64,000 bases of DNA from Deltaproteobacteria bacterium (GTDB lineage: Bacteria > UBA10199 > JADFYH01): positions 40,581 through 104,580 of the forward strand of contig JADFYH010000005.1 in the NCBI GenBank assembly GCA_015233135.1. The letters are read 5' to 3'. The position numbers and the translations under genes are program-made. How positions within the stretch are numbered: the first letter of the stretch is position 1; each line of letters opens with the position of its first letter. Positions 1 to 64,000 of this stretch are shown here, one piece after another. Under the pieces are notes generated by a model that ran no database searches, was not told where the DNA came from, and saw only the letters and a program-made list of their open reading frames with translations.

Positions 1-1092
1 GATAGATTTATTGTCCGAATGCGAAATCAAATAATTGGGCATCACCGGTACTTTGCCGCCGCCTCCAGGCATGTCGACCACAAATTCCGGAACCGCCAAA
101 CCTGAGGTGTGGCCCCGAAGATATTCGATAATTTCAATCCCTTTCCCGAGCGGCGTTCTAAAATGCGAAAGCCCTTCGGACAAATCGCACTGATAGATGT
201 AATAGGGTTTCACTCGAATGCGCAACAATTCTTGCATGAGTTTTTTCATGATCACCGGATCGGAATTGATTTTACGCAACAAGACCGTCTGATTCATTAC
301 CGGGATACCATGATCCACCAGGCGTGCGCAGGCCTCTGCAGACTCGGGCGTAATCTCAAAAGGATGATTAAAATGGGTCATGAAAAAAACAGGCTGATAT
401 TTTTTGATCATCCTCGCCAATTCATCGGTGATGCGCATGGGCATGACACAAGGGACTTTGGAGGCGATGCGAATAATTTCCACATGAGGGATAGCCCGCA
501 ACCCCTTGAGCCAGCTTTCCAAAATGGATCCCGTCACCACTGCATCGCCACCGGAAAGGATGACATCGCGGATTTCCCTATGCTGACCGATGTACTCCAG
601 AATACGTTCTATTTGTCCTCGCTTCAGATGTCCTTCCTTGTCGAGGATGAGGCGTCGCCTCGTACAAAAACGGCAGTAAAGCGAACAGATACTGGTAATC
701 AAAACCAGCACACGATCGGGATAACGATGGGTCAGGCCTGGCACGGGAGAATCCACATCTTCACCCAGGGGATCTTCAAGATCCACTTCCGCCACGCTCA
801 ATTCACTGGGCGTGGGCACCGCTTGCAACAGAAAAGGACATTCGGGATTTTTCTCATCGATGAGAGAGGCCCAATAGGGAGTGACGGCAAACTTGTATTT
901 GCTGAGGGTAGAATCGATGCGATCGCGTGCCTCGTCACTGAGGGGAATTATTTTTTGAAGATGGGCACCTGTAGTAATAGTATTCTTCATCTGCCATTTG
1001 TAGTCCATCCATTGTTCGCGGGACACCTTGTTCCAGAGGGGAAATTTTTGGAAGTAGAGAGGATTGGTATTGTTGATGTAGGGAAGTTTCAT
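1..1092 (-). CDS. kamA: L-lysine 2,3-aminomutase, 3' end cut by the window edge
   Basis: Radical-SAM, PLP-dependent enzyme that converts L-lysine to L-beta-lysine, the first step of lysine fermentation. I translated the minus strand from the ATG at 1092; the frame stays open to base 1, so about 364 residues are visible and the C-terminus is missing. The [4Fe-4S] motif CSLYCRFC is at residues 136-143, followed by TRRRLI and a GGDAV segment typical of the family. The start codon overlaps the kdd stop by four bases (ATGA), so the two genes are translationally coupled and kdd comes first. A YodO-type aminomutase of another substrate is possible, but the kdd neighbour argues for lysine. Confidence 0.93.
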   Translation of the reverse strand, partial: MKLPYINNTNPLYFQKFPLWNKVSREQWMDYKWQMKNTITTGAHLQKIIPLSDEARDRIDSTLSKYKFAVTPYWASLIDEKNPECPFLLQAVPTPSELSVAEVDLEDPLGEDVDSPVPGLTHRYPDRVLVLITSICSLYCRFCTRRRLILDKEGHLKRGQIERILEYIGQHREIRDVILSGGDAVVTGSILESWLKGLRAIPHVEIIRIASKVPCVMPMRITDELARMIKKYQPVFFMTHFNHPFEITPESAEACARLVDHGIPVMNQTVLLRKINSDPVIMKKLMQELLRIRVKPYYIYQCDLSEGLSHFRTPLGKGIEIIEYLRGHTSGLAVPEFVVDMPGGGGKVPVMPNYLISHSDNKSI

Positions 1093-2117
1093 ATTTTATA
1101 TTTCTCCTCAAACCATTTCCTCAAACCCGTATGATTTCGATACACGTCCAGTGCCAACTCCGCATGCCCCTGCGCATAGCCGTTTCCAATAATGAATTCG
1201 GCGTCTTTGCCTATCCCTTCAGCACCCAGCGCCACTTTTCCAAACGCAGTGGCCATGCTGAAGAAGAGGATGCGTCCTCTTTCTTTCACGGCCAGGATGG
1301 AACTCATTTCTGTGCCGGGAACATTGGCGACGTTGACAACCAGATCATAATTGTTACAGAGTTCGGGCGCGGCGAGCAGCGCCCCTACAGATGTGGCATC
1401 TATTTTAAAAATCTCATCGGCCAGTTTCATTTGTTTCATTTCTTTCAAACTCCCTTGAGAGATATCGAGCGCATGAATTTGAATCTGACCTTCCCATTTA
1501 TTTTTCAAGGCCGCCGCAGAAAGCCTGGCCGACTTTCCGGATCCAACAAAAAGAATTTTATCCCCTGCTCGGGCATAGCGCTGCACCAAAGCCGGTGCGC
1601 CGCAGACATCCAAAAGCGCCAGGGCAATGTTTTGAGGGATATCCGCAGGCAAGCTTGCCGCAATTCCGGTTTCAAAAAGAATGGCATGTCCCGAACAAGC
1701 AACCTGACCCGTTTTAAAATCGATACGATCAATTTTTTCGAGATGAAGGGGAGTAAGGGTGAGAGAAACCAGCGTGGCAATTTCGTCTCCTGTTTTCAGA
1801 GGGAGAGGGCCCTGGTAATTTTTTCCGATTTCCTTCACTCGTCCAATCAGCATGCCACCCGAGTTGGTGACTGGGTTGTGCATCTTTCCACATTGGGTCA
1901 CGATCTCTAAAATTTTTGCCCGTACTTTTTCTCCGGTAACTTCACTTTTCACAATCTGACAAAAACTGGTCGAATCAATATTGAGTTTTTTTACTTCAAT
2001 TAAAATTTCGTTGCTAAAGAGGGGAAGTGCCACATTCAGTTGAATGGCCGCTTGAGGCAGTACTCCCCGGGGAGAAATGACGCGATGCGTTCCATAAGGG
2101 TTGGGTTCGATGCGCAT
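1089..2117 (-). CDS. kdd: L-erythro-3,5-diaminohexanoate dehydrogenase
   Basis: A 342-residue protein of the lysine-fermentation dehydrogenase family, which oxidatively deaminates 3,5-diaminohexanoate with NAD(P). Visible landmarks are the N-terminal MRIEPNPYGTHRVISP, a GroES-like barrel with NSGGMLIGRVKEIG, and a Rossmann fold starting ILFVGSGKSARL near residue 188. It is coupled to kamA by an ATGA overlap. The remaining lysine-fermentation genes (kamDE, kce, kal) are not in this window and may lie beyond base 1. Residues about 244-251 (VGALLAAP) are encoded by a GC-rich palindrome also found at 57470-57493, suggesting an in-frame repeat insertion in the nucleotide-binding half. Confidence 0.9.
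   Translation of the reverse strand: MRIEPNPYGTHRVISPRGVLPQAAIQLNVALPLFSNEILIEVKKLNIDSTSFCQIVKSEVTGEKVRAKILEIVTQCGKMHNPVTNSGGMLIGRVKEIGKNYQGPLPLKTGDEIATLVSLTLTPLHLEKIDRIDFKTGQVACSGHAILFETGIAASLPADIPQNIALALLDVCGAPALVQRYARAGDKILFVGSGKSARLSAAALKNKWEGQIQIHALDISQGSLKEMKQMKLADEIFKIDATSVGALLAAPELCNNYDLVVNVANVPGTEMSSILAVKERGRILFFSMATAFGKVALGAEGIGKDAEFIIGNGYAQGHAELALDVYRNHTGLRKWFEEKYKI
1365..1388. repeat. GC-rich palindromic repeat inside kdd (copy 1)
   Basis: A 24-base unit with GGGCGC and GCGCCC arms, matching 57470-57493 at 22 of 24 positions including the trailing CCTAC. It lies in frame inside kdd and encodes about eight residues. Confidence 0.6.
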
Positions 2118-2154
2118 ACCGTAATTATAGCGAGAGTGGAGATTATTGTGTAAA

Positions 2155-2190
2155 CAAAAAAGCCCCCCGATTTATCGAGAGGCTTTTTTT
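2155..2190 (-). terminator. Rho-independent terminator of the lipoprotein gene
   Basis: On the minus strand a stem containing GCC-T-C-T-CGAT and ATCG-GGGGGC is flanked by runs of A and T, just after the stop at 2210. The A/T flanks on both sides would let it work in either direction. It separates the lipoprotein gene from kdd. Confidence 0.65.
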
Positions 2191-2209
2191 CTTTAAAGAA
2201 CAACAATCA

Positions 2210-3652
2210 CTACGGATGCGGCTGATGCTGTTGCTGCATCTGATTCTGTGCAGTAAATACGGCATTCATCGCATTTTGTACGGCGTCACTATTACAGAAA
2301 TTCATGTTCTGCCAATGCTGTTCGCAGGCTGATACAACGGGTGCCATGGCCGTTGTTCCCATATCCATATTGAGTTCAATATCGGGGGTAGTAGAACAAT
2401 CATAATTACTCAGCGATGCGGTCAAGGTGGTGTCTTCTGCCAGACTCGAATAAAAAGCATCTGTGTCAAAACTAAAGGCTGATACGGCATCATAGTAGGT
2501 TCCAGAAGTCACAGGAACATAGTGATCGGTTTGCCATTCGGTTCCAGTACTAAAGGTATTGGAGCTATCCCCCGAACCAAACGTATTTGCAACCCCACCC
2601 TGGTAGAAAAACACATTTTTTCTACCGGAGGCGCTAACGGAGGTGCTAATTTGACTCTTCGAATAATTTTTATTGCTTTGAGGGACACCATTAAAGGTAT
2701 TGGAGTTGTAACTCTTGTTGGTCAACTGATCTCCCAGTACATGAATGCTGGCCTTGAAATCTCCCTGATTGGAAGAAAACATGTCGGAAGAACGCGCCTG
2801 ATCGGGATCAAAAGTAAAGCTCCCATCACTTTGGGCCAAGAGCGAGGCTGAAAAGATATTTTGATAGATCCCTCCCTTTTCACCATTCACCGAGGTATCG
2901 GTCATAATTTTGCTTGTAGAATTGTAGCGAATATTTTCAGCCTGGCCCGCAGCACCGCTTGAACAAAACCACAAATCGGCCGCAAAACCTGCAGAACCTT
3001 CAGTAGAGGAAGATCCAAAAATTTTGATGAAGATAGTCTGGGAATTTCCCCCTGGCCGATTACGCCCTGGCATATTGGTTGCGTTTATTTTGATCACCTT
3101 GGTATTTGCCTCTTGAGACATGACGGCATCCGCAGCAGTCGCGGGTGTCACCGCATCTGCAGGAATCACAGCAGGCGCCCGCTTCATATAGCAAAGGCTG
3201 GTTCCCGAGCTTTCAATATTCTGCATCGAAAATCCCACACCCTGGGCCATGTAGCATTGAGCGCTTTCTCTAAAAAAGTTATTGATGGTTTGCTGATCGG
3301 TCAAAACCACCGTGGAAGGAGTTGCATTAATACCGGCAAGCATTCCATTCCAGAAGATGGCATCCGCGTTGGAGCCAGACATATCTTGTATGGCGGGCGT
3401 ATTGGAGGTACCAGAGACAGCGGATCGGATGAGCGAGCGCGAAATAGAGGCAGAAGAAGTGCTATCGAGCATACTGCTTAAATCGGGCAATTTGGAAAGC
3501 GAACTTACCTGAGTTGTTACAGCGGGTGTATTGGGATTATTGACTGGGGTGTCTTGACTTCCCACGTTTCCATCCGAGCTGGCACCACCACAAGCAGCAC
3601 TTAAAGCTACTATAGATAACACCATAAAACTTCTAGCAAAAGCACTTTTCAT
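2210..3652 (-). CDS. Predicted lipoprotein of unknown function
   Basis: A 480-residue protein; I do not recognise a family. The ATG at 3652 is chosen over an upstream codon at 3691 because AAAGGAGGGATT precedes it and the product then begins with a normal signal peptide ending in LSAACGG, a lipobox with the acylated Cys about 21 residues in. The mature part is rich in Ser, Thr, Asn and Gly, has a few paired Cys, and ends in a Gln/His-rich tail (QNQMQQQHQPHP) that could bind metal. It is probably anchored in the outer membrane. It is transcribed alone, with a hairpin terminator after it. Confidence 0.75.
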   Translation of the reverse strand: MKSAFARSFMVLSIVALSAACGGASSDGNVGSQDTPVNNPNTPAVTTQVSSLSKLPDLSSMLDSTSSASISRSLIRSAVSGTSNTPAIQDMSGSNADAIFWNGMLAGINATPSTVVLTDQQTINNFFRESAQCYMAQGVGFSMQNIESSGTSLCYMKRAPAVIPADAVTPATAADAVMSQEANTKVIKINATNMPGRNRPGGNSQTIFIKIFGSSSTEGSAGFAADLWFCSSGAAGQAENIRYNSTSKIMTDTSVNGEKGGIYQNIFSASLLAQSDGSFTFDPDQARSSDMFSSNQGDFKASIHVLGDQLTNKSYNSNTFNGVPQSNKNYSKSQISTSVSASGRKNVFFYQGGVANTFGSGDSSNTFSTGTEWQTDHYVPVTSGTYYDAVSAFSFDTDAFYSSLAEDTTLTASLSNYDCSTTPDIELNMDMGTTAMAPVVSACEQHWQNMNFCNSDAVQNAMNAVFTAQNQMQQQHQPHP

Positions 3653-3742
3653 AATCCCTCCTTTAATTAATAACAGTTTGTACAAAACCAATTCAGGGTC
3701 TCTAACGGCAAAATTTAATGAAACTTTAATGAAATGTGAAAA

Positions 3743-3773
3743 GTACTCAAAATGGCTTAAAGGTACTCAAAAT
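3743..3773. promoter_or_regulatory. Direct repeat GTACTCAAAAT x2, 20 bp apart
   Basis: The 11-base word occurs at 3743-3753 and 3763-3773, so the copies are two helical turns apart. They lie in the AT-rich 278-base gap between two divergent genes. The layout fits a tandem regulator site, but no regulator is identified. Confidence 0.35.
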
Positions 3774-3930
3774 ACTTTGCCTTGCCAACCCAGCTAAAAA
3801 ATAAAATAAAAAATTTTTATTGTTTTATTTCATGCAGATAGTTAGACGCTAAAAGAATGTTAGCAACACTTTTGCGGGGAGACCGATAATAGTACTGGTT
3901 TTGATCAGTATTTTTAACAGGAGATGTTGT

Positions 3931-4806
3931 ATGACTGATAGAATCTCGAGTGTCGCTTCAAACTTTTTTCCCCCTTTACCCCACGTGGAGCTCATTTCCG
4001 GAGTTTCTAAGGTCACCCAAACCCTGCACAATGAGGGGCTTCAATTTATTCAATCCTTGCAAGGTTCAACTGAAGGCTTGGGCAATACCGCAAGACGTTT
4101 TGCTCCAATTCTCTGTGTTGCAGGGGCAGCGGTAGCCGCTGTTGTTCTGGGCCGAGCTTGCCCAACTTTAATAGCCTCCTTGTCTCGATTTATTTCTTCC
4201 TCTCCTCAAAAACTTGTCTTGACTGCTTTAGTAGCGGGGATAGCAGGCTGCGGTGCAACAGCCGTTGGCAGCAACAAAGATTCTGAGGATGCTTCTCCAG
4301 CAAATCCCCCTCAAGACGTATCTCATTCAGAAGTTGCGGGTGGCGATGCAGGTGCCGCTGCATGCCCACAAAATCCAGGGGTTTTGTATATGTCGAGCGC
4401 CGCTCAGCGTGTCAGCGATGGAATCCTCCTCACTGTGGGTGCAGAATCGTTTAGCCCTTGTGCCAGGGGAATCGCATTATTCAGGTTTGATGGATCTTGT
4501 GAGGAAGTCCGGGCAGCCAATGCCGCCAGAACTTATCCAAACTGCTCTATGGATGCACACAGCGCTCTTATTTCATTAGATGACAATCACCTGCAAATAC
4601 TCCGTGATACTGTAAGGAACCAGCAGATTCAAATTGTAGATCCCATGCCAATAGCTGCCTCCTTGCATAGCGCTTGCTATCTCTTTGTGCCTTACAATGG
4701 GCCACTGCCTTCTACTGTTCCGCCCCCACGCAGCCCTGCAGATGGCACGGCCTGCCCACAACCTGAGGCCCCCAGCATTTATTCTCAGTCTGTAACAATT
4801 GAATAA
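3931..4806 (+). CDS. Hypothetical protein with two hydrophobic segments
   Basis: A 291-residue protein with no family I recognise. The ATG at 3931 is preceded by CAGGAGATGTTGT, a good ribosome site, whereas the upstream codon at 3901 has none. Hydrophobic stretches lie at about residues 57-84 and 94-108. The second ends in VAGIAGCGAT, which resembles a lipobox (C107) but sits far from the N-terminus. The remainder is polar, with several Cys in a likely exported domain and a Pro-rich end. It lies upstream of, and in the same direction as, the large cysteine-rich surface protein, so the two may act together. Confidence 0.65.
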   Translation: MTDRISSVASNFFPPLPHVELISGVSKVTQTLHNEGLQFIQSLQGSTEGLGNTARRFAPILCVAGAAVAAVVLGRACPTLIASLSRFISSSPQKLVLTALVAGIAGCGATAVGSNKDSEDASPANPPQDVSHSEVAGGDAGAAACPQNPGVLYMSSAAQRVSDGILLTVGAESFSPCARGIALFRFDGSCEEVRAANAARTYPNCSMDAHSALISLDDNHLQILRDTVRNQQIQIVDPMPIAASLHSACYLFVPYNGPLPSTVPPPRSPADGTACPQPEAPSIYSQSVTIE

Positions 4807-4925
4807 TAAATGGTTCCCAGAAAAAGGCTTGCTTTACTACTGCAGCTTAAGTTCTATAGCCCCTGTGTAGTCATCCATAACCCCGCATTTACAAATAATG
4901 CGAAGACAGCCTGAGAGGCGATTGT

Positions 4926-7556
4926 ATGAAAAAAAATAAACTTGTTGTGGTAGCAGTAAGCGTTTTTTCTTTCATGTTTCTCCCTCATCCGGGATACACT
5001 CAAATATTTCAAAACTCAGATACAGCCTGTGAGTCTGTGCCCGTTTTATGCAGTTCGGCTTCCACCGCGCCCTACACCACTTGTACCAGTTATGCGAATT
5101 CCATCAGCTGCAAAAGTAAATTTTCAAAAACAGACATGAACAACGACGGCTACACCGATTGTGTTTTATTGAATGCTACAGATCGTATTGCCACTTCGTG
5201 GCCCACATTCAGTGTGATGCTAAATGCAGGGTCCTCTCAAAGTGCCTGTGGAACTGCACCCGGCGTTTTTAATAATACTACAGACTACATGGTTGTCCCC
5301 ATCGACATGAATATACAGGAGAGAAGAAATGGATCTGTTGTAACCGGTCGTCTTGCAAATACAGACCCTGGAGATTACGTTTGGTTCGATAGAAATTATG
5401 CTGAATATCCCTCTTACATCGGGGTACTTTTACCTGGTTTCGATTTGACTACTGACGAACCCGCCTCTCCATTAATAGAGCTAATGTCCAATGCCCCTGC
5501 AGACTACACCAATGGAGAAGCCTGGCCCAGCATGGTGTTATCAAATTGTGGGGGCCAAGGCCTGGCAACAGATCTTTACTACCCCTTGGTTTACAGACTA
5601 AACGCCGAGAAGCTGCAAATTCATGCCCTGAGGTATGGGGCCTATGATACCAATATCAGCACCGGGATTGTTGCATCTCAACACGCAACTGTTTCCATTG
5701 CCCTGGGCGATTTTAATGAAGACGGTCAAAATGACGTAGCATTGGCAGTCAATGATGCCGTATCCGATGGTGGGCTTGGGAGTCAATTGGTCATCTGCCT
5801 CAGCACTGGAGCCTGTTCTACAGGCAGCATTGGGTTTAATTGCAGCACGGTTCAAATTATGGGCGCTGGCAGTAGCCATACTACAGCAGACGACTTGAAA
5901 TTGATGTCGATAGTCACTGGGGATTTTAACGGAGACCACCATCAGGATATTGCAATCACAGAATCCGGTTTTGTCGACCCTACCCATAGAGGAGTTCATG
6001 TTTTTCAAGGAAAGGGAAATGGCTCCTTTGTTAGCCCGGGAATCCATATCGATGGGAATTTAAATGGCAACCCTAGTGCGGTTCCCTATGCTTTGACCAC
6101 GGGATGTTTCAACAACGACAACTACGAAGATATTGCCTACAGTTATGACGATGGCGTCAAAGGTGCGGTAGGATTGATTTTGTCCGAAGTGAATGGGTCG
6201 GGGGATATTGCTTCCAGCACCCCCAGCAAGCTCTCTTTCATTTCGGGTTCAGCTGCAGCCGCAACGGTAAGAGGGATAGACGCTGCGGACTTCGACGGGC
6301 TGGGAGGTGATGATATTGTTGCCTTAGCTACCAATGGTTCTTCTGTCAGATCTGCCTACATCTTCATGAACAAAATAGAACTTGTGCATGCCGATGCAGG
6401 CCCGCCAGCCTCGGTGAATGTTGGAGTGAATTTGCCTATTACCGGTGCTTCTTGCAGCATCGACCCTACTGAAACTGTTTCATACAACATCAACTGGTTA
6501 ACAAGTTCCACGCCGCCGGGTGCAGCAGCCCCCACTTATTCGAGCACCACGACCCTTGCTCCCACGGTTAATTTTTCTTCCGCAGGGACGTACATCTTAA
6601 AACTCAGATGTGAGGTCTCGCGCTGTGGAAACAGTGGCAGTAACTTCAGGGGCACAGCCGCCAAGATCGTCAATGTCAGTTCACCCGCTGTTTGCGGCAA
6701 CGGTATTCCAGAACCTGGTGAGCAATGTGATCATGGAGCTTTAAATGGAACTCCAGGTGACAGATGTTCTTCTACCTGCGCTTCCCTCACATGTGGAGAC
6801 GGTATTGTTCAGGCAGACCTTGGAGAGCAATGTGATCATGGTGTCGCCAATGGAACTCAAGGAAACAGCTGTTCCTCCACTTGCACTTCCCTAAAATGTG
6901 GAGACGGCATTGTTCAAAGAGATCTTGGAGAAGAATGCGATGATGGAAACAACATCAATGGAGATGGTTGCGATCAACAGTGCAGAATAGAAAGATGTGG
7001 AAATGGAAGGATTGATCAGGGAGAACAATGCGACGATGGCAACAACATCAGCGGAGATGGTTGCGATTCCAGCTGCAAAATTGAAGTCTGCGGAGACCAT
7101 ATTATAGACGCCCATGAACAATGCGACGATGGCAACACGGTTTCTGGCGATGGGTGTTCTTCTACTTGTCAAACCGAAGGAACCATTCAATGTGGCAATC
7201 ATATAATAGAAACAGGCGAGGGTTGCGATGATGGCGCTCTCAATGGAACCCCCGGAGATCCTTGTTCTGCCGATTGTAAAGTCATTACAGCAAACCCTGT
7301 CTGTGGCAATCGTGTCATAGAAACGGGAGAGGCTTGTGATGATGGGAACACACAGAGTGGAGATGGATGCAGCAGCTCTTGCACACTTGAAAACGTAGCA
7401 AATCCACCTCCTGTCTTGCCTTCTGGCTTCGACAGCCAGGGGGGCTGCGCGGCTTCGTTGAATCCTCAGACGCCGTTATCGCCAACGAATTTCATTCTCA
7501 TTATCAGTGGTGCTGTTATTTTATTGGTGGTGCGGAAAGACAAGCAAAAAAAATGA
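4926..7556 (+). CDS. Surface protein: FG-GAP repeats, Myxococcus-type Cys-rich repeats, C-terminal sorting tag
   Basis: An 876-residue exported protein with a cleavable signal peptide (about residues 1-25, ending GYTQ). The N-terminal two thirds carry FG-GAP/VCBS-like calcium loops such as TDMNNDGYTDC, GDFNEDGQNDVA, GDFNGDHHQDIA and ADFDGLGGDDIV, suggesting a beta-propeller. An Ig/PKD-like stretch follows near residues 500-585. Residues about 590-823 hold seven disulfide-rich repeats of the form CGNGxIxxGEQCDDGNxxxGDGCxxxC, known from myxobacterial proteins. The end is GGC (residues 839-841), a hydrophobic segment and KDKQKK, like MYXO-CTERM tags. It is likely displayed on the outer surface; the ligand is unknown. 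Confidence 0.85.
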   Translation: MKKNKLVVVAVSVFSFMFLPHPGYTQIFQNSDTACESVPVLCSSASTAPYTTCTSYANSISCKSKFSKTDMNNDGYTDCVLLNATDRIATSWPTFSVMLNAGSSQSACGTAPGVFNNTTDYMVVPIDMNIQERRNGSVVTGRLANTDPGDYVWFDRNYAEYPSYIGVLLPGFDLTTDEPASPLIELMSNAPADYTNGEAWPSMVLSNCGGQGLATDLYYPLVYRLNAEKLQIHALRYGAYDTNISTGIVASQHATVSIALGDFNEDGQNDVALAVNDAVSDGGLGSQLVICLSTGACSTGSIGFNCSTVQIMGAGSSHTTADDLKLMSIVTGDFNGDHHQDIAITESGFVDPTHRGVHVFQGKGNGSFVSPGIHIDGNLNGNPSAVPYALTTGCFNNDNYEDIAYSYDDGVKGAVGLILSEVNGSGDIASSTPSKLSFISGSAAAATVRGIDAADFDGLGGDDIVALATNGSSVRSAYIFMNKIELVHADAGPPASVNVGVNLPITGASCSIDPTETVSYNINWLTSSTPPGAAAPTYSSTTTLAPTVNFSSAGTYILKLRCEVSRCGNSGSNFRGTAAKIVNVSSPAVCGNGIPEPGEQCDHGALNGTPGDRCSSTCASLTCGDGIVQADLGEQCDHGVANGTQGNSCSSTCTSLKCGDGIVQRDLGEECDDGNNINGDGCDQQCRIERCGNGRIDQGEQCDDGNNISGDGCDSSCKIEVCGDHIIDAHEQCDDGNTVSGDGCSSTCQTEGTIQCGNHIIETGEGCDDGALNGTPGDPCSADCKVITANPVCGNRVIETGEACDDGNTQSGDGCSSSCTLENVANPPPVLPSGFDSQGGCAASLNPQTPLSPTNFILIISGAVILLVVRKDKQKK

Positions 7557-7613
7557 AGAAGATGAGTGCCGATGCCTTAGTCAATGTTGCTTTAAGTAAG
7601 ACTGTATAGATAC

Positions 7614-8303
7614 ATGCCTATTCAAATCCTCGTCGTCGAAGACGAACCTGATATCGCCGGCCTCATTGCCTTTAACTTAAAGCAAGAAGGTTACCTCTGC
7701 TTTTTGGCGATAGATGCAAGGTCAGCCCTTGAAAAAATTAAAAAAGAAAAAATTGATTTTATTATTTTGGATTTAATGCTTCCGGGCATGAATGGTCTCG
7801 ATCTCTGCCGCAATTTGAAGGCGAATCCTAAAACGCAAAAAATTCCTGTGCTGATTCTTACAGCCAAAGGGGGAGAAATTGATCGTGTTGTAGGTTTTGA
7901 ATTGGGGGCGGACGATTACATGGTGAAACCCTTCAGCCCGCGGGAACTGATTCTGCGCATTAAGGCAATTCTCAAGCGGATGAGTGAGCCTAAAAACAAA
8001 GGGGCTCAATTTTATCAGCATGGGCTGCTGCGTTTGGATACTGATCAACATCGTGTCTGGGTGAAGGAAAAAGAACTGCAATTCACTGCGACAGAATTCA
8101 AACTGCTGGAATTTTTTCTCAAGAGTCATTCGCGTATCCTTACCCGAGAAATTCTACTCGACCAGGTGTGGGGTTATGAGGTGGCGGTGACCACGCGAAC
8201 CATAGACACCCACGTGAAGCGCCTCCGTGAAAAGTTGGGGGAGGCCGGGGAATATATTGAAACGGTCCGCGGGGTGGGATATCGCTTAGCGGAGGAAGCC
8301 TGA
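7614..8303 (+). CDS. OmpR/PhoB-family response regulator
   Basis: A 229-residue DNA-binding response regulator. The receiver domain (about 1-120) has the acidic pocket in VVEDE, phospho-acceptor D53 in IILDLMLPGMNG, and the conserved Lys in MVKPF. The C-terminal winged helix (about 132-228) contains the ending RTIDTHVKRLREKLG...RGVGYRL typical of PhoB. The sensor kinase gene starts seven bases after its stop, so the pair forms one operon. Similarity is PhoB-like, but no pst, phoU or alkaline phosphatase gene is nearby, so the signal is not established. Confidence 0.92.
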   Translation: MPIQILVVEDEPDIAGLIAFNLKQEGYLCFLAIDARSALEKIKKEKIDFIILDLMLPGMNGLDLCRNLKANPKTQKIPVLILTAKGGEIDRVVGFELGADDYMVKPFSPRELILRIKAILKRMSEPKNKGAQFYQHGLLRLDTDQHRVWVKEKELQFTATEFKLLEFFLKSHSRILTREILLDQVWGYEVAVTTRTIDTHVKRLREKLGEAGEYIETVRGVGYRLAEEA

Positions 8304-8310
8304 ATTTCTC

Positions 8311-9480
8311 ATGAATTTTATTTCCCTCCTATTTTTATTGATTCTCCTTTTTTTGGTTTATCGCTTGCGAGCCGATTATTTAGGCAAACTGCAGGTTCTG
8401 GAACAAGCCAACACCCTCAATATAAAAAAAAATATTACGGATTTGAAGTTGCTCGAGTCAGAAACCCTAAGGCTGAGAGCCGTGCTGGAAGGCATGCAGG
8501 AAGGGGTGATGCTGATCGACGAAAATCGAAGAATCAGATTGGTGAATACAAGTCTTTTAAAAATTTTTAATCTTCAGGAAAGCCCTCTGGGAAAAACTCC
8601 CCTGGAAGTGTTTAGAAATATCGCCCTGGAAAAAATGTTGGAGAAAATTTTTAGCGATTGTGAATTTTGTGAGCAAGAGATTGTTTTGGAGGGGCCCGTC
8701 CCCAGTTATCTTCAGGTGCATTCGGGGCGCGTGAAAAATACTCAAGGGGCCGTGATTGTGTTTCATGATGTGACTCATCTGAGAAAACTCGAACAGGTGC
8801 GTCGCGAATTTGTGGCGAATGCCTCCCACGAACTCAAAACTCCTCTGGCGGCCATTAAGGGATACACCGAAACCTTGCTGGCTGGGGCTTACCGGGATGA
8901 AACCCATGCACTCAAATTTTTAAAAATCATCGAAACTCATGCCAACCGACTCCATGCGATTATCAACGATTTGCTCGACCTTTCCAAAATGGAATCGGCG
9001 CAATATCAGCTCAAGATAGAAAAAATTGAGGTTGCGGCTTTGTTCGAAGAATTGAGAGCTACCTTTGCACAAGCTTGTGAACAAAAAAATATCCGCTTTG
9101 AAATTTCTCCTTTTCAACAGCAGCAGGTCTGGGCCGATTTACCCGCGCTGCGGCAGATTCTTTCCAACCTCCTTGAGAATGCGATCAAGTACAGTCCAAC
9201 GGCTGCGCGCATCAGCTTGAGTTTGGAAACGCAAGGTGAAAAGGTCGTGTTTCAAGTGAAAGATACCGGCCCGGGCATAGCGCCAGAGCATTTATCCCGT
9301 CTCTTCGAAAGGTTCTACCGAGTCGACCCTTCCCGCTCCAGAGAGCAGGGGGGCACAGGCTTGGGTCTACCGATTGTCAAACACCTCGTGCAACATCATG
9401 GCGGCCGGGTGTGGGTAGAAAGCCACTTTGGAGAAGGGGCTTGTTTTTATGTCGAGTTACCGCAACGGGGGATGATCTAG
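8311..9480 (+). CDS. PhoR-like sensor histidine kinase
   Basis: A 389-residue membrane kinase paired with the preceding regulator. One N-terminal transmembrane segment (about residues 1-16) is followed by a short coiled region and a PAS domain (about 55-155). The dimerisation domain has the phospho-accepting H173 in ANASHELKTPLAAIKGY. The ATPase domain shows the N box LLENAIKYSP, G1 DTGPGIA, F box FERFYRVD and G2 GGTGLGLPIV. The lack of a periplasmic sensor loop suggests it senses through the membrane, the PAS domain or a partner, as PhoR does with PstB/PhoU. Confidence 0.92.
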   Translation: MNFISLLFLLILLFLVYRLRADYLGKLQVLEQANTLNIKKNITDLKLLESETLRLRAVLEGMQEGVMLIDENRRIRLVNTSLLKIFNLQESPLGKTPLEVFRNIALEKMLEKIFSDCEFCEQEIVLEGPVPSYLQVHSGRVKNTQGAVIVFHDVTHLRKLEQVRREFVANASHELKTPLAAIKGYTETLLAGAYRDETHALKFLKIIETHANRLHAIINDLLDLSKMESAQYQLKIEKIEVAALFEELRATFAQACEQKNIRFEISPFQQQQVWADLPALRQILSNLLENAIKYSPTAARISLSLETQGEKVVFQVKDTGPGIAPEHLSRLFERFYRVDPSRSREQGGTGLGLPIVKHLVQHHGGRVWVESHFGEGACFYVELPQRGMI

Positions 9481-9502
9481 TGTTTATCTATATATCTTCG
9501 CA

Positions 9503-9558
9503 CGGGGTATGAACCCCGCGCTCGACCAAAGGGCGAGCACTACGTTGCTCCCCTTTGG
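9503..9558. repeat. Two adjacent intergenic hairpins
   Basis: CGGGGT/ACCCCG pairs at 9503-9518. CCAAAGGG (9526-9533) pairs with CCCTTTGG (9551-9558) around an inner GAGCA/TGCTC stem. There is no T-run, so this looks like a palindromic repeat rather than a standard terminator. The rest of 9481-9648 shows nothing else I can name. Confidence 0.5.
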
Positions 9559-9648
9559 AAACCCCATTGTATAAGGTGCCCATGGTAAGCCACAGGGTAA
9601 ATAAAATAATCTATTCTAAAAAAATGTGAAGTTACTCCCGTCTACGAC

Positions 9649-9882
9649 ATGCTGCCTATGCTGTATGCTCCCCAACAGCATCAATTGGTTTCCAGAGTTT
9701 TCGAGCCTGCTCCTCCCAAACTCTCCGAGCTTTCGGTGTGGAATTCTGCTTTAAAAGCAGCCTGCGATTTTTGGCTGAAAGTTCAACGGCATTCGCAAAT
9801 TTCAGATGCTTTTAAGAAAATGATTGCGGAAAACGAATTGAAGTTGTCCCTGCTTTCTCAAATGAAAGTGCCAGGTTCATAA
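9649..9882 (+). CDS. Possible small protein, 77 residues
   Basis: An open frame in the gap before the fic gene. The product begins MLPMLYAPQQHQL and is predicted mostly helical and soluble after residue 25, with no motif I recognise. There is no convincing ribosome site upstream. It could be a small partner of the Fic protein, as antitoxins often precede fic genes, but no FIC-inhibitory (S/T)xxxE(G/N) motif is present in it and the next Fic protein carries its own. It may also be a spurious frame. Confidence 0.3.
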   Translation: MLPMLYAPQQHQLVSRVFEPAPPKLSELSVWNSALKAACDFWLKVQRHSQISDAFKKMIAENELKLSLLSQMKVPGS

Positions 9883-9884
9883 TT

Positions 9885-9930
9885 ATTCACCGCAAAATAT
9901 GCGGAGATTAATCTTGTTTTCGCGGTGAAT
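9885..9930. promoter_or_regulatory. Inverted repeat just upstream of fic
   Basis: ATTCACCGC (9885-9893) and GCGGTGAAT (9922-9930) are perfect inverted copies, with AAAA/TTTT-rich inner flanks. The right arm includes a GTG that could be read as an alternative fic start. It could be an operator or an mRNA hairpin that limits translation. Confidence 0.4.
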
Positions 9931-9948
9931 ATCCCTTATCCTTTTTTC

Positions 9949-11049
9949 ATGTATATTCATGAGAGAAAGCAGTGGCCCCACTTCAGTTGGGATAGTCAAA
10001 GGTTAGGCGCTCTTCTTGCGGATGTGCGACATTGGCAGGGGCGTTTACTTGGAAGGATGGAAGCTCTAGGGTTTTCGCTACGTGAAGAGGCGACACTCAA
10101 GGCCCTCACGCAAGAGGTAGTTAAAACCAGTCAAATTGAAGGTGAAAGTTTGAATACTGAGCAAGTGCGTTCTTCGATTGCCAGGCGCTTGGGTATTAAG
10201 ATTGTGGCCCCCAGACCAGTCGATCGTTCTGTCGAAGGCATTGTTGAAGTTTTACTCGATGCTACCCGTCACTTTGAAAGTCCCCTGACAAAAAAAAGAT
10301 TGTGTGCCTGGCATGCAGCGCTCTTTCCCAGCGGAAGAAGCGGGTTGCGAGAAATTAGTATGGGAGCCTGGAGGGGAAAATCCAGTGGTCCCATGCAAGT
10401 GGTTTCTGGCCCCTACGGACACGAGAAAGTGCACTATGAAGCACCCTCTTATAATCGCCTCGCGAAAGAAATGAAAGATTTCCTCCAATGGTTCAATGCT
10501 GAAAACGAAACAGATCTCCTCCTCAAATCGGCACTTGCTCATTTTTGGTTTGTTACACTTCATCCTTTTGAAGATGGCAATGGACGAATTGCTAGAGCCC
10601 TTGCCGATCTACTGCTTGCAAAATCGGAGGGAAGCCCACAACGCTTCTACAGCCTATCTTCCCAGATCGAAAGCGAACGCGAAGATTACTACGATATTCT
10701 GGAAAAATGCCAGAAGGGATCCCTCGATATCTCACCTTGGATGGAATGGTTTTTGAACTGTTTAAAACGAGCGATTTTAAAATCTGAAGAGACGCTTGAA
10801 GATGTTTTGGGTAAATCAAAATTTTGGAAAATACATGCTGAAGAATTATTCAATGAACGGCAGCGAGCAATCCTCAATCGTCTCTTAGATGGCTTTCAAG
10901 GAAATCTCACTTCCTCCAAATGGGCCAAGCTAGCCAAGTGTTCTCAAGACACGGCCTTGAGAGATCTGAATGATTTGGTGGAACGTAAAATTTTGAAAAA
11001 AAATAATGCGGGAGGACGCAGTACTCATTATCGGCTTATCCTCAGTTAG
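9949..11049 (+). CDS. Fic-family protein with DUF4172-type N-terminus
   Basis: Probable AMP-transferase (FIC fold), 366 residues from the ATG at 9949. That start gives [16 protein letters not shown], the usual beginning of this subfamily; a GTG at 9925 in the same frame lies in an inverted repeat. The N-terminal domain contains TSQIEGE, a good match to the inhibitory helix (S/T)xxxE(G/N), so the enzyme is probably self-inhibited. The catalytic motif [12 protein letters not shown] begins at H205. A C-terminal winged-helix-like segment ([17 protein letters not shown]) suggests DNA binding. Its stop overlaps the convergent cysA stop by four bases. The target is unknown. Confidence 0.85.
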
Positions 11050-12113
11050 CCCATTCCCTCCAAAAAAACCTTCACTGAGCGCGGCTTCACAAACACTTTT
11101 TCCCCTTTTTGAAACAGATCTTTTGAAAATTCATTCTTGTTCATTTCCACTTCAATAAAGGCACCGGTGTCGTGGCGTTTGAGTTCGATGCGCACGCGAG
11201 GGCCGACGGCGATGATGCTTTCCACGGTGGCACTCAGGGCGTTTTCGTCGGTTTTTTCGCGAGTGATTTCCATTTCGTGAGGGCGCACGTAAGCGACGGC
11301 GTTTTTGGCTTCCTGGATGGCGTTGTTGGGAATCTCCAGGGTCATGCCTTCCAAAACCGCTTTGCCTTCCTGAATTCGGCCATGAAATAAATTCACGTCG
11401 CCCAGAAAGTCATATACAAAAGGCGTTGCCGGGTGGTCATAGACTTCCTCCGGAGAACCCACCTGTTCAATCTTGCTTTGGTGCATGATGACGACACGAT
11501 CGGCCACTTCGAGGGCCTCTTCCTGATCGTGGGTCACAAAAATGCTGGTAATTTTGACTTCATCGTGCAGGCGACGCAGCCAGCGCCTCAGATCTTTTCG
11601 AACTTTCGCGTCGAGGGCACCGAAGGGTTCATCCAATAATAAAACAGAAGGCTCTACCGCCAAGGCACGGGCCAAGGCGATACGCTGGCGTTGTCCGCCG
11701 GAAAGTTGCGCGGGATAACGATGGGCCAGGCCTTCGAGTTGCACCATTTTTAAAAGATTCATGACGCGTTCTTGGATTTCACTTTTAGAAGGGCGATTTT
11801 TTCTGGGGCGCACTTGCAGACCAAAGGCAATGTTGTTGAAGACGCTCATGTGTTTGAAGAGGGCATAATGCTGAAACACAAAGCCCACGCGTCTTTGCCG
11901 GGCATCGCGGTAAGTGCTGTCTTCGTCATCAATCATTACCATGCCGCTACTGGGAACCTCGAGGCCGGCGATGAGTCTCAGTAAGGTGGTTTTTCCGGAT
12001 CCCGAGGGACCAATTAAGGCAACGAGTTCCCCCGGATTCACTTTTAAATTGATGTCGTGAAGTGCGGTGAAGTTGCCGAAGTGTTTGTAGAGATGGACTA
12101 TATCAATACTCAT
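11046..12113 (-). CDS. cysA: Sulfate/thiosulfate ABC transporter ATPase
   Basis: A 355-residue ATP-binding subunit that powers sulfate import through CysT and CysW. Walker A is [12 protein letters not shown] (about residues 33-44), the Q loop is in [12 protein letters not shown], the ABC signature is [16 protein letters not shown] and Walker B is [13 protein letters not shown], with the switch His in [10 protein letters not shown]-terminal TOBE-like domain (about 240-355) matches CysA rather than a bare ATPase. It is last in the minus-strand operon cysT-cysW-cysA and is separated from cysW by 123 bases holding two palindromic repeats. Confidence 0.93.
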
Positions 12114-12128
12114 GTGAAATCCTTAAAG

Positions 12129-12236
12129 CTCTCTCTCCCTTGAGGGGAGAGAGTTGGAGAGAGGGTGATAATGGATTCAAATTGATTTCCAGGTATTCCC
12201 CCTCTCCCTGACCCTCTCCCTCCAGGGGAGAGGGAA
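12129..12236. repeat. Paired CCCTCTCCC-family palindromes between cysW and cysA
   Basis: Two copies in opposite orientation: CTCTCTCCC-TTGA-GGGGAGAG followed by GTTGGAGAGAGGG (12129-12165), and the reverse arrangement at 12198-12236. About 33 bases lie between them. The same family recurs at 13970, 23353, 36118, 36174 and 40271. It sits inside an operon without a T-run, so it may modulate or protect the mRNA. Confidence 0.75.
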
Positions 12237-13112
12237 TTATTTTTTTACAGAAACCTTCACTTCCTTTTCCAAAAGTGTTTTTAAAATTAATGTCACCATC
12301 GCCAGCAAGGCCAAAACAGACGCAACGGCAAAAGCGGCGGCGAATTCGTATTCGTTGTAGAGAATTTCAACATGCAAGGGAATGGTGTTGGTCTGCCCAC
12401 GGATATGGCCGGAGACCACGGAGACGGCGCCGAATTCTCCCATCGCCCGCGCGTTGCAGAGGATGACTCCGTAAAGTAAGCCCCATTTGATATTGGGCAA
12501 GGTGATTCTGAAAAAAGTCTGAAGACCGGAAGCTCCCAATACTCGGGCGGCCTCTTCCTCTTCCTTGCCTTGGGCCTGCATCAGCGGGATGAGCTCACGC
12601 GCAACAAAAGGGAAGGTGATGAAAAGGGTGGCGAGTACAATGCCGGGAAGTGCAAACATGATTTTGATATTATGCTCGCTCAGCCAGGCTCCAAACCAAC
12701 CCTGCAAACCAAACAAAAGCACGAAGATCATGCCGGCAATCACAGGGGATATGGCAAAAGGCAGATCAATCAAGGTGAGCAGGATGTTCTTTCCACGAAA
12801 TTCGAATTTTGCCAGACACCAGGCAGCGATGATTCCAAAGATAGTGTTTACCGACACGGCAAGTCCAGCCGTGAGGAGTGTGAGCTTGATGGCCGAAAGG
12901 GCATCGGGCTGAATCAAGGCCGCCCAATAAGCCTCAAGTCCCTTTTGCAAGGCCTCATAAAAAACACTTACCAAGGGGACAATAAGAAAAAGAAGCAGAA
13001 AAGAGAGGGCCAGCAAAATTAACAGCAGCCTGAACCAGAGCGGTTCTTTTTCGGCAATGGAGCGAATTTTAGAGGCGCGAACCACTTCCCAATAATGCGG
13101 ATTTTCACTCAT
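12237..13112 (-). CDS. cysW: Sulfate ABC transporter permease CysW
   Basis: A 291-residue inner-membrane permease with about six transmembrane helices. The cytoplasmic EAA loop that docks on CysA is seen in [44 protein letters not shown] is a typical CysW segment, and the [13 protein letters not shown] ending of the core also fits. Its ATG overlaps the cysT stop by four bases. It forms the channel with CysT and receives sulfate from the periplasmic protein encoded at 15833. Confidence 0.93.
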
Positions 13113-13936
13113 GCCGATCTCCGTGCCTGCCAGGATTGCAGCAGGTTAATGCCAAGCAACAAGGCAAAAGAAGCGACCAGCATCACTAAGGCAATGGCTG
13201 TGGCTCCTGCATAATCGAATTGTTCGAGTTTGGTCATGATGAGCAAAGGGGTAATTTCTGTTTTTAAGGGCATGTTTCCCGAGATGAAGACCACCGACCC
13301 GTATTCTCCCAATGCTCTTGCAAAGGCCAGGGCAAAGCCGGTGAGCAGGGCGGGAAGAAGATGGGGGAAGATTACAGCGGTGAAGGTCTTGAGTCGACTG
13401 GCCCCCAGGCTGGAGGCAGCTTCTTCCATTTCGGGATCCAAATCTTGAATCACGGGTTGCAGGGTTCGAACGACAAAAGGGAGTCCAATAAAAGTGAGAG
13501 CCACCATAATTCCCAAGGGAGTATAGGCCACTTTGATTCCCCATTTTTCGAGAAAATGCCCTATCCATCCATGAGAAGAATACAAGTTGGTGAGGGCAAT
13601 TCCTGCCACAGCGGTAGGCAGGGCAAAAGGCAAATCCACCAAGGCATCAAACACACGCTTTCCGGGAAAGGGATAACGCACCAAAACCCAGGCGACCAGC
13701 AAACCCAGGACGGCATTGATACTGGCGGCAATAAAGGAGGCGCCAAAGGTGAGTTTATAAGAAGCGACCACTCGGGCGCTGGTGACGGTTTGAATGAAAT
13801 CAGACCCACCGAGATGGGCGGTTTTGATGAAAAGCGAAGAAAGCGGAATCAGCACAATGAGGCTTAGGTATAAAACCGTGAGCCCCAGGCTGAGACGAAA
13901 ACCAGGTAAGATGGATCGGGTTTGGATGCGTTTCAT
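13109..13936 (-). CDS. cysT: Sulfate ABC transporter permease CysT (CysU)
   Basis: A 275-residue inner-membrane permease, first gene of the cysTWA operon. About six hydrophobic helices; the EAA loop is [35 protein letters not shown] is the family hallmark that separates CysT from molybdate permeases. Translation starts at the ATG at 13936 with only a weak ribosome site. The operon is transcribed away from the porin and sulfate-binding-protein genes, so the 450-base gap between them must hold both promoters. Confidence 0.93.
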
Positions 13937-13969
13937 ATAACCGTGTCACTTTAGTTCCACACCCCAAGT

Positions 13970-14010
13970 CCCCTCTCCCTTGAGGGGAGAGGGTTAGGGA
14001 GAGGGTGAAA
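13970..14010. repeat. CCCTCTCCC-family palindrome in the sulfate divergent region
   Basis: CCCTCTCCC-TTGA-GGGGAGAGGG forms a near-perfect stem, followed by TTAGGGAGAGGGTGAAA as in the other family copies. It lies in the 5' leader of cysT. Confidence 0.7.
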
Positions 14011-14021
14011 GATCAAAGGCT

Positions 14022-14051
14022 GCCACGTCGCTTTGCTCCTCGCAATGACAA
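14022..14051. repeat. Fragment of a dispersed CGTCGCTTTGCTCCTCGCAATGAC-type repeat
   Basis: The stretch resembles a sequence I know as a common intergenic repeat in many bacteria (reverse form begins TCATTGCGAGGAGCAAAGCG). Only one partial copy is seen here. Confidence 0.4.
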
Positions 14052-14074
14052 AATCACTTCTTATTTTTTCTCAC

Positions 14075-14103
14075 TTGACAAAAATCTAACTTTTCCTTTA
14101 CCC
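14075..14103 (+). promoter_or_regulatory. Candidate promoter of the cysteine leader / porin-sbp operon
   Basis: A perfect TTGACA lies at 14075-14080. At 16-17 bases spacing only TTTACC or TTACCC is found, a poor -10 box, so an activator may be needed. If used, transcription would start close to 14110 and the leader ATG at 14114 would be almost leaderless. This would explain why no Shine-Dalgarno sequence is visible. Confidence 0.35.
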
Positions 14104-14113
14104 CTGTAAAAGC

Positions 14114-14209
14114 ATGTCGGGTCATTTTACACAAACTCTCCTCTCTAAGCCGTACAACACCTGTTGTTGCCGTTGCTGCATGTGCATGTGTATGTGCATC
14201 TGTATCTAG
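14114..14209 (+). CDS. Cysteine-rich leader peptide (31 residues) of an attenuator
   Basis: Short frame ATG (14114) to TAG (14207-14209). Residues 16-31 read TCCCRCCMCMCMCICI, giving nine Cys codons (17-19, 21, 22, 24, 26, 28, 30). Such a run is very unlikely by chance and makes no sense as a structural protein. It sits directly before a set of alternative RNA helices and a terminator, ahead of sulfate-uptake genes. By analogy with trp, his and leu leaders, ribosomes would stall here when Cys-tRNA is scarce. The frame has no clear ribosome site; near-leaderless initiation is possible. The first stall codons (17-19) leave the downstream antiterminator strand free. Confidence 0.8.
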   Translation: MSGHFTQTLLSKPYNTCCCRCCMCMCMCICI

Positions 14210-14326
14210 CCGGTTGCTTAGAGAAGCTCAGATTTTTTGTAAAAGTCTCAATTAAAATCCAGTCTCAATGATAAAGAAGCTCCCCTCTAAGAAATCGGCT
14301 CCCCGGTCACGGTGGAGCTTTTTTTT
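14142..14326 (+). promoter_or_regulatory. Transcription attenuator responding to cysteine supply
   Basis: Four RNA strands can be paired by eye. Strand 1 TCTCTAAGC (14142-14150) pairs perfectly with GCTTAGAGA (14216-14224). Strand 2 (14208-14223) pairs with strand 3 (14285-14300) at 15 of 16 positions, including one G-U and one G-A mismatch. Strand 3 overlaps the 5' arm of the terminator GCTCC-CCG / CGG-T-GGAGC (14298-14318), which is followed by eight T (14319-14326). Stalling on the early Cys codons hides strand 1 and frees strand 2, so 2:3 forms and transcription continues. With ample Cys, the ribosome reaches the stop and covers strand 2, so the terminator forms. This is inferred from sequence only. 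Confidence 0.8.
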
Positions 14327-14389
14327 ATTCTCCACCCTCTTGTTTAAACATCTACATAAACGAAATCTAAAATAAGAAAGAACAAATAT

Positions 14390-15793
14390 ATGAAAAAAAT
14401 CAAATGGCTTTTAGCGGACCTCATCCTGGGCACAAGTTTAATTACCCTTCCCCAAACAGGCTTTGCAAAAAGCAAAAAAACGGTGACAGAAAATACGAGT
14501 TCCCTTCAAGAACGCATCAACGAACTGGAACAAAATCAAAAAATTCTCCAGCGCAAATGGGAAATCGAGCAAGAAAAAGCAGAACAAAAAGACAAACCCA
14601 AGGAGAGCCTCAATGCCGGCTTCAATAGCAAAGAAGGCTTTTATCTTAAAAGTAGTGAGGGAGGAACCGCCATTCGTTTGAGAGGATTACTTCAGGCCGA
14701 TGGGCGTTTTTTTCTTAACGATGAAGGAGACAAGCTTGTAAATCAGTTTATTGGCCGACGCCTTCGTCCTATTGTGGAAGGCGATATTGGAAAATATTTT
14801 GGTTTCAAGTTTACGCCCGATTTTGGCGGGGGAACCGCAAGCATACAAGATGCCTATGCAGACATCAAACCCTTCAAGGCCTTAAGTTTTCGTGTGGGTA
14901 AATTTACAGCGCCTCTGGGTTTAGAAAGATGGCAATCTTCTGCCAATTTACTTTCTGTAGAACTTGGGCTTCCTACCAATCTCGTTCCCAATCGGGATCT
15001 GGGAGCCCTGGTATTTGGGACTATTGCGGACGGCGTATTTTCGTATTCTGCCGGGGTGTTTAATGGAACAATCGATGGGGGTTCCAACGACACCGATGTC
15101 AGCGACGGAAAAGATGTGGTCGCTCGCCTCTTCGCTCAACCCTTCAAAAACACAAAACTCAAAGCGCTAGAAAAACTTGGAGTGGGCGTGGCTGGAAGCT
15201 GGGGGAGCCAGTTTGGATCTGCCACTACGACAAACCTTGCTTCGCAAAAAAGCAGTGGCCAAAATACTTTCTTTTCTTTTAGGTCGGATGGCACCGCTCC
15301 CAATACTGTGTTTGCAGATGGCGACCGTTTGAGAATTTCACCCCAAGGCTACTATTATGTGGGCCCCTTTGGATTGTTTGGCGAATATGTCCTTTCTTCT
15401 CAAAAGGTAAATCTGGCGGGCGCAAAAACGGACATCGCAAACAAGGCCTGGCAAGTGGCTGCTTCTTATATCCTCACGGGTGAGGAAAGTTCTTTTTCCG
15501 GAATCAAAGTCAAAAACCCCATCAATTTCAAAAAAGGAAACTGGGGTGCTGTGGAATTGGGTGCCCGTTATAATGATCTGAAGATTGATGATGCAGCATT
15601 TCCCGTCTTTGCCGACCCTGCCAAATCTGCTTCCCATGCAAAAGCCTGGGGTGTAGTGGCCAATTGGTATTTGACCAACAATTATAAATTTACGGTAAGC
15701 TATGATCATACAAATTTTACAGGTGGAGCAAGTGGTGGTGCGGATAGAGCGCCGGAGCATGCTTTATTTACAAGATTGCAGGTGGCTTATTAA
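14390..15793 (+). CDS. Porin of the phosphate-selective porin O/P family, probably for sulfate
   Basis: A 467-residue outer-membrane beta-barrel. Signal peptide about residues 1-26 (ending GFAKS), a coiled-coil stretch at about 36-70 (SLQERINELEQNQKILQ), then barrel strands with family features such as AIRLRGLLQADGRFF and FGFKFTPDFGGG, ending in the aromatic LQVAY needed for barrel assembly. The protein contains no Cys and no Met after the initiator. It follows the cysteine attenuator and precedes the sulfate-binding protein by 39 bases, so I infer an anion porin that brings sulfate into the periplasm during sulfur starvation. Confidence 0.85.
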   Translation: MKKIKWLLADLILGTSLITLPQTGFAKSKKTVTENTSSLQERINELEQNQKILQRKWEIEQEKAEQKDKPKESLNAGFNSKEGFYLKSSEGGTAIRLRGLLQADGRFFLNDEGDKLVNQFIGRRLRPIVEGDIGKYFGFKFTPDFGGGTASIQDAYADIKPFKALSFRVGKFTAPLGLERWQSSANLLSVELGLPTNLVPNRDLGALVFGTIADGVFSYSAGVFNGTIDGGSNDTDVSDGKDVVARLFAQPFKNTKLKALEKLGVGVAGSWGSQFGSATTTNLASQKSSGQNTFFSFRSDGTAPNTVFADGDRLRISPQGYYYVGPFGLFGEYVLSSQKVNLAGAKTDIANKAWQVAASYILTGEESSFSGIKVKNPINFKKGNWGAVELGARYNDLKIDDAAFPVFADPAKSASHAKAWGVVANWYLTNNYKFTVSYDHTNFTGGASGGADRAPEHALFTRLQVAY

Positions 15794-15832
15794 TTCCCAG
15801 TATACAATTGGATTCAACCAAAGGAAACTCTT

Positions 15833-16843
15833 ATGAAAAACAAAAAACTAAAACTCATCACCCTCAGCCTCTTAGCCTTGCTAGGATTCAGCTCAACAAA
15901 ACTCCAAGCGCAAACCAACTTCCTGAACGTCTCCTATGATCCCACCCGAGAACTCTATCAAGACTACAACCAAGCCTTCGGGAAATATTGGAAAGACAAA
16001 ACCAAGCAAGACATTAAATTCAGCCAATCTCACGGAGGCTCCGGGAAACAGGCAAGATCTGTCATCGATGGTCTGGAAGCCGATGTCGTGACCTTAGCTC
16101 TGGCTTACGACATTGATGCCATCGCCGAAAAAGCAAAACTACTTCCCGCCGATTGGCAAAAAAAATTACCTAATAATAGTTCGCCTTATACTTCCACCAT
16201 CGTTTTTTTAGTGCGCAAAGGAAACCCCAAACAAATTAAAGATTGGAATGACCTCGTAAAACCTGGCATTGCTGTCGTCACCCCGAATCCCAAAACTTCA
16301 GGGGGCGCGCGCTGGAACTATTTGGCCGCTTGGGCTTATGCCTTGAAGCAACCGGGTGGAGATGAAACCAAGGCCAAGGAATTTGCTTCGGCACTTTACA
16401 AAAATGTGCCCGTGTTAGACTCCGGTGCACGCGGTGCCACCACTACTTTTGTGGAGCGCGGCATCGGCGATGTGCTTCTGGCCTGGGAAAATGAAGCGCT
16501 GCTGGCGGTAAAGGAATTGGGAAAAGATCGATTTGAAATCGTCTATCCGAGCATCAGTATCCTGGCTGAACCTCCCGTGGCTGTCGTCGAGAAGAATGCC
16601 AGCAAGCATGGCACACTCGATTTAGCCAAGGCCTATCTGGAATATCTCTATACCAACGAAGGCCAGGAGATCGCGGCAAAACATTACTACCGACCTCGCC
16701 TGGCCGCCGTGGCGGCTCAATATACAGCTCAATATCCCAAACTCAATTTGGTAACGATTGAGGATACTTTTGGAGGTTGGCAAAAGGCCCAGAAAATCCA
16801 TTTTGCCGATGGCGGCAGCTTTGATCAAATTTATGGGAAGTAA
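15833..16843 (+). CDS. sbp: Periplasmic sulfate-binding protein
   Basis: A 336-residue solute-binding protein that delivers sulfate to CysTWA. A good ribosome site (AAAGGAAACTCTT) precedes the ATG. Signal peptide of about 26 residues ending LQAQ; mature part begins [14 protein letters not shown]. Family marks are [31 protein letters not shown] and the [14 protein letters not shown] segment. Like the porin it has no Cys and no Met apart from the initiator, a trait also known for enterobacterial sulfate-binding protein. It is co-transcribed with the porin behind the Cys attenuator. Thiosulfate binding (CysP) cannot be excluded from sequence. Confidence 0.93.
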
Positions 16844-16885
16844 TTTTGTCATGAGAAAAAATAAGCAGGGAGATCAAAAACGACT

Positions 16886-16939
16886 CCAACTCCAGTCGCC
16901 CGCGGTTTTTCACGGAGGAGGAGCTGGATTTATTTTTTG
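16886..16939 (+). terminator. Probable terminator after sbp
   Basis: CCAACTCC (16886-16893) pairs with GGAGCTGG (16920-16927) with one mismatch around an inner CCG/CGG stem, followed by ATTTATTTTTT. The stem is imperfect, so some read-through into cysE is likely. Confidence 0.5.
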
Positions 16940-17002
16940 AAATTACAAAACAATTAACAAAACTTTACTTTTGTGAGGGTTGTGGCATTAGTTAAAAAGA
17001 TT

Positions 17003-17863
17003 ATGGATCTCATCAGCAGCCTTAATCAGCTCAGTTCAGAATTCACACCGGCCTTACTCCCCAAGGCCGATCGGGTTTTTTTCTGTCTTGAATCACTTTG
17101 GTTTATACTTTTTCCGGATCATCGTTTTTCGAGTAAATATTTTTTGAAGGATGCCGCCAAAGAGAAAGCCTACTTGGTTTTAAGAGAATGCCGGCAGGAA
17201 TTGGAAAAACAAGTGAGCCTGGCTTTTCAGGCTCAAAAGAAATCCGAGATGGAAGTGAAAACTCTGGTTGAAGATTTTTTTAATACCCTCCCCTCCGTAA
17301 AGAAAAAACTTTTGGACGATGCCCAGGCGGCCCATGAAAGAGACCCCGCGGCAAACAGCATGGATGAAATCATTTTGTGTTATCCGGGTTTTTTGGCGAT
17401 TCTCACCTATCGCCTCGCGCACGAACTCTCCCTCCGCAAGGTTCCGTTGATTCCTCGCATGATGAGTGAATATGCCCACAGCCTCACCGGATGCGATATT
17501 CACCCCGAGGCCAAAATTGGCGAGAAATTTTTCATCGATCATGCCACAGGGACAGTGATTGGACAGACCTCGGTGATTGGAAATGGAGTCACTCTTTTTC
17601 AGGGAGTCACCCTGGGTGCCATGGCACTCAATCCGCCGGGTATTCATAAAAGGCATCCCACCCTTGAAGACGATGTGACCGTCTATGCCAATGCCAGCAT
17701 CCTGGGCGGAGAGACGGTGATTGGCAAAGGCTCTATCATCGGAAGTTTTTGCTGGATCATGAGTTCCATTCCCAAAAAATCCAAAATCAGAATGGCCAAG
17801 CCCCATCTCATTCAGAGCTTTAGTGGAAAAACGAAAGAGTGTATTCCGAATTGGGAAATTTGA
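17003..17863 (+). CDS. cysE: Serine O-acetyltransferase
   Basis: Makes O-acetylserine from serine and acetyl-CoA, the carbon acceptor for sulfide in cysteine synthesis. From the ATG at 17003 it has 286 residues beginning MDLISSLNQL; a GTG at 16973 would add ten. The helical N-terminal SAT domain (about 1-130) precedes a left-handed beta-helix built from hexapeptide repeats, including FFIDHATGTVIGQTSVIGNG and GVTLGAMALNPPG with the catalytic His. The C-terminal tail ends NWEI; an Ile C-terminus is the feature CysK recognises when forming the cysteine synthase complex. The fic gene follows one base after its stop. Confidence 0.92.
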   Translation: MDLISSLNQLSSEFTPALLPKADRVFFCLESLWFILFPDHRFSSKYFLKDAAKEKAYLVLRECRQELEKQVSLAFQAQKKSEMEVKTLVEDFFNTLPSVKKKLLDDAQAAHERDPAANSMDEIILCYPGFLAILTYRLAHELSLRKVPLIPRMMSEYAHSLTGCDIHPEAKIGEKFFIDHATGTVIGQTSVIGNGVTLFQGVTLGAMALNPPGIHKRHPTLEDDVTVYANASILGGETVIGKGSIIGSFCWIMSSIPKKSKIRMAKPHLIQSFSGKTKECIPNWEI

Positions 17864-17864
17864 A

Positions 17865-18614
17865 ATGCATTCACTACTCAAACAAATTGACGAGAAACAG
17901 CGTCAGCTAGCTACTTTTCAGCCCTTCACTCCATCGCTTCAAAAAAATATTCTGGACTACGCTCGTATTGAACTCACCTATAGTTCGAATGCCATTGAAG
18001 GAAACACCTTAAGTCTGCAAGAGACCGCCCTTGTCGTAGAAAAGGGAATTACGGTGGCAGGTAAAACAATTACTGAACACCTGGAAGCAGTGAATCATGC
18101 GAGTGCTTTCGATTATATTTGCACTTTGCAAAATCGGAATAGAAAAGATTTAACTGAAGAAACCCTATTGAAAATTCATGCCCATGTCTTAAAAGGAATA
18201 GGCGATTCCAATGCAGGAATTTATCGTCAGGTTCCCGTGCGTATTTCCGGCTCTCGGGTAGTGATGCCCAATCCCCTAAAAGTTCCTTCTTTAATGCAAG
18301 ATTTTGTGACATGGCTTCAGGGCGATCTCTCTCAACAGGCAGCAACGATTGCAGCGGAGGCGCATTTTAAATTAGTCAGCATTCATCCTTTTGTAGATGG
18401 CAATGGCCGGACAGCACGTCTCTTAATGAATTTATTGCTGATGCAAGCTGGATATCCTCCCGCTTCGATTAAACCCGAAAGTCGATTGGAATATATTCAG
18501 GCGCTTGAAAAAGCCCAACTCGGAAACGGTATGCAAGATTATTACCTGGTGATTTATAAGGCCCTGATTCAATCTCAGGATGAACTCTTAAAACTATTGG
18601 AGGCAAAATCATGA
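17865..18614 (+). CDS. Fic-family protein inside the cysE-cysK operon
   Basis: A 249-residue FIC-domain protein, starting at the ATG one base after the cysE stop and overlapping the cysK ATG by four bases (ATGA). The inhibitory motif SNAIEGN lies near residue 40 and the catalytic motif [12 protein letters not shown] begins at H174, both intact, so it should be an auto-inhibited nucleotidyl (AMP) transferase. It also shows the KVPSLMQDF segment typical of this class. Being translationally coupled on both sides to the two enzymes of cysteine synthesis is unusual. Modification of CysE or CysK is an inference only; a toxin-like or house-keeping role is equally possible. Confidence 0.88.
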
Positions 18615-19558
18615 AAATCTATAACGACAATTCCCTCTCCATCGGTTGCACGCCCTTGGTGAAAATCAATCGCATCAACAATACCCAGGCCACGATCCTC
18701 GCTAAAATTGAAGGGCGCAATCCGGCTTATTCGGTTAAATGCCGTATTGGCGCGGCCATGATTTGGGATGCCGAGAAAAAAGGCCTGCTCACCAAAGGGA
18801 AACGCATCATCGAACCCACCAGTGGTAATACCGGAATTGCCCTCGCTTTTGTCGCGGCTTCCCGCGGCTATCCGATTACGCTGACGATGCCTGAGACCAT
18901 GAGTCATGAGCGACGCAAGCTTCTTAAAATCTTTGGAGCTGAACTGATTCTCACCGAAGGCGCCAAAGGCATGCCCGGTGCGATTGCAAAGGCCAAAGAG
19001 ATTTATGAAAGTGATAAAGAAAAATATCTGCTGATGCAGCAATTCGAAAATCCCGCCAACCCGCAAATTCACGAAGAAACCACGGGGCCTGAGATTTGGG
19101 AAGATACCGAGGGTAAAATTGATATCCTCATTTCAGGGGTAGGTACCGGTGGAACAATTACAGGTGTCAGTCGCCATATTAAAAATAAACAGAATAAGAA
19201 AATTCTTTCGGTAGCCATTGAGCCCGAAGAAAGCCCGGTGATCACACAAACTCTTCAAGGCCAGGAAGTAAAACCCGGTCCGCACAAAATTCAGGGCATC
19301 GGTGCCGGCTTTGTGCCGAAAAATCTGGATTTGAGCATGGTTGATCGTGTGGAGCGCGTCAATAGCCTTGATGCCATGGCGATGGCAAAACGCCTGGCAG
19401 AAGAAGAAGGGATTATTTCCGGCATCTCCTGTGGTGCAGCGATGATTGGGGCACTTCGATTGGCCAATGAAAACCCCGGTAAAAATATCGTCGTCATTCT
19501 GCCCGATTCCGGTGAACGTTATCTCTCGAGTGCCTTGTTTGAAGGGGTGACGGCATAA
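18611..19558 (+). CDS. cysK: Cysteine synthase (O-acetylserine sulfhydrylase)
   Basis: A 315-residue PLP enzyme of fold type II that forms cysteine from O-acetylserine and sulfide. The PLP-binding lysine is K43 in YSVKCRIGA. The substrate loop [11 protein letters not shown], the phosphate-binding [12 protein letters not shown] and the ending Ser in [12 protein letters not shown] are all present. It is last in the cysE-fic-cysK unit. The cystathionine beta-synthase branch is less likely because no CBS domain is present and cysE is in the same operon. Confidence 0.94.
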
Positions 19559-19583
19559 GAGGTTTAATTAACCAATTTTTTTT

Positions 19584-19611
19584 TTGACAAGGGGTAGCAA
19601 TTTGTTATGGC
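19584..19611 (+). promoter_or_regulatory. Candidate sigma-70 promoter of the transketolase operon
   Basis: A perfect TTGACA (19584-19589) is followed at 16 bases by TATGGC (19606-19611), with a T-run just upstream. The -10 box is poor, but the position fits the next gene. Confidence 0.4.
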
Positions 19612-19646
19612 TGCAACCCACCCTATTATCCAGTTTGGACAATTGA

Positions 19647-20483
19647 ATGCCTTCATCCGAAAAAATTAAAGAACTCCAAGAAATTAGTCGTCAGCTACGC
19701 ATGGATGTCTTGCAGATGTTGCATAAGGCAAAATCCGGTCATACGGGTGGGCCTTTGGGGATGATGGAAATGATGGTGGCGCTCTATTTTTACAAAATGC
19801 ACCATGATCCAAAAAATCCGCTTTGGGAAGATCGTGATCGCTTTATTCTCGCCAATGGTCACACGGCACCTGCCCTGTATGCCTGTCTCGCTCATGCGGG
19901 GTATTTTCCAAAATCTGAATTCCAGAACTTGAGGCAGCTCGGTTCTCCTTTGCAAGGTCATCCCAAACGTAAACCCGAATGGGGAATCGAAATGTCCACG
20001 GGTTCTTTGGGTCAGGGGCTATCGATAGCGAACGGCCTGGCCTTGGCGGCCCGTTTGGATAAGCGCAGTACCCGTATCTACAGCATGCACTCCGACGGGG
20101 AGGCCCAGGAAGGAATGTTGTGGGAAGGGGCCATGTCGGCCGGCTTTCGCAAGCTGGACAATCGTTGCTGTTTGCTCGATTTCAACAATGTGCAGATTGA
20201 TGGTTTCAACAAAGATATCAAGGATGTTTCTCCGCTAGATGAGAAGTTTAGGGCCTTTGGGTGGCAGGTCTTCACGATCGATGGAAATAATATGGAAGAA
20301 GTGGTTTCTGCCCTGGATGAAGCCGAAAAAGTGAAGGGCAAACCTACAATGATTATTGCTAAGACACTGATAGGAAAAGGGGTTTCGATTTTCGAAAATA
20401 AGCCCGCTTATCATGGGGTGACACCGAGTGATGCGGAGTTGGAGTTGGCCCTAGAAGAACTAAACCGAATTACCCCCTCTTAA
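19647..20483 (+). CDS. Transketolase, N-terminal (thiamine-diphosphate) subunit
   Basis: A 278-residue half-length transketolase. The visible N-terminal marks are KAKSGHTGGPLGMMEMM, DRFILANGHTAPALYA, GSLGQGLSIANGLALA and the ThDP-magnesium stretch SDGEAQEGMLWEG...DFNNVQIDG. The C-terminal half is a separate gene 110 bases downstream, as in archaea and some bacteria. The last residues and the TAA stop fall in a palindromic repeat (20473-20493), so the original C-terminus may have been altered. Works in the non-oxidative pentose phosphate pathway. Confidence 0.92.
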   Translation: MPSSEKIKELQEISRQLRMDVLQMLHKAKSGHTGGPLGMMEMMVALYFYKMHHDPKNPLWEDRDRFILANGHTAPALYACLAHAGYFPKSEFQNLRQLGSPLQGHPKRKPEWGIEMSTGSLGQGLSIANGLALAARLDKRSTRIYSMHSDGEAQEGMLWEGAMSAGFRKLDNRCCLLDFNNVQIDGFNKDIKDVSPLDEKFRAFGWQVFTIDGNNMEEVVSALDEAEKVKGKPTMIIAKTLIGKGVSIFENKPAYHGVTPSDAELELALEELNRITPS

Positions 20484-20584
20484 GCTAAGAGGGAAATTCT
20501 GAGAAGAATTTCGGGGGCGTTATGTCAATTTGGATGCAATTAGACATAACTCCTCCCAACCTCCTCTTAGCTTAAGAGGAGGGG
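20473..20584. repeat. Paired CTCTTAGCTTAAGAG-family palindromes between transketolase halves
   Basis: CCCTCTTA-AGC-TAAGAGGG (20475-20493) and its arm GGGGGCGTTATG face the inverted copy CATAACTCCTCCCAACCTCCTCTTAGCTTAAGAGGAGGGG region at 20545-20584. The same pair architecture recurs at 40340-40459. The left copy supplies the stop codon of the upstream gene. Confidence 0.75.
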
Positions 20585-20593
20585 AGAAGGAAA

Positions 20594-21532
20594 ATGACTG
20601 ATTATATTGCTACCCGAGATGCCTACGGAAAAGCCCTTGCCAAACTGGGAGAAGGAGACTCTCGTGTGGTGGTGTTGGATGCCGATCTTTCGGGGTCAAC
20701 CAAAACGGGTATTTTTGCAAAAAAATTTCCTGAGCGTTTTTTTAATATGGGGGTGGCTGAACAAGATCTAATCGGCACCGCGGCTGGTTTTGCCCTGGCG
20801 GGCAAAATTCCTTTTGCCTCCAGTTTTGCGATGTTTGCAGTCGGACGCGCTTGGGAGATTGTGCGGAACTCGGTGGCTTATCCTCATCTGAATGTGAAAA
20901 TTTGCGCCTCACATGCAGGGCTTACGGTGGGTGAAGATGGGGCCTCGCATCAAATTATAGAAGACCTGGCCCTCACGCGGGTAATGCCCGGCATGACGGT
21001 ACTGGTGCCTGCCGATGCGACGGAGACCGAGCAAATGGTGAAGGCCGCTGCAGCGCACGAGGGCCCTGTATACATCCGTTTGGGTCGTTCCAAGGTTCCA
21101 CAGCTCTTTGATTCGTCCTATCAATTCAAAATCGGCAAGGCGAATGTGATTCGCGAAGGGAAAGACATCCTTCTGATTGCTTGTGGAATTATGGTTGCCC
21201 CTACCTTGGAAGCGGCAAGAACCTTGGAAACCCAAGGTATTGCTGCAACGGTGGTGAATTGTGCCTCGATTAAGCCTTTGGATGCAGACACGATCATCCC
21301 TTTGGCGAAAAAAATTGGAACTGTTTTAACCCTGGAGGAACATTCTATTATCGGGGGCCTGGGTTCTGCCATTTGCGAACTTTTGGGAGAGTTTCCGGGG
21401 ATTGCAGTCCATCGTCATGGAGTGAATGACGAATGGGGCCAATCGGCGCCTGCAGAAGTTTTACTGAAGCATTATAAATTGATGCCTGAGGATATTGTGG
21501 AACGGGTGAAGAAAGTGAGAGGACAAACTTGA
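20594..21532 (+). CDS. Transketolase, C-terminal (pyrimidine/TK-C) subunit
   Basis: A 312-residue partner of the preceding half. It contains the pyrimidine-binding domain (DADLSGSTKTGIFAKKFPERFFNMGVAEQDLIGTAAGFA, read here as the usual GVAEQ Glu region), the HAGLTVGEDGASHQ loop, and a C-terminal transketolase domain with LEEHSIIGGLGSAI. A ribosome site GGGGAGAAGGAAA precedes the ATG. The two subunits would assemble into an alpha2-beta2 enzyme. A DXS or pyruvate dehydrogenase beta identity is less likely given the length and neighbour. Confidence 0.91.
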   Translation: MTDYIATRDAYGKALAKLGEGDSRVVVLDADLSGSTKTGIFAKKFPERFFNMGVAEQDLIGTAAGFALAGKIPFASSFAMFAVGRAWEIVRNSVAYPHLNVKICASHAGLTVGEDGASHQIIEDLALTRVMPGMTVLVPADATETEQMVKAAAAHEGPVYIRLGRSKVPQLFDSSYQFKIGKANVIREGKDILLIACGIMVAPTLEAARTLETQGIAATVVNCASIKPLDADTIIPLAKKIGTVLTLEEHSIIGGLGSAICELLGEFPGIAVHRHGVNDEWGQSAPAEVLLKHYKLMPEDIVERVKKVRGQT

Positions 21533-22710
21533 AGTCCTTAAAAAAAATATTACTGTTTTCCTTTCTGTTCCTCTCCCTGGCCTTTGCAGCCTCGGTCTAC
21601 GCCTTTAGCGATAAGATCTACCAGTCTCTCGAACAGTTTTCTAAAATTTTGCATTATGTTGAAGAAAACTATGTCGATGAAGTGGACGAGTCCAAACTCA
21701 TTTTAGGTGCCATCAAGGGGATGTTGGCTACTTTAGATCCTCATACTTTTTATTTGAGCCCCGATTTTTATAAAGAGCTTCGAGCCGATACTGCGGGGAA
21801 GTTTGGTGGTGTGGGTTTGGAAGTCAGTATCAAAGAGGATGTTTTGACGATTGTGTCTCCCATGGAAGGGAGCCCCGCAGATAGGGCAGGGATACAGCCT
21901 GGCGATAAAATCATTCGCATTGATGGCAAACTGACTCACGACATGAATCTGGTGGATGCCGTGAAAAATATGCGTGGTTCCAACAAAACCAAAGTGGTGC
22001 TCACCTTATTTCGTGAGGGTTGGAAGAGCACCAGGGATTTCACTCTGACTCGGGAAATTATCAATGTGAAGAGCGTGAAGGCTGAATTGTTGGAACAAAA
22101 ATATCTCTACGCCAAAATTAATACCTTTCAGGAGAGAACTGCGCAAGATTTGCAGAAAGCCATCGAGGTGAATCAAAAGAAATCGGGCGGCCTGCAAGGT
22201 CTCATTATCGATTTGCGCAATAACCCGGGGGGCTTGCTGGATGAGGCAGTGAGTGTCAGTGATTTGTTTGTAAAAGAAGGGGTCCTTGTTTCCGTAAAAG
22301 GGCGTGTAGGAAAACCCGAAGATCGCAAGGCCACAGGGAAGGCTCCCTATGCCGATTTGCCAATGGTTGTTTTGGTGAATGCAGGTTCTGCCTCGGCCTC
22401 TGAAATTTTTGCAGGAGCCATGCAAGATTACGGAAGGGCCTTTGTGATGGGAACCAAAAGTTTTGGAAAAGGTTCTGTACAAACCGTGATGGAACTTGGT
22501 AATGGGGCTGGACTTAAACTGACTATTGCCCGCTACTATACGCCCAAGGGTCGCAAGATTGATGGGAAGGGAGTGCTTCCGGATGAGATCGTAGCACTTC
22601 CAAAAACAGAAAATAAAAAGGCTGAAGAAGATGAAATTCTTCCTGCTGCCAAAGAAGATAGCCAAAAACAGGCCGCTTTAAGGCACTTGAAACAAATGGA
22701 GCAAAAATAA
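21529..22710 (+). CDS. C-terminal processing peptidase (S41 family)
   Basis: A 393-residue periplasmic serine protease of the CtpA/Prc type. TTG start overlapping the previous stop (TTGA). N-terminal hydrophobic signal (about 1-26), a PDZ domain (about 95-165, GGVGLEVS...GIQPGDKIIRIDG), and the S41 core with NPGGLLDEAV, the catalytic S289 in GSASASEIFAG and K314 in SFGKGSVQT, 25 residues apart as expected. The charged C-terminal tail is Lys/Glu-rich. Likely trims cell-envelope proteins or murein hydrolases. Confidence 0.92.
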   Translation: MKSLKKILLFSFLFLSLAFAASVYAFSDKIYQSLEQFSKILHYVEENYVDEVDESKLILGAIKGMLATLDPHTFYLSPDFYKELRADTAGKFGGVGLEVSIKEDVLTIVSPMEGSPADRAGIQPGDKIIRIDGKLTHDMNLVDAVKNMRGSNKTKVVLTLFREGWKSTRDFTLTREIINVKSVKAELLEQKYLYAKINTFQERTAQDLQKAIEVNQKKSGGLQGLIIDLRNNPGGLLDEAVSVSDLFVKEGVLVSVKGRVGKPEDRKATGKAPYADLPMVVLVNAGSASASEIFAGAMQDYGRAFVMGTKSFGKGSVQTVMELGNGAGLKLTIARYYTPKGRKIDGKGVLPDEIVALPKTENKKAEEDEILPAAKEDSQKQAALRHLKQMEQK

Positions 22711-22711
22711 A

Positions 22712-23320
22712 ATGAAACTGTATGAAATGCCAATGTCCCCGTACTGCCATCGCGTTCGTATTGCCTTGGCAGAGAAGCAACTCGATTGCCAAAGTGTTGG
22801 GATCGATTTGTTTAAAAAGGAAAATAAAACAGAGCAATTTTTGCGATTAAATCCTCTCGGGAAAGTTCCCGTGTTGGTGGATGAAGGTTTGATCTTGGCA
22901 GAATCCCTTGTGATCAATCAATACCTGGAAGAAGAGTATCCTTATCCCGCTCTAATGCCCGAAGACGCCCAGTCTCGTGCCTTGGTACGATTGTGGTCTG
23001 CTCAAATCGACGCCATGGTTTTCACTCCCGGCATCCAGATACTCAGGGCAGAATGGGCACGCGACAAAGGTGAGAGTCTCGAAGAGGAAAGCTTGGAAGA
23101 ATTTCGTGCGATAATTCAGCAATTTTTTGTACATGCCGCTCGTGCCTTAAAGAATCAGGATTTCCTTGTTGGTGCGTATTCCTTGGCCGATATTGCCTTT
23201 GCTCCCATGGTTTTCAAATTAGAGAAAATGAAAGTTGCTGTTCCTCAAGAATTGCCTCAGGTGGCTGCCTGGGTGAAACGGTTGGTGACTCGAGCGAGTG
23301 TGAACACCACCAAAGCCTAA
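22712..23320 (+). CDS. Glutathione S-transferase family protein (SspA-like)
   Basis: A 202-residue protein starting one base after the protease stop. The thioredoxin-like N-domain begins MKLYEMPMSPYCHRVRIAL and has the cis-Pro turn GKVPVLVDEG and the ESLVINQYL helix that binds the glutathione glutamyl group. The C-terminal helical domain is short. The active-site C12 resembles omega/SspA-type enzymes. Could be a thiol transferase or a stress-response factor; substrate unknown. Confidence 0.8.
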   Translation: MKLYEMPMSPYCHRVRIALAEKQLDCQSVGIDLFKKENKTEQFLRLNPLGKVPVLVDEGLILAESLVINQYLEEEYPYPALMPEDAQSRALVRLWSAQIDAMVFTPGIQILRAEWARDKGESLEEESLEEFRAIIQQFFVHAARALKNQDFLVGAYSLADIAFAPMVFKLEKMKVAVPQELPQVAAWVKRLVTRASVNTTKA

Positions 23321-23352
23321 AATTAGTAACTCATCATACGCGATTTTTATTC

Positions 23353-23395
23353 CCCACCCTCTCCCTCGACGGGAGAGGGCAGGGAGAGGGTGAAA
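23353..23395. repeat. CCCTCTCCC-family palindrome
   Basis: CCCTCTCCC-TCGAC-GGGAGAGGG followed by CAGGGAGAGGGTGAAAG, the same layout as other copies. It lies in the gap before the transglutaminase-like gene. Confidence 0.7.
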
Positions 23396-23421
23396 GAACA
23401 ATTGGAAATTAAGGACCAAAA

Positions 23422-24090
23422 TTGCCTAGGGATCTTCTCCAATTTTTTGAATCTCAGGTTTACAGCGATTTAGTCACGCTTGAGCATTTGTCTGAAAGCA
23501 AACAATGTAATTTTTCTTCGGATGAAATCAAGGCTCTTTCCAAAAGGCTTTTTTCAACGATCGATAAACCTGAAAAAAAAGTTCGACTTGCCTACGAATA
23601 CATCCGCAATCAAATTCTTTATGCCTTTGAACCCTGGCAGGATAGCGTTCTGCAAACCTTGCAAAAAAAGCGGGGGAATTGCTTTCACAAAAGTAATGTC
23701 ATGGCCGCTTTGCTGCGTTCGCAAGGTATTCCCTGTGTTTTTTCTGCCTTTTATATTCACAAGAAAAGTTTCTCCTGGTTTTTAGAGCCTGATTTCTTAG
23801 AAAGACTTCCGGAAGAAAGCATCCATGTGTATGTAGAGGTTTTCCTGCAAAATGCCTGGCGGCGCTATGTCGACACTTCTCTCGATGTTCGCTTAAAACA
23901 AAAAGTTTTTGCTCAAGGCATCGACCCTTTTGATTGTGTGATGCTAGAAAAACCCATCCGGCGTTTTTTTACACCAGAAGAAATTTGCGAATGGATGAAA
24001 AAACAAAAGCCGGCTCTGGCGCTGAATGAGTTGTCTCAGGATCTTATTGAGAAGATGAATGCATGTTTTGAGAAGGTGAGAGGAGTCTAA
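23422..24090 (+). CDS. Transglutaminase-like domain protein
   Basis: A 222-residue soluble protein with a transglutaminase-like cysteine-protease fold. The catalytic Cys is in KRGNCFHKSNVMAALLRSQGIP, the His in IHVYVEVFL and the Asp in YVDTSLD, in the right order. A TTG start is inferred at 23422 with AAGGACCAAAA upstream. The stop overlaps the convergent NamZ-like gene by four bases. Such proteins usually act as peptidases or amidases; no signal peptide is seen, so it may be cytoplasmic. Confidence 0.78.
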   Translation: MPRDLLQFFESQVYSDLVTLEHLSESKQCNFSSDEIKALSKRLFSTIDKPEKKVRLAYEYIRNQILYAFEPWQDSVLQTLQKKRGNCFHKSNVMAALLRSQGIPCVFSAFYIHKKSFSWFLEPDFLERLPEESIHVYVEVFLQNAWRRYVDTSLDVRLKQKVFAQGIDPFDCVMLEKPIRRFFTPEEICEWMKKQKPALALNELSQDLIEKMNACFEKVRGV

Positions 24091-25304
24091 TACAACAAAT
24101 ACTCCTTCCTCTGCTTCAAAAACTTCTCCTTCCCCTTTTCATAAAACCCTAAAATATCTTTCCAGCTTTTTCCTTTTTCCAAGGCCAGTCGAAATTGGGC
24201 AGAGCCGGTCAGTAGATCGATGGCAGGAATATCTTTTACAAATTCGTAAGGTTTTTCTCTCCATTGAAAATCTTTCGGATAAAGATCCTGCAATGCCTTC
24301 ACAATCGCCAGCCCCGTCAAATAGGGCCTGAATTTTTTACGATGGGTCACATGCAATTGTAGGCCTCCACAAACTTCATGGGCGTGTTTTTGAAAAGTGG
24401 GTTTGAAATACAGAGGACGAAAAAAAACTCCGGGCAATTTAAATTTTTGATCCAGATAGTTTTTTAATTTTTGTGGATCAATAAAAGGGGCACCAAAAAT
24501 TTCGAAGGGTTTGGTGGTCCCTCGTCCTTCTGAAATTTCTGTGGCTTCGATTAAACACATTCCCGGATAAACCAGGGCCGTGTCCAGCGTAGGCATATTG
24601 GGGGAAGGTAGAACCCAAGCGGCATCCGTATCATCGAGGTAATGTTTTCGTTTCCAATCTTTTAGGCGAACAATTCTCAAGTCTGCCGCTTTGTCATTCC
24701 CTCGAAGGACGGGATCTTCACGGTTAAACATCTGACACAACTCTCCCACGGTCATTCCATGGCGATTGGTAATCGGAAAGGCCCCCACAAAAGATTCAAA
24801 ACCTGCTTCAATTAAATTCCCTTCAACGGTCTCGCCCCCTAGGGGATTAGGTCGGTCCAATACATACAACGGAATTCCTTTTGCCGCACAGGCCTTCATC
24901 ACAAAAGCGATGGTGTATACAAAAGTATAGTAGCGGGCACCCACATCTTGAAGATCACAAATCACTGCATCCAAGCCCTCCATCCATTCGAATTTGGGTT
25001 GCAGGCTTTTCAATTCATTTCCATATAAGCTGTGAATGGGTACCGATTTTCCCCCTCCTTGGGGAGAGGATACAGGTGAGGGGAGAGTACAATCTGCCAC
25101 CGCTTCCATATCCTGCGCCACGCCCCAAAGGCCATGTTCTGGGCCAAAAAGCGCACTCAAAATGGGGCCTCTCTTTGTTTCTTCCAATAATTTTAAGAGA
25201 TGTTGATATTTGGAGTTGACGCTAGCGCCGTGGCATAAAATGCCAATTTTTTTGCCGGAGAGTTTTTGAAAAAATTTTTGGATTTGATCGATACCGAGTT
25301 TCAT
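24087..25304 (-). CDS. DUF1343 / NamZ-like exo-beta-N-acetylmuramidase
   Basis: A 405-residue protein of the DUF1343 family, whose Bacillus member NamZ removes terminal MurNAc from murein fragments. Family signatures are FGPEHGLWG (about 53-61), DLQDVGARYYTFVYT, VLDRPNPLGG, EGNLIEAGFESFVG and the later EISEGRGTTKPFE. No clear signal peptide is present. Residues about 73-86 (TLPSPVSSPQGGGK) replace the short linker expected before PIHSLYG and are encoded by a palindromic repeat. Likely role: murein recycling. Confidence 0.85.
   Translation of the reverse strand: MKLGIDQIQKFFQKLSGKKIGILCHGASVNSKYQHLLKLLEETKRGPILSALFGPEHGLWGVAQDMEAVADCTLPSPVSSPQGGGKSVPIHSLYGNELKSLQPKFEWMEGLDAVICDLQDVGARYYTFVYTIAFVMKACAAKGIPLYVLDRPNPLGGETVEGNLIEAGFESFVGAFPITNRHGMTVGELCQMFNREDPVLRGNDKAADLRIVRLKDWKRKHYLDDTDAAWVLPSPNMPTLDTALVYPGMCLIEATEISEGRGTTKPFEIFGAPFIDPQKLKNYLDQKFKLPGVFFRPLYFKPTFQKHAHEVCGGLQLHVTHRKKFRPYLTGLAIVKALQDLYPKDFQWREKPYEFVKDIPAIDLLTGSAQFRLALEKGKSWKDILGFYEKGKEKFLKQRKEYLLY
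25051..25087. repeat. CCCTCTCCC-like palindrome within the namZ-like gene
   Basis: CCCCCTCCTTGGGGAGAGG followed by TACAGGTGAGGGGAGAG resembles the intergenic family. It keeps the reading frame and encodes a Pro/Ser/Gly-rich loop. Confidence 0.55.
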
Positions 25305-25406
25305 AAAGTGCGTGATATTTCTTGTTTCCTTATAATATTACAAGTACTTTCACGAGAGATGTCACCGAACATTTAAAAAATATTCAAAGTTCACCATGTC
25401 CAAGTG

Positions 25407-27188
25407 TTACTTCCAATATCCTCTCCACTTCCTCATCGAAGCCGCTATAATCACCAGAGCCAATATCATAATAAACCCTGTCAAACTTAGGTCCACCATG
25501 CCTTGGGTGATTTTTGAAGCAATGCCACTCTGTGTGAGGGGATAAAAAATATCGCGGATGCTTTCATAACCGGCAATTAAAGTGGTTACTCCTACAAAAG
25601 ATAAAGGCAGCAGAGTCACCCACACATATTTTTTCTTTCCCCATTTTAAAAGCAGCGTGGTGCCGATGCATAAGGCTACAGCCGCGAGGAGTTGATTGGA
25701 AATGCCAAACATGGGCCAAATGGTTTGTATGCTTCCGGTGTAAATAAAATACGACCAGGCACAGACAATCAGCAAAGATGAAATTATACTGCTGGGTAGC
25801 CAATGGGTCTGGCCGAATTTTTTGGAAAACTGTCCGCCAAATTCCTGCAGTAGAAAACGTCCGACGCGGGTGCCGGTATCAATGGTGGTTAAAATGAACA
25901 TCGCTTCAAACAGGATGGCAAAATGATACCAGTAGCTCATCAGGGATTTCATTCCGGGAATACTTGAAAAGATCTGGGCAATTCCTACTGCCAGCGAAAC
26001 CGCTCCCCCTGTGCGTCCTGCGATTTTCTCTCCTACTTCCTGGGAAAGTTGCGTGAGGTTTACGGTATGCATTCCCAGTTTTTCAAAAAGCTCAGGAGCC
26101 ACGTTGATAGCAAAATAATCTCCGGGATGAAGGGCGGCGGCGGCAATGAGGGCCATGATGCCGACAAAACTTTCGAGCAGCATGGCGCCGTAGGCAATAG
26201 GTCGGGCCTCGCTTTCTCGGGAAAGCATCTTGGGGGTAGTGCCCGAGGCAACCAGCGAATGAAAACCCGAGATGGCTCCGCAGGCGATGGTGATAAAGAC
26301 AAAGGGATAGAGCTTTCCTTTGACGATGGGTCCTCCTCCACTAATAAATTCCGTGATCGGCGCCATTTTGAGATCGGGATGAACGAGAATTACGGCGAGG
26401 GCCAAAAAGCTGATGGTGCCCAATTTCATATAAGAAGACAAATAATCGCGGGGGCACAAAAGCAGCCAGACCGGCAAAATACTGGCGACGAAGCCATAGA
26501 GGGCGATGGCAAAGGTGATCTGATTTTTGCTGAGTTGAAAATAAGTGGCCCAGGAACTCTCCGCGACTTCTTTTCCAAAAATCACGGCGGCAATGAGGGC
26601 AACAACTCCAAAGAGAGTGCCTTCGGTGATTTTTCCTTTGCGGATTTTGTAGGTGTAGATTCCCATGAGAAAAGCAATGGGAATGGTCATGCCAATCGTA
26701 AAGCAACCCCAGGCACTTTCACTGAGAGAATTGACTACTGCCAACCCTAGGCCCGACAAGGCAATGACAATAATAAAAAGAATAGCAAGAGAAGCGACAA
26801 TCCCTGGGATGGGCCCCAGCTCTATTTTTGCAATTTGAGCGAGAGATTTTCCGTAGTGTCTGATCGAGGCAGTCAAGATTACAAAATCGTGAACGGCGCC
26901 CCCTAAAACGACGCCAATAATCAGCCAGAGCAGGCCCGGTAAAAAACCAAACTGGGCAGCGAGTACCGGTCCAATCAAAGGCCCCGCCCCGCTGATGGCG
27001 GCAAAGTGATGTCCAAACAAAACCCATTTGTTGGTAGGGATATAGTTTTGCCCATCAAAATGGGTGTGGGCTGGAGTTTGCCGGCTATCGTCTAAGACCA
27101 GCACTTTTGCAGCAATGAAAGCAGAGTAATAACGATAGGCCAGGGTGAAAATACAAATAGTACCAATGACGATGGGGAGTGCATTCAT
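25407..27188 (-). CDS. cstA: Carbon starvation protein A family transporter
   Basis: A 593-residue membrane protein with about 16 hydrophobic helices. CstA proteins import peptides or pyruvate during carbon limitation. The start at 27188 gives [22 protein letters not shown], as in the family; an upstream in-frame ATG at 27209 lies inside a palindromic repeat and is unlikely. Landmarks: [27 protein letters not shown] (seen as its core [13 protein letters not shown]), GGAVHDF and [17 protein letters not shown] region. It is the last gene of a long minus-strand run. Confidence 0.91.
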
Positions 27189-27199
27189 ATAGGGTGGAA

Positions 27200-27292
27200 G
27201 TAAGCACATCCAGCTAATCCTTCCATTTGCTGCGGAACTCGCTGCCGCTCAGACAGTCCTCGCAAATTACAGGATTAGCTGGATGTGCTTAC
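27200..27292. repeat. 93-bp hairpin element with perfect 22-bp arms
   Basis: GTAAGCACATCCAGCTAATCCT (first 20 bases shown by positions 27200-27219) is exactly inverted at 27271-27292. The 49-base core includes GCGGAACTCGCTGCCGCTCAGACAG, a word I know from dispersed repeats of other bacteria. It fills the gap between the TPR gene and cstA and creates a false upstream start for cstA. Confidence 0.8.
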
Positions 27293-27306
27293 TTTTTTAG
27301 TTAGTG

Positions 27307-28440
27307 TTAGTAACAAGAAATTTTCTGACAAATTGAAGTGAGTCTGTCTTCCATCTCTTGTTTGTTTTTTTTAGGAAGACCTTGCACCTGCAAGGCCTGT
27401 CTTATTTTTTGAAGCGCTTCAGTATATTTTTGAGAATAAAAGTCAATGTTTGCACTCCAGTAAGAAGCCTCAGCTTTTTGAAGATTATGAAACAGAGGGT
27501 TGAATTCGAGGGACTTTGCAAAATATTTTTGGGCCTGATCATTTAAACTGAGGTCCTGTGAAATTCTTCCTGCATGGTAGTAACCTAAAAACGAATACTC
27601 TGGATGACAATGATTTGGGTTTTTTTCACACCAAGTACCCAATTTTAAAAAACCACTCAAGCCCTCTGTTTTGTCTTTCTTTTCACTGATATTGGCTCGG
27701 TAAAATTTTAATTCCGGATTGTTCGGAAATATTTTTTCCATTTGTGTCAAATATTGAAGGGCCGTCTCATATTGTTTTTCAAAATCACTGTACACATTTA
27801 CCAGGGCATAGAGACTGTCGTAATAGAAAGGCAATTGGGGATCGAGAGAGTATTTTAATTCTGTTAAACCCAAATCTTTATCGCCTTTAATACCGAGTAA
27901 GCCCCGAAAACTTTTCAGCCAGGGAGGTATTTGATCGGCCAGATAATGAAAGCCTCCCAGGGCCAGCAACGCGTCTTTTCGCGAGGGATCCAGCTTAATC
28001 GCCTTCTCCAAATACTTTTGACATTTTTTTCCTGTGAGGACGGCATCCAGATTTTTTCCCAGGTCCGAATATTTTCGACCTAAGAAGAGATAGCTGTTTC
28101 CCAGATTAATGAGCTTGTCTACATTCTCTGGATCGCTATCCCAGAGATGAAAGGCCAGGTCATTGGCTTGTTTATAAATTTCCAAAATTTCTTTTTGAGA
28201 ATTTCTTCCTTCCCAATCCAGGGTAGCCTTCCAATCGAGTACCACGGCCTTTACGAAAAGTCCGTTGGGATCTTCAGGATTTTGGGCGATGTAAGCGTTG
28301 ATGAGTGGAAGGGCTTGGGCAGTCTCAGCTGCATAGGCAAGGCGCGAGGCCTCGAGGAGATTGGGGTTCCAGTCTTTGGCAAAGAGGGGAGAGGGAAAAA
28401 AAAGGATGAGGAATAGGATAATTTTTTGGAAATAGATCAT
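27307..28440 (-). CDS. Exported TPR-type protein
   Basis: A 377-residue protein with a signal peptide (MIYFQKIILFLILFFPSPLFA). The ATG at 28440 is preferred to a TTG at 28455 because it opens directly with the signal. The mature part is made of helical repeats resembling TPR units, for example LINLGNSYLFLGRKYSDLG, CQKYLEKAIKLDPSRKDALLALG and ALNYLTQMEK-like segments, so it probably mediates protein contacts in the periplasm. No enzymatic motif is visible and the partner is unknown. Confidence 0.75.
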   Translation of the reverse strand: MIYFQKIILFLILFFPSPLFAKDWNPNLLEASRLAYAAETAQALPLINAYIAQNPEDPNGLFVKAVVLDWKATLDWEGRNSQKEILEIYKQANDLAFHLWDSDPENVDKLINLGNSYLFLGRKYSDLGKNLDAVLTGKKCQKYLEKAIKLDPSRKDALLALGGFHYLADQIPPWLKSFRGLLGIKGDKDLGLTELKYSLDPQLPFYYDSLYALVNVYSDFEKQYETALQYLTQMEKIFPNNPELKFYRANISEKKDKTEGLSGFLKLGTWCEKNPNHCHPEYSFLGYYHAGRISQDLSLNDQAQKYFAKSLEFNPLFHNLQKAEASYWSANIDFYSQKYTEALQKIRQALQVQGLPKKNKQEMEDRLTSICQKISCY

Positions 28441-28461
28441 TGAGCTTTCGTTCAAAAATAA

Positions 28462-29193
28462 TTAAACCACACTATTCCTCAAACTCCCAATCCCCTCAAT
28501 TTTCACTTCCACCACATCTCCCGATTTCATCGTGCAAGTCCCTCCAGGAGATCCAGTGCTGATCACATCTCCTGGATATAAGGTCATCATGTGCGAAACA
28601 AAGGAGACGAGTTTTGGAACTCCAAAAATCATTTCTTTGGTGTTGGAGTTTTGTTTGAGTTCACCATTCAGGTAAGTTTGAATCGTCAAATTCGACGGGT
28701 CCAGTTGAGTTTCTACCCAAGGGCCCATGCAAGCAAAGGTGTCGAAGGATTTGGCGCGACAAAACTGGCTGTCTCTGCGCTGCAGGTCTCTTGCGGTCAC
28801 ATCGTTGAAACAGGTGTATCCCATCAGAGAAGAGAGCGCTTCCTCCTCGGAAACATTTTTGGCCAGTTTTCCAATTACTAAAGCCAGTTCGCCTTCCAGT
28901 TCGATCTGATTTGAAAAGGGGGTGAGTTCAATGGGATCTCCGGGATGATTGAGGGCCGACGGTGCTTTCAAGAAAATCAGCGGTTCTACGGGTTGGGGAA
29001 GCTTCATTTCGCGAATGTGGTCGTGATAGTTCAAACCCACACAGATAATTTTGGAGGGAAAACTGGGGGCCAGAAGTTTTACATCCGCTAGAGGAACTAC
29101 ATTGTTTTGGGTGCCGTTTAGTGTACGTACGGTTTCATTTTCTAAAACACCATAGCTCTGTTCGTTTTGATACGCGAAGCGGATGAGTTTCAT
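28462..29193 (-). CDS. Fumarylacetoacetate hydrolase family protein
   Basis: A 243-residue enzyme of the FAH superfamily, which splits or decarboxylates acylpyruvate-like compounds using a magnesium ion. Visible motifs are IICVGLNYHDHIREM, the metal-binding ELEGELALVIG with its paired Glu, FNDVTARDLQRRDSQFCRAKSFD (core), and the end VISTGSPGGTCTMKSGDVVEVKIEGIG. Length matches the short YcgM/FAHD1 subfamily (acylpyruvase or oxaloacetate decarboxylase). It lies directly after dapB; no link to lysine synthesis is known. Confidence 0.85.
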   Translation of the reverse strand: MKLIRFAYQNEQSYGVLENETVRTLNGTQNNVVPLADVKLLAPSFPSKIICVGLNYHDHIREMKLPQPVEPLIFLKAPSALNHPGDPIELTPFSNQIELEGELALVIGKLAKNVSEEEALSSLMGYTCFNDVTARDLQRRDSQFCRAKSFDTFACMGPWVETQLDPSNLTIQTYLNGELKQNSNTKEMIFGVPKLVSFVSHMMTLYPGDVISTGSPGGTCTMKSGDVVEVKIEGIGSLRNSVV

Positions 29194-29215
29194 TTGGTTT
29201 CCTTTGTTGTAAAAA

Positions 29216-29980
29216 TTACTTCAAGCCCAATACATCTTGCATGTTATAAAGACCTGGTTTTTTGTCCACTACCCATTCTGCCGCCCGCAGAGCGCCTTGC
29301 GCAAAGGTGTCGCGTGAAGAAGCGCGATGCGTAATTTCCAGACGTTCTCCAATACCGGCAAAATAGACGGTATGATCGCCCACGACATCGCCGCCGCGCA
29401 AGGTTTGGATACCAATTTCTCCTGCCTTGCGTTCGCCTATCATTCCGTGGCGGGAGTACACGGCATCTTTTTCCAAATTGCGGCCTGCCGCTTTGGCCAA
29501 GACTTCCGCGGTGGTCATTGCTGTTCCGGAGGGGGCATCTTTTTTCAGGCGATGATGCATCTCCACGACTTCAATATCATAGGCGGGCCCTAAAGCCCGT
29601 GTGGCTTGCTCCAACAATTTCCACATCACATTGACGCCGATGCTCATGTTGCTGGAAAAGACGATGGGGATTGATTTTGCGGCCTCTTCGATTTGCTGGC
29701 GTTCTTTGAGATTGAAGCCGGTGGTGCCAATGACGAGAGGGACTTTAGAGCTCATCGCAAGCTTTAAATTTTCCAAGCTGGCATCCGCATGGCTAAAATC
29801 GATGATGACATTTCCTGTAGAAATGACGTCTTTCAAGTTAGTGAAGCAAATCAGCCCTTCTACTGTTTGAGCTGTTTTTTTATCGACACAGGCGGCTAAT
29901 GTTATTTTTGGATTTTCTTTTGAGAGTGCCGCAATCCGTTGTCCCATACGACCTGCAGCACCACAGAGAATTAGATTCAT
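29216..29980 (-). CDS. dapB: 4-hydroxy-tetrahydrodipicolinate reductase
   Basis: A 254-residue NAD(P)H enzyme of the diaminopimelate/lysine pathway. The nucleotide-binding GAAGRMGQRIA opens the protein; the active-site stretch EMHHRLKKDAPSGTA and the conserved RGGDVVGDHTV are intact. Follows dapA in the run moeB-dapF-dapA-dapB, so three successive pathway steps are transcribed together. Products feed murein and lysine. Confidence 0.95.
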   Translation of the reverse strand: MNLILCGAAGRMGQRIAALSKENPKITLAACVDKKTAQTVEGLICFTNLKDVISTGNVIIDFSHADASLENLKLAMSSKVPLVIGTTGFNLKERQQIEEAAKSIPIVFSSNMSIGVNVMWKLLEQATRALGPAYDIEVVEMHHRLKKDAPSGTAMTTAEVLAKAAGRNLEKDAVYSRHGMIGERKAGEIGIQTLRGGDVVGDHTVYFAGIGERLEITHRASSRDTFAQGALRAAEWVVDKKPGLYNMQDVLGLK

Positions 29981-30003
29981 AGCATCTCTTTCTTGTATAA
30001 AAA

Positions 30004-30885
30004 TTAGATTAATTTATTCTTTTTGAGAATGGCAGATAGTTTCTCTTTATTTTCTTTTTTAAGTGTAACCAGAGGCAATCGAATCTCCTCACCACAAAAT
30101 CCCATCAAGGCCAAAGCGGTTTTCACTGGGGAAGGATTGGTTTCGACAAACATCACATCGTTGATTTCCAGCAATTGATAATGCAATTCACGAGCGCGTT
30201 TCATGTTTCCTTTTTGAGCTTCATTCCACAATTCTGCACATTGCTTCGGAAGAATATTCGCGGTTACCGAAATAGCGCCTTGGGCGCCGATGGCGTACAA
30301 GGGCCAGGTGAGGGCATCTTCTCCGGAGTAGACGCCAAAATCTTTGGGACAAGCGGCGATCACTTCGCTCGCTTGAATGAGATTTCCGGTGGCTTCTTTA
30401 ATGCCGACGATATTTTTTCTCTCCGCGAGTTTGGCAATGGTAGAAGGTAGCAGGTTGATCCCCGTCCGCCCTGGAATATTATAGAGCACTTGGGGAATAT
30501 CCACTGCATCGGCTATCGCTCCAAAATGTTGAAGCAAACCTTCCTGAGTGGGCTTGTTATAATAGGGACAAATCAGCAAAGCCCCATCTGCCCCAGCTTT
30601 TCTGGCATTTTGTGTGAGCCGTATGGCTTCACTTGTGGAGTTGGACCCCGTGCCTGCTAGTACCTTGGCCCGCTTGTGACTGTATTCGACCGTGAGGGCA
30701 ATCACACGGTCATGTTCTTCATGAGAAAGGGTGGCCGATTCTCCTGTGGTCCCGCAGGGGACGAGGACAGAAGTTCCATTCTCAATTTGAAAGTCGATTA
30801 ATTTTTTCAATGCCACCTCGTCGAGTTTCCCCTCTTTGAAAGGGGTGATGAGGGCGACCATGCTGCCTTGAAATAAAGTTGTCAT
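30004..30885 (-). CDS. dapA: 4-hydroxy-tetrahydrodipicolinate synthase
   Basis: A 293-residue TIM-barrel class I aldolase joining pyruvate and aspartate semialdehyde. Marks are GTTGESATLSHEEH, the Tyr of VLYNIPGRTG and the Schiff-base Lys in VGIKEATGNL. C-terminal VKTALALMGFC also fits. Lies between dapF and dapB with short gaps, in one operon. Confidence 0.95.
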   Translation of the reverse strand: MTTLFQGSMVALITPFKEGKLDEVALKKLIDFQIENGTSVLVPCGTTGESATLSHEEHDRVIALTVEYSHKRAKVLAGTGSNSTSEAIRLTQNARKAGADGALLICPYYNKPTQEGLLQHFGAIADAVDIPQVLYNIPGRTGINLLPSTIAKLAERKNIVGIKEATGNLIQASEVIAACPKDFGVYSGEDALTWPLYAIGAQGAISVTANILPKQCAELWNEAQKGNMKRARELHYQLLEINDVMFVETNPSPVKTALALMGFCGEEIRLPLVTLKKENKEKLSAILKKNKLI

Positions 30886-30893
30886 AAAGTTTC

Positions 30894-31715
30894 CTAAATC
30901 TCAATTTCCCCATTAAAAACTTCTGTTCCCGGCCCAGTCATATACACCCGATTGTCTTTTTCGCTCCACACAATATCCAGATTGCCGCCAGGGAGCTGGG
31001 CTTGTACCTTACGATTGGTAAAACCGTTCAAGATACTTGCGACGACGGCTCCACAGGCCCCTGTGCCGCAAGCCATTGTTGCACCTGCGCCGCGTTCCCA
31101 CACCCGTAGTTTGATGGTGTTTTTGTCGATCACCTGAACAAATTCAACGTTTGTTTTCTTGGGAAATAAGGCATCGGTCTCGATTTTAGAGCCCATCTTT
31201 TTCAGAGGGACTTCCTCCACGTTTTGCACAAAGAGCACGCAGTGAGGGTTGCCCATGCTGACACAAGTAATCGGATGAGTTTCTCCGCCGAGTTCCACAT
31301 TTTTTCCAATCACCATGCCTTCCAGATTTACTGGAATTTCCGAGGCCTTCAAAATAGGTTCTCCCATATCCACCTCCACCAGATTGCCCACTATCTTGGG
31401 TTTCTTGATGCCTCCCAAGGTTTCTACCGTCATGGAATCATTTTTTACCAGACCATGTTTTTTTGCGAATAAAGCCAAGCAGCGGATTCCATTGCCGCAC
31501 ATTTCTACTTCGGAACCATCTGCATTATAAATCTGCATGCGTAAATCGGCGACTTCGGAAGGGCGAACAATTATGAGCTGATCGCAGCCAATCCCCAAGC
31601 GGCGTTCGCAAAGAGATTTTGCTTTTTGTTCGATTTCGTTTAATTTCTGACCCACTGCATTGAGCATGATAAAATCATTACCCAGTCCATGCCATTTTTC
31701 AAAATGGAGCTTCAT
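30894..31715 (-). CDS. dapF: Diaminopimelate epimerase
   Basis: A 273-residue PLP-independent racemase that turns LL- into meso-diaminopimelate. The two catalytic cysteines lie in MCGNGIRCLA and ACGTGACGAV; GNDFIMLN at the N-terminus and GNPHCVLFV match the family. Starts the dap group after the MoeB-like gene, with a nine-base gap before dapA. Confidence 0.95.
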   Translation of the reverse strand: MKLHFEKWHGLGNDFIMLNAVGQKLNEIEQKAKSLCERRLGIGCDQLIIVRPSEVADLRMQIYNADGSEVEMCGNGIRCLALFAKKHGLVKNDSMTVETLGGIKKPKIVGNLVEVDMGEPILKASEIPVNLEGMVIGKNVELGGETHPITCVSMGNPHCVLFVQNVEEVPLKKMGSKIETDALFPKKTNVEFVQVIDKNTIKLRVWERGAGATMACGTGACGAVVASILNGFTNRKVQAQLPGGNLDIVWSEKDNRVYMTGPGTEVFNGEIEI

Positions 31716-31738
31716 GAGGTTTCCTTAATTGAGAGAAT

Positions 31739-32920
31739 TTATTTTAGTGGATCTCCACCCGCCAGTGAACAGAACCACTCATAATCAATCAATTCCTTAA
31801 TACTTGGATGATCACCGCAGACAGGACAGGCGGGGTCACGGCGGAGTTTTAATTCCTTGAATTTCATTTTTAGGGCATCGAAAGTCAGCAATCTGCCGAT
31901 TAAAGGTTCGCCTTTGCCTAAAATCAATTTGAGGACTTCAATGGTTTGGGCCGTGCCTAAAATTCCGGGAAGTGCCCCAAATACTCCGGCTTCCTGGCAG
32001 GAGGGGGCCATTTCTGGAGGGGGAGGTTCGGGATAGAGGCAGCGGTAGCAAGGGCCTCCATTTGCGGAGTCAAAAACGGTGATCTGTCCATCAAAGCGGA
32101 AGATGCTTCCATCCACCAACGGCTTTTTTAAAAACACACAGGCATCATTCACCAAATAGCGGGTGGGGAAGTTGTCGCAGCCGTTGACGATAATGTCGTA
32201 GTCTTGGATGATTTCCGTGATGTTATCCCGAGAAAGTTTTTCATTATAGGTGATTACGTTAATATCTGAGTTTAAAGCCTTTAAAGTTTGTTTTGCAGAT
32301 TCTACTTTTAATTCCCCGACGCGTTCTTCGTTGTGCAAAATCTGTCGTTGAAGATTGCTTTTGTCCACCACGTCGTGATCGATAATCCCAAGGGTTCCAA
32401 TGCCTGCAGCAGCCAGGTAATAGGCACAGGGAGATCCCAGGCCGCCGGCACCCACCAGGAAAACTTTTGCATCCAATAATTTTAACTGACCTGCTTCGCC
32501 CACTTCGGGCATGAGCAAATGCCGCGCATAGCGATCAAGCTGGGATTTATTCAGCGAGCGTTGAACCTTGGTGGGTAGGCCCTGCGAGGCCCAGCCGGAA
32601 TAACCGCCAATCAAAGAGTGTACTTTTTCGTATCCCAAATCTTTGAGACTCTTCGCTGCCAAGGCAGAGCGATTGCCTCCTGCACAATACAGCACAATCT
32701 CGTCGCTTTTATTGGGGACCTGATCTTCGATTTTGAGTTCCAGAAATCCTCTGGGAATCAGCTTGGCGCCTGGAATGATGCCCTTTTCCTGTTCGTCTTT
32801 TTCGCGGACATCCACGAGGTGCATGTTCCTCTTTTGGTCTATCCAGCTTTTTAGTTCAGGGGCTTTAATTTCAGAAATTTGTTTTTTGGTCTGGGAGAGT
32901 AGTTCTTGAATGTTGGGCAT
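31739..32920 (-). CDS. Rhodanese-MoeB/ThiF adenylyltransferase fusion
   Basis: A 393-residue fusion. Residues about 15-115 form a rhodanese domain with an active-site Cys in VLYCAGGNRSALA. Residues about 125-385 are an E1-like MoeB/ThiF domain with nucleotide loop GAGGLGSPCAYYL, DHDVVDKSNLQRQ, and zinc ligands CYRC and CPVC. It should adenylate the C-terminus of a sulfur-carrier protein and pass sulfur to it. Most bacterial fusions carry the rhodanese at the C-terminus, so the order here is notable. Sulfur carrier and target (molybdopterin, thiamine or cysteine) are not in the window. Confidence 0.9.
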   Translation of the reverse strand: MPNIQELLSQTKKQISEIKAPELKSWIDQKRNMHLVDVREKDEQEKGIIPGAKLIPRGFLELKIEDQVPNKSDEIVLYCAGGNRSALAAKSLKDLGYEKVHSLIGGYSGWASQGLPTKVQRSLNKSQLDRYARHLLMPEVGEAGQLKLLDAKVFLVGAGGLGSPCAYYLAAAGIGTLGIIDHDVVDKSNLQRQILHNEERVGELKVESAKQTLKALNSDINVITYNEKLSRDNITEIIQDYDIIVNGCDNFPTRYLVNDACVFLKKPLVDGSIFRFDGQITVFDSANGGPCYRCLYPEPPPPEMAPSCQEAGVFGALPGILGTAQTIEVLKLILGKGEPLIGRLLTFDALKMKFKELKLRRDPACPVCGDHPSIKELIDYEWFCSLAGGDPLK

Positions 32921-33015
32921 ATTTGGCTCCGTGGATTTGTTAAGGTCTCTCGGGATATAGGAAGAGGAGGGGGGCTATGTCAAGATTCCACTCAGTCTGT
33001 ATCCCTAAGATTTCT

Positions 33016-36000
33016 CTAGAACTTCTCTTTTTTGAGCTCCATTTTAGAGAAAATCTCATAGGCACAAGGGATGACGAATAAAGTCATCCAGGTAGAAAGA
33101 AAAATTCCCCCTATTAAAATCACCGCCATGGGCATGCGCGTTTCATAACCCGCTCCCCGGGAAAGGGCGGACGGGATGGCGGCTGCCACGGTGGCGAAGG
33201 AAGTCATCAAAATGGGGCGCAGTCTTTGCGGACAGGCCTCCAGCAAGGCTTCGCGGGTACTCCTGCCTTCTGCCCGTTTGTGATTGGTAAAATCGACCAG
33301 CATGATGGAATTCTTTTTGGCGATTCCCATCAGCAAAATCAAACCGATAAAACTGTAGAGATTAAGAGATTGGCCACTGAAATAAAGGGCAATCCAGGCT
33401 CCCGAAAGAGAGAAGGGAAGCGCCAGCAAAACTAGGAAGGGATGGATGAAGCTGTTGTACTGGCTGGCTAAAATCATATAAGCGACCACGACGCCCATCC
33501 ATAAGGCAAAAAATAAACTATTGAAAGATTCCTTAAACGTTTCGGCAGAGCCACTCAAAACAATGCGATAATTGGGAGGCAATATTTCTTTGGCTATTTT
33601 TTCTACTTCTTTTAAGGCTTCTTCCTGGGATTTTCCCTGACCTACGTTTGAAAACAGACTGATGGCGCGTTCTCGGTCTTTGCGGGTGATACTCTTGAGC
33701 GTTTTGTGCTCCTCGATACGTACGATATCTCCCAGTGAAACCAGTTCGCCCTGCTGATTTCGCACCAACAAATTTTTGATCTGATCGCCTTTTAAGCGTG
33801 AACTTTCTTCCAAACGAAGACGAATATCATTGCGTCTTCCTTTCTCGGTAAATTTTCCTTCGCGCACCCCTCCCATCAAGGCATTGATCGTCGTTCCCAA
33901 GTCTTGCATGCTCACCCCTCGAAGCGCTGCAGCATCGCGTAGGGGAAAAATTTGAATTTCGGGTTGTCCCAGTTGATAATCACTGTCCACATCTTTAAAG
34001 TAAGGATCCGATTTCATTTTCTCACGCAACTGTTCCGAGATTTTAGCCAGCTCGTCCCACTCGGGGCCTCGTACGGAGAATTCGACAGGAAATCCGCGCT
34101 GGGCGGTAAATCCCCGTGTAGAGAGGTCTTGCATCACGACACGAAGATCAGGAATTTTGAGTAATTTTTCGCGTAGGTCGTTCATGACTTCTATTTGGGT
34201 AATGTGCTTGTGAGTAGCCGGGGAAAGCGGTCGGTCGGGTAATTCTTTCAGGGTGACAAAGGCAATGGCGGTGTTGACGTCTCCTCCTGTAAATCCACCC
34301 ACCGCAGAAAAATATCGATTGAGACTAGGTTCTGCTGCAATGATTTTTTCTGCTTCCTTAATTTTCTCGTCGGTAAACTGAATGGAAGAACCCAGAGGCG
34401 TTTGAAAACGAACCAAGAAAGAACTTTGATCTTGTGCCGGAACAAACTCTTTTTTAACCTGGGTTAGAAACCAGAAAGAAGAGACAAATAGCACCAAAGA
34501 AAGAATAAGCACCAGCCAGCGGAACCTTAAGCAGAGGGCAATGGCCGATTTGTAAACCGAAGCCACACGGCTGAAATAAAAGTTAATCATTCTTTCAAAG
34601 CGACTTTCATGAATATCGCCCCTCAGCATGCGGGAAGTACGCATGGGCGTAATGGTTAAGGCTTCTATCAGGGAAAGTATCACGGTGGCGGATAAAACAA
34701 TTCCAAACTGAAAAAAGAATTTTCCGATGATTCCCTTCATAAAAATGACGGGGATAAAAATAGCAATAATCGCCAGAGTGGTAGCAATGGCGGCAGAGCT
34801 GATTTCCTTGGCTCCCTCCCGAGCTGCCTGAAGGGCAGTTTTTCCCATCTCTTTGTGACGGATAATGTTTTCCAGCACCATGATGGCATCGTCGACCACA
34901 ATACCGATCGACAAAATTAAGGCGAGCAAGGTGAAGGTGTTGAGGGTAAATCCGAAAAATAAAATGAGGGTAAAACAACCGACAATGGAAGTGGGAATCG
35001 CCAGTAAAATATTGAAGGTAGAGGCCCAGGATCCCAGGAAGAAAAGACAAACCACGGCAGTGAGTAAAGCGGCTAAGGCAAGGTGGTGCTTCATTTGATC
35101 GGTGCTTTGCTCAATAAAACGGGTGGTATCAAAGGTGATTCCCAACTTGTAACCGGGAGGAAGAGTTTTTTCAATTTCAGCCATTTTTAATTTAACGGCC
35201 TGGGCAATAGCGACGGCATTGGAGCCTCGTTGTTTTTTGATCCCCAGACCCAAGGCCAAATTTCCCTGAGTACGGCTGATGCGGCGTACATCGGCTAACC
35301 CTGGCACAATGCGGGCGACTTCTCGCAGTTCAATGGGTTTATAAATGGGGGCCCCGCCTCGTTTGCGAATTTGAATGTGCCCTAGCTCTTCAGGGGTTTT
35401 TGCCTCTCCCATGGCCCTTAAATTAATTTCCGTCGAAGAGGTCTCAATGCGGCCTGCAGGAATTTCGATGTGTTCGCGTCGGATGGCCTCCAGCACATCT
35501 TCTACCGTCAATTCCTGTTTTTTTAACTGGTCGGGATCAATCCAGATACGAAGATTCAGATCGACGTATCCACTGAGGAGAATTTCTCCCACTCCATTCA
35601 CGGTTTGAAGTTTGTCTTTCAGGTGATCGCGCGCGTATTCAATCAATTCGCGAAGATCTGCTTTTTCAGCCGACAAGCCCAACCACAGGATGGGCTGATC
35701 TTCCGGATTTGTTTTAGTGACGATGGGGGGATCAATTTCATGGGGAAGATTTTTTTGCACTTGTGCAATTTTAGTTTGAACTTCCTGGAGAGAAAAATCG
35801 ATGTTACGATCCAGGTTAAACTCAATCGTAATATTGGCGCTTCCTTGTTGAGAGGTAGAAGATAAGGTCTTGATTCCTTCGACGCTCATGACGGCATCTT
35901 CAATCAGGTCGACCACATCCATTTCCATCACTTCGGGGGCTGCCCCTTCATAAGTGACTTGAACATTCACAACCGGAAAATCCACATCGGGCATTTCACT

Positions 36001-36102
36001 AATGCCCAGGCTTCGAAACGAGATGGCTCCAAAGAAAATGAGGCCCAGCATGAGCATCCAGGCAAAGACGGAATTTTTGATGGAGAATTCGGAGAGGGAC
36101 AT
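33016..36102 (-). CDS. RND efflux pump, HAE1 (AcrB/MdtB-like) family
   Basis: A 1028-residue inner-membrane proton-driven exporter. Start at the ATG at 36102 (MSLSEFSIKNSVFAWML) because a longer frame to 36162 only translates a palindromic repeat; GGAACACA lies upstream. Two halves of six helices are visible, with the proton-relay LSIGIVVDDAIMVLENI segment, porter domains and the QYNSFIHPFLVLLALPFSLSGAW stretch in the second half. The outer-membrane channel gene lies just upstream, but no membrane-fusion adaptor gene is near. Substrate unknown. Confidence 0.92.
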   Translation of the reverse strand: MSLSEFSIKNSVFAWMLMLGLIFFGAISFRSLGISEMPDVDFPVVNVQVTYEGAAPEVMEMDVVDLIEDAVMSVEGIKTLSSTSQQGSANITIEFNLDRNIDFSLQEVQTKIAQVQKNLPHEIDPPIVTKTNPEDQPILWLGLSAEKADLRELIEYARDHLKDKLQTVNGVGEILLSGYVDLNLRIWIDPDQLKKQELTVEDVLEAIRREHIEIPAGRIETSSTEINLRAMGEAKTPEELGHIQIRKRGGAPIYKPIELREVARIVPGLADVRRISRTQGNLALGLGIKKQRGSNAVAIAQAVKLKMAEIEKTLPPGYKLGITFDTTRFIEQSTDQMKHHLALAALLTAVVCLFFLGSWASTFNILLAIPTSIVGCFTLILFFGFTLNTFTLLALILSIGIVVDDAIMVLENIIRHKEMGKTALQAAREGAKEISSAAIATTLAIIAIFIPVIFMKGIIGKFFFQFGIVLSATVILSLIEALTITPMRTSRMLRGDIHESRFERMINFYFSRVASVYKSAIALCLRFRWLVLILSLVLFVSSFWFLTQVKKEFVPAQDQSSFLVRFQTPLGSSIQFTDEKIKEAEKIIAAEPSLNRYFSAVGGFTGGDVNTAIAFVTLKELPDRPLSPATHKHITQIEVMNDLREKLLKIPDLRVVMQDLSTRGFTAQRGFPVEFSVRGPEWDELAKISEQLREKMKSDPYFKDVDSDYQLGQPEIQIFPLRDAAALRGVSMQDLGTTINALMGGVREGKFTEKGRRNDIRLRLEESSRLKGDQIKNLLVRNQQGELVSLGDIVRIEEHKTLKSITRKDRERAISLFSNVGQGKSQEEALKEVEKIAKEILPPNYRIVLSGSAETFKESFNSLFFALWMGVVVAYMILASQYNSFIHPFLVLLALPFSLSGAWIALYFSGQSLNLYSFIGLILLMGIAKKNSIMLVDFTNHKRAEGRSTREALLEACPQRLRPILMTSFATVAAAIPSALSRGAGYETRMPMAVILIGGIFLSTWMTLFVIPCAYEIFSKMELKKEKF

Positions 36103-36117
36103 TGTGTTCCAAAAATC

Positions 36118-36214
36118 CTCCCTCCCTTGAGGGGAGGGAGTTAGAGGGAGGGTGATACTCAAGTGTTCTCGAGACCACCCTCTCCCTGACCCTCTCCCCT
36201 CAAGGGAGAGGGGA
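36118..36214. repeat. Paired CCCTCTCCC-family palindromes between the tolC-like and RND genes
   Basis: CTCCCTCCC-TTGA-GGGGAGGGAG plus TTAGAGGGAGGGTGA (36118-36154) faces the inverted CACCCTCTCCCTGACCCTCTCC... unit at 36176-36213, about 20 bases apart. Same pair architecture as 12129-12236. Confidence 0.78.
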
Positions 36215-36229
36215 TTAATTTTTAGGACG

Positions 36230-37507
36230 TTACTTGGGGATCTCGGCTATCTTCCCCGAACTCATTTTCAGCTTTGCCCAAGCCGCCCACACTTGAACTT
36301 GAGCGGTTTGGCTCTGCTCCAAGGCTTGCATCCAGGTTCTTTGGGATTGAAGTACATCGAGATTCGTCACCAGGTTTTGCTGATAATCTTTTACTTGTTG
36401 TTGGTAGCTCATTTCAGTCATTTTTGCGGCTAGTTTGTATTTTTTAAGTTGTTCCAAAGAACTTCTCAAATTGACGTAATCCCTTCCCACTTCTTTTTCA
36501 GAGCTTCGGTTCAATTCTTCTTTTCGGATTTCTTCCTGTTTGGTTTTGATTCTGGCTTCGCGAATGTTTCCAAAAGTACTAAAATTAAAGAGGGGAACAC
36601 TGAGATTTAAAGTGGTGTCCCAGAGGATATCATTTTGATAGCCGCTGCGATAGATCCAGGTGTTTGCATTGAAATCGAGTTGAGGCAGTAAATAGGAACG
36701 TTGCACTTTAATGTCTTCTTTGGCCAGTTCGATGGCTTTGTTCTGAGCTTGTAAATCGCTGCGTTTTGCCAGGTTGCTTTTCCAGTCTTCGTAATGTCCC
36801 AGGACAATATTCAACTCCTCTATTTTGATGGGGGGCTGGGGAGTCAGACCGGTAAGCAAACCCAGAAGTTCGTAGGCAATCCGTAAATCGCCCTTCTTTT
36901 TTTCCAGATCGGCTTCGATCAGGCTCAGTTCAGCAGCTTGAGCGGCGTATTCACTGTCGCGGGATTTCCCTAATTGGATGCGGTTTTGAATTTCTGTAAT
37001 TCTTTCTTTTACAATTTTTTTTATTTTTTGCTGACTTTTCATCTCGGCTTCAAGACTGGCCACGGTAAAAAAGGCGGTCGCGACGTCTCCGTATAAAAGA
37101 CGTTCTACCTCTTTTTTCTTGAATTCCTTTTCGGCTGCATCAATTTTGCTACTCCGAAGGGCATAGAATTCCCGGAATCCTCGAAAGAGGGTCAGGCTCA
37201 TGCCGATGCCCGCCTGAGGGCGACGAAACTGAGTAAGGCTACTACTCACAGTGGGATCCCCATTGCTGGAATCATCCTGAAAAAATTCACTGTAGTTCAG
37301 ATTAATTCGGGGGAGTATTGTTCCTAATGCCTGAAGGAAATGTGCCTCGCTGATCTTGATGTCTTCTTCAGAGAGTTTAAGCGTTTCGGAACGTTTGAGC
37401 GTGAGCTGGTAGCAGTCGTTGAGAGTTAGGTGTTCTCCAGTGGGGGAGGCCGACAGCGTAAATGGGAAAAAAAAGAGTACAAAGAAAAACAAGGAAAGGC
37501 GCTTCAT
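36230..37507 (-). CDS. TolC-family outer-membrane efflux protein
   Basis: A 425-residue protein with a signal peptide (about 1-21, ending LSASP). Two OEP repeats of long coiled helices can be seen, for example LTLNDCYQLTLKRSETLKLSEEDIKISEA (start of repeat one) and the final LEQLKKYKLAAKMTEMSYQQQVKDY...NLVTNLDVLQSQRTWMQALEQSQ. Forms the trimeric exit duct. It precedes the RND pump gene in the same direction, so the two probably form one efflux system. Confidence 0.88.
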   Translation of the reverse strand: MKRLSLFFFVLFFFPFTLSASPTGEHLTLNDCYQLTLKRSETLKLSEEDIKISEAHFLQALGTILPRINLNYSEFFQDDSSNGDPTVSSSLTQFRRPQAGIGMSLTLFRGFREFYALRSSKIDAAEKEFKKKEVERLLYGDVATAFFTVASLEAEMKSQQKIKKIVKERITEIQNRIQLGKSRDSEYAAQAAELSLIEADLEKKKGDLRIAYELLGLLTGLTPQPPIKIEELNIVLGHYEDWKSNLAKRSDLQAQNKAIELAKEDIKVQRSYLLPQLDFNANTWIYRSGYQNDILWDTTLNLSVPLFNFSTFGNIREARIKTKQEEIRKEELNRSSEKEVGRDYVNLRSSLEQLKKYKLAAKMTEMSYQQQVKDYQQNLVTNLDVLQSQRTWMQALEQSQTAQVQVWAAWAKLKMSSGKIAEIPK

Positions 37508-37563
37508 GTACTGGGAAGTACACTAAAGATTCTTTGTCTGTCAATGAGGTGAAAGAAGTAATT

Positions 37564-39015
37564 TTACCTTCTCCGTGGGCCGTACGATCGGGTATTCCCC
37601 CGCGAAAATCCGCCCCCACTTCTGCTGAAGCCACCTCTTCTATTATTTGAAGACGATCCTCTCCGGGCGGGCCAGAAATTTTCTTCCAGAATTTGTTCTT
37701 TTGAATTTTGATTTTCAAGAATGAGTTTTGAAAACCGAAGAGATAAAAAACGTGCAATAATTTCCTGAGGCGAAAAGGTCTCCGCAATTTTTTCCCATTC
37801 TATGGGCAGCCATGAAAGCACTTTTTCACTTTTATCGACTGCCAGAAAATCTTCCAAAAAGGTTTCAGTTTGTTTTTTGAAAATTTCTTTTGCGCTGGGG
37901 ATCTCCCCCTTTTTTAAGGGTACTCGACTCTGTCTTTCAATGGCTCTAAAAAGATGTTCTTCCTGAGGTGCAAAAAAACTGATCGATTTGCCTTTATTTC
38001 CAATGCGTCCCGTTCGTCCAATGCGATGGGTGTAAATTTCAGGATCCATGGGAATCGAATAGTTTACGACCACACTGAGTTTATTGACATCCAAACCCCG
38101 GGCCGCCACATCGGTGGAAACCATGATTCTGGCTTTTCCATCGCGAAAGGCCTGCATGCTGCGTTCGCGTTCTTTCTGGCTTTTATCACCGTGTAAACAT
38201 TCCACCGGATAATGCTTCTGCTTCAAGGTTTGATAGATCTCATCCACCCTGATTTTGGTTTGGCAAAAAATAAGACCATAAAAATCTTCTTCGGCATCTA
38301 ATAAACGGCAGAGAAGTTTGGGTTTATTGCGTTCTTCCACAATAAAATAAAGCTGTTCAATATTTTTGGAGGCTTCTTCTTTTTGGTTGAGCGTAACGGT
38401 TTTTGGTTTTTCCAGATAACGGCTGGCTACCTGGCGGAGATCCGCATTGAGTGTGGCCGAAAAAAGCCAGGTGAGGCGATTGTCGGATTCGGTTTGTTTT
38501 AAAATGAGTTCCAAGTCGTCCCGAAATCCCATGGAAATCATCTCATCGGCTTCATCTAAAATAACCGTATGAATTTGTTTGAGGGAGAGATTCCTTCTCT
38601 CCAAGTGATCGATTAATCGACCGGGAGTAGCAATCACGATGGAGCAAACTTTTAAATCTCGAATTTGTTCCGAGTATCCAGCCCCGCCGTAGATGGTGGC
38701 CATTTTAATTTTTTTATATTTGGCGAGGGCCAGGATCTGCTTGGAAACCTGTTGAGCGAGCTCTCGAGTGGGGCAGAGGATAATGCCTTGAATCCCTTTG
38801 ATCTTGGGATCGATGCGTTCCAAGAGTGGAATTCCAAAGGCCGCCGTTTTACCGGTGCCAGTGGCTGCCAGACCCAAAAAATCGCTGGGCTCTTTCAGGA
38901 GGGCCGTCAGCGTTTCAAATTGAATGGGGGTGCAGCTTTTAAAACCCAGCTCTTCTACTGCGCGCTGTATCTCTGGGCTTAAAGGAAATTGATCGAACGT
39001 GTGCGTTGTTTGCAT
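37564..39015 (-). CDS. DEAD-box RNA helicase with Gly/Arg-rich tail
   Basis: A 483-residue ATP-dependent RNA helicase, DeaD/CsdA or RhlE type. Motifs in order: Q motif FKSCTPIQ, I ATGTGKTAA, Ia PTRELAQQ, II DEAD in VILDEADEM, III SAT, then STDVAARGLD (V) and HRIGRTGRIG (VI). The C-terminal tail from about residue 450 is rich in Arg, Gly and Ser (RRGGFSRSGGGFSRGN), which binds RNA. Likely role: ribosome assembly or mRNA turnover in the cold. Confidence 0.93.
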   Translation of the reverse strand: MQTTHTFDQFPLSPEIQRAVEELGFKSCTPIQFETLTALLKEPSDFLGLAATGTGKTAAFGIPLLERIDPKIKGIQGIILCPTRELAQQVSKQILALAKYKKIKMATIYGGAGYSEQIRDLKVCSIVIATPGRLIDHLERRNLSLKQIHTVILDEADEMISMGFRDDLELILKQTESDNRLTWLFSATLNADLRQVASRYLEKPKTVTLNQKEEASKNIEQLYFIVEERNKPKLLCRLLDAEEDFYGLIFCQTKIRVDEIYQTLKQKHYPVECLHGDKSQKERERSMQAFRDGKARIMVSTDVAARGLDVNKLSVVVNYSIPMDPEIYTHRIGRTGRIGNKGKSISFFAPQEEHLFRAIERQSRVPLKKGEIPSAKEIFKKQTETFLEDFLAVDKSEKVLSWLPIEWEKIAETFSPQEIIARFLSLRFSKLILENQNSKEQILEENFWPARRGSSSNNRRGGFSRSGGGFSRGNTRSYGPRRR

Positions 39016-39059
39016 AAAGTCTCCGTCGCAGAATAATTTTTTGATCCTGAACTAAGACT

Positions 39060-39178
39060 GTAACCTGGGTGTGAGAAGGGTAGAGGCTCTGGCAGGACGC
39101 CGGGCCCCATAGCTTAGATTGGAGGGAACCACAAGCTTTATTCTTTTCTGGGATAGCCTGCTCTTCTACGGTTTTTTC
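39060..39178 (+). ncRNA. Putative structured RNA with terminal hairpin and T-run
   Basis: In the 232-base gap before hpnH, GTAGA (39080-39084) and GCAGG (39092-39096) pair with TCTAC (39165-39169) and CCTGC (39157-39161), closing a large loop with inner pairs such as GCTT/AAGC and CCCA/TGGG. Six T follow at 39172-39177. The layout (long closing stem, open centre, terminator tail) recalls 6S RNA, but I see no decisive 6S, SRP, RNase P or tmRNA motif. It could instead be the hpnH leader. Confidence 0.3.
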
Positions 39179-39247
39179 ATTTTAGGCCTTGTCTAGCAGG
39201 AGCGAAGTGATTATGAGAGGGCTTCAATTCAAACACGAGGAAATCCT

Positions 39248-40267
39248 ATGTCTGTCCCTGCACATCAGGCCTTTAATATTGCGGTGTATCTTTTCAAACA
39301 GAAACTTTTGGGCCGAAAAAAGTATCCGCTCAATTTAATGCTCGAGCCCTTGTTTCGTTGCAATCTTGCCTGTCCCGGCTGTGGAAAAATTCAGTATCCG
39401 GAAGAAAAACTCAAAAAACATCTTTCGGTGGAACAGGCCTTGAGTGCGGCCAATGAATGTGGGGCCCCCATGGTGACTATTCCCGGTGGCGAGCCTCTGA
39501 TTCATCCGCAAATTGAGGAAATGGTGGAAGGACTGCTGGCGCAAAAACGTTACGTGATTTTGTGTACCAATGCCTTGTTGCTGGAGCGCAGTCTCCCCAA
39601 ATTCAAACCCAATAAACGCCTCACCTTTAGTGTACACGTGGATGGTTATCAGGAACACCATGACCATTGTGTCGATAGAGAAGGGACCTATGAAATCGCC
39701 ACCAAAGCCATTAAGGCAGCGCTGGAGCAGGGTTTTCGGGTGATCACCAACACGACCGTGTTTGAAGGGTCAACTCTTGAAAATCTGGCCAAACTTTTTG
39801 ACCACATGACCGAATTGGGGGTGGAAGGTTTCAGTATCGCGCCGGGTTACAGTTACGAGAAGGCCCTGGATCAAGAACATTTTCTTTCCAAAAAACGCAC
39901 CCATGAATTTTTCGGGCTCTTGCTTACTTACAAAAGAAACCACAAAAAAAAGTGGCCCTTCAACAATAGCCCGTTCTACCTCGATTTCCTCGAAGGCAAA
40001 CGCGACTATGAATGTACTCCCTGGGGCATGCCTACCTACAATGTTTTTGGATGGCAAAAACCTTGCTACCTTCTTACCAAAGAAGGTTACGCCAAAACCT
40101 TCAAAGAATATATGGAACATACCGAATTTGAAAAGTTTGGCAAAGCCTCTGGCAATCCCAAATGCGCCCATTGCATGACCCATTGCGGCTATGAACCCAG
40201 TGCGGTTGCTGATGCGCTCTCAAGTGTGGGTAAGATGATACAGATGGGGAAGGCCACTGCAGCGTAA
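39248..40267 (+). CDS. hpnH: Adenosyl-hopene transferase (radical SAM)
   Basis: A 339-residue radical-SAM enzyme that adds adenosine to diploptene, the first step toward extended hopanoids. The FeS motif CNLACPGCGKIQYP is near residue 38. YEIATKAIKAALEQGFRVITNTTV, SIAPGYSYEKA, GWQKPCYLL and the C-terminal CAHCMTHCGYEP are all typical. Squalene-hopene cyclase and other hpn genes are not in the window. The gene appears to be transcribed singly. Confidence 0.94.
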   Translation: MSVPAHQAFNIAVYLFKQKLLGRKKYPLNLMLEPLFRCNLACPGCGKIQYPEEKLKKHLSVEQALSAANECGAPMVTIPGGEPLIHPQIEEMVEGLLAQKRYVILCTNALLLERSLPKFKPNKRLTFSVHVDGYQEHHDHCVDREGTYEIATKAIKAALEQGFRVITNTTVFEGSTLENLAKLFDHMTELGVEGFSIAPGYSYEKALDQEHFLSKKRTHEFFGLLLTYKRNHKKKWPFNNSPFYLDFLEGKRDYECTPWGMPTYNVFGWQKPCYLLTKEGYAKTFKEYMEHTEFEKFGKASGNPKCAHCMTHCGYEPSAVADALSSVGKMIQMGKATAA

Positions 40268-40270
40268 TTC

Positions 40271-40505
40271 CCCTCTCCCTCCAGGGGCATAGGTATCTAC
40301 ACATCTCAGCAAACTATGGTTTTTATTGACTCTGCTGTTCCTCCCCTTAAGCTAAGGGGAGGTTAGGAGGGGTTATGGAAGATCTTGCTGAACTCAAAAA
40401 TACTGTAATTTGCACGGTTTTCCATAACTCCCCCAACCCCCTCTTAGCTTAAGAGGGGGCAATACCAAAAGATGTGTAGATACCTATGCCTCAAGGGAGA
40501 GAGGG
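40271..40505. repeat. 235-bp nested palindromic composite
   Basis: Outer arms are CCCTCTCCC-family halves (40271-40287 and 40489-40505). Next come perfect 19-base arms CATAGGTATCTACACATCT (40288-40306) and their inverse (40470-40488). Inside lies a CTCTTAGCTTAAGAG-family pair (40340-40378 and 40422-40459). The whole can fold into one cruciform and looks like one repeat family inserted into another. It accounts for most of the 360-base gap; the rest is AT-rich with no visible gene. Confidence 0.8.
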
Positions 40506-40626
40506 CTTTTGACACCCCTGTCAACGCTTTGACTTTTTTCAATATTTTTTCTCCATCAAAATTTAACAAGCTTCCACTCCGGGCTTCAACAGCAGCTGGA
40601 ACATCCCTTGCAATCAACAAGTCCTA

Positions 40627-42855
40627 ATGCACGCCTGGCGTTTTTTTAAAATTTTGTTTTTTCTGTTCATTTTTCTTTTTCCCTATTTTGAACTTCGAGC
40701 AGAGGACTGTGGCGCTTATATTTGCCAGGAAGCCTTAGTGAAATTTTCTAAGCAAGCCAGCGAAGAGGAAATTGGAAATGTTTTTAATCGCCTGGGCATA
40801 AAATTTATAAAATATTTTGTGAGCACGCGTTTGTATCATGTGCAACTTTCTGGGAAGCAAGACACCCTAAAAGAAATAGAGACGCTGCGTGCTCAGGACA
40901 AGGTCTTGCTGGCTTCTCCCAACGGCAAAATTACAATCGATGCCTTGCCTAATGACCCTTATTTTTCTCAGGAGTGGGGCCTGAGAAACACCTCGGGGAG
41001 CACGCTGGCCGATTTGGGTATGGATGAAGTGTGGGATAATTTCACCGATGCCAGTTCCACGATTGTGGCGGTCATTGATACGGGCATAGATTATACACAT
41101 CCCGATTTGGCAGCAAACATGTGGGTGAACCCTGGGGAAATTCCAGGCAATGGAATTGACGATGATGGCAATGGTTATATCGATGATGTGTATGGCTATG
41201 ATTTTGCGAATCACGATGGCGATCCCATGGACGACCACTTTCACGGTACACATGTGGCGGGCACTATTGGGGCTGTGGGAAATAACGGAATTGGTGTGAG
41301 CGGCGTGGCCTGGAAAGCCAAACTCATGGCCCTCAAGTTTATGGATAGTAGTGGTTCAGGTTCCTATTCCGCCGCCGTAGAAGCCATTGAATATGCCATC
41401 CACAATGGGGCCAAGGTGTTGAACAATAGTTGGGGTTCCACTTTCAACGATCCCACCTTAGAAGCGATCCTCAATGCCAGCAATAGTGCGGGCGTGATCT
41501 TTGTGGCGGCTGCTGGAAATGATGGAACAGACAACGATATTACGCCGCATTATCCTTCAAGTTATAGTGCCCCAAATGTTATTTCTGTGGCGTCGATGAA
41601 TGAACAGGATCAACTTTCCTCCTTTTCAAATTTTGGTTTGGTTTCGGTGGATATTGCGGCTCCGGGTGAAAATATTCTTTCAACAATCCCCACGTGGTAT
41701 TATCCGGGATCTGAAGATTATGGCTTTCTTTCCGGGACTTCCATGGCAACGCCGCATGTGTCCGGCGCTGCAGCGCTCTTGTGGTCTGCCTTTCCCACTA
41801 AAACCTATTTGCAGATTATTGATTTGTTGTATCAGGGCGGTACCCCAAAATCTTATTTGAATGGAAAAACCCTCACCGGAAAAATGGTGAATGTGATGAA
41901 TTCACTTTTTATTGGCAATAATCAGTACGACCATGCCCCACTCGCCAATGCAGGATCCACGCAGCATAAAACGGTGGGTGATCTTGTGACTCTGCAAGCG
42001 CAAGTAAGCGATGAAGATGCCGAAACCCAGCTCACTTATGGGTGGACTTTCACAAAACCGAATGGAAGCAGTGCCCAGCTGAGCAGTCTCACAAGTCTCC
42101 AGCCCAGTTTTACTCCAGATGTCGATGGAACTTATCAGGCGACTCTCATTGCTTCGGATGGAGTGTTGGAGAGCACGCCTTCTGTCGTACAAATCCTAGT
42201 TTCGCCCATCGATAATACACCGCCCACGGTTTCTATCCACCTCTCCCAACAAAATGGCACTCAGCAATCGAGTCTCAACGATTCGAGTCAGGTCGAATTG
42301 GGGGCAACAGTGACTCTGGATGCCTCGTCTTCGACGGATAATCAGGCTCATACTTTGGATTATGAATGGACGATTTCAGCAAAACCCCAGGCAAGTGCCG
42401 CTACGATCCAAAATGCCAATCAGGCGATAGCGACCTTGCTCCCTGATAAGACCGGCACCTACCACATGATGCTGACTTTGGGGGATGGGCGCAATGAAAG
42501 TACCGGAACCGTGACTGTGGTGGTGATACAGACTCCGGTATCGGGGCAACAACAAGGTGGGCAACAGGGAGATGGCTCACAGCAAGGGGGAGCCCAGCAG
42601 AGTGGGCAGCAGCAAGGCGGTGGCGGTCAAGATCAGGGTTCTGGACAACAGCAGGATCCACAATCGGGGGGGCAAAACCAGACTGGGACGGATACTCCCG
42701 CAGCGGCTGCAGCTCCGGGAAGTTCTGGTGGCTGCAGTCTTTCCCGAGAAAATTCGGTGTCGGTGCTTCCTTACAATCTGTTTGTTCTGCTAGGTTTTTA
42801 TCTTTTAAAGAGAAAGAGTTCTGAAAGCAGAAAATGCTACCACGGAGGCAGTTAA
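40627..42855 (+). CDS. Subtilisin-like surface protease with PKD-like domains and C-terminal tag
   Basis: A 742-residue exported serine protease. Signal peptide (about 1-26), an inhibitor-like propeptide (about 30-100), then the S8 domain with D151 in VIDTGIDYTHPD, H206 in HGTHVAGT and S372 in GTSMATPHVSGAAA. Two Ig/PKD-like domains (about 435-530 and 535-640) and a Gln/Gly-rich linker follow. The end has GGC (701-703), a hydrophobic helix and KRK, similar to the tag on the protein at 4926. Probably anchored at, or released from, the cell surface. The stop overlaps the convergent ATPase gene. Confidence 0.9.
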   Translation: MHAWRFFKILFFLFIFLFPYFELRAEDCGAYICQEALVKFSKQASEEEIGNVFNRLGIKFIKYFVSTRLYHVQLSGKQDTLKEIETLRAQDKVLLASPNGKITIDALPNDPYFSQEWGLRNTSGSTLADLGMDEVWDNFTDASSTIVAVIDTGIDYTHPDLAANMWVNPGEIPGNGIDDDGNGYIDDVYGYDFANHDGDPMDDHFHGTHVAGTIGAVGNNGIGVSGVAWKAKLMALKFMDSSGSGSYSAAVEAIEYAIHNGAKVLNNSWGSTFNDPTLEAILNASNSAGVIFVAAAGNDGTDNDITPHYPSSYSAPNVISVASMNEQDQLSSFSNFGLVSVDIAAPGENILSTIPTWYYPGSEDYGFLSGTSMATPHVSGAAALLWSAFPTKTYLQIIDLLYQGGTPKSYLNGKTLTGKMVNVMNSLFIGNNQYDHAPLANAGSTQHKTVGDLVTLQAQVSDEDAETQLTYGWTFTKPNGSSAQLSSLTSLQPSFTPDVDGTYQATLIASDGVLESTPSVVQILVSPIDNTPPTVSIHLSQQNGTQQSSLNDSSQVELGATVTLDASSSTDNQAHTLDYEWTISAKPQASAATIQNANQAIATLLPDKTGTYHMMLTLGDGRNESTGTVTVVVIQTPVSGQQQGGQQGDGSQQGGAQQSGQQQGGGGQDQGSGQQQDPQSGGQNQTGTDTPAAAAAPGSSGGCSLSRENSVSVLPYNLFVLLGFYLLKRKSSESRKCYHGGS

Positions 42856-44036
42856 AAAATAGAGACCCAAGGCACGCAAAGAATTCCGGAATTTGTCCTG
42901 AAAAATTTTTTTCCCGCATGAGCTACTAGCCCCAACAAATCTGGAAATTTCTTTTGAGTCCAAAGGAGGCTTTTTAAAGATTTATCTGTGGGATAATCGG
43001 TCTCATCCACACAAATTGCAATTTGTCTTCCCGATCGATATTTTATAAAAAAGGGAATATCGACCCCCCCTCGTGTTTGATACGGTTGGAACGTGGCTTC
43101 ATTTCTTAGAAGATAATGAAGTTGGGAGCGCAGCTCCAGATAAATGAGTTTAGTCCGATCTAAACGCGTCATCGAATTTTTTGAATTATTTTGAAGAAAG
43201 AAGGAGATCCCGGCATCTTCAATATAATAGGTGGATCCATAAGGTCGAATGAGAAAAAGTGCTTCAAGGGCATTGAGTATAGAGGAAAGTGTGGGGGGGG
43301 AAGTTCCAACCACTTTTGAAAGTTCTGAAATATTTGTGGAAAGCCCTTCTCGTTTAGCGAGTTCTTCCATGAGACGAAAAAGTTTAAGGTAGGGTAGTGT
43401 GGTTTTTTTTATAAAATGAATGTCCCTAGCTAAAAGAGTTTCAAGGTGAGCACGGTAGAGCTCATTTCTAATGTTTGCTTCTCTTCTAAAGCAGATCCCC
43501 GGTAGCCCACCACTTTGAAAATAATGCAATAATTGTCCTTCTTGGGCCCAATTTTTTTGAGAAAAATTTTCAGAAATTTTTTGAATAGAATCGGAGCAAA
43601 GATTTTTTAGAAAAGTGGAAAATGGCTTGGAATGACATTCGGAAAGAGTGAGAGGAAACAAATCAAAGCTCACAATCCTGCCGGTTAAAGATTCTCGAAT
43701 TTGTTTTTTTGATGAAAAACGAATGGAACCTGTGAGGCAAAATCGACCGGGCTTTTTCTTCTGGTCCACTAAAGTTTTAATAAGGTCGAACACGGGTGGA
43801 TATTTTTGTACTTCATCGAGACCGATACTCTCGCGTGAAGCATCCAAAATTGACCTCCCTTCACTTTGAAAACGAATTTGAAAACTTTCATCGTCAAAGG
43901 TGTAATAAATCTTCACTTGTTCTTTCATGAGAGTCGATTTACCCACTTGTCGCATGCCTAATATTCCCACTACAGGGGAATAGGTAAGTGCTTTTTTGAT
44001 AAGGCCGGAGGCTTGTCGTTGTCGTAAATGGGGCAT
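42852..44036 (-). CDS. AAA ATPase with DUF4143-type C-terminus
   Basis: A 394-residue AAA_14/DUF4143 family protein. Walker A is GMRQVGKSTLM, Walker B SIGLDEVQKYP, with the sensor-like CLTGSIRF. A winged-helix stretch (NISELSKVVGTSPPTLSSILNALEALFLI) links to a nuclease-like DUF4143 end (LRSQLHYLLRNEATFQPYQTRGGVDIPFF). The start at 44036 (MPHLRQRQ) is likely; a GTG at 44063 would lie in a palindrome. This family is common, widely transferred and of unknown cellular role. Confidence 0.85.
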   Translation of the reverse strand: MPHLRQRQASGLIKKALTYSPVVGILGMRQVGKSTLMKEQVKIYYTFDDESFQIRFQSEGRSILDASRESIGLDEVQKYPPVFDLIKTLVDQKKKPGRFCLTGSIRFSSKKQIRESLTGRIVSFDLFPLTLSECHSKPFSTFLKNLCSDSIQKISENFSQKNWAQEGQLLHYFQSGGLPGICFRREANIRNELYRAHLETLLARDIHFIKKTTLPYLKLFRLMEELAKREGLSTNISELSKVVGTSPPTLSSILNALEALFLIRPYGSTYYIEDAGISFFLQNNSKNSMTRLDRTKLIYLELRSQLHYLLRNEATFQPYQTRGGVDIPFFIKYRSGRQIAICVDETDYPTDKSLKSLLWTQKKFPDLLGLVAHAGKKFFRTNSGILCVPWVSIF

Positions 44037-44060
44037 CGGATGATCTTGCTGCACAAATAG

Positions 44061-44103
44061 CACTCTGTCAAATTGAAAGGTATGCTTTTAATTTGACAGA
44101 GTG
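44061..44103. promoter_or_regulatory. 43-bp near-perfect palindrome at the ATPase promoter
   Basis: CACTCTGTCAAATT (44061-44074) is exactly inverted at 44090-44103, and the inner AAAG/CTTT extends the symmetry around a five-base centre. The TTTGACA within it could be the -35 box of the ATPase gene, so a dimeric repressor site is plausible. Confidence 0.6.
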
Positions 44104-44197
44104 TTAGTTTTAAAAGCAGAAGGGCTGTTTTTGTAGAGTATTTTATGTGGAAAGTTTTTCCTGCTACCCAAGCGTATAAGATAAAAATAGAGATTTC

Positions 44198-45112
44198 TCA
44201 CTCCCGATAAGGCACTTCAAACTCCAATAAATCCTGCGCCATTTTGGTGTTTTTGAATTCTGTTTTGGCTTCTTCCAGCAATTGTTTTCCATTTCCATAA
44301 CGGGGGCTGATGTGCGTGAGCAAAAGTTGGGTGGCTTTGGCTTGGCGGGCGATATCGGCGGCTTGGCAAGAAGTGGAGTGCCCCCAATCTTTCACTTTGC
44401 TATTAAGACTGTGGTCAAAAGTGGATTCGTGGATGAGCACATCTGCATTTTCGGCTAAATAGAGATCACTTCGGCAGGGTTGAGTATCCAGACAATGAGC
44501 AACATGACGTCCAGGTCGCACCGGGCCCAGCAGTTCTTCGGGTTTGATGATTTGTCCATTTTCCAGCGTAACGATCTTACCTTCTACAATCTCCCGTCGT
44601 ATGGGGCCGAAAGGGATGTTCAAGGCCTTGGCTTTTTCTTCGTTAAAAATTCCAGGCCGTGTTTTTTCACGAAAGGCATAGCCCCAGCATTCAACCACGT
44701 GATTTAATTTTGCACATTCGACAAAATATTTTTTATTTTCTAATAAAACTCCAGCGGCTCGGATCTCTGTGATCTCCAAGGGGTAGCGAATCCAGGAGGT
44801 CTTGAGTTCCATCATCACCGCCATATATTTTTTAATCCCTGTAGGTCCAAAAACTTTGAGAGGGGCTTCGCGGTCTTGCAAACTGAGGGTACCGAGTAAC
44901 CCTGCCAGGCCATGGATGTGATCCCCATGCAGGTGGCTGATAAAAATAGCCTTTAAATTTCCCCAATGGAGAGTCGATTTTGCGAGTTGAACTTGAGTGC
45001 CCTCACCGCAATCGAAAAGAAATACCTCACCCTCAAACTCGAGGGCACTTGCAGAGGCAGAACGTTCAATAGTAGGGCGGCCGGCACTGGTGCCTAGAGT
45101 TACTATTTTCAT
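44198..45112 (-). CDS. rnz: Ribonuclease Z
   Basis: A 304-residue metallo-beta-lactamase nuclease that trims tRNA 3' ends. Marks: MKIVTLGTSAGRPT, FDCGEGTQVQLAKS, the zinc motif HLHGDHIHGLAGLL and ADVLIHESTFDH, plus the exosite-like insertion between. Length matches the short bacterial form. A neighbouring role with the tRNA cluster 8 kb away is not implied. Confidence 0.92.
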   Translation of the reverse strand: MKIVTLGTSAGRPTIERSASASALEFEGEVFLFDCGEGTQVQLAKSTLHWGNLKAIFISHLHGDHIHGLAGLLGTLSLQDREAPLKVFGPTGIKKYMAVMMELKTSWIRYPLEITEIRAAGVLLENKKYFVECAKLNHVVECWGYAFREKTRPGIFNEEKAKALNIPFGPIRREIVEGKIVTLENGQIIKPEELLGPVRPGRHVAHCLDTQPCRSDLYLAENADVLIHESTFDHSLNSKVKDWGHSTSCQAADIARQAKATQLLLTHISPRYGNGKQLLEEAKTEFKNTKMAQDLLEFEVPYRE

Positions 45113-45163
45113 AAATAAATTTAAACTTGATGCCTGGCAATTCTGTGATAATAAAACGAGCCT

Positions 45164-45400
45164 ATGACGACACCTAACCGATTAGAAACTCATTGGGAAG
45201 AAATCAAACCTTTAATTTTAAAAAAGTGGGACCGATTAACGCTCTCCGACTTTGACTCTATCGATTGCGAGTTCGATCGTCTGGTGGAGGTGATTCGCCA
45301 ACGCTACAACGGCCCTGTCTACACGGTGTCGGAAGAAAATATTCGTTACGAAGTTCTTAAAATGCTTGCTGGGATAGAAGCGGAAGCGGTTCAAGAATAA
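45164..45400 (+). CDS. CsbD-like small protein
   Basis: A 78-residue acidic, helical protein. The pattern HWEEIKPLILKKWDRLTLSDFDSI resembles CsbD stress proteins, where a W..IK..I..KW..LT.DD core is usual. No membrane segment. Transcribed divergently from rnz. Function unknown; general stress induction is an inference from the family. Confidence 0.6.
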   Translation: MTTPNRLETHWEEIKPLILKKWDRLTLSDFDSIDCEFDRLVEVIRQRYNGPVYTVSEENIRYEVLKMLAGIEAEAVQE

Positions 45401-45417
45401 GACCTTATTAAGGGCCC

Positions 45418-46692
45418 TTAAATTTCTTTTCCGGCCACCCAAACTTTAAGTAGCGATTCGGTTTTTGTCTGTTGAATCAACTGTTCTTCGATGTTTTCTA
45501 TTCTTGCTCCCTGGGGAATTTTTAAGGCAATGAAATCGGCATATTTCTCTTGTTCGAGAGAACCAATCGTTTTGTGCAAGCCTAGTGCCTTTGCACCTCC
45601 CAAGGTGGCAATGTGAAGCAGAGTCGCTGCAGGAATGCTTTCAGGTAATCTTTTCGATTCCTCCCATAAAACTCGAAGTTCGTCCCACAAAGAAAGGCTC
45701 GAGTTGGAAGCCAGGCTTTCCGAGCCCAGTCCCAGGTTGATTTTGTTCTTCAACAATTTGCCCAAAGGGATATTCCCATTTTTTAAAGTTTTAGTGCTTT
45801 GAGGACAGCAAATGACGCTACTTCCGCTATGAGAAAGAATTCCCAAATCGGTGGGTCCCAAATGCAGACAGCCTACCAGGGTGGGTTTCAGGCCTAAAAA
45901 ATCAATCGAATTTAAATATTGAATGGGTGTTTTTTGATGTGGAGGAGGCAGCTTTTCTGTCCAGCCGATGTAGGGGAATAAGAGGTGGGCGATGTCTCCC
46001 TTGGAATCGTAGAAAAATTCCATCTCCGCAAAGCTCTCGCTGGAATGGATCTGCACGGGGATTTGAAGCTGCTTTAGATGCTGGATGAAAATCTTCAGCA
46101 AATTTTTGGAGAGTGTATAGGGTGCGAAAGGGGCCAGTCCTGCCTTGATTTTGGGATGATCCAGGGCCATCAATTCATCTACCTGGGCCATGGCCGATTC
46201 AAAACGGTCTTGCGCACTTTTTTGGTGGATGTTCATCACCTCGGCAAAAGAAACCACCCGCAGCCCGCTTTCTTCGTAGCAAGCGTGCGCTCCTTCGTAG
46301 CTAGTCAAATCGCCCACACAGGTAGTCCCACTGGATTTTAGTTCTTCCAGCCCTTGCGAAATGGCTTCTTTTTTTTGCTGGGCACTTAATTTTTCTTGAT
46401 ACTGCGCAATAAAAATGAGCCAGCGAATAAAATTGGATTCCCCGGAGGCATCCTGATGCAACTTGCCATCATAAAGGGGGGCCTGCGAAAGTTCCAGATG
46501 GCAATGCGCATTGACTAAGCCCGGCAGCAAGACCACTTCACCAAGATCAATTTTTTTGGCCTTCGGATATTTTTGAAGTAAAGATGCCGCTGCGCCGACC
46601 TCCACAATCGAATCTTTTTCGATTACGAGGGCCGCATTTTCTATGGGATCTTGTGTGATCGGGAGGAGGTATTTGCTGAGGAATATTTTCAT
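45418..46692 (-). CDS. Amidohydrolase of the SAH/MTA/atrazine deaminase group
   Basis: A 424-residue metal-dependent deaminase. The N-terminal metal ligands appear in VNAHCHLELSQ, later ligands in IQIHSSES and GCLHLGPTD, and the family SVICCPQSTK and GLGSESLASNSSL segments close the site. Substrate is unknown: S-adenosylhomocysteine, methylthioadenosine and aminofutalosine are candidates. The ATG overlaps the panC stop by four bases. A 14-base palindrome TTAAGGGCCCTTAA (45408-45421) covers its stop. Confidence 0.85.
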   Translation of the reverse strand: MKIFLSKYLLPITQDPIENAALVIEKDSIVEVGAAASLLQKYPKAKKIDLGEVVLLPGLVNAHCHLELSQAPLYDGKLHQDASGESNFIRWLIFIAQYQEKLSAQQKKEAISQGLEELKSSGTTCVGDLTSYEGAHACYEESGLRVVSFAEVMNIHQKSAQDRFESAMAQVDELMALDHPKIKAGLAPFAPYTLSKNLLKIFIQHLKQLQIPVQIHSSESFAEMEFFYDSKGDIAHLLFPYIGWTEKLPPPHQKTPIQYLNSIDFLGLKPTLVGCLHLGPTDLGILSHSGSSVICCPQSTKTLKNGNIPLGKLLKNKINLGLGSESLASNSSLSLWDELRVLWEESKRLPESIPAATLLHIATLGGAKALGLHKTIGSLEQEKYADFIALKIPQGARIENIEEQLIQQTKTESLLKVWVAGKEI

Positions 46693-47528
46693 AAGGGTCC
46701 ATTATCAATCAGCCGAGTTTTTCCCAAACGCACTGCGACTAAAACCCGTGCTTCTCTTTCAACTTTTTGAATGGGTTTTAAAGAAACGGCATCCACAATC
46801 TCCAGATACTCTATTTTTATTTCTGAAACTTGTTCAATCATTTTTCTGCCCAAGCTTAAGAGTGTGGAAACTTTTTTTTCACCTTCTTGACACTTTTTTC
46901 GCATCTTGCTCAGAGTTTGAAAAAGGACCAGGGCTTTTTGTTTTTCTTCTTCACTCAAATACGAATTTCTTGAAGAGAGCGCTAGCCCTTGAGGAGAACG
47001 TTCTGTGGGATGTCCCACAATTTCGATAGGCAGATTCAAATCTTTCACCAGCCGCCGAATGACCGCCAATTGCTGATAGTCTTTCTCACCAAAAATTGCG
47101 ACATTTGCCTGAGTAATATTGAAAAGCTTTAATACTACCGTAGCAACGCCATCAAAATGTCCAGGGCGAGAAGCGCCGCAAAGGCCTTGAGTGATTTCGC
47201 TGAGAGAAATTTTGGTCTGAAAACCTTCAGGATACATTTGGTCCGCGTCAGGAATAAAAACAAGATCACAATCTACACTTGCCAGCTTTTTCAAATCTCC
47301 TTCTTCGTCACGTGGATATCGCGACAGATCTTCCTGAGGGGTAAATTGAGTGGGGTTTACAAAGATACTGCTGACTACTAGCTCCGCTCTTTTTTTGGCC
47401 TCTTTCACTAGAGCCAAATGCCCTTCATGAAGAAATCCCATAGTGGGAACAAAAGCGATGTGCTTGCCCTGATTTTTCAAGCCAAGACAAAAAAATTGAG
47501 TTTCAATAATGTTGCGAATAATTTGCAT
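46689..47528 (-). CDS. panC: Pantothenate synthetase
   Basis: A 279-residue ATP-dependent ligase that joins pantoate and beta-alanine. The HIGH-like PTMGFLHEGHLALV, IFVNPTQF, GEKDYQQLAVIRRLV and the KMSKS-like LSSRNSYLS are present. The pathway partner panB lies 9 kb away at 56653. The downstream amidohydrolase is translationally coupled. Confidence 0.95.
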   Translation of the reverse strand: MQIIRNIIETQFFCLGLKNQGKHIAFVPTMGFLHEGHLALVKEAKKRAELVVSSIFVNPTQFTPQEDLSRYPRDEEGDLKKLASVDCDLVFIPDADQMYPEGFQTKISLSEITQGLCGASRPGHFDGVATVVLKLFNITQANVAIFGEKDYQQLAVIRRLVKDLNLPIEIVGHPTERSPQGLALSSRNSYLSEEEKQKALVLFQTLSKMRKKCQEGEKKVSTLLSLGRKMIEQVSEIKIEYLEIVDAVSLKPIQKVEREARVLVAVRLGKTRLIDNGPL

Positions 47529-47586
47529 CGAAATTTTGGAAAGGGTTTCAATACTAGGTTGAACATTGGAATATCAGGCCAGAACT

Positions 47587-50043
47587 CTAGTGAGTTACAA
47601 TTTCTGAAGAATCCGGCTTTGGAACTTGGGCAAGCTCTGGTTTGGGATAAAGCACTTCACTTAAAACATCTTCGTAAGTTTTTCCCTGTTTATAAAGCTT
47701 GCCTGGATCATCCAGGGCTAAAGCCCGCATCCACACTTCATCGATGGTTTCCACCGGAACGACCACCATGTCTTTTAAAATATTTTGAGGGATCTCTTTT
47801 AGATCACGCTCATTTTCTTTGGGAATAATAATAGTTTTTATTTTTCCACGATGGGCCGCCAGCATTTTTTCTTTCAAGCCCCCAATGGGTAACACCTTGC
47901 CTCGCAACGTGATCTCCCCCGTCATTGCCACGTCCTTACGAACCGGCACACGCAACAAAGCAGAAAGCAGGGAAGTCGCCATTGTAATTCCTGCGGAAGG
48001 GCCGTCTTTGGGAATAGCCCCTTCAGGAACATGGATATGGATATCAATGCGTTGATTGAAATCTTTATCTAACCCAAAACCCGTTGCGCGCGTACGCACA
48101 CAACTGAAAGCTGCCTGAGCCGATTCTTGCATTACATCCCCTAATTTACCGGTGATGGTAACTTTTCCTTTTCCCGGCATGATGGTGACTTCGGTGGAAA
48201 GCAACTCACCGCCAAACTCAGTCCAGGCCAAACCTGTCGTAATTCCAATTTCATCTTTTTCTTCAGCTAGACCATAACGATGTTTAGGTTCACCCAAAAA
48301 TTTGGACAGATTAGAATCGGCCACTCGAACTTTTTTATCCCGGCCCTTCGTGGCAATCTCTTTTGCTACCTTGCGGCACAGGCTTGCCATTTCGCGTTCT
48401 AAGTTACGGACACCCGACTCCTTTGTGTAACGGCGAATGATGGTGCGAACCGCAGCGTCGGTGATCTCGATGTTCTCATCGTTAAGCCCATGAGTTTCTT
48501 TTTGTTTCTTGATGAGATATTTTTTTGCGATATTGAGTTTTTCATCTTCCGTGTATCCGGGAATACGCAAAATCTCCATTCTGTCCTGCAAAGGAAGAGG
48601 AATAGAATGCAGGGTGTTGGCTGTCGTGATGAACATGGTCTTTGAAAGATCATAATCCAAATCCAGATAATGATCATTGAAACTATGGTTTTGCTCGGGG
48701 TCCAAAACTTCCAGCAGGGCTGAGCCCGGATCTCCGCGAAAATCCGAACTCATCTTATCAATTTCATCGAGTAAGAAAACAGGATTATTGGAGCCTGCTT
48801 TTTTGAGAGACTGAATAATTTTTCCGGGCATTGCTCCGATGTAGGTTCGACGATGACCTCGGATTTCTGCTTCGTCCCGCACGCCTCCCAGTGAACAACG
48901 TACAAACTTGCGCCCCATCGCCCGCGCAATAGAACGAGCCAGCGAGGTTTTACCCACACCCGGAGGGCCTACCAAGCACAAAATAGGACCTTTCATTTTA
49001 TCGACCAGACTCTGCACCGCAAGGTATTCAATGATACGCTCTTTGACTTTATCCAAACCATAATGGTCTTCATTCAAAATCTTTTCAGCTTCCGTCAAAT
49101 CGATTTTATCCTGGGTAAGTTCGTTCCAAGGGATAGACAAGATCCAATCGATGTAATTGCGAACCACCGTCGCTTCCGCTGACATGGGCGACATCATTTT
49201 GAGTTTCTTCAGTTCTTTTTTTACCTTCTTGGTCGCCTCAGCACTCATCTTTTTATTTTTTACTTTTTCTTCAAGCTCTTGCATCTCACCCTTAAACTCA
49301 TCCCGATCGCCCAGCTCTTTTTGGATGGCCTGCATCTGCTCGTTCAAATAATATTCACGCTGGGTCTTCTCCATCTGTTTTTTCACGCGCGAACGAATCT
49401 TCTTTTCGACCTGCAAGATTTCAATCTCGCCCTGCATCAGCTCATAGAGCTTTGCCAAACGTTCTCCCGGGCTTTCCACCTCCAGCACCTTTTGTTTGTC
49501 GACGAGCTTCAAATTGAGATGGGCAACAATGGTGTCTGCCAAACGGGCCGGGTCATCAATCACTGCCACCGAGGAAAGCATTTCGGGGGGGATACGCTTG
49601 TTGAGTTTGACGTAAGTTTCAAAGGTGGATTTTATGGAGCGCATCAATGCTTCCACTTCCACCGTTACTTCACGATTTTCGTAAACTTCCTCCACTTCGC
49701 ATAAAAAATAATTGTCGTGGGGGATATAGTTGTGGATGTGAGCCCGCTTTCGACCTTCTACCAAAACTTTCACAGTCCCATCCGGTAAGCGTAAAAGCTG
49801 GATGATGGTTCCCAAGGTTCCTACCTTGTAAATATCTTCGGGGCGAGGATCATTGGTTTTGGGATTGACCTGCGCGGCCATCAGGATGTCTTTTTCTGAA
49901 TGCATGGCCTCTTCAAGGGCATTAATGCTTTTCTCACGCCCCACAAACAAAGGCACCACCATATGCGGAAAGATGATAATATCCCTCAAGGGGAGCAGGG
50001 GGACCACTTTAAAATTGGGATTAGAAGGAGTTGTGTTTTGCAT
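47587..50043 (-). CDS. lon: ATP-dependent protease Lon
   Basis: An 818-residue LonA protease. N-terminal substrate domain starts [21 protein letters not shown]; Walker [16 protein letters not shown]; arginine-rich [19 protein letters not shown]; proteolytic core with the catalytic Ser in [15 protein letters not shown] and Lys further on in [11 protein letters not shown]. It follows clpX in the order tig-clpP-clpX-lon, a widely conserved protein-quality-control block. Confidence 0.96.
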
Positions 50044-50108
50044 GTGGATTAACCTAATTTATGTAATTCTCAGGTTTGTCATTCTGGCGTAAGTCAGGAT
50101 GACAGGCA

Positions 50109-51362
50109 CTAAGCAGATTCCGCCTTTTTTTCGTACACGATCAAGGGTTGCTCTTTTTTGGTAAAAACTTCTTCGTTGAGTACTACTTCTCGTACATTCG
50201 TTTGTGACGGGATTTCATACATCACATCCATCATCACGCTTTCCAGAATTGCCCTCAAACCACGTGCCCCTGATTTTCGCTTGATGGCCTCTTTCGCCAC
50301 CGCAGACAGAGCACCTGGAGTAAACTTAAGCTTCACTTTTTCGAACTCAAAAAGCTTCTGATACTGCTTTAGCAAGGCATTCTTGGGCTTGGTCAAAATC
50401 TCAACCAGTGCGGCTTCGTCTAACTCATCCAGTGTAGCGATGACTGGCAAACGACCCACAAATTCTGGAATCAATCCAAAATGCAATAGATCTTCGGTTT
50501 GAACCTGGGCAAAAATCTCTCCTAAGGCATCTTTGTTTTTCACCTTCACTTCAGAACCAAAACCCATCGTCTTCTGAGATAAACGGCGTCGAATGACATC
50601 TTCTAAACCTACAAATGCACCCCCACAGATAAATAAAATGTTAGTCGTGTCAATTTGTATATATTCTTGCTGAGGATGCTTCCTTCCTCCCTTTGGGGGA
50701 AGATTGGCCACCGTACCTTCGATAATTTTTAATAAGGCCTGCTGCACTCCCTCACCCGAGACATCTCGGGTAATCGAGGGATTCTCTGCCTTCCTGGAAA
50801 TCTTATCGATCTCATCGATATAAACAATGCCCCGCTCAGCCTTTGCCTTGTCATAATCGGCTGCCTGAAGGAGATACAAAATAATATTTTCAACATCCTC
50901 CCCTACATACCCCGCTTCGGTCAAAGTCGTGGCATCGGCAATTGTAAAAGGGACGTTCAAAATTTTAGCCAGAGTTTGGGCGAGTAAGGTCTTGCCGGTA
51001 CCCGTGGGGCCTACAAGCAGAATATTGGACTTCTGCAAATCCACATCACAACCCGCTTGGCGGGCTTCAATTCTTTTGTAATGATTATGGACCGCAACAG
51101 ATAGGGCACGCTTAGCTCGTTCCTGTCCCACCACATATTCATCTAGCACCTTTTTGATTTCAACGGGCTTTGGAACGTTGGACTTAGTGCTCAGCAATTC
51201 CTGCTTCGAATGTTCCTCGGCAATGATATCATTACAAAGCTCTATGCATTCGTCACAAATGTAAACTGTGGGCCCTGCAATTAATTTTTTGACTTCACGT
51301 TGAGACTTGCCACAAAAGCTACAACTCAAGTGGGCCGGATCATCGGTGTAGGCTCTCGCCAC
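50109..51362 (-). CDS. clpX: ClpX unfoldase subunit
   Basis: A 417-residue AAA+ unfoldase that feeds ClpP. The N-terminal zinc finger has CSFCGKS and CDEC; Walker A is [12 protein letters not shown] and Walker [10 protein letters not shown]; the ClpP-contact loop is MGFGSE rather than the frequent IGF. A separate promoter seems to exist in the 143-base gap after clpP. Confidence 0.96.
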
Positions 51363-51431
51363 AACATTCTCCTTGTTTTAAGGAAGAAAACCCTATTGGA
51401 GAACCCAATATCAGGCCTCCGCCTGTTGTAA

Positions 51432-51460
51432 AGTATTGTCCTATTTCAGGGACCTGTCAA
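51432..51460 (-). promoter_or_regulatory. Candidate sigma-70 promoter of clpX
   Basis: On the minus strand TTGACA (51460-51455) and AATACT (51437-51432) are 17 bases apart, about 70 bases before the clpX start. A perfect -35 and a four-of-six -10 make it credible. Confidence 0.5.
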
Positions 51461-51505
51461 GGAAGGGGGGGTAAAATATTCCCTTTTTTTATAGCAGACT
51501 ATTCT

Positions 51506-52114
51506 CTAGGAATTTTTTTTCTTTTCTTTGTCTCGATAATTCAGAACTTCATCGATAATGCCGTATTCCTTTGCCTCCTGGCCTCCCATAAAATAATCAC
51601 GATCCGTATCTGTTTGAAGTTTTTTCAAGGTTTGCTTGGTGTGTTTTGAGAGGATATTGTTCAACTCCTCACGCAAACGCAGAATTTCGCGCGCCTGAAT
51701 TTCAATATCTGCCGCCTGTCCTTGGACACCCCCTAAAGGTTGATGAATGAGAATACGAGAATGGGGAAGTGAGAAGCGTTTTCCCGCTGTACCGGCAGCG
51801 AGAAGCACGGCTCCCATGGAAGCGGCCTGGCCCACGCACAAAGTGGAAACATCCGGCTTGATGTACTGCATCGTGTCATAAATCGCCAGCCCTGCAGTCA
51901 CAGAGCCCCCAGGAGAATTGACATATAAATGAATATCTTTTTCGGGATCTTCGCTTTCCAAAAAAAGTAACTGGGCAATAATTACATTGGCCACATCATC
52001 GTTTATTTGGGTTCCCAACAACACGATACGGTCTTTCAACAGACGAGAATAAATATCATAAGCACGCTCACCGCGATGAGTTTGCTCAATAACCATGGGC
52101 ACTAAACCAGACAT
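51506..52114 (-). CDS. clpP: ATP-dependent Clp protease proteolytic subunit
   Basis: A 202-residue serine protease. The ATG at 52114 has a strong GGAGGACCT in front, so it is preferred to a start 22 codons upstream. Catalytic triad S99 (GQAASMGAV), H124 (LIHQPLGG) and D173 (DRDYFM). The tail KEKKKNS is basic. Sits between tig and clpX. Confidence 0.96.
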
Positions 52115-52142
52115 AGGTCCTCCATTGTGTGTAATAGATATC

Positions 52143-53429
52143 TTAGTTGGAAAACTTAGCGTTCTGTCGAATAAAATCAAGAATCTTCTCTTCGCGAATT
52201 TGGGAAAAGAGCGAACTCATCATCTGACTTTGACGATAATAATTTTCGACCACCTCCACATTTTGCCCAACATTTTTGGCAATTTCGGCAATGCGATCCC
52301 TAAGTTCGGATTCGCTTACTTCAATTTTTTCTTGTTTTGAGATGGAATCAAAAAGCAAAAAGGCCTTGATACGACGCAGGGCATTCTCTCGATTCTGAAC
52401 ACGATACTGCTCAAAGACCAAACCCGCTTTTTCAGGGGAAAGACCCTGCTGCTGAAGGTGGCTGAGTGTATTTTCATAGAGCGCCTTCACTTCCTGCTCT
52501 ATAAGCAATTCGGGCACTTCGATGGAAGAATGTTTTGAAATCAGGTAATCCAAAATTTGGTTCGTTTCATCTCTTTTCTGATCCTGCTCTTTTTTATACT
52601 TTAAATTTTCGGCAATCTTTTCTTTGACCTGCGCCAGACTTTCAAACTGACCTAAATCTTTTGCAAACTCATCGTCGAGCTCGGGAAGACTTTTGATTTT
52701 TAAATCGTTCAATTGAATATCAAATTCGGTGTTTTGACCTGCAAGTTTTGCATTGGGATAGTCCGTGGGAAAAACAACCTCTATCTTTTTATTTTCCCCT
52801 TTTTTCATTCCCAAAACACCCTTCTCAAAATCTTTTAGAAAATGACCGGCCCCCAATTCAATGGACACCCCTTTTCCAGACCCCCCTTCAAAGACTTCCC
52901 CCTTTAAATATCCTTCAAAATCCACCAGGGCCACGTGACCTGACTGGGCTTTCACGTCATCCCCTTCTACGGGAACCATTTGAGCTTGGCCAGCCTGCAA
53001 GCGGACAAGTTCTTCCTGAATATCGCTATCCTTCACTTCCAGCGAAAAAATCTTTAAGGGAAGTTCTTTATAATCCCTTGCTTCTACTTGAGGAAAAGTT
53101 TCAATTTCAGCCACAAAAGAAATAGGCTTCCCTTTCTCCTTTTGGATATCCTTCACAGAAGGGGAGCCAACGGGTTGCAGCTTTTCTTGCTCGAGGGCCT
53201 TGATGTAACTGTGCTCAATCAAATGTCCCAAGGCATCTGCCTCTGTTTGTTCTTTGTAATGTCTCTCCAAAATACCCCGAGGGACTTTCCCTTTGCGAAA
53301 ACCCTTGATGGAAACTTGTTGCCCCAACTTTTGATAAGCCTTCTCAATCTCCTTCAAATAATCTTCATAAGAAACTTGAATATTAAGTTTTTTCTTGATG
53401 GAAGAGAGTTCTTCAATTTGGACATCCAT
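52143..53429 (-). CDS. tig: Trigger factor
   Basis: A 428-residue ribosome-bound chaperone. N-terminal ribosome-binding [16 protein letters not shown] signature, a FKBP-type prolyl isomerase core (about 155-235, [21 protein letters not shown]), and the helical chaperone domain to the end. It is the first gene of the tig-clpP-clpX-lon group; clpP starts 29 bases downstream. Confidence 0.95.
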
Positions 53430-53494
53430 AGGTTAACCTTTCAATATTGAGGACCAACAAAGCGGATGAATTTATAAATGCGCCGACAATTTTA

Positions 53495-53574
53495 TGCGAG
53501 GAGGGGGACTTGAACCCCCACGGTTACCCACTGGCTTCTAAGACCAGCGCGTCTGCCAGTTCCGCCATCCTCGC
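53495..53574 (-). tRNA. tRNA-Leu (anticodon TAG)
   Basis: Acceptor GCGAGGA pairs with TCCTCGC; the anticodon loop is CTTAGAA on CTGGT/GCCAG-type stem, and the T arm reads GGTTCAAGTCC. The variable region is not long, about 80 bases in total. CCA is not encoded. Confidence 0.92.
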
Positions 53575-53575
53575 G

Positions 53576-53718
53576 AAACTTTGTTTTTAGCTTATTACGC
53601 CCTCTAAATGCTGCGTTGCGGTATCCAAAAAATGCTCATTTACAGTAGTAAACTCCGCTTTTTTGGAACCTCCGCGCCTTGCCTTTAGAGCGCTCATAAC
53701 AGCTAAAAAACAAAGTTT
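53576..53718. repeat. 143-bp hairpin element between tRNA-Leu and tRNA-Lys
   Basis: Long arms AAACTTTGTTTTTAGCTTA... (53576-53608) and their inverse (53684-53718) flank a core with TCCAAAAAA/TTTTTTGGA and the inner TTTAC-AGTA-GTAAA region. The core shares GGCAAGGCGCG and GCAACGCAGC (reverse strand) with the element at 54071. Confidence 0.75.
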
Positions 53719-53727
53719 AAACTATTA

Positions 53728-53800
53728 TGGGCCATGTAGGGGTCGAACCTACGACCTAGCGATTAAGAGTCGCTTGCTCTACCAGCTGAGCTAATGGCCC
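53728..53800 (-). tRNA. tRNA-Lys (anticodon CTT)
   Basis: Acceptor GGGCCAT/ATGGCCC, D arm AGCTCAGCTGGTAGAGC, anticodon loop CTCTTAA, T arm GTAGGTTCGACCCCTAC. CCA is not encoded. Confidence 0.95.
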
Positions 53801-53956
53801 TCAAAATTCACAAAGGCAGCCTCTGTAACTAAAACAAATCTTCTAGACAAGGGGAATTTAGAAAACATTCTCTAACGAGGCACAAATGCGCTTGAATTTT
53901 ACTTTTTGTTCATGATACCTCGCCAAAACTCGAGTGTACTACTCGGGATTCAGTTG

Positions 53957-54030
53957 GCGCCCGTAGCTCAGGTGGATAGAGCATCTGCCTTCTAAGCAGA
54001 GGGTCGAACGTTCGAGTCGTTCCGGGCGCA
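53957..54030 (+). tRNA. tRNA-Arg (anticodon TCT)
   Basis: Acceptor GCGCCCG/CGGGCGC, D arm AGCTCAGGTGGATAGAGC, anticodon loop CTTCTAA on CTGCC/GCAG stem, T loop GTTCGAGTC. Reads AGA codons. Confidence 0.94.
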
Positions 54031-54070
54031 TGATTAAGGTTGAATTTTTAGTATTGAATGTTTAGTAGGG

Positions 54071-54193
54071 CCTAATTGCAGAAATTTCTTTAGGCAAGGC
54101 GCGAGCGAAGGAGAGCAACCGCAGCGTAGCAGACGCTACGTGAGGATTGTGACTGAGCAAGCAACGAAGCATAAAGAGATTTCTGCAATTAGG
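54071..54193. repeat. 123-bp hairpin element between tRNA-Arg and tRNA-His
   Basis: CCTAATTGCAGAAATTTCTT region (54071-54092) and its inverse (54172-54193) match at 21 of 22 bases. The core shares GGCAAGGCGCG and GCAACGAAGCATAAAG-like ends with the element at 53576, with a different inner hairpin CGTAG-CAGACG-CTACG. Confidence 0.78.
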
Positions 54194-54201
54194 CAATTAT
54201 T

Positions 54202-54277
54202 GGTGGGTGTAGCTCAGCTGGTTAGAGCGCCAGGTTGTGGCCCTGGAGGCCGCGGGTTCAAACCCCGTCACTCACCC
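54202..54277 (+). tRNA. tRNA-His (anticodon GTG)
   Basis: Acceptor with the extra G-1 before GTGGGTG, matched by CACTCACC; anticodon loop TTGTGGC on CCAGG/CCTGG; T arm CGGGTTCAAACCCCG. Confidence 0.95.
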
Positions 54278-54308
54278 TAAATCCCGCTCAAAGCGGGATT
54301 TATTTTTT

Positions 54309-54382
54309 GCGCCCGTAGCTCAGCTGGATAGAGCATTGGTCTTCGAAACCAAGGGTCACAAGTTCGAATCTTGTCGGGCGCA
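54309..54382 (+). tRNA. tRNA-Arg (anticodon TCG)
   Basis: Acceptor GCGCCCG/CGGGCGC as in the other Arg tRNA; anticodon loop CTTCGAA on TTGGT/ACCAA; T loop GTTCGAATC. Reads CGA and neighbouring CGN codons. A protein frame starting inside it is discounted. Confidence 0.94.
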
Positions 54383-54481
54383 TTGGTGCTTTTTACTTTT
54401 GTCCATGACCTTCTAGCTCACTCCCCTCGAGGGTGGGGAGATACCCTATCCCTAAAAAAGATTAAATTTATGAGAGAAAAT

Positions 54482-56656
54482 ATGTTCCATCCCTTAACCC
54501 CTTTTTTCAAGCCTCAAAATGTTGCCCTGATTGGTGCCAGCGATAAAGTGGATAGTGTGGGAAGAACGCTGCTGCTCAATCTTTTGGACAAATCCTTTCA
54601 AGGCAAAATATTTCCAGTAAATCTTTCTAGAAAAGAAATTTTGGGTCAGCGCACTTTTTCTAAAATTGCGGATATCCCTTATCCTATCGATTTGGCTGTG
54701 ATTGCCACCCCTGCGTCAGGCGTTCCTTCTCTCATTGAGGAATGTCTTCAGGCCAACGTGAAATCGGTCATTATTATTTCAGCCGGATTTAAAGAAATAG
54801 GCCCCAAAGGAATTCAACTGGAATCGGAGATCCTTCAAATTTTAAAGAAAGGAACTCTGCGTGTCATCGGGCCTAACTGCCTGGGCGTGATGAATCCTTT
54901 AAATAGCTTAAATGCCACCTTTGCTGAGGCGATGGCTAAACCGGGTAACGTAGCTTTTATCAGCCAGAGCGGGGCCTTGTGTACCTCTATTTTGGATTGG
55001 AGCCTTCAGGAAAATGTGGGTTTCTCTGCCTTCATTTCCATTGGATCAATGCTGGATATCGATTGGGGAGACTTGATCGAATATCTGGGAGAAGATCCTG
55101 ACACCCATAGCATCGTCATTTATATGGAGTCGATCGGCAATGCCCACTCCTTTCTCAAGGCTGCCAAAAAAGTTTCTCCAAAAAAACCGATCATTGTCCT
55201 CAAGGCAGGCCGCACTCAAGCGGCCGCAAAGGCTGCAGCCTCGCATACGGGGAGTATTACCGGCAGCGATGAAGTTTTAGATGCTGCCTTTCGAAGAGTG
55301 GGTGTCTTGCGAGTCAAACGAATTGCCGAACTTTTTTATATGACGGAAGTGTTGGCCAAACAGCCTCTTCCCAAAGGCCCCCGTCTTACGATTGTTACAA
55401 ATGCAGGAGGACCGGGAGTGCTCGCGACAGATAGTCTTATCTCCGAAGGAGGAAAGCTCTCAGAACTCTCGGAGGATATTTTGAAAGAGTTGGATGAAAC
55501 TCTTCCTGCTGCCTGGAGCCATCATAATCCAATCGATATATTAGGTGATGCCGATCCCGAGCGTTATTCCCGGGCTTTGCAGATCGCTGCGAAGGATACA
55601 AAAAGCGACGGCCTTTTGGTGATCTTAACTCCTCAGGCGATGACGGAGCCCAGTGATACGGCCCGTCAGCTTATTCCTTATGCGAAAAAAACAGACAAAC
55701 CGGTTCTGGCTTCCTGGATGGGAGGCAAGGATGTCGCCGAAGGCAATGCGCTGCTCAATGCCGCAGAGATTTCTACTTTTCTTTATCCGGATACGGCCGC
55801 CCAGGTTTTTCATTACATGTGGCAATACAGCGAAAATCTTCAATCTCTCCAGGAAACACTTTCTTGTTGTGGCCAGGGGGTTTCTGAAAAAACTGATCCC
55901 AAAAAAGTCTCTTGTCAAATTCAAGCGATTCGTAAAACCGGGCGTTTACTCCTCACAGAAGTAGAATCAAAAGAAGTATTAAAAGCCTACCAAATTCCGA
56001 CCAACGAGACTCGAATCGCTCACAATGAAACTGAAGCGGCTCAAATAGCTGAAGAGATTGGATTTCCGGTCGTGCTTAAAATTTATTCGGAAACCATTAC
56101 TCACAAGACCGATATCGGAGGAGTAAAACTTAATTTGAATACGCCGGAAGAAGTCCGTACAGCCTTTCAGGAAATTAAAACTTCTGTGAGCGAAAAAGCA
56201 AAAGCGGGTGATTTTTTGGGAGTGACGGTTCAGGCCATGATTCAGAAAGAGGCCTATGAGCTTATTTTGGGAGCCAGCCCCGATCCTCAATTTGGTCCTG
56301 TCATGCTCTTTGGCATGGGAGGACAACTGGTCGAGATTTTTCGCGATCATGCTTTGGGGCTTCCACCTCTAAGCCCCAATTTGGCTCGACGAATGATGGA
56401 ACAAACAAAAATTTATAAAGGTCTGCAAGGAGTGCGCGGACGAAAAGCGGTGGATCTTGAAAAATTGGAATGTCTTTTGGTGAATTTCAGTCAGATGATT
56501 ATCGATCAACCCCTCATCAAAGAAATTGATATCAATCCACTTCTGGTTTCATCCGATTTGATTTTGGCGGTGGACGCGAGAATTGTTTTATACGATCAAA
56601 ACATTTCTGAAAAAGAGTTGTCGAAATACCAAGGTGTGTTTTTCAGAGGCGACTAA
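54482..56656 (+). CDS. ADP-forming acyl/acetyl-CoA synthetase, fused subunits
   Basis: About 724 residues from the ATG at 54482 ([20 protein letters not shown]); upstream in-frame codons run into the tRNA and are rejected. CoA-binding domain (about 1-130), ligase-CoA domains with the phospho-His H255 in [11 protein letters not shown], and a C-terminal ATP-grasp domain from about residue 495 ([17 protein letters not shown] to [21 protein letters not shown]). Makes ATP and acetate (or another acid) from acyl-CoA and ADP, a fermentative energy step that would suit the kamA-kdd lysine pathway. Protein lysine acetyltransferase fusion is excluded, as no GNAT domain is seen. Confidence 0.9.
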
Positions 56657-57450
56657 AAACTTTCCTCTTCACTCGGAAATTTTCCACTTTGGACATCGCG
56701 AATATAATTCCCAATTGCCTCGCTTACCGTCTGATGCAGCTCTGCATAGCGTCGCACAAATTTGGGTTTGAGGTCTTGGTACAAGCCCAACAAATCATAA
56801 ATGACTAGCACTTGGCCATCACAGCCAGCTCCGGAGCCAATTCCAATGGTTGGGATTTTTAGACTTTTTGAAATCTTGGCCGCCAGTTTTGCAGGAATGC
56901 CTTCCAGCACGAGGGCGTAAATTCCCGCTTTCTCCAAGGCTTTGGCATCGTTCAATAATTGTCTTTCACCTTGAGCATCGCGGCCCTGAATTTTATAGCC
57001 GCCCATCAAATGCACGTGGGTAGGTTTTAAACCAATATGCCCCATCACCGGGATACCCACATTTTTGAGACGAGCAATCAGAGGCGCCAATTCTTCCCCA
57101 CCTTCCAGTTTTACTGATTCCGCATGGCCTTTTTTCATCACCAGCCCACAATTTTTTACGGCTTCGTCCAGAGAGGCCTGGTAGCTCAAAAAAGGCATGT
57201 CACACACGAGATGCGCCTGACGGGTGGCACGGGAGACACAACGGCTATGGTAAATCATTTCTTCGAGCGTAACGGCCAAGGTGTTCCGTCGGCCCTGCAC
57301 CACCATTCCCAGGGAGTCGCCCACCAGGAGGATGTCGATGCCGTTTTGATCCAGAATTTTGGCAAAACTATAATCATAGGCGGTGAGCATGCTGATTTTT
57401 TCAGCGCGTGATTTTTTTTTGAGAAGTTCGGGAATGGTTATTTTTTTCAT
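56653..57450 (-). CDS. panB: 3-methyl-2-oxobutanoate hydroxymethyltransferase
   Basis: Makes ketopantoate for CoA synthesis. From the ATG at 57450 ([13 protein letters not shown]) it has 265 residues, the family length; a codon at 57480 only extends into a repeat. Motifs [40 protein letters not shown] and [15 protein letters not shown] are intact. Ends four bases inside the convergent CoA-ligase gene. The upstream kinase is on the same strand. Confidence 0.94.
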
Positions 57451-57469
57451 GAAATTTATTTCTGATTGT

Positions 57470-57493
57470 GGGCGCAGCAAGCAGCGCCCCTAC
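57470..57493. repeat. GC-rich palindromic repeat (copy 2)
   Basis: GGGCGC/GCGCCC arms and a CCTAC tail, 22 of 24 bases identical to 1365-1388. Here it is intergenic, and its TAG (reverse strand) is the stop codon of the kinase gene. Confidence 0.6.
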
Positions 57494-58140
57494 TTGCTGC
57501 TAATTGTGACGTAATGTTTTTCTAATTTATTCGTTTTCATGTGAAGGATTTCTCTCAAGATGATTTTATAATCTTCCGGTTTTTCCACAAAATCCATTTC
57601 ACTGCAATTGACGACCAGCAAGGGGGTTTCCTGATAACTGAAAAAAAATCTCGAGTAGGCATCGGAAAGTCTTTCCAGATATTCTTCATCCAGATTTTTT
57701 TCATAATCGATTTTTCTTTTTTTTACGCGATTCAACAAGATATCCGTTGAGGCCTGCAGGAAGACGACCAGATCGGGTTTTAAAATACGGCCATCCAACA
57801 GATTGTAGACCGATTCGTAGAGGCGAAGTTCATCCTCCAAAAGATTCAAAAGGGCAAAAATTTTATCTTTTGCAAAGATATAATCAGTGACCACGCCTTG
57901 TTGAAATAAATCCTGCTGCAGCATTTCCTTTTGTTGCTGATAGCGTGAAAGCAAAAAGAAAAGCTGGGTTTGAAAGGAGTATTTCGAACGGTCTTTATAA
58001 AAAGTGGAAAGGAAAGGATTGTCCTCGGCACGTTCCAAGGCGGCCCTGTAATTAAATTCTTCGGCCAGGAGTGAGGCCAAAGAGGTTTTCCCTACTCCAA
58101 TAGGGCCTTCGACCGCGATGTAGTGCAAGCCTTGAGTCAT
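57490..58140 (-). CDS. Deoxynucleoside kinase family protein
   Basis: A 216-residue P-loop kinase of the deoxyguanosine/deoxyadenosine kinase family, phosphorylating salvaged deoxynucleosides. P-loop [11 protein letters not shown], the DYIFAKDKIFA-type substrate segment and the lid RVKKRKIDYEKNLD with arginines are visible. The ATG at 58140 is preferred because TAGGGA then has normal spacing; another ATG lies two codons upstream. The stop codon falls in a palindromic repeat. Confidence 0.85.
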   Translation of the reverse strand: MTQGLHYIAVEGPIGVGKTSLASLLAEEFNYRAALERAEDNPFLSTFYKDRSKYSFQTQLFFLLSRYQQQKEMLQQDLFQQGVVTDYIFAKDKIFALLNLLEDELRLYESVYNLLDGRILKPDLVVFLQASTDILLNRVKKRKIDYEKNLDEEYLERLSDAYSRFFFSYQETPLLVVNCSEMDFVEKPEDYKIILREILHMKTNKLEKHYVTISSK

Positions 58141-58182
58141 CCACATTCCCTAGCATATTTTCAATAAAGGTCTAGTGTCGCC

Positions 58183-59022
58183 TCAAAAAAAAGATAAAGC
58201 CAGCTTGATGAAAGTGGCTAAATCCAAACTTTCCGCTCTTTCTTTTCCCGAGAGGCCCAAGGGGTTTAAGTGTTGGGTCGCCCTCTCTTTATTTCCCTCG
58301 AAAAATCCATTCGCACAAAGGCAGTTGAGCAAGGTCTTGCGGCGTTGACTGAAAGCGGCCTGGATCAGCTTTTCAAAAAAAGAGAGTTCTAATTCAGGAC
58401 AAAGACTGGTGGGGTAGGGGCTGAGTTGAACCACGGCGGAATCAATTTTCGGTCGGGGATCGAAAGAAGAGGGGGGGATGGGCAGTAAAATTTTTGCTGA
58501 GGCCAAAAATTGGGTGTAGAGACTCAACGAACCATAGGCCTTGCTGTTAGGCTTGGCACACAGACGTTCGGCCACTTCTTTTTGAAACATTAAAAAAAAT
58601 TGCGAAAAAAAAGATCGATGCTCTAATAACTTTTTTAAGATGGCCACCGAGACGTGATAGGGAAGATTTCCCACGGCAAAGAGGGGAGAAGGGCAATCTT
58701 TTAGAATTTCTGTTAAATCACAATCCAGAAAATCGGCCAGAATGATTTTCACCTTTTCAGCAGGGCTTAAAATTTCTTTGAGCAGTGTTGAAAATTGGGC
58801 ATCCTTTTCCACCACTATCATTTGTTCCACTTCGGGAAGCAGCCATTGAGTGAGCGAGCCTGGGCCAGGGCCAATTTCCAAAATGGTTTTGGGCTTTAGT
58901 CTTAGAATTTTTTCACTGAGTGTTTTCAGGGTAGGGGTGTGTACTAAAAAATTCTGGCCAAAACTTTTTTTGGCGATGAAGTCGAAGCGTTTTCGAAGGG
59001 CATTGGGGTGTTGGAAGTTCAT
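58183..59022 (-). CDS. rsmA: 16S rRNA dimethyladenosine transferase
   Basis: A 279-residue SAM-dependent enzyme that dimethylates two adenines near the 16S rRNA 3' end (KsgA). FGQNFLVH, the SAM loop EIGPGPGSLTQWLL, and the catalytic NLPYHVSV motif are present. Starts four bases before the tsaD stop, so the two are coupled. Confidence 0.94.
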   Translation of the reverse strand: MNFQHPNALRKRFDFIAKKSFGQNFLVHTPTLKTLSEKILRLKPKTILEIGPGPGSLTQWLLPEVEQMIVVEKDAQFSTLLKEILSPAEKVKIILADFLDCDLTEILKDCPSPLFAVGNLPYHVSVAILKKLLEHRSFFSQFFLMFQKEVAERLCAKPNSKAYGSLSLYTQFLASAKILLPIPPSSFDPRPKIDSAVVQLSPYPTSLCPELELSFFEKLIQAAFSQRRKTLLNCLCANGFFEGNKERATQHLNPLGLSGKERAESLDLATFIKLALSFF

Positions 59023-60044
59023 ATTTGTTTGTCATTACTCGTCGCATTCAAATCCCAAGCGGATGAAATTCCTCTTTCCAAATATTGGCCCCCCACATAA
59101 GCGATCATAGCTGCATTGTCGGTACAAAATTCAGGCCTTGGAATAAAAAGTTTAACTCCGCAGGCTTCTGCGGCCTGAGTCAAACGTTCGCGGATGGCCG
59201 AATTGCAGGCCACTCCACCCGCAATCACCCAGGGATGCTTGGGAAAATTTTCATGAGCCCGCTTGAAAAGTCTTTCAATCGATTTTACTAAGGTGTTTTG
59301 AAAGGAAGCAATCAAGTCCAGTACTTCAGGAAAATCTTCGGGGGCATGCCGAAGAAAAATATCCCGCCACTTATTTTTCTGGATGACTTCCAGCACGGCT
59401 GTTTTTAATCCAGAAAAGCTTGTATAGAGTTCACCTTTTTTGACTTGAGCAGGAGTAAAATGGAATCTTTTCGGATTTCCCTGTTTGGCAAGTTGATCCA
59501 AAATTGGGCCGCCGGGATAGGCCAGGCCCAACATTTTTGCGACCTTGTCATAGGCCTCGCCCGCGGCATCGTCTACGCTGCAACCCAGTAATTTCCTTTC
59601 TCCAATGTCGCAAACTTCAAAGAGATGGGTGTGTCCTCCAGAGAGCACCATCCCTAAAAAAGGAAGGGAGGGAATTTCATCCTCCAGAAAAGTGCTCATC
59701 AAATGTCCTTCAAGATGACTCACTCCGATAAAGGGGATGTTTTCTGCCAAGGCCAAGCCTTTCGCAAAATTAAGACCTACCAAAAGAGAGCCAATCAGAC
59801 CGGGTTTGACGGTGACGCCAATGCCTTCCATTTTTTTTTTTGCGTGTTCCAAACTCTGGAGCGTACTTTGAAAGAGCGAAGAGATGGTCTTCAAATGCTC
59901 ACGGGAAGCCACTTCGGGGACAATGCCTCCAAATTGGGCGTGTAGATGTTGGGAGGCGACTTGATGAGCAAGAATTTTTTTTGGCGTTTCCAAAATACAA
60001 ATTGCCAGATCATCGCAGGAAGATTCTATCCCCAAGATTCGCAT
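59019..60044 (-). CDS. tsaD: tRNA threonylcarbamoyladenosine transferase TsaD
   Basis: A 341-residue ASKHA-fold protein that completes t6A37 synthesis in tRNAs. MRILGIESSCDD, the metal-binding HLEGHLMS, LSGGHTHL, FSGLKTAV and GGVACNSAIRERL identify it. Start and the cpoB stop share one base (TAATG), and it overlaps rsmA by four. Confidence 0.95.
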   Translation of the reverse strand: MRILGIESSCDDLAICILETPKKILAHQVASQHLHAQFGGIVPEVASREHLKTISSLFQSTLQSLEHAKKKMEGIGVTVKPGLIGSLLVGLNFAKGLALAENIPFIGVSHLEGHLMSTFLEDEIPSLPFLGMVLSGGHTHLFEVCDIGERKLLGCSVDDAAGEAYDKVAKMLGLAYPGGPILDQLAKQGNPKRFHFTPAQVKKGELYTSFSGLKTAVLEVIQKNKWRDIFLRHAPEDFPEVLDLIASFQNTLVKSIERLFKRAHENFPKHPWVIAGGVACNSAIRERLTQAAEACGVKLFIPRPEFCTDNAAMIAYVGGQYLERGISSAWDLNATSNDKQI

Positions 60045-60871
60045 TAGTTGTACATCCCCCCACTCATGGGCTTGTTGACCGGGTTGCTGTTGGGCGGGAC
60101 GGGTTGTGAAGCGGGAAGGCTTGTGGGCGATTCGGCAGAGAGCTTGTCGATTTCTTTGATCTTTACATTCGATCGACTCGCTTCGCTACTGTTTGGATAA
60201 GTGGCGACAATTTTTTCAAAGAAGGCCTTGGCTTCAGGATACATCTTGAGGCCCATAAAAGAGAGCCCTTGCTTGAAAATGGCAGATTTGACTTTGGAGG
60301 ATTTGGGATATTTTTGTATCAAAGTTTGGTATTCGGTAATGGCCTTTTTGTAATCGGCCAAGGCATACAGACTTTCCGCCATCCAATATTGGGCATGGTC
60401 GGCCAAATTACTTTTCGGATATTTTTGTAGAAAATCCTGAAACCCGGTGAGGGCCTTGGCATAATCTTCCGCGTTGATGAAATCGAGCAGTCTTTGAAAT
60501 TCTTTGGTCTGGGCTTCATCCGCAGCAAGCGTTTTTTCGGAGCCTCTATTTTCTTTAATCTCGCTGAGGAGAGTCATGCTTAAATTCAATTTATCTTCCA
60601 GGGTGGCGATGCGTTGATCGTAATCCTTCAAGGTTTTATTTTGTTGATCATAGAGATGACCCTCACTTTCCGAAGCTCCCTTGAGTGTATTCACTTCTTG
60701 TTGAAGGGTCAGCAGGCTATTCATGGCGTCGGCGAGTTTAAGATTGGAGTTTTCTACGCTGCTTTTAAGTAAGGCCATTTCGTTTCGAATTTGATCCAGT
60801 TCCCCTGCGGCAAAGAGTGGGGTGCTGATGAGGAGAGTGAGGGGGATAGCAAGGTTGAGTATGCGTTTCAT
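60044..60871 (-). CDS. cpoB: Tol-Pal system protein CpoB (YbgF)
   Basis: A 275-residue periplasmic protein. The ATG at 60871 has AAAGGAGTTTT upstream and opens a signal peptide (MKRILNLAIPLTLLISTPLFA). A coiled-coil segment (about 24-115) precedes three TPR units (about 125-235, including YAKALTGFQDFLQKYPKS). CpoB links murein synthesis to outer-membrane constriction. It follows pal, separated by a hairpin terminator that would reduce its level. Confidence 0.9.
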   Translation of the reverse strand: MKRILNLAIPLTLLISTPLFAAGELDQIRNEMALLKSSVENSNLKLADAMNSLLTLQQEVNTLKGASESEGHLYDQQNKTLKDYDQRIATLEDKLNLSMTLLSEIKENRGSEKTLAADEAQTKEFQRLLDFINAEDYAKALTGFQDFLQKYPKSNLADHAQYWMAESLYALADYKKAITEYQTLIQKYPKSSKVKSAIFKQGLSFMGLKMYPEAKAFFEKIVATYPNSSEASRSNVKIKEIDKLSAESPTSLPASQPVPPNSNPVNKPMSGGMYN

Positions 60872-60885
60872 AAAACTCCTTTCAA

Positions 60886-60925
60886 TAAAAAAAACCACAG
60901 AGGCTTTGTAGCACTCTGTGGTTTT
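60886..60925 (-). terminator. Terminator between pal and cpoB
   Basis: AAAACCACAGAG (60891-60902) pairs perfectly with CTCTGTGGTTTT (60914-60925). On the minus strand the stem is followed by a run of T. Expected to end most pal transcripts. Confidence 0.85.
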
Positions 60926-60946
60926 AAAATTCAAAGAGAAATTTAA

Positions 60947-61396
60947 TTACTTTTTACGGACAACAAATTCGGCACGACGGTTGGTGGAGTAAGCTGCCTC
61001 ATTATGACCAGGATCTAAAGGTTTTTCTTCCCCAAAAGAAACGGTTTCAATAGAAGAGGTGACTCCTAGGTTTACTAAATAATCCTTGGCGGCTTTTGCG
61101 CGGCGTTCTCCCAAGGCCATATTGTATTCGTTGGTTCCAATTTCATCGCAATGCCCTTCTACAATCACATGGGTGTTAGGATTGGATTTTAACCAGCTTG
61201 CATTTTCTTTCATGGTAGGGATTGCATCCGAACGAACATTGTACTTGTCAAAATCAAAATGGATCCGCTTCAAGTTGCTGTTTGCTTCAGTGACGACATC
61301 GCCTCCATTGTTGGCTTTCTTTTTGGAACAAGCCGCCCCTGTAGAAAGCACGACTAAGGCCATCAAGGCAGAAACTAAAAGTTTGTTTTTGTTCAT
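60947..61396 (-). CDS. pal: Peptidoglycan-associated lipoprotein Pal
   Basis: A 149-residue OmpA-family lipoprotein. Signal and lipobox LSTGAAC with the acylated Cys at 23; OmpA domain with the murein-contact motif HVIVEGHCDEIGTNEYN and the GERRAKAAKDYLV helix. GGAGG lies upstream of the ATG. Anchors the outer membrane to murein with the Tol proteins, whose genes are not in the window. Confidence 0.94.
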   Translation of the reverse strand: MNKNKLLVSALMALVVLSTGAACSKKKANNGGDVVTEANSNLKRIHFDFDKYNVRSDAIPTMKENASWLKSNPNTHVIVEGHCDEIGTNEYNMALGERRAKAAKDYLVNLGVTSSIETVSFGEEKPLDPGHNEAAYSTNRRAEFVVRKK

Positions 61397-61530
61397 AAGG
61401 CATCCTCCTCAGGATTATAGACAAAATATTAAAAACTTAAGAGATGAAATTTAATATCTTTTAAGTAAAATTAGACTAATAGTGGGATAACATTTCTTAT
61501 ATTAGCCTCTTTAGTCAAGGAGTTTTTCCA

Positions 61531-62334
61531 GTGCCAAATACAAAATTGGAATTTCATAATATTTTAAATGTTTGTCTCATGCAGCTTGCTCCTCAAAAAA
61601 AAGACAAGAGCAGCATTCCTACTTCCTTCCTGAAGTTATTAAAAAAAATTCCTAAAAATGTAGATTGGATTGTGCTCCCTGAAATGTGGAGGACCTCCTT
61701 CTACAATCAAGATCCTAAAGCTGAATTAAAAGAAACTAAAGAAGCCCTCAAGTTTTTAAAGGTCTATGCTAAAAAAAATCGGGTGAATTTTAGCGGTTCA
61801 CACCTTGTCAAAAAAGGAAATTTTTATACCAATACTGCTTTTTTGATCAATATTCAGGGAGAAATTCAGGCGCTTTATTCGAAGCTTCATCTTTTTAAAA
61901 TGGGAGAAGAACATAAAAAATTTATTTCGGGTTCTGGTTACAAGGTTTTTTCCAGCATTTATGGCAAGTTTGGCTTTGCTATTTGTTATGATATTCGCTT
62001 TCCCGAATTTATTCGAAGTCTGGTTTTAAAAGGAGCACGCTTCCTAATTATTCCCTCAGCCTGGCCCAGGGAAAGGCTGGATCATTATCTGACTTTGCTG
62101 AGGGCGCGCGCGATTGAAAACCAATGTTATGTCATCAGTTGCAATAAGGTGGGTAAAAATGAAAAGGGGATTATTAACGGGGGACACAGTGTGGTGTTTG
62201 ATCCTTGGGGAACCAAACTTTTAGAGTTGGGCAGTTCAGAGTCTTTTGGAGTCGTTTCGATTGATTTGAATAGGGTAGAGGAGGTTCGAAATGCATTTCC
62301 GGTGCTTCAGTGCCGGCGTGGAGATTTGTATTAG
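61531..62334 (+). CDS. Nitrilase-superfamily amidase (omega-amidase-like)
   Basis: A 267-residue carbon-nitrogen hydrolase. GTG start with AAGGAG about 10 bases before it. The catalytic triad is E51 (VLPEMW), K118 (YSKLHLF) and C152 (AICYDIRFPE). The family ending also shows INGGHSVVFDPWG. Similar to omega-amidase/YafV, which clears alpha-ketoglutaramate and related amides; other small amides are possible. Confidence 0.88.
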   Translation: MPNTKLEFHNILNVCLMQLAPQKKDKSSIPTSFLKLLKKIPKNVDWIVLPEMWRTSFYNQDPKAELKETKEALKFLKVYAKKNRVNFSGSHLVKKGNFYTNTAFLINIQGEIQALYSKLHLFKMGEEHKKFISGSGYKVFSSIYGKFGFAICYDIRFPEFIRSLVLKGARFLIIPSAWPRERLDHYLTLLRARAIENQCYVISCNKVGKNEKGIINGGHSVVFDPWGTKLLELGSSESFGVVSIDLNRVEEVRNAFPVLQCRRGDLY

Positions 62335-62347
62335 TAGATAGGAAGGT

Positions 62348-63010
62348 TTATTGTCTTCCTTTACCCATCCTCAAACTCAAAAAATCTTTCATCGAATATG
62401 CGGCCATTTTCAAATAAGGATTAGTCCGTTTTTGTTCTTCAAAGGTAGCGCTTGAAGCTGCTGCATAATGATGACCCGGATATAAAGTAGTATCCCCCGG
62501 AAGTCGCATCAGTTTTTGAGTGAGGCTGTAATACATTTGTTCAGGATCGCTATCCTGAAAATCGCAGCGCCCGCAACCGTTGATGAATAAAGTATCTCCT
62601 GACACTAAACTGTCCTTCACTCGAAAACACTGTGAGCCTTGGGTGTGGCCGGGCGTGTGCAAACATTCGATTTCAATATTGCCAACTTTTATTTTTTGAG
62701 CATGGTCCACAGCGGTTAAATGAGAAGAGGGGATCTGTATTTTTGCTAAATCGTTTTTATTGACATAAACCGGAATATTTTCTCGTTCCAACAGTTCTTC
62801 AATGCCATTGGTATGATCGTGGTGATGGTGACTAATGAGTGCGCCTTTGATCTTCAAATTGTCTTCATCTGCTTTTCTGAAAATCGTATCGATTTCCCAG
62901 GCGGGATCGACCACCAGCACTTCGCGAGTTTGGGCATCGCCTATCAAGTAGACGAAATTTTCCATGGGGCCGACTTCAAATTGTTTGAGCAGAAGAGAAG
63001 ATTGTTGCAT
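62348..63010 (-). CDS. Metallo-beta-lactamase-fold hydrolase (glyoxalase II-like)
   Basis: A 220-residue cytoplasmic hydrolase. Two-metal ligands appear in HHHHDH, HTPGHTQGS and the SGDTLF loop, with a terminal PGHHY. Resembles YcbL/glyoxalase II thioesterases or persulfide dioxygenases. The RCDFQDSDPEQMY segment is common in persulfide dioxygenase-like proteins, but I cannot decide. Divergent from the Nif3-like gene with only 11 bases between starts. Confidence 0.85.
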   Translation of the reverse strand: MQQSSLLLKQFEVGPMENFVYLIGDAQTREVLVVDPAWEIDTIFRKADEDNLKIKGALISHHHHDHTNGIEELLERENIPVYVNKNDLAKIQIPSSHLTAVDHAQKIKVGNIEIECLHTPGHTQGSQCFRVKDSLVSGDTLFINGCGRCDFQDSDPEQMYYSLTQKLMRLPGDTTLYPGHHYAAASSATFEEQKRTNPYLKMAAYSMKDFLSLRMGKGRQ

Positions 63011-63021
63011 ACTGAAATCCT

Positions 63022-63846
63022 ATGAAAATTAAAACTCAGATTCAACATCTGCTGACTTATCTAAATCAATTTGCTCCTCCCAGTCTAGCGGAAGATTGGG
63101 ATAATATCGGTTTGCAGCTGGGTTCGTTAGAGGATGAAATTCGGGGGATACTAATTGCTTTGGATGTGACCGAATCCGTGCTGGAAGAGGCAAAGAGACT
63201 GAAAACCAATGTGCTGATTACTCACCATCCCCTTTTTTTTAAGGCCATCAAGAGTTTAGACGATTCCAAATCAGTTCAACGTCTGGCCAAAATGGCCATC
63301 AAGCAAGACTTGAATATTCTCAGTTTTCATACCAATCTCGATGCGACCCTGCAGGGCCTGAATGATCTGCTTGCCGAAAGGCTGAAATTAAAATTCATTC
63401 ATCCTTTCATTCCTTCGCGTGATCCCAAAATTCCTTATGCAGGGTTGGGACGAATCGGAAATATCCAAAAAATGAATTTTAATCATTTTCTCACGCATGT
63501 TTCTCAATCCCTGCACCTGAAACACTTTCGATATGTGGGGGATCTTCGCGCTTCCATTTCCACTGTGGCGGTGATGACCGGCAGTGGAGGGGATTTCTTT
63601 TGGGAGGCCAAACGAAAAAAAGCGGATGTGCTGGTGACGGGGGATGTGAAATACCATTCTGCCCTGGATTCGCTGGCCGAAGAGATTTGTCTGGTGGATA
63701 TCGGCCATTTTGCAGGAGAAATTGGCATGACGACTTTGATGGGCGCTCAGATTAGAAATTTTCTCAAAAAGCAAAAAGTGCTCGTGCCCGTTTTTGAGAC
63801 GAAGTGTCAGCGGGATCCATTTGAGTTTTTTGGAGGGATGGAATGA
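63022..63846 (+). CDS. Nif3-like dinuclear metal-centre protein
   Basis: A 274-residue member of the Nif3/YbgI (DUF34) family. Metal-binding motifs THHPLFF, FHTNLD and the late DIGHFAGE-x-GM are conserved; the N-terminal LAEDWDNIGLQLG is typical. Some homologues act as GTP cyclohydrolase I type 2, but the role is not firmly known. Follows the divergent MBL-fold gene. Confidence 0.9.
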   Translation: MKIKTQIQHLLTYLNQFAPPSLAEDWDNIGLQLGSLEDEIRGILIALDVTESVLEEAKRLKTNVLITHHPLFFKAIKSLDDSKSVQRLAKMAIKQDLNILSFHTNLDATLQGLNDLLAERLKLKFIHPFIPSRDPKIPYAGLGRIGNIQKMNFNHFLTHVSQSLHLKHFRYVGDLRASISTVAVMTGSGGDFFWEAKRKKADVLVTGDVKYHSALDSLAEEICLVDIGHFAGEIGMTTLMGAQIRNFLKKQKVLVPVFETKCQRDPFEFFGGME

Positions 63847-63882
63847 AACAAAAACGAAAAACTATTATTTTAGTGCGAAATC

Positions 63883-63975
63883 GCAAGACAGGGACCCAGT
63901 GATCCGCAAGGATAGGGACCCACTCGGAGCGTAGCGACGGATCTTATTTTTTCTTTTTATAGGTGGGTCCCTATC
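63883..63975. repeat. Inverted repeat at the window end
   Basis: GATAGGGACCCAC (63911-63923) is exactly inverted at 63963-63975, around a core with GGAGCGTAGCGACGGATC. A partial extra copy GACAGGGACCCA lies at 63887-63898. The arms-plus-core layout matches the elements at 27200 and 54071. The remaining 154 bases show no gene. Confidence 0.65.
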
Positions 63976-64000
63976 GATGCAATTTGTTTTTTTCTGGGCT

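What the first reader, a model, noticed from the sequence alone, without database searches (positions are those of the whole stretch)
14114..14326. Cysteine-codon attenuator controlling a sulfate porin and binding protein
A 31-codon leader with nine Cys codons is followed by three mutually exclusive helices: 14142-14150 with 14216-14224 (9 of 9), 14208-14223 with 14285-14300 (15 of 16), and a terminator at 14298-14318 with eight T. The antiterminator uses the stop-codon region and blocks the terminator's 5' arm, as in trp/his/leu operons. Polycysteine upstream frames that sense cysteine are known in mycobacteria (translation-linked), but I know of no described Gram-negative transcription attenuator of this exact build for sulfate uptake. 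Seen: frame, pairings and genes. Inferred: mechanism.
Basis: partly seen in the sequence, partly recalled or inferred. Interest (0 to 1): 0.93.

Follow-up and report, generated by a model that had tools for sequence, protein, structure and literature searches.

The report
Cysteine-sensing attenuator before sulfate-uptake genes
Ahead of sulfate-uptake genes in this bacterium lies a 31-codon reading frame with nine cysteine codons, followed by RNA strands that can pair in two competing ways; together they likely form a switch that would turn sulfate uptake on when cysteine runs short, and a similar layout recurs in myxobacteria, there also with methionine codons ahead of a methionine-synthesis gene.

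Summary
In detail: 31 codons with nine Cys (14114-14209), strand 1:2 (9 of 9), 2:3 (15 of 16), and a hairpin with eight T before a porin and a sulfate-binding protein. The 2:3 match is rare by chance (3 of 2000 shuffles). Folding with a ribosome footprint predicts antitermination at the first Cys codon and termination at the stop. In the window's class, 4 of 13 genomes with a close binding protein have a Cys leader. In the Myxococcus family, 39 of 96 genomes hold a similar element, 36 before sulfate genes; sister elements before metY carry Met codons instead. Their antiterminator heptamer occurs in all three reading frames. TTGACA sits 38-41 nt before the leader ATG at nearly all sites, so the leader is predicted to be almost leaderless. 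Against: weak U-tracts in many myxobacteria, no convincing terminator in two class-mates, only 3 nt of overlap between strand 3 and the hairpin, most loci not significant in an energy test, no experiment. A Cys attenuator before cysS in Rhodobacterales was already predicted in print. New variant of a known kind.

The parts
14075..14080 (+). TTGACA, predicted -35 element, 39 nt before the leader ATG
   Evidence: Sequence; same spacing in relatives. The hexamer 17 nt on (14098-14103, TTACCC) is a poor -10, and the promoter scan did not report this site
14114..14209 (+). 31-codon leader frame with nine Cys codons; no Shine-Dalgarno-like sequence seen before it, predicted near-leaderless
14162..14203 (+). 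Stretch with the nine Cys codons (codons 17-30), three Met codons among them
   Evidence: Codon list; antiterminator predicted to form for a ribosome at codons 17-28, not at 29 to stop
14142..14150 (+). Strand 1, pairs 9 of 9 with 14216-14224
   Evidence: 62 of 2000 shuffles
14208..14224 (+). Strand 2, begins in the stop codon; pairs with strand 1 or strand 3
14285..14300 (+). Strand 3, pairs 15 of 16 with 14208-14223 (antiterminator)
   Evidence: 3 of 2000 shuffles
14298..14326 (+). Terminator hairpin (14298-14318) and eight T (14319-14326); 14314-14319 can also pair with 14278-14283 as a longer alternative stem
14390..15793 (+). Porin (Porin_O_P family), first gene behind the leader
   Evidence: Pfam PF07396
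15833..16843 (+). Sulfate ABC transporter substrate-binding protein
   Evidence: NF008022, TIGR00971
16973..17863 (+). Serine acetyltransferase-like gene; whether it is in the same transcript is unknown
   Evidence: PF06426
18611..19558 (+). Cysteine-synthase-like PLP enzyme; whether it is in the same transcript is unknown
   Evidence: PF00291
11046..13936 (-). Divergent sulfate permease and ATPase genes (CysA-like 11046-12113, permeases 12237-13112 and 13109-13936)
   Evidence: PF17850 and PF00528 for the first and last; the middle one by its frame only

Best explanation
Window 14114-14326 is predicted to be a classical ribosome-stalling transcription attenuator that would let a porin gene and a sulfate-binding-protein gene be transcribed when charged tRNA-Cys is scarce. 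Shown by the sequence: a leader frame with nine Cys codons, a strand 2 at its stop codon that can pair with strand 1 or with strand 3, and a hairpin with a U-tract just before the genes. Inferred steps: RNA polymerase starts a few nt before the leader ATG and a ribosome loads at once. With enough cysteine the ribosome reaches the stop codon, covers strand 2, the hairpin forms and transcription ends. With little cysteine it stalls at the first Cys codons, strand 2 pairs with strand 3, the base of the hairpin is taken up and transcription goes on. The first Cys codons should matter most; a stall at codon 30 should not antiterminate. An element of the same layout, without detectable sequence similarity to this one, occurs in the Myxococcus family before the sulfate genes and, with Met codons, before metY.
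For: Strand 2:3 match 3 of 2000 by chance. Folding up to strand 3: antiterminator 0.95 with a ribosome at codons 17-27, 0.83 at 28, at most 0.18 at 29-31, 0.00 at the stop. Full leader at equilibrium: antiterminator 0.80 or 0.91 (two footprints) at codon 17, 0.01 with no ribosome, 0.00 at the stop. Cys leaders in 4 of 13 class genomes with a close binding protein. Myxobacterial elements: 39 of 96 family genomes, 36 before sbp. In 46 elements strand 2:3 and 3:4 heptamers pair 7 of 7 in 44 each, strand 2 lies in all three reading frames (37, 5, 4), and L292 changes all three strands together. Met codons in the five metY leaders. Among 80 named porin loci the TTGACA-spaced leader with 3 or more of one residue was found 6 times for Cys and 0 times for ten other residues.
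Against: No transcript, translation or reporter data. Strand 3 overlaps the hairpin by 3 nt and a -6.5 kcal/mol hairpin remains. With no ribosome the two folding models disagree (0.95 up to strand 3; 0.01 for the full leader), and at codons 18-28 the full-leader values range from 0.00 to 0.90. Of 12 loci folded, L286 gives 0.00 at its Cys codons, and L037 and L282 give 0.97 and 1.00 at the stop, against the model. The duplex-energy test reaches 49 of 1000 or fewer only for the window, L036 and L286 of 12 loci. U-tracts are weak in many myxobacterial elements, three T in nine for 14 of 46. L013 and L036 show no convincing terminator. Antiterminator covariation within 16 sequences is weak and one slid control exceeds it. 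The 46 elements were found with a model that spans strand 2, so they lean towards having it. Nine of the 13 class genomes, Corallococcus, and 17 sbp loci from elsewhere show no Cys leader.
Confidence: 0.75

Rival explanations
1. Translation-linked or Rho-dependent polycysteine attenuation, as proposed for actinobacteria: stalling on Cys codons changes translation coupling or Rho access downstream, and the intrinsic hairpin is not the control point.
For: Weak U-tracts in many myxobacterial elements; no convincing terminator in L013 and L036; the near-leaderless poly-Cys frame resembles the mycobacterial ones (PMC4633059 passages; PMC1262725 passages).
Against: The window has a hairpin with eight T; strands 3 and 4 keep pairing in myxobacteria, with a C-G to U-A change in 5 of 16.
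Confidence: 0.15
2. The Cys-rich peptide itself is the functional product, for example a metal- or redox-binding regulator, or a nascent peptide that arrests the ribosome by its sequence rather than by lack of charged tRNA.
For: Leaders within the class share N..C.CC..MC and within Myxococcus ACCCC.APAVG.
Against: Peptides differ between groups while layout and pairing persist; strand 2 is kept in three reading frames; the residue matches the pathway, Cys for sulfate and Met for metY.
Confidence: 0.07
3. Chance: the Cys codons are a repeat-like stretch and the pairings are coincidental.
For: Part of the run is repeat-like (ATGTGCATGTGTATGTGC). The genome has 22 other matches to a poly-Cys codon pattern, and one other short frame read is as Cys-dense. 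Strand 1:2 alone is not rare (62 of 2000).
Against: 2:3 pairing 3 of 2000; Cys leaders before the same genes in three families of the class and in myxobacteria.
Confidence: 0.03

Closest known systems
Classical amino-acid attenuators of proteobacteria (trp, his, leu, thr, phe leaders; recalled, and mentioned in passages of PMC1262725)
   Same: Leader frame rich in the regulated amino acid, competing antiterminator and terminator, genes of that pathway behind it
   Different: Cys (or Met) as control codon, sulfate uptake as target, predicted near-leaderless leader frame
uORFC-8-2 motif before cysS in Rhodobacterales (PMC8632094, passages)
   Same: Tandem Cys codons in a short upstream frame, terminator stem with a U run, predicted ribosome-mediated attenuation, Gram-negative
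   Different: Target is cysteinyl-tRNA synthetase; two Cys codons; alphaproteobacteria. Sequence relation could not be tested: no model of it was at hand
Polycysteine leaderless short frames of mycobacteria (PMC4633059 passages; Canestrari 2020 seen only as a citation) and actinobacterial cys leader peptides (PMC1262725 passages)
   Same: Cys-codon run in a short frame, leaderless, before cysteine or sulfate genes
   Different: No conserved terminator hairpins there and a translational mode reported; here a hairpin with a U-tract
Leaderless leader peptides of Streptomyces lividans (LeuL, TrpL1, MetL; PMC8079986 passages)
   Same: Leader frame starting at the transcript start, some with terminators; a Met-related leader exists
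   Different: Gram-positive; no Cys leader among the eight listed there; MetL lies before metNIQ and lacks a typical terminator

Membership tests
Classical ribosome-mediated transcription attenuator | Leader frame with a run of control codons for the product of the pathway | tested here: met
   Nine Cys codons before sulfate-uptake genes
Classical ribosome-mediated transcription attenuator | Mutually exclusive antiterminator and terminator, switched by ribosome position | tested here: met
   In silico only; overlap of strand 3 with the hairpin is only 3 nt
Classical ribosome-mediated transcription attenuator | Intrinsic terminator with U-tract before the structural genes | tested here: met
   Met in the window; weak in many myxobacterial elements, not found in L013 and L036
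Classical ribosome-mediated transcription attenuator | Leader is translated and read-through depends on charged tRNA | not testable with these tools
   Needs reporters or transcript data
Mycobacterial-type polycysteine leaderless attenuator | Short frame with a poly-Cys run before cysteine or sulfate genes | tested here: met
Mycobacterial-type polycysteine leaderless attenuator | Leaderless transcript | tested here: inconclusive
   TTGACA 38-41 nt before ATG in window, L010, L013 and 44 of 46 myxobacterial elements; poor -10 in the window; no transcript start mapped
Mycobacterial-type polycysteine leaderless attenuator | No intrinsic terminator; control through translation or Rho | tested here: not met
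   Hairpin with eight T in the window
uORFC-8-2 (cysS, Rhodobacterales) | Lies before cysS | tested here: not met
   Porin and sulfate-binding protein follow
Any Rfam leader or riboswitch family | Match at the curated score | tested here: not met
   0 matches in 8 relative loci, none at E up to 1 in L296 200-480; in the window only matches below the gathering score

The most novel reading that the evidence does not exclude
A modular family of leaderless, ribosome-read attenuators governs sulfur supply outside the CysB and SAM-riboswitch worlds: one RNA switch body, reprogrammed by swapping Cys codons for Met codons, sits before sulfate uptake or before methionine synthesis in myxobacteria, and an independently built or highly diverged twin controls the sulfate porin and binding protein in the window's lineage.
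Probability: 0.5. Interest if true: 0.75.

Novelty: new variant of a known kind. Interest (0 to 1): 0.6.

Why it matters
If true, it is a Gram-negative transcription attenuator that reads cysteine to set sulfate uptake, a task known elsewhere for protein regulators (recalled). The Cys/Met pair within one family of elements is a natural codon-swap experiment on what an attenuator senses. The predicted leaderless leader asks whether ribosomes load on a 5' AUG fast enough to couple translation to transcription. Myxobacteria can be grown, so it can be tested directly.

Tried and rejected
Equilibrium terminator probability over 11 loci with a loosely defined helix was uninformative and was replaced. 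Duplex-energy shuffles are not significant for 9 of 12 loci and are reported as evidence against. A search with the L010 leader peptide in 195 genomes of the phylum of G073 gave matches in 162 at E up to 1, best 0.003; the matched places were not read one by one and I treat them as noise. A protein search with the four class leaders found no candidate. A Cys-codon pattern in 46 class genomes matched in 22, among them the L010 and L013 leaders; the other places were not read, and the reversed control pattern also matched in many genomes. Cys-rich frames in L095, L103, L109 and L119 were set aside: none passed the spacing scan; they were not folded. My first upstream scan read minus-strand loci on the wrong side and was redone. 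Three antisense or partial rows of the 49 were dropped before the count of 46. In one search the porin motif missed L173 and L184, whose porins are shown.

Papers: PMC1262725, PMC2965389, PMC13236596, PMC8632094, PMC8079986, PMC4633059 and PMC545781 were seen as passages only. Canestrari 2020 and Vitreschak 2004 were seen only as citations. That I found no Cys attenuator for sulfate uptake in Gram-negatives in print rests on nine searches of open-licence PMC papers; most subscription journals are not in that library.

Full report
What is there. The window lies in a 2.6-Mb genome held as G000. A class-mate contig (G021:C210, 9975 bases) has the length of a record titled 'Deltaproteobacteria bacterium'. 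At 14114-14209 is a 31-codon frame with nine Cys codons. Strand 1 (14142-14150) pairs 9 of 9 with 14216-14224. Strand 2 (14208-14223), which begins in the stop codon, pairs 15 of 16 with strand 3 (14285-14300). A hairpin at 14298-14318 is followed by eight T. Then come a Porin_O_P porin and a sulfate-binding protein, and further on serine acetyltransferase-like, Fic and cysteine-synthase-like genes. Sulfate permease and ATPase genes are divergent on the minus strand.

Chance. 3 of 2000 dinucleotide shuffles reach 15 of 16 for 2:3 and 62 of 2000 reach 9 of 9 for 1:2. A looser duplex-energy test puts the window at 36 of 1000. The frame has the most Cys of 1081 frames of 15-80 codons in the window, but the genome holds at least one other short frame that is as Cys-dense (L203, 8 of 27).

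Switching in silico. With the RNA made up to strand 3, a ribosome at codons 17-27 gives the antiterminator 0.95; at codon 28 it is 0.83, at 29-31 at most 0.18, at the stop 0.00, and with no ribosome 0.95. With the whole leader at equilibrium the antiterminator is 0.01 with no ribosome, 0.80 or 0.91 at codon 17 (two footprints), 0.00 at the stop, and 0.00-0.90 at codons 18-28, where strand 1 is free to compete. The first Cys codons are therefore the predicted control codons. Strand 3 shares only 3 nt with the hairpin and the rest of the hairpin keeps -6.5 of -14.5 kcal/mol, so some termination may remain. Over 12 loci from both groups, the antiterminator at the first control codon is 0.60 or more in 11; L286 gives 0.00. 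At the stop it is 0.39 or less in 10; L037 and L282 give 0.97 and 1.00.

The window's class. Of 46 class genomes held, 13 have a binding protein at least 60% identical to the window's. Four of these have a Cys leader: the window, G037 (L010) and G031 (L013) before sbp, and G005 (L036) before porin and sbp. In the other nine none was seen, though G021 and G013 have little contig upstream. The four leaders align with N, C, CC and MC in common. Strand 2:3 has 10 perfect pairs in L010, 15 with a bulge in L036 and 9 with a bulge in L013. L010 has a GC-rich hairpin and T-rich tail; L013 and L036 show no convincing terminator.

Myxobacteria. A scan of named genomes with the porin alignment (best 80 of 104 kept) showed poly-Cys leaders in Myxococcus and Citreicoccus. 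In the family of G073 (96 genomes; I take it to be Myxococcaceae), 16 of 16 porin loci from g114 and g71 have the leader (the scan missed L177, whose leader is read). In the 14 other loci fetched none was seen, 7 of them cut close to the gene. A covariance model of the 16 searched in 195 genomes of the phylum matched 39 genomes below 1e-7, all of this family: 27 of 27 in g114, 2 of 2 in g71, 3 of 7 in g102, 4 of 6 in g98 and 3 of 4 in g101. Corallococcus-like g100 gave nothing below 0.0029 in 16 genomes. The binding protein follows, with or without the porin, in 36 of the 39. In the three g102 genomes the next large gene, about 300 nt on, is a Peripla_BP_2 binding protein with a FecCD permease (L284 tested), so the target there is unclear. 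Weaker matches in g98 lie before a porin-like gene (L293, L295; L293 27% identical to the window's porin over part of it and without a Pfam or NCBIfam match) and before metY (L294, L296-L299; L296 is TIGR01326, the others by a sequence motif), which is followed in L296 by an alpha/beta hydrolase (metX by recall).

What is conserved. In 46 elements a heptamer GGTGGG[CT] in the leader faces strand 3, which faces strand 4; both helices are 7 of 7 in 44, while L290 and L291 have 6 of 7. The elements were collected with a model spanning strand 2, so they lean towards having it. Strand 2 lies in frame 2, 0 and 1 in 37, 5 and 4 leaders, which speaks for selection on the RNA rather than the peptide. 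The terminator shows C-G to U-A at one pair in 5 of 16 sequences, and in L292 strands 2, 3 and 4 change together. The antiterminator shows only weak covariation within the 16, and one slid control exceeds it. The first Cys pair, or first Cys, begins 20-26 nt before strand 2 in all 41 elements outside the metY group. The metY leaders carry two Met codons, the first 15 nt before strand 2, with one Cys in four and none in L299. The g98 sbp leaders carry two Cys codons only. The model does not match the window, L010, L013 or L036, so the two groups are convergent or too diverged to tell.

Near-leaderless. TTGACA lies 39 nt before the leader ATG in the window and 38 in L010 and L013, and 39-41 in 44 of 46 myxobacterial elements; the other two have TTGCCG and TTGCTA at 36 and 37. 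With a 17-nt spacer the transcript would start a few nt before the ATG. Against: L036 has TTGACG at 46 nt, the window's -10 is poor, and the promoter scan did not report it. In 80 named porin loci this spacing with 3 or more of one residue gave 6 loci for Cys (five Myxococcus/Citreicoccus and L080, a record titled Nitrospirae) and 0 for ten other residues (some loci have little upstream sequence). In 33 sbp and porin loci the same scan gave 2 for Cys (L010, L013), 2 for Lys, 2 for Met, 1 for Asn and 1 for Gln. None of the 17 sbp loci from outside the class and the family of G073 showed a Cys leader.

Against, in short. Weak U-tracts (three T in nine for 14 of 46); two loci where the ribosome at the stop leaves strand 2 free, and one where Cys stalls do not antiterminate; 9 of 12 loci not significant in the duplex-energy test; patchy distribution; no measured transcript.

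Known work. Actinobacterial cys leader peptides without terminators (PMC1262725 passages), mycobacterial leaderless Cys-rich frames (PMC4633059 passages), a predicted Cys attenuator before cysS in Rhodobacterales (PMC8632094 passages) and leaderless leader peptides in Streptomyces (PMC8079986 passages) are the nearest. Cys sensing and leaderless leaders each have precedent. Their use for a sulfate porin and binding protein, with a terminator and a Met-codon sister, was not found in nine searches. Rfam gave no match at its thresholds.

Verdict. It is a new variant of the classical attenuator, and myxobacteria make it testable.

Noticed in passing
window 13984-14005, 12144-12165, 12200-12221, 36178-36199: A 22-base GA-rich repeat (GGGGAGAGGGTTAGGGAGAGGG, 0-3 mismatches) has four copies in the window, one just upstream of the leader; none in shuffles.
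   Followed up: partly
window 17823-18614 and 9925-11049: Two Fic-domain genes flank or interrupt the sulfur genes; one overlaps the ends of the serine acetyltransferase-like and cysteine-synthase-like genes.
   Followed up: no
L286-L299, just before the TTGACA-like hexamer: A palindrome-like box (such as TCCGCTATAACGGA or ATCCGTTATATTGGAT) precedes or overlaps the promoter in the g98 and g101 elements, by eye; it may be an operator, so a second layer of control is possible.
   Followed up: no
L283-L285: In genus g102 the Cys leader element is kept, but the next large gene is a Peripla_BP_2 binding protein with a FecCD permease about 300 nt on; a possible new target or a relic.
   Followed up: partly
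L080 3481-3579: A record titled Nitrospirae has a 32-codon leader ending in CCCICR*, ATG 36 nt after TTGACA, upstream of a porin gene; hairpins follow but no U-tract was seen.
   Followed up: partly
L007 upstream of sbp, L020 and L030: Some other sulfate-binding-protein loci have an Rrf2-like regulator frame directly upstream instead of a leader (named by recall from the frames; not searched).
   Followed up: no
window 14180-14206, L010, L013, L036: Met codons sit among or next to the Cys codons in the class leaders (MCMCMC, CCCMC, PMCM), so these might sense both sulfur amino acids.
   Followed up: no
L033, L034, L080, L095 just before the porin: A small frame with a shared 'V.QIER' motif lies between the upstream region and the porin in several loci; family not searched.
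   Followed up: no
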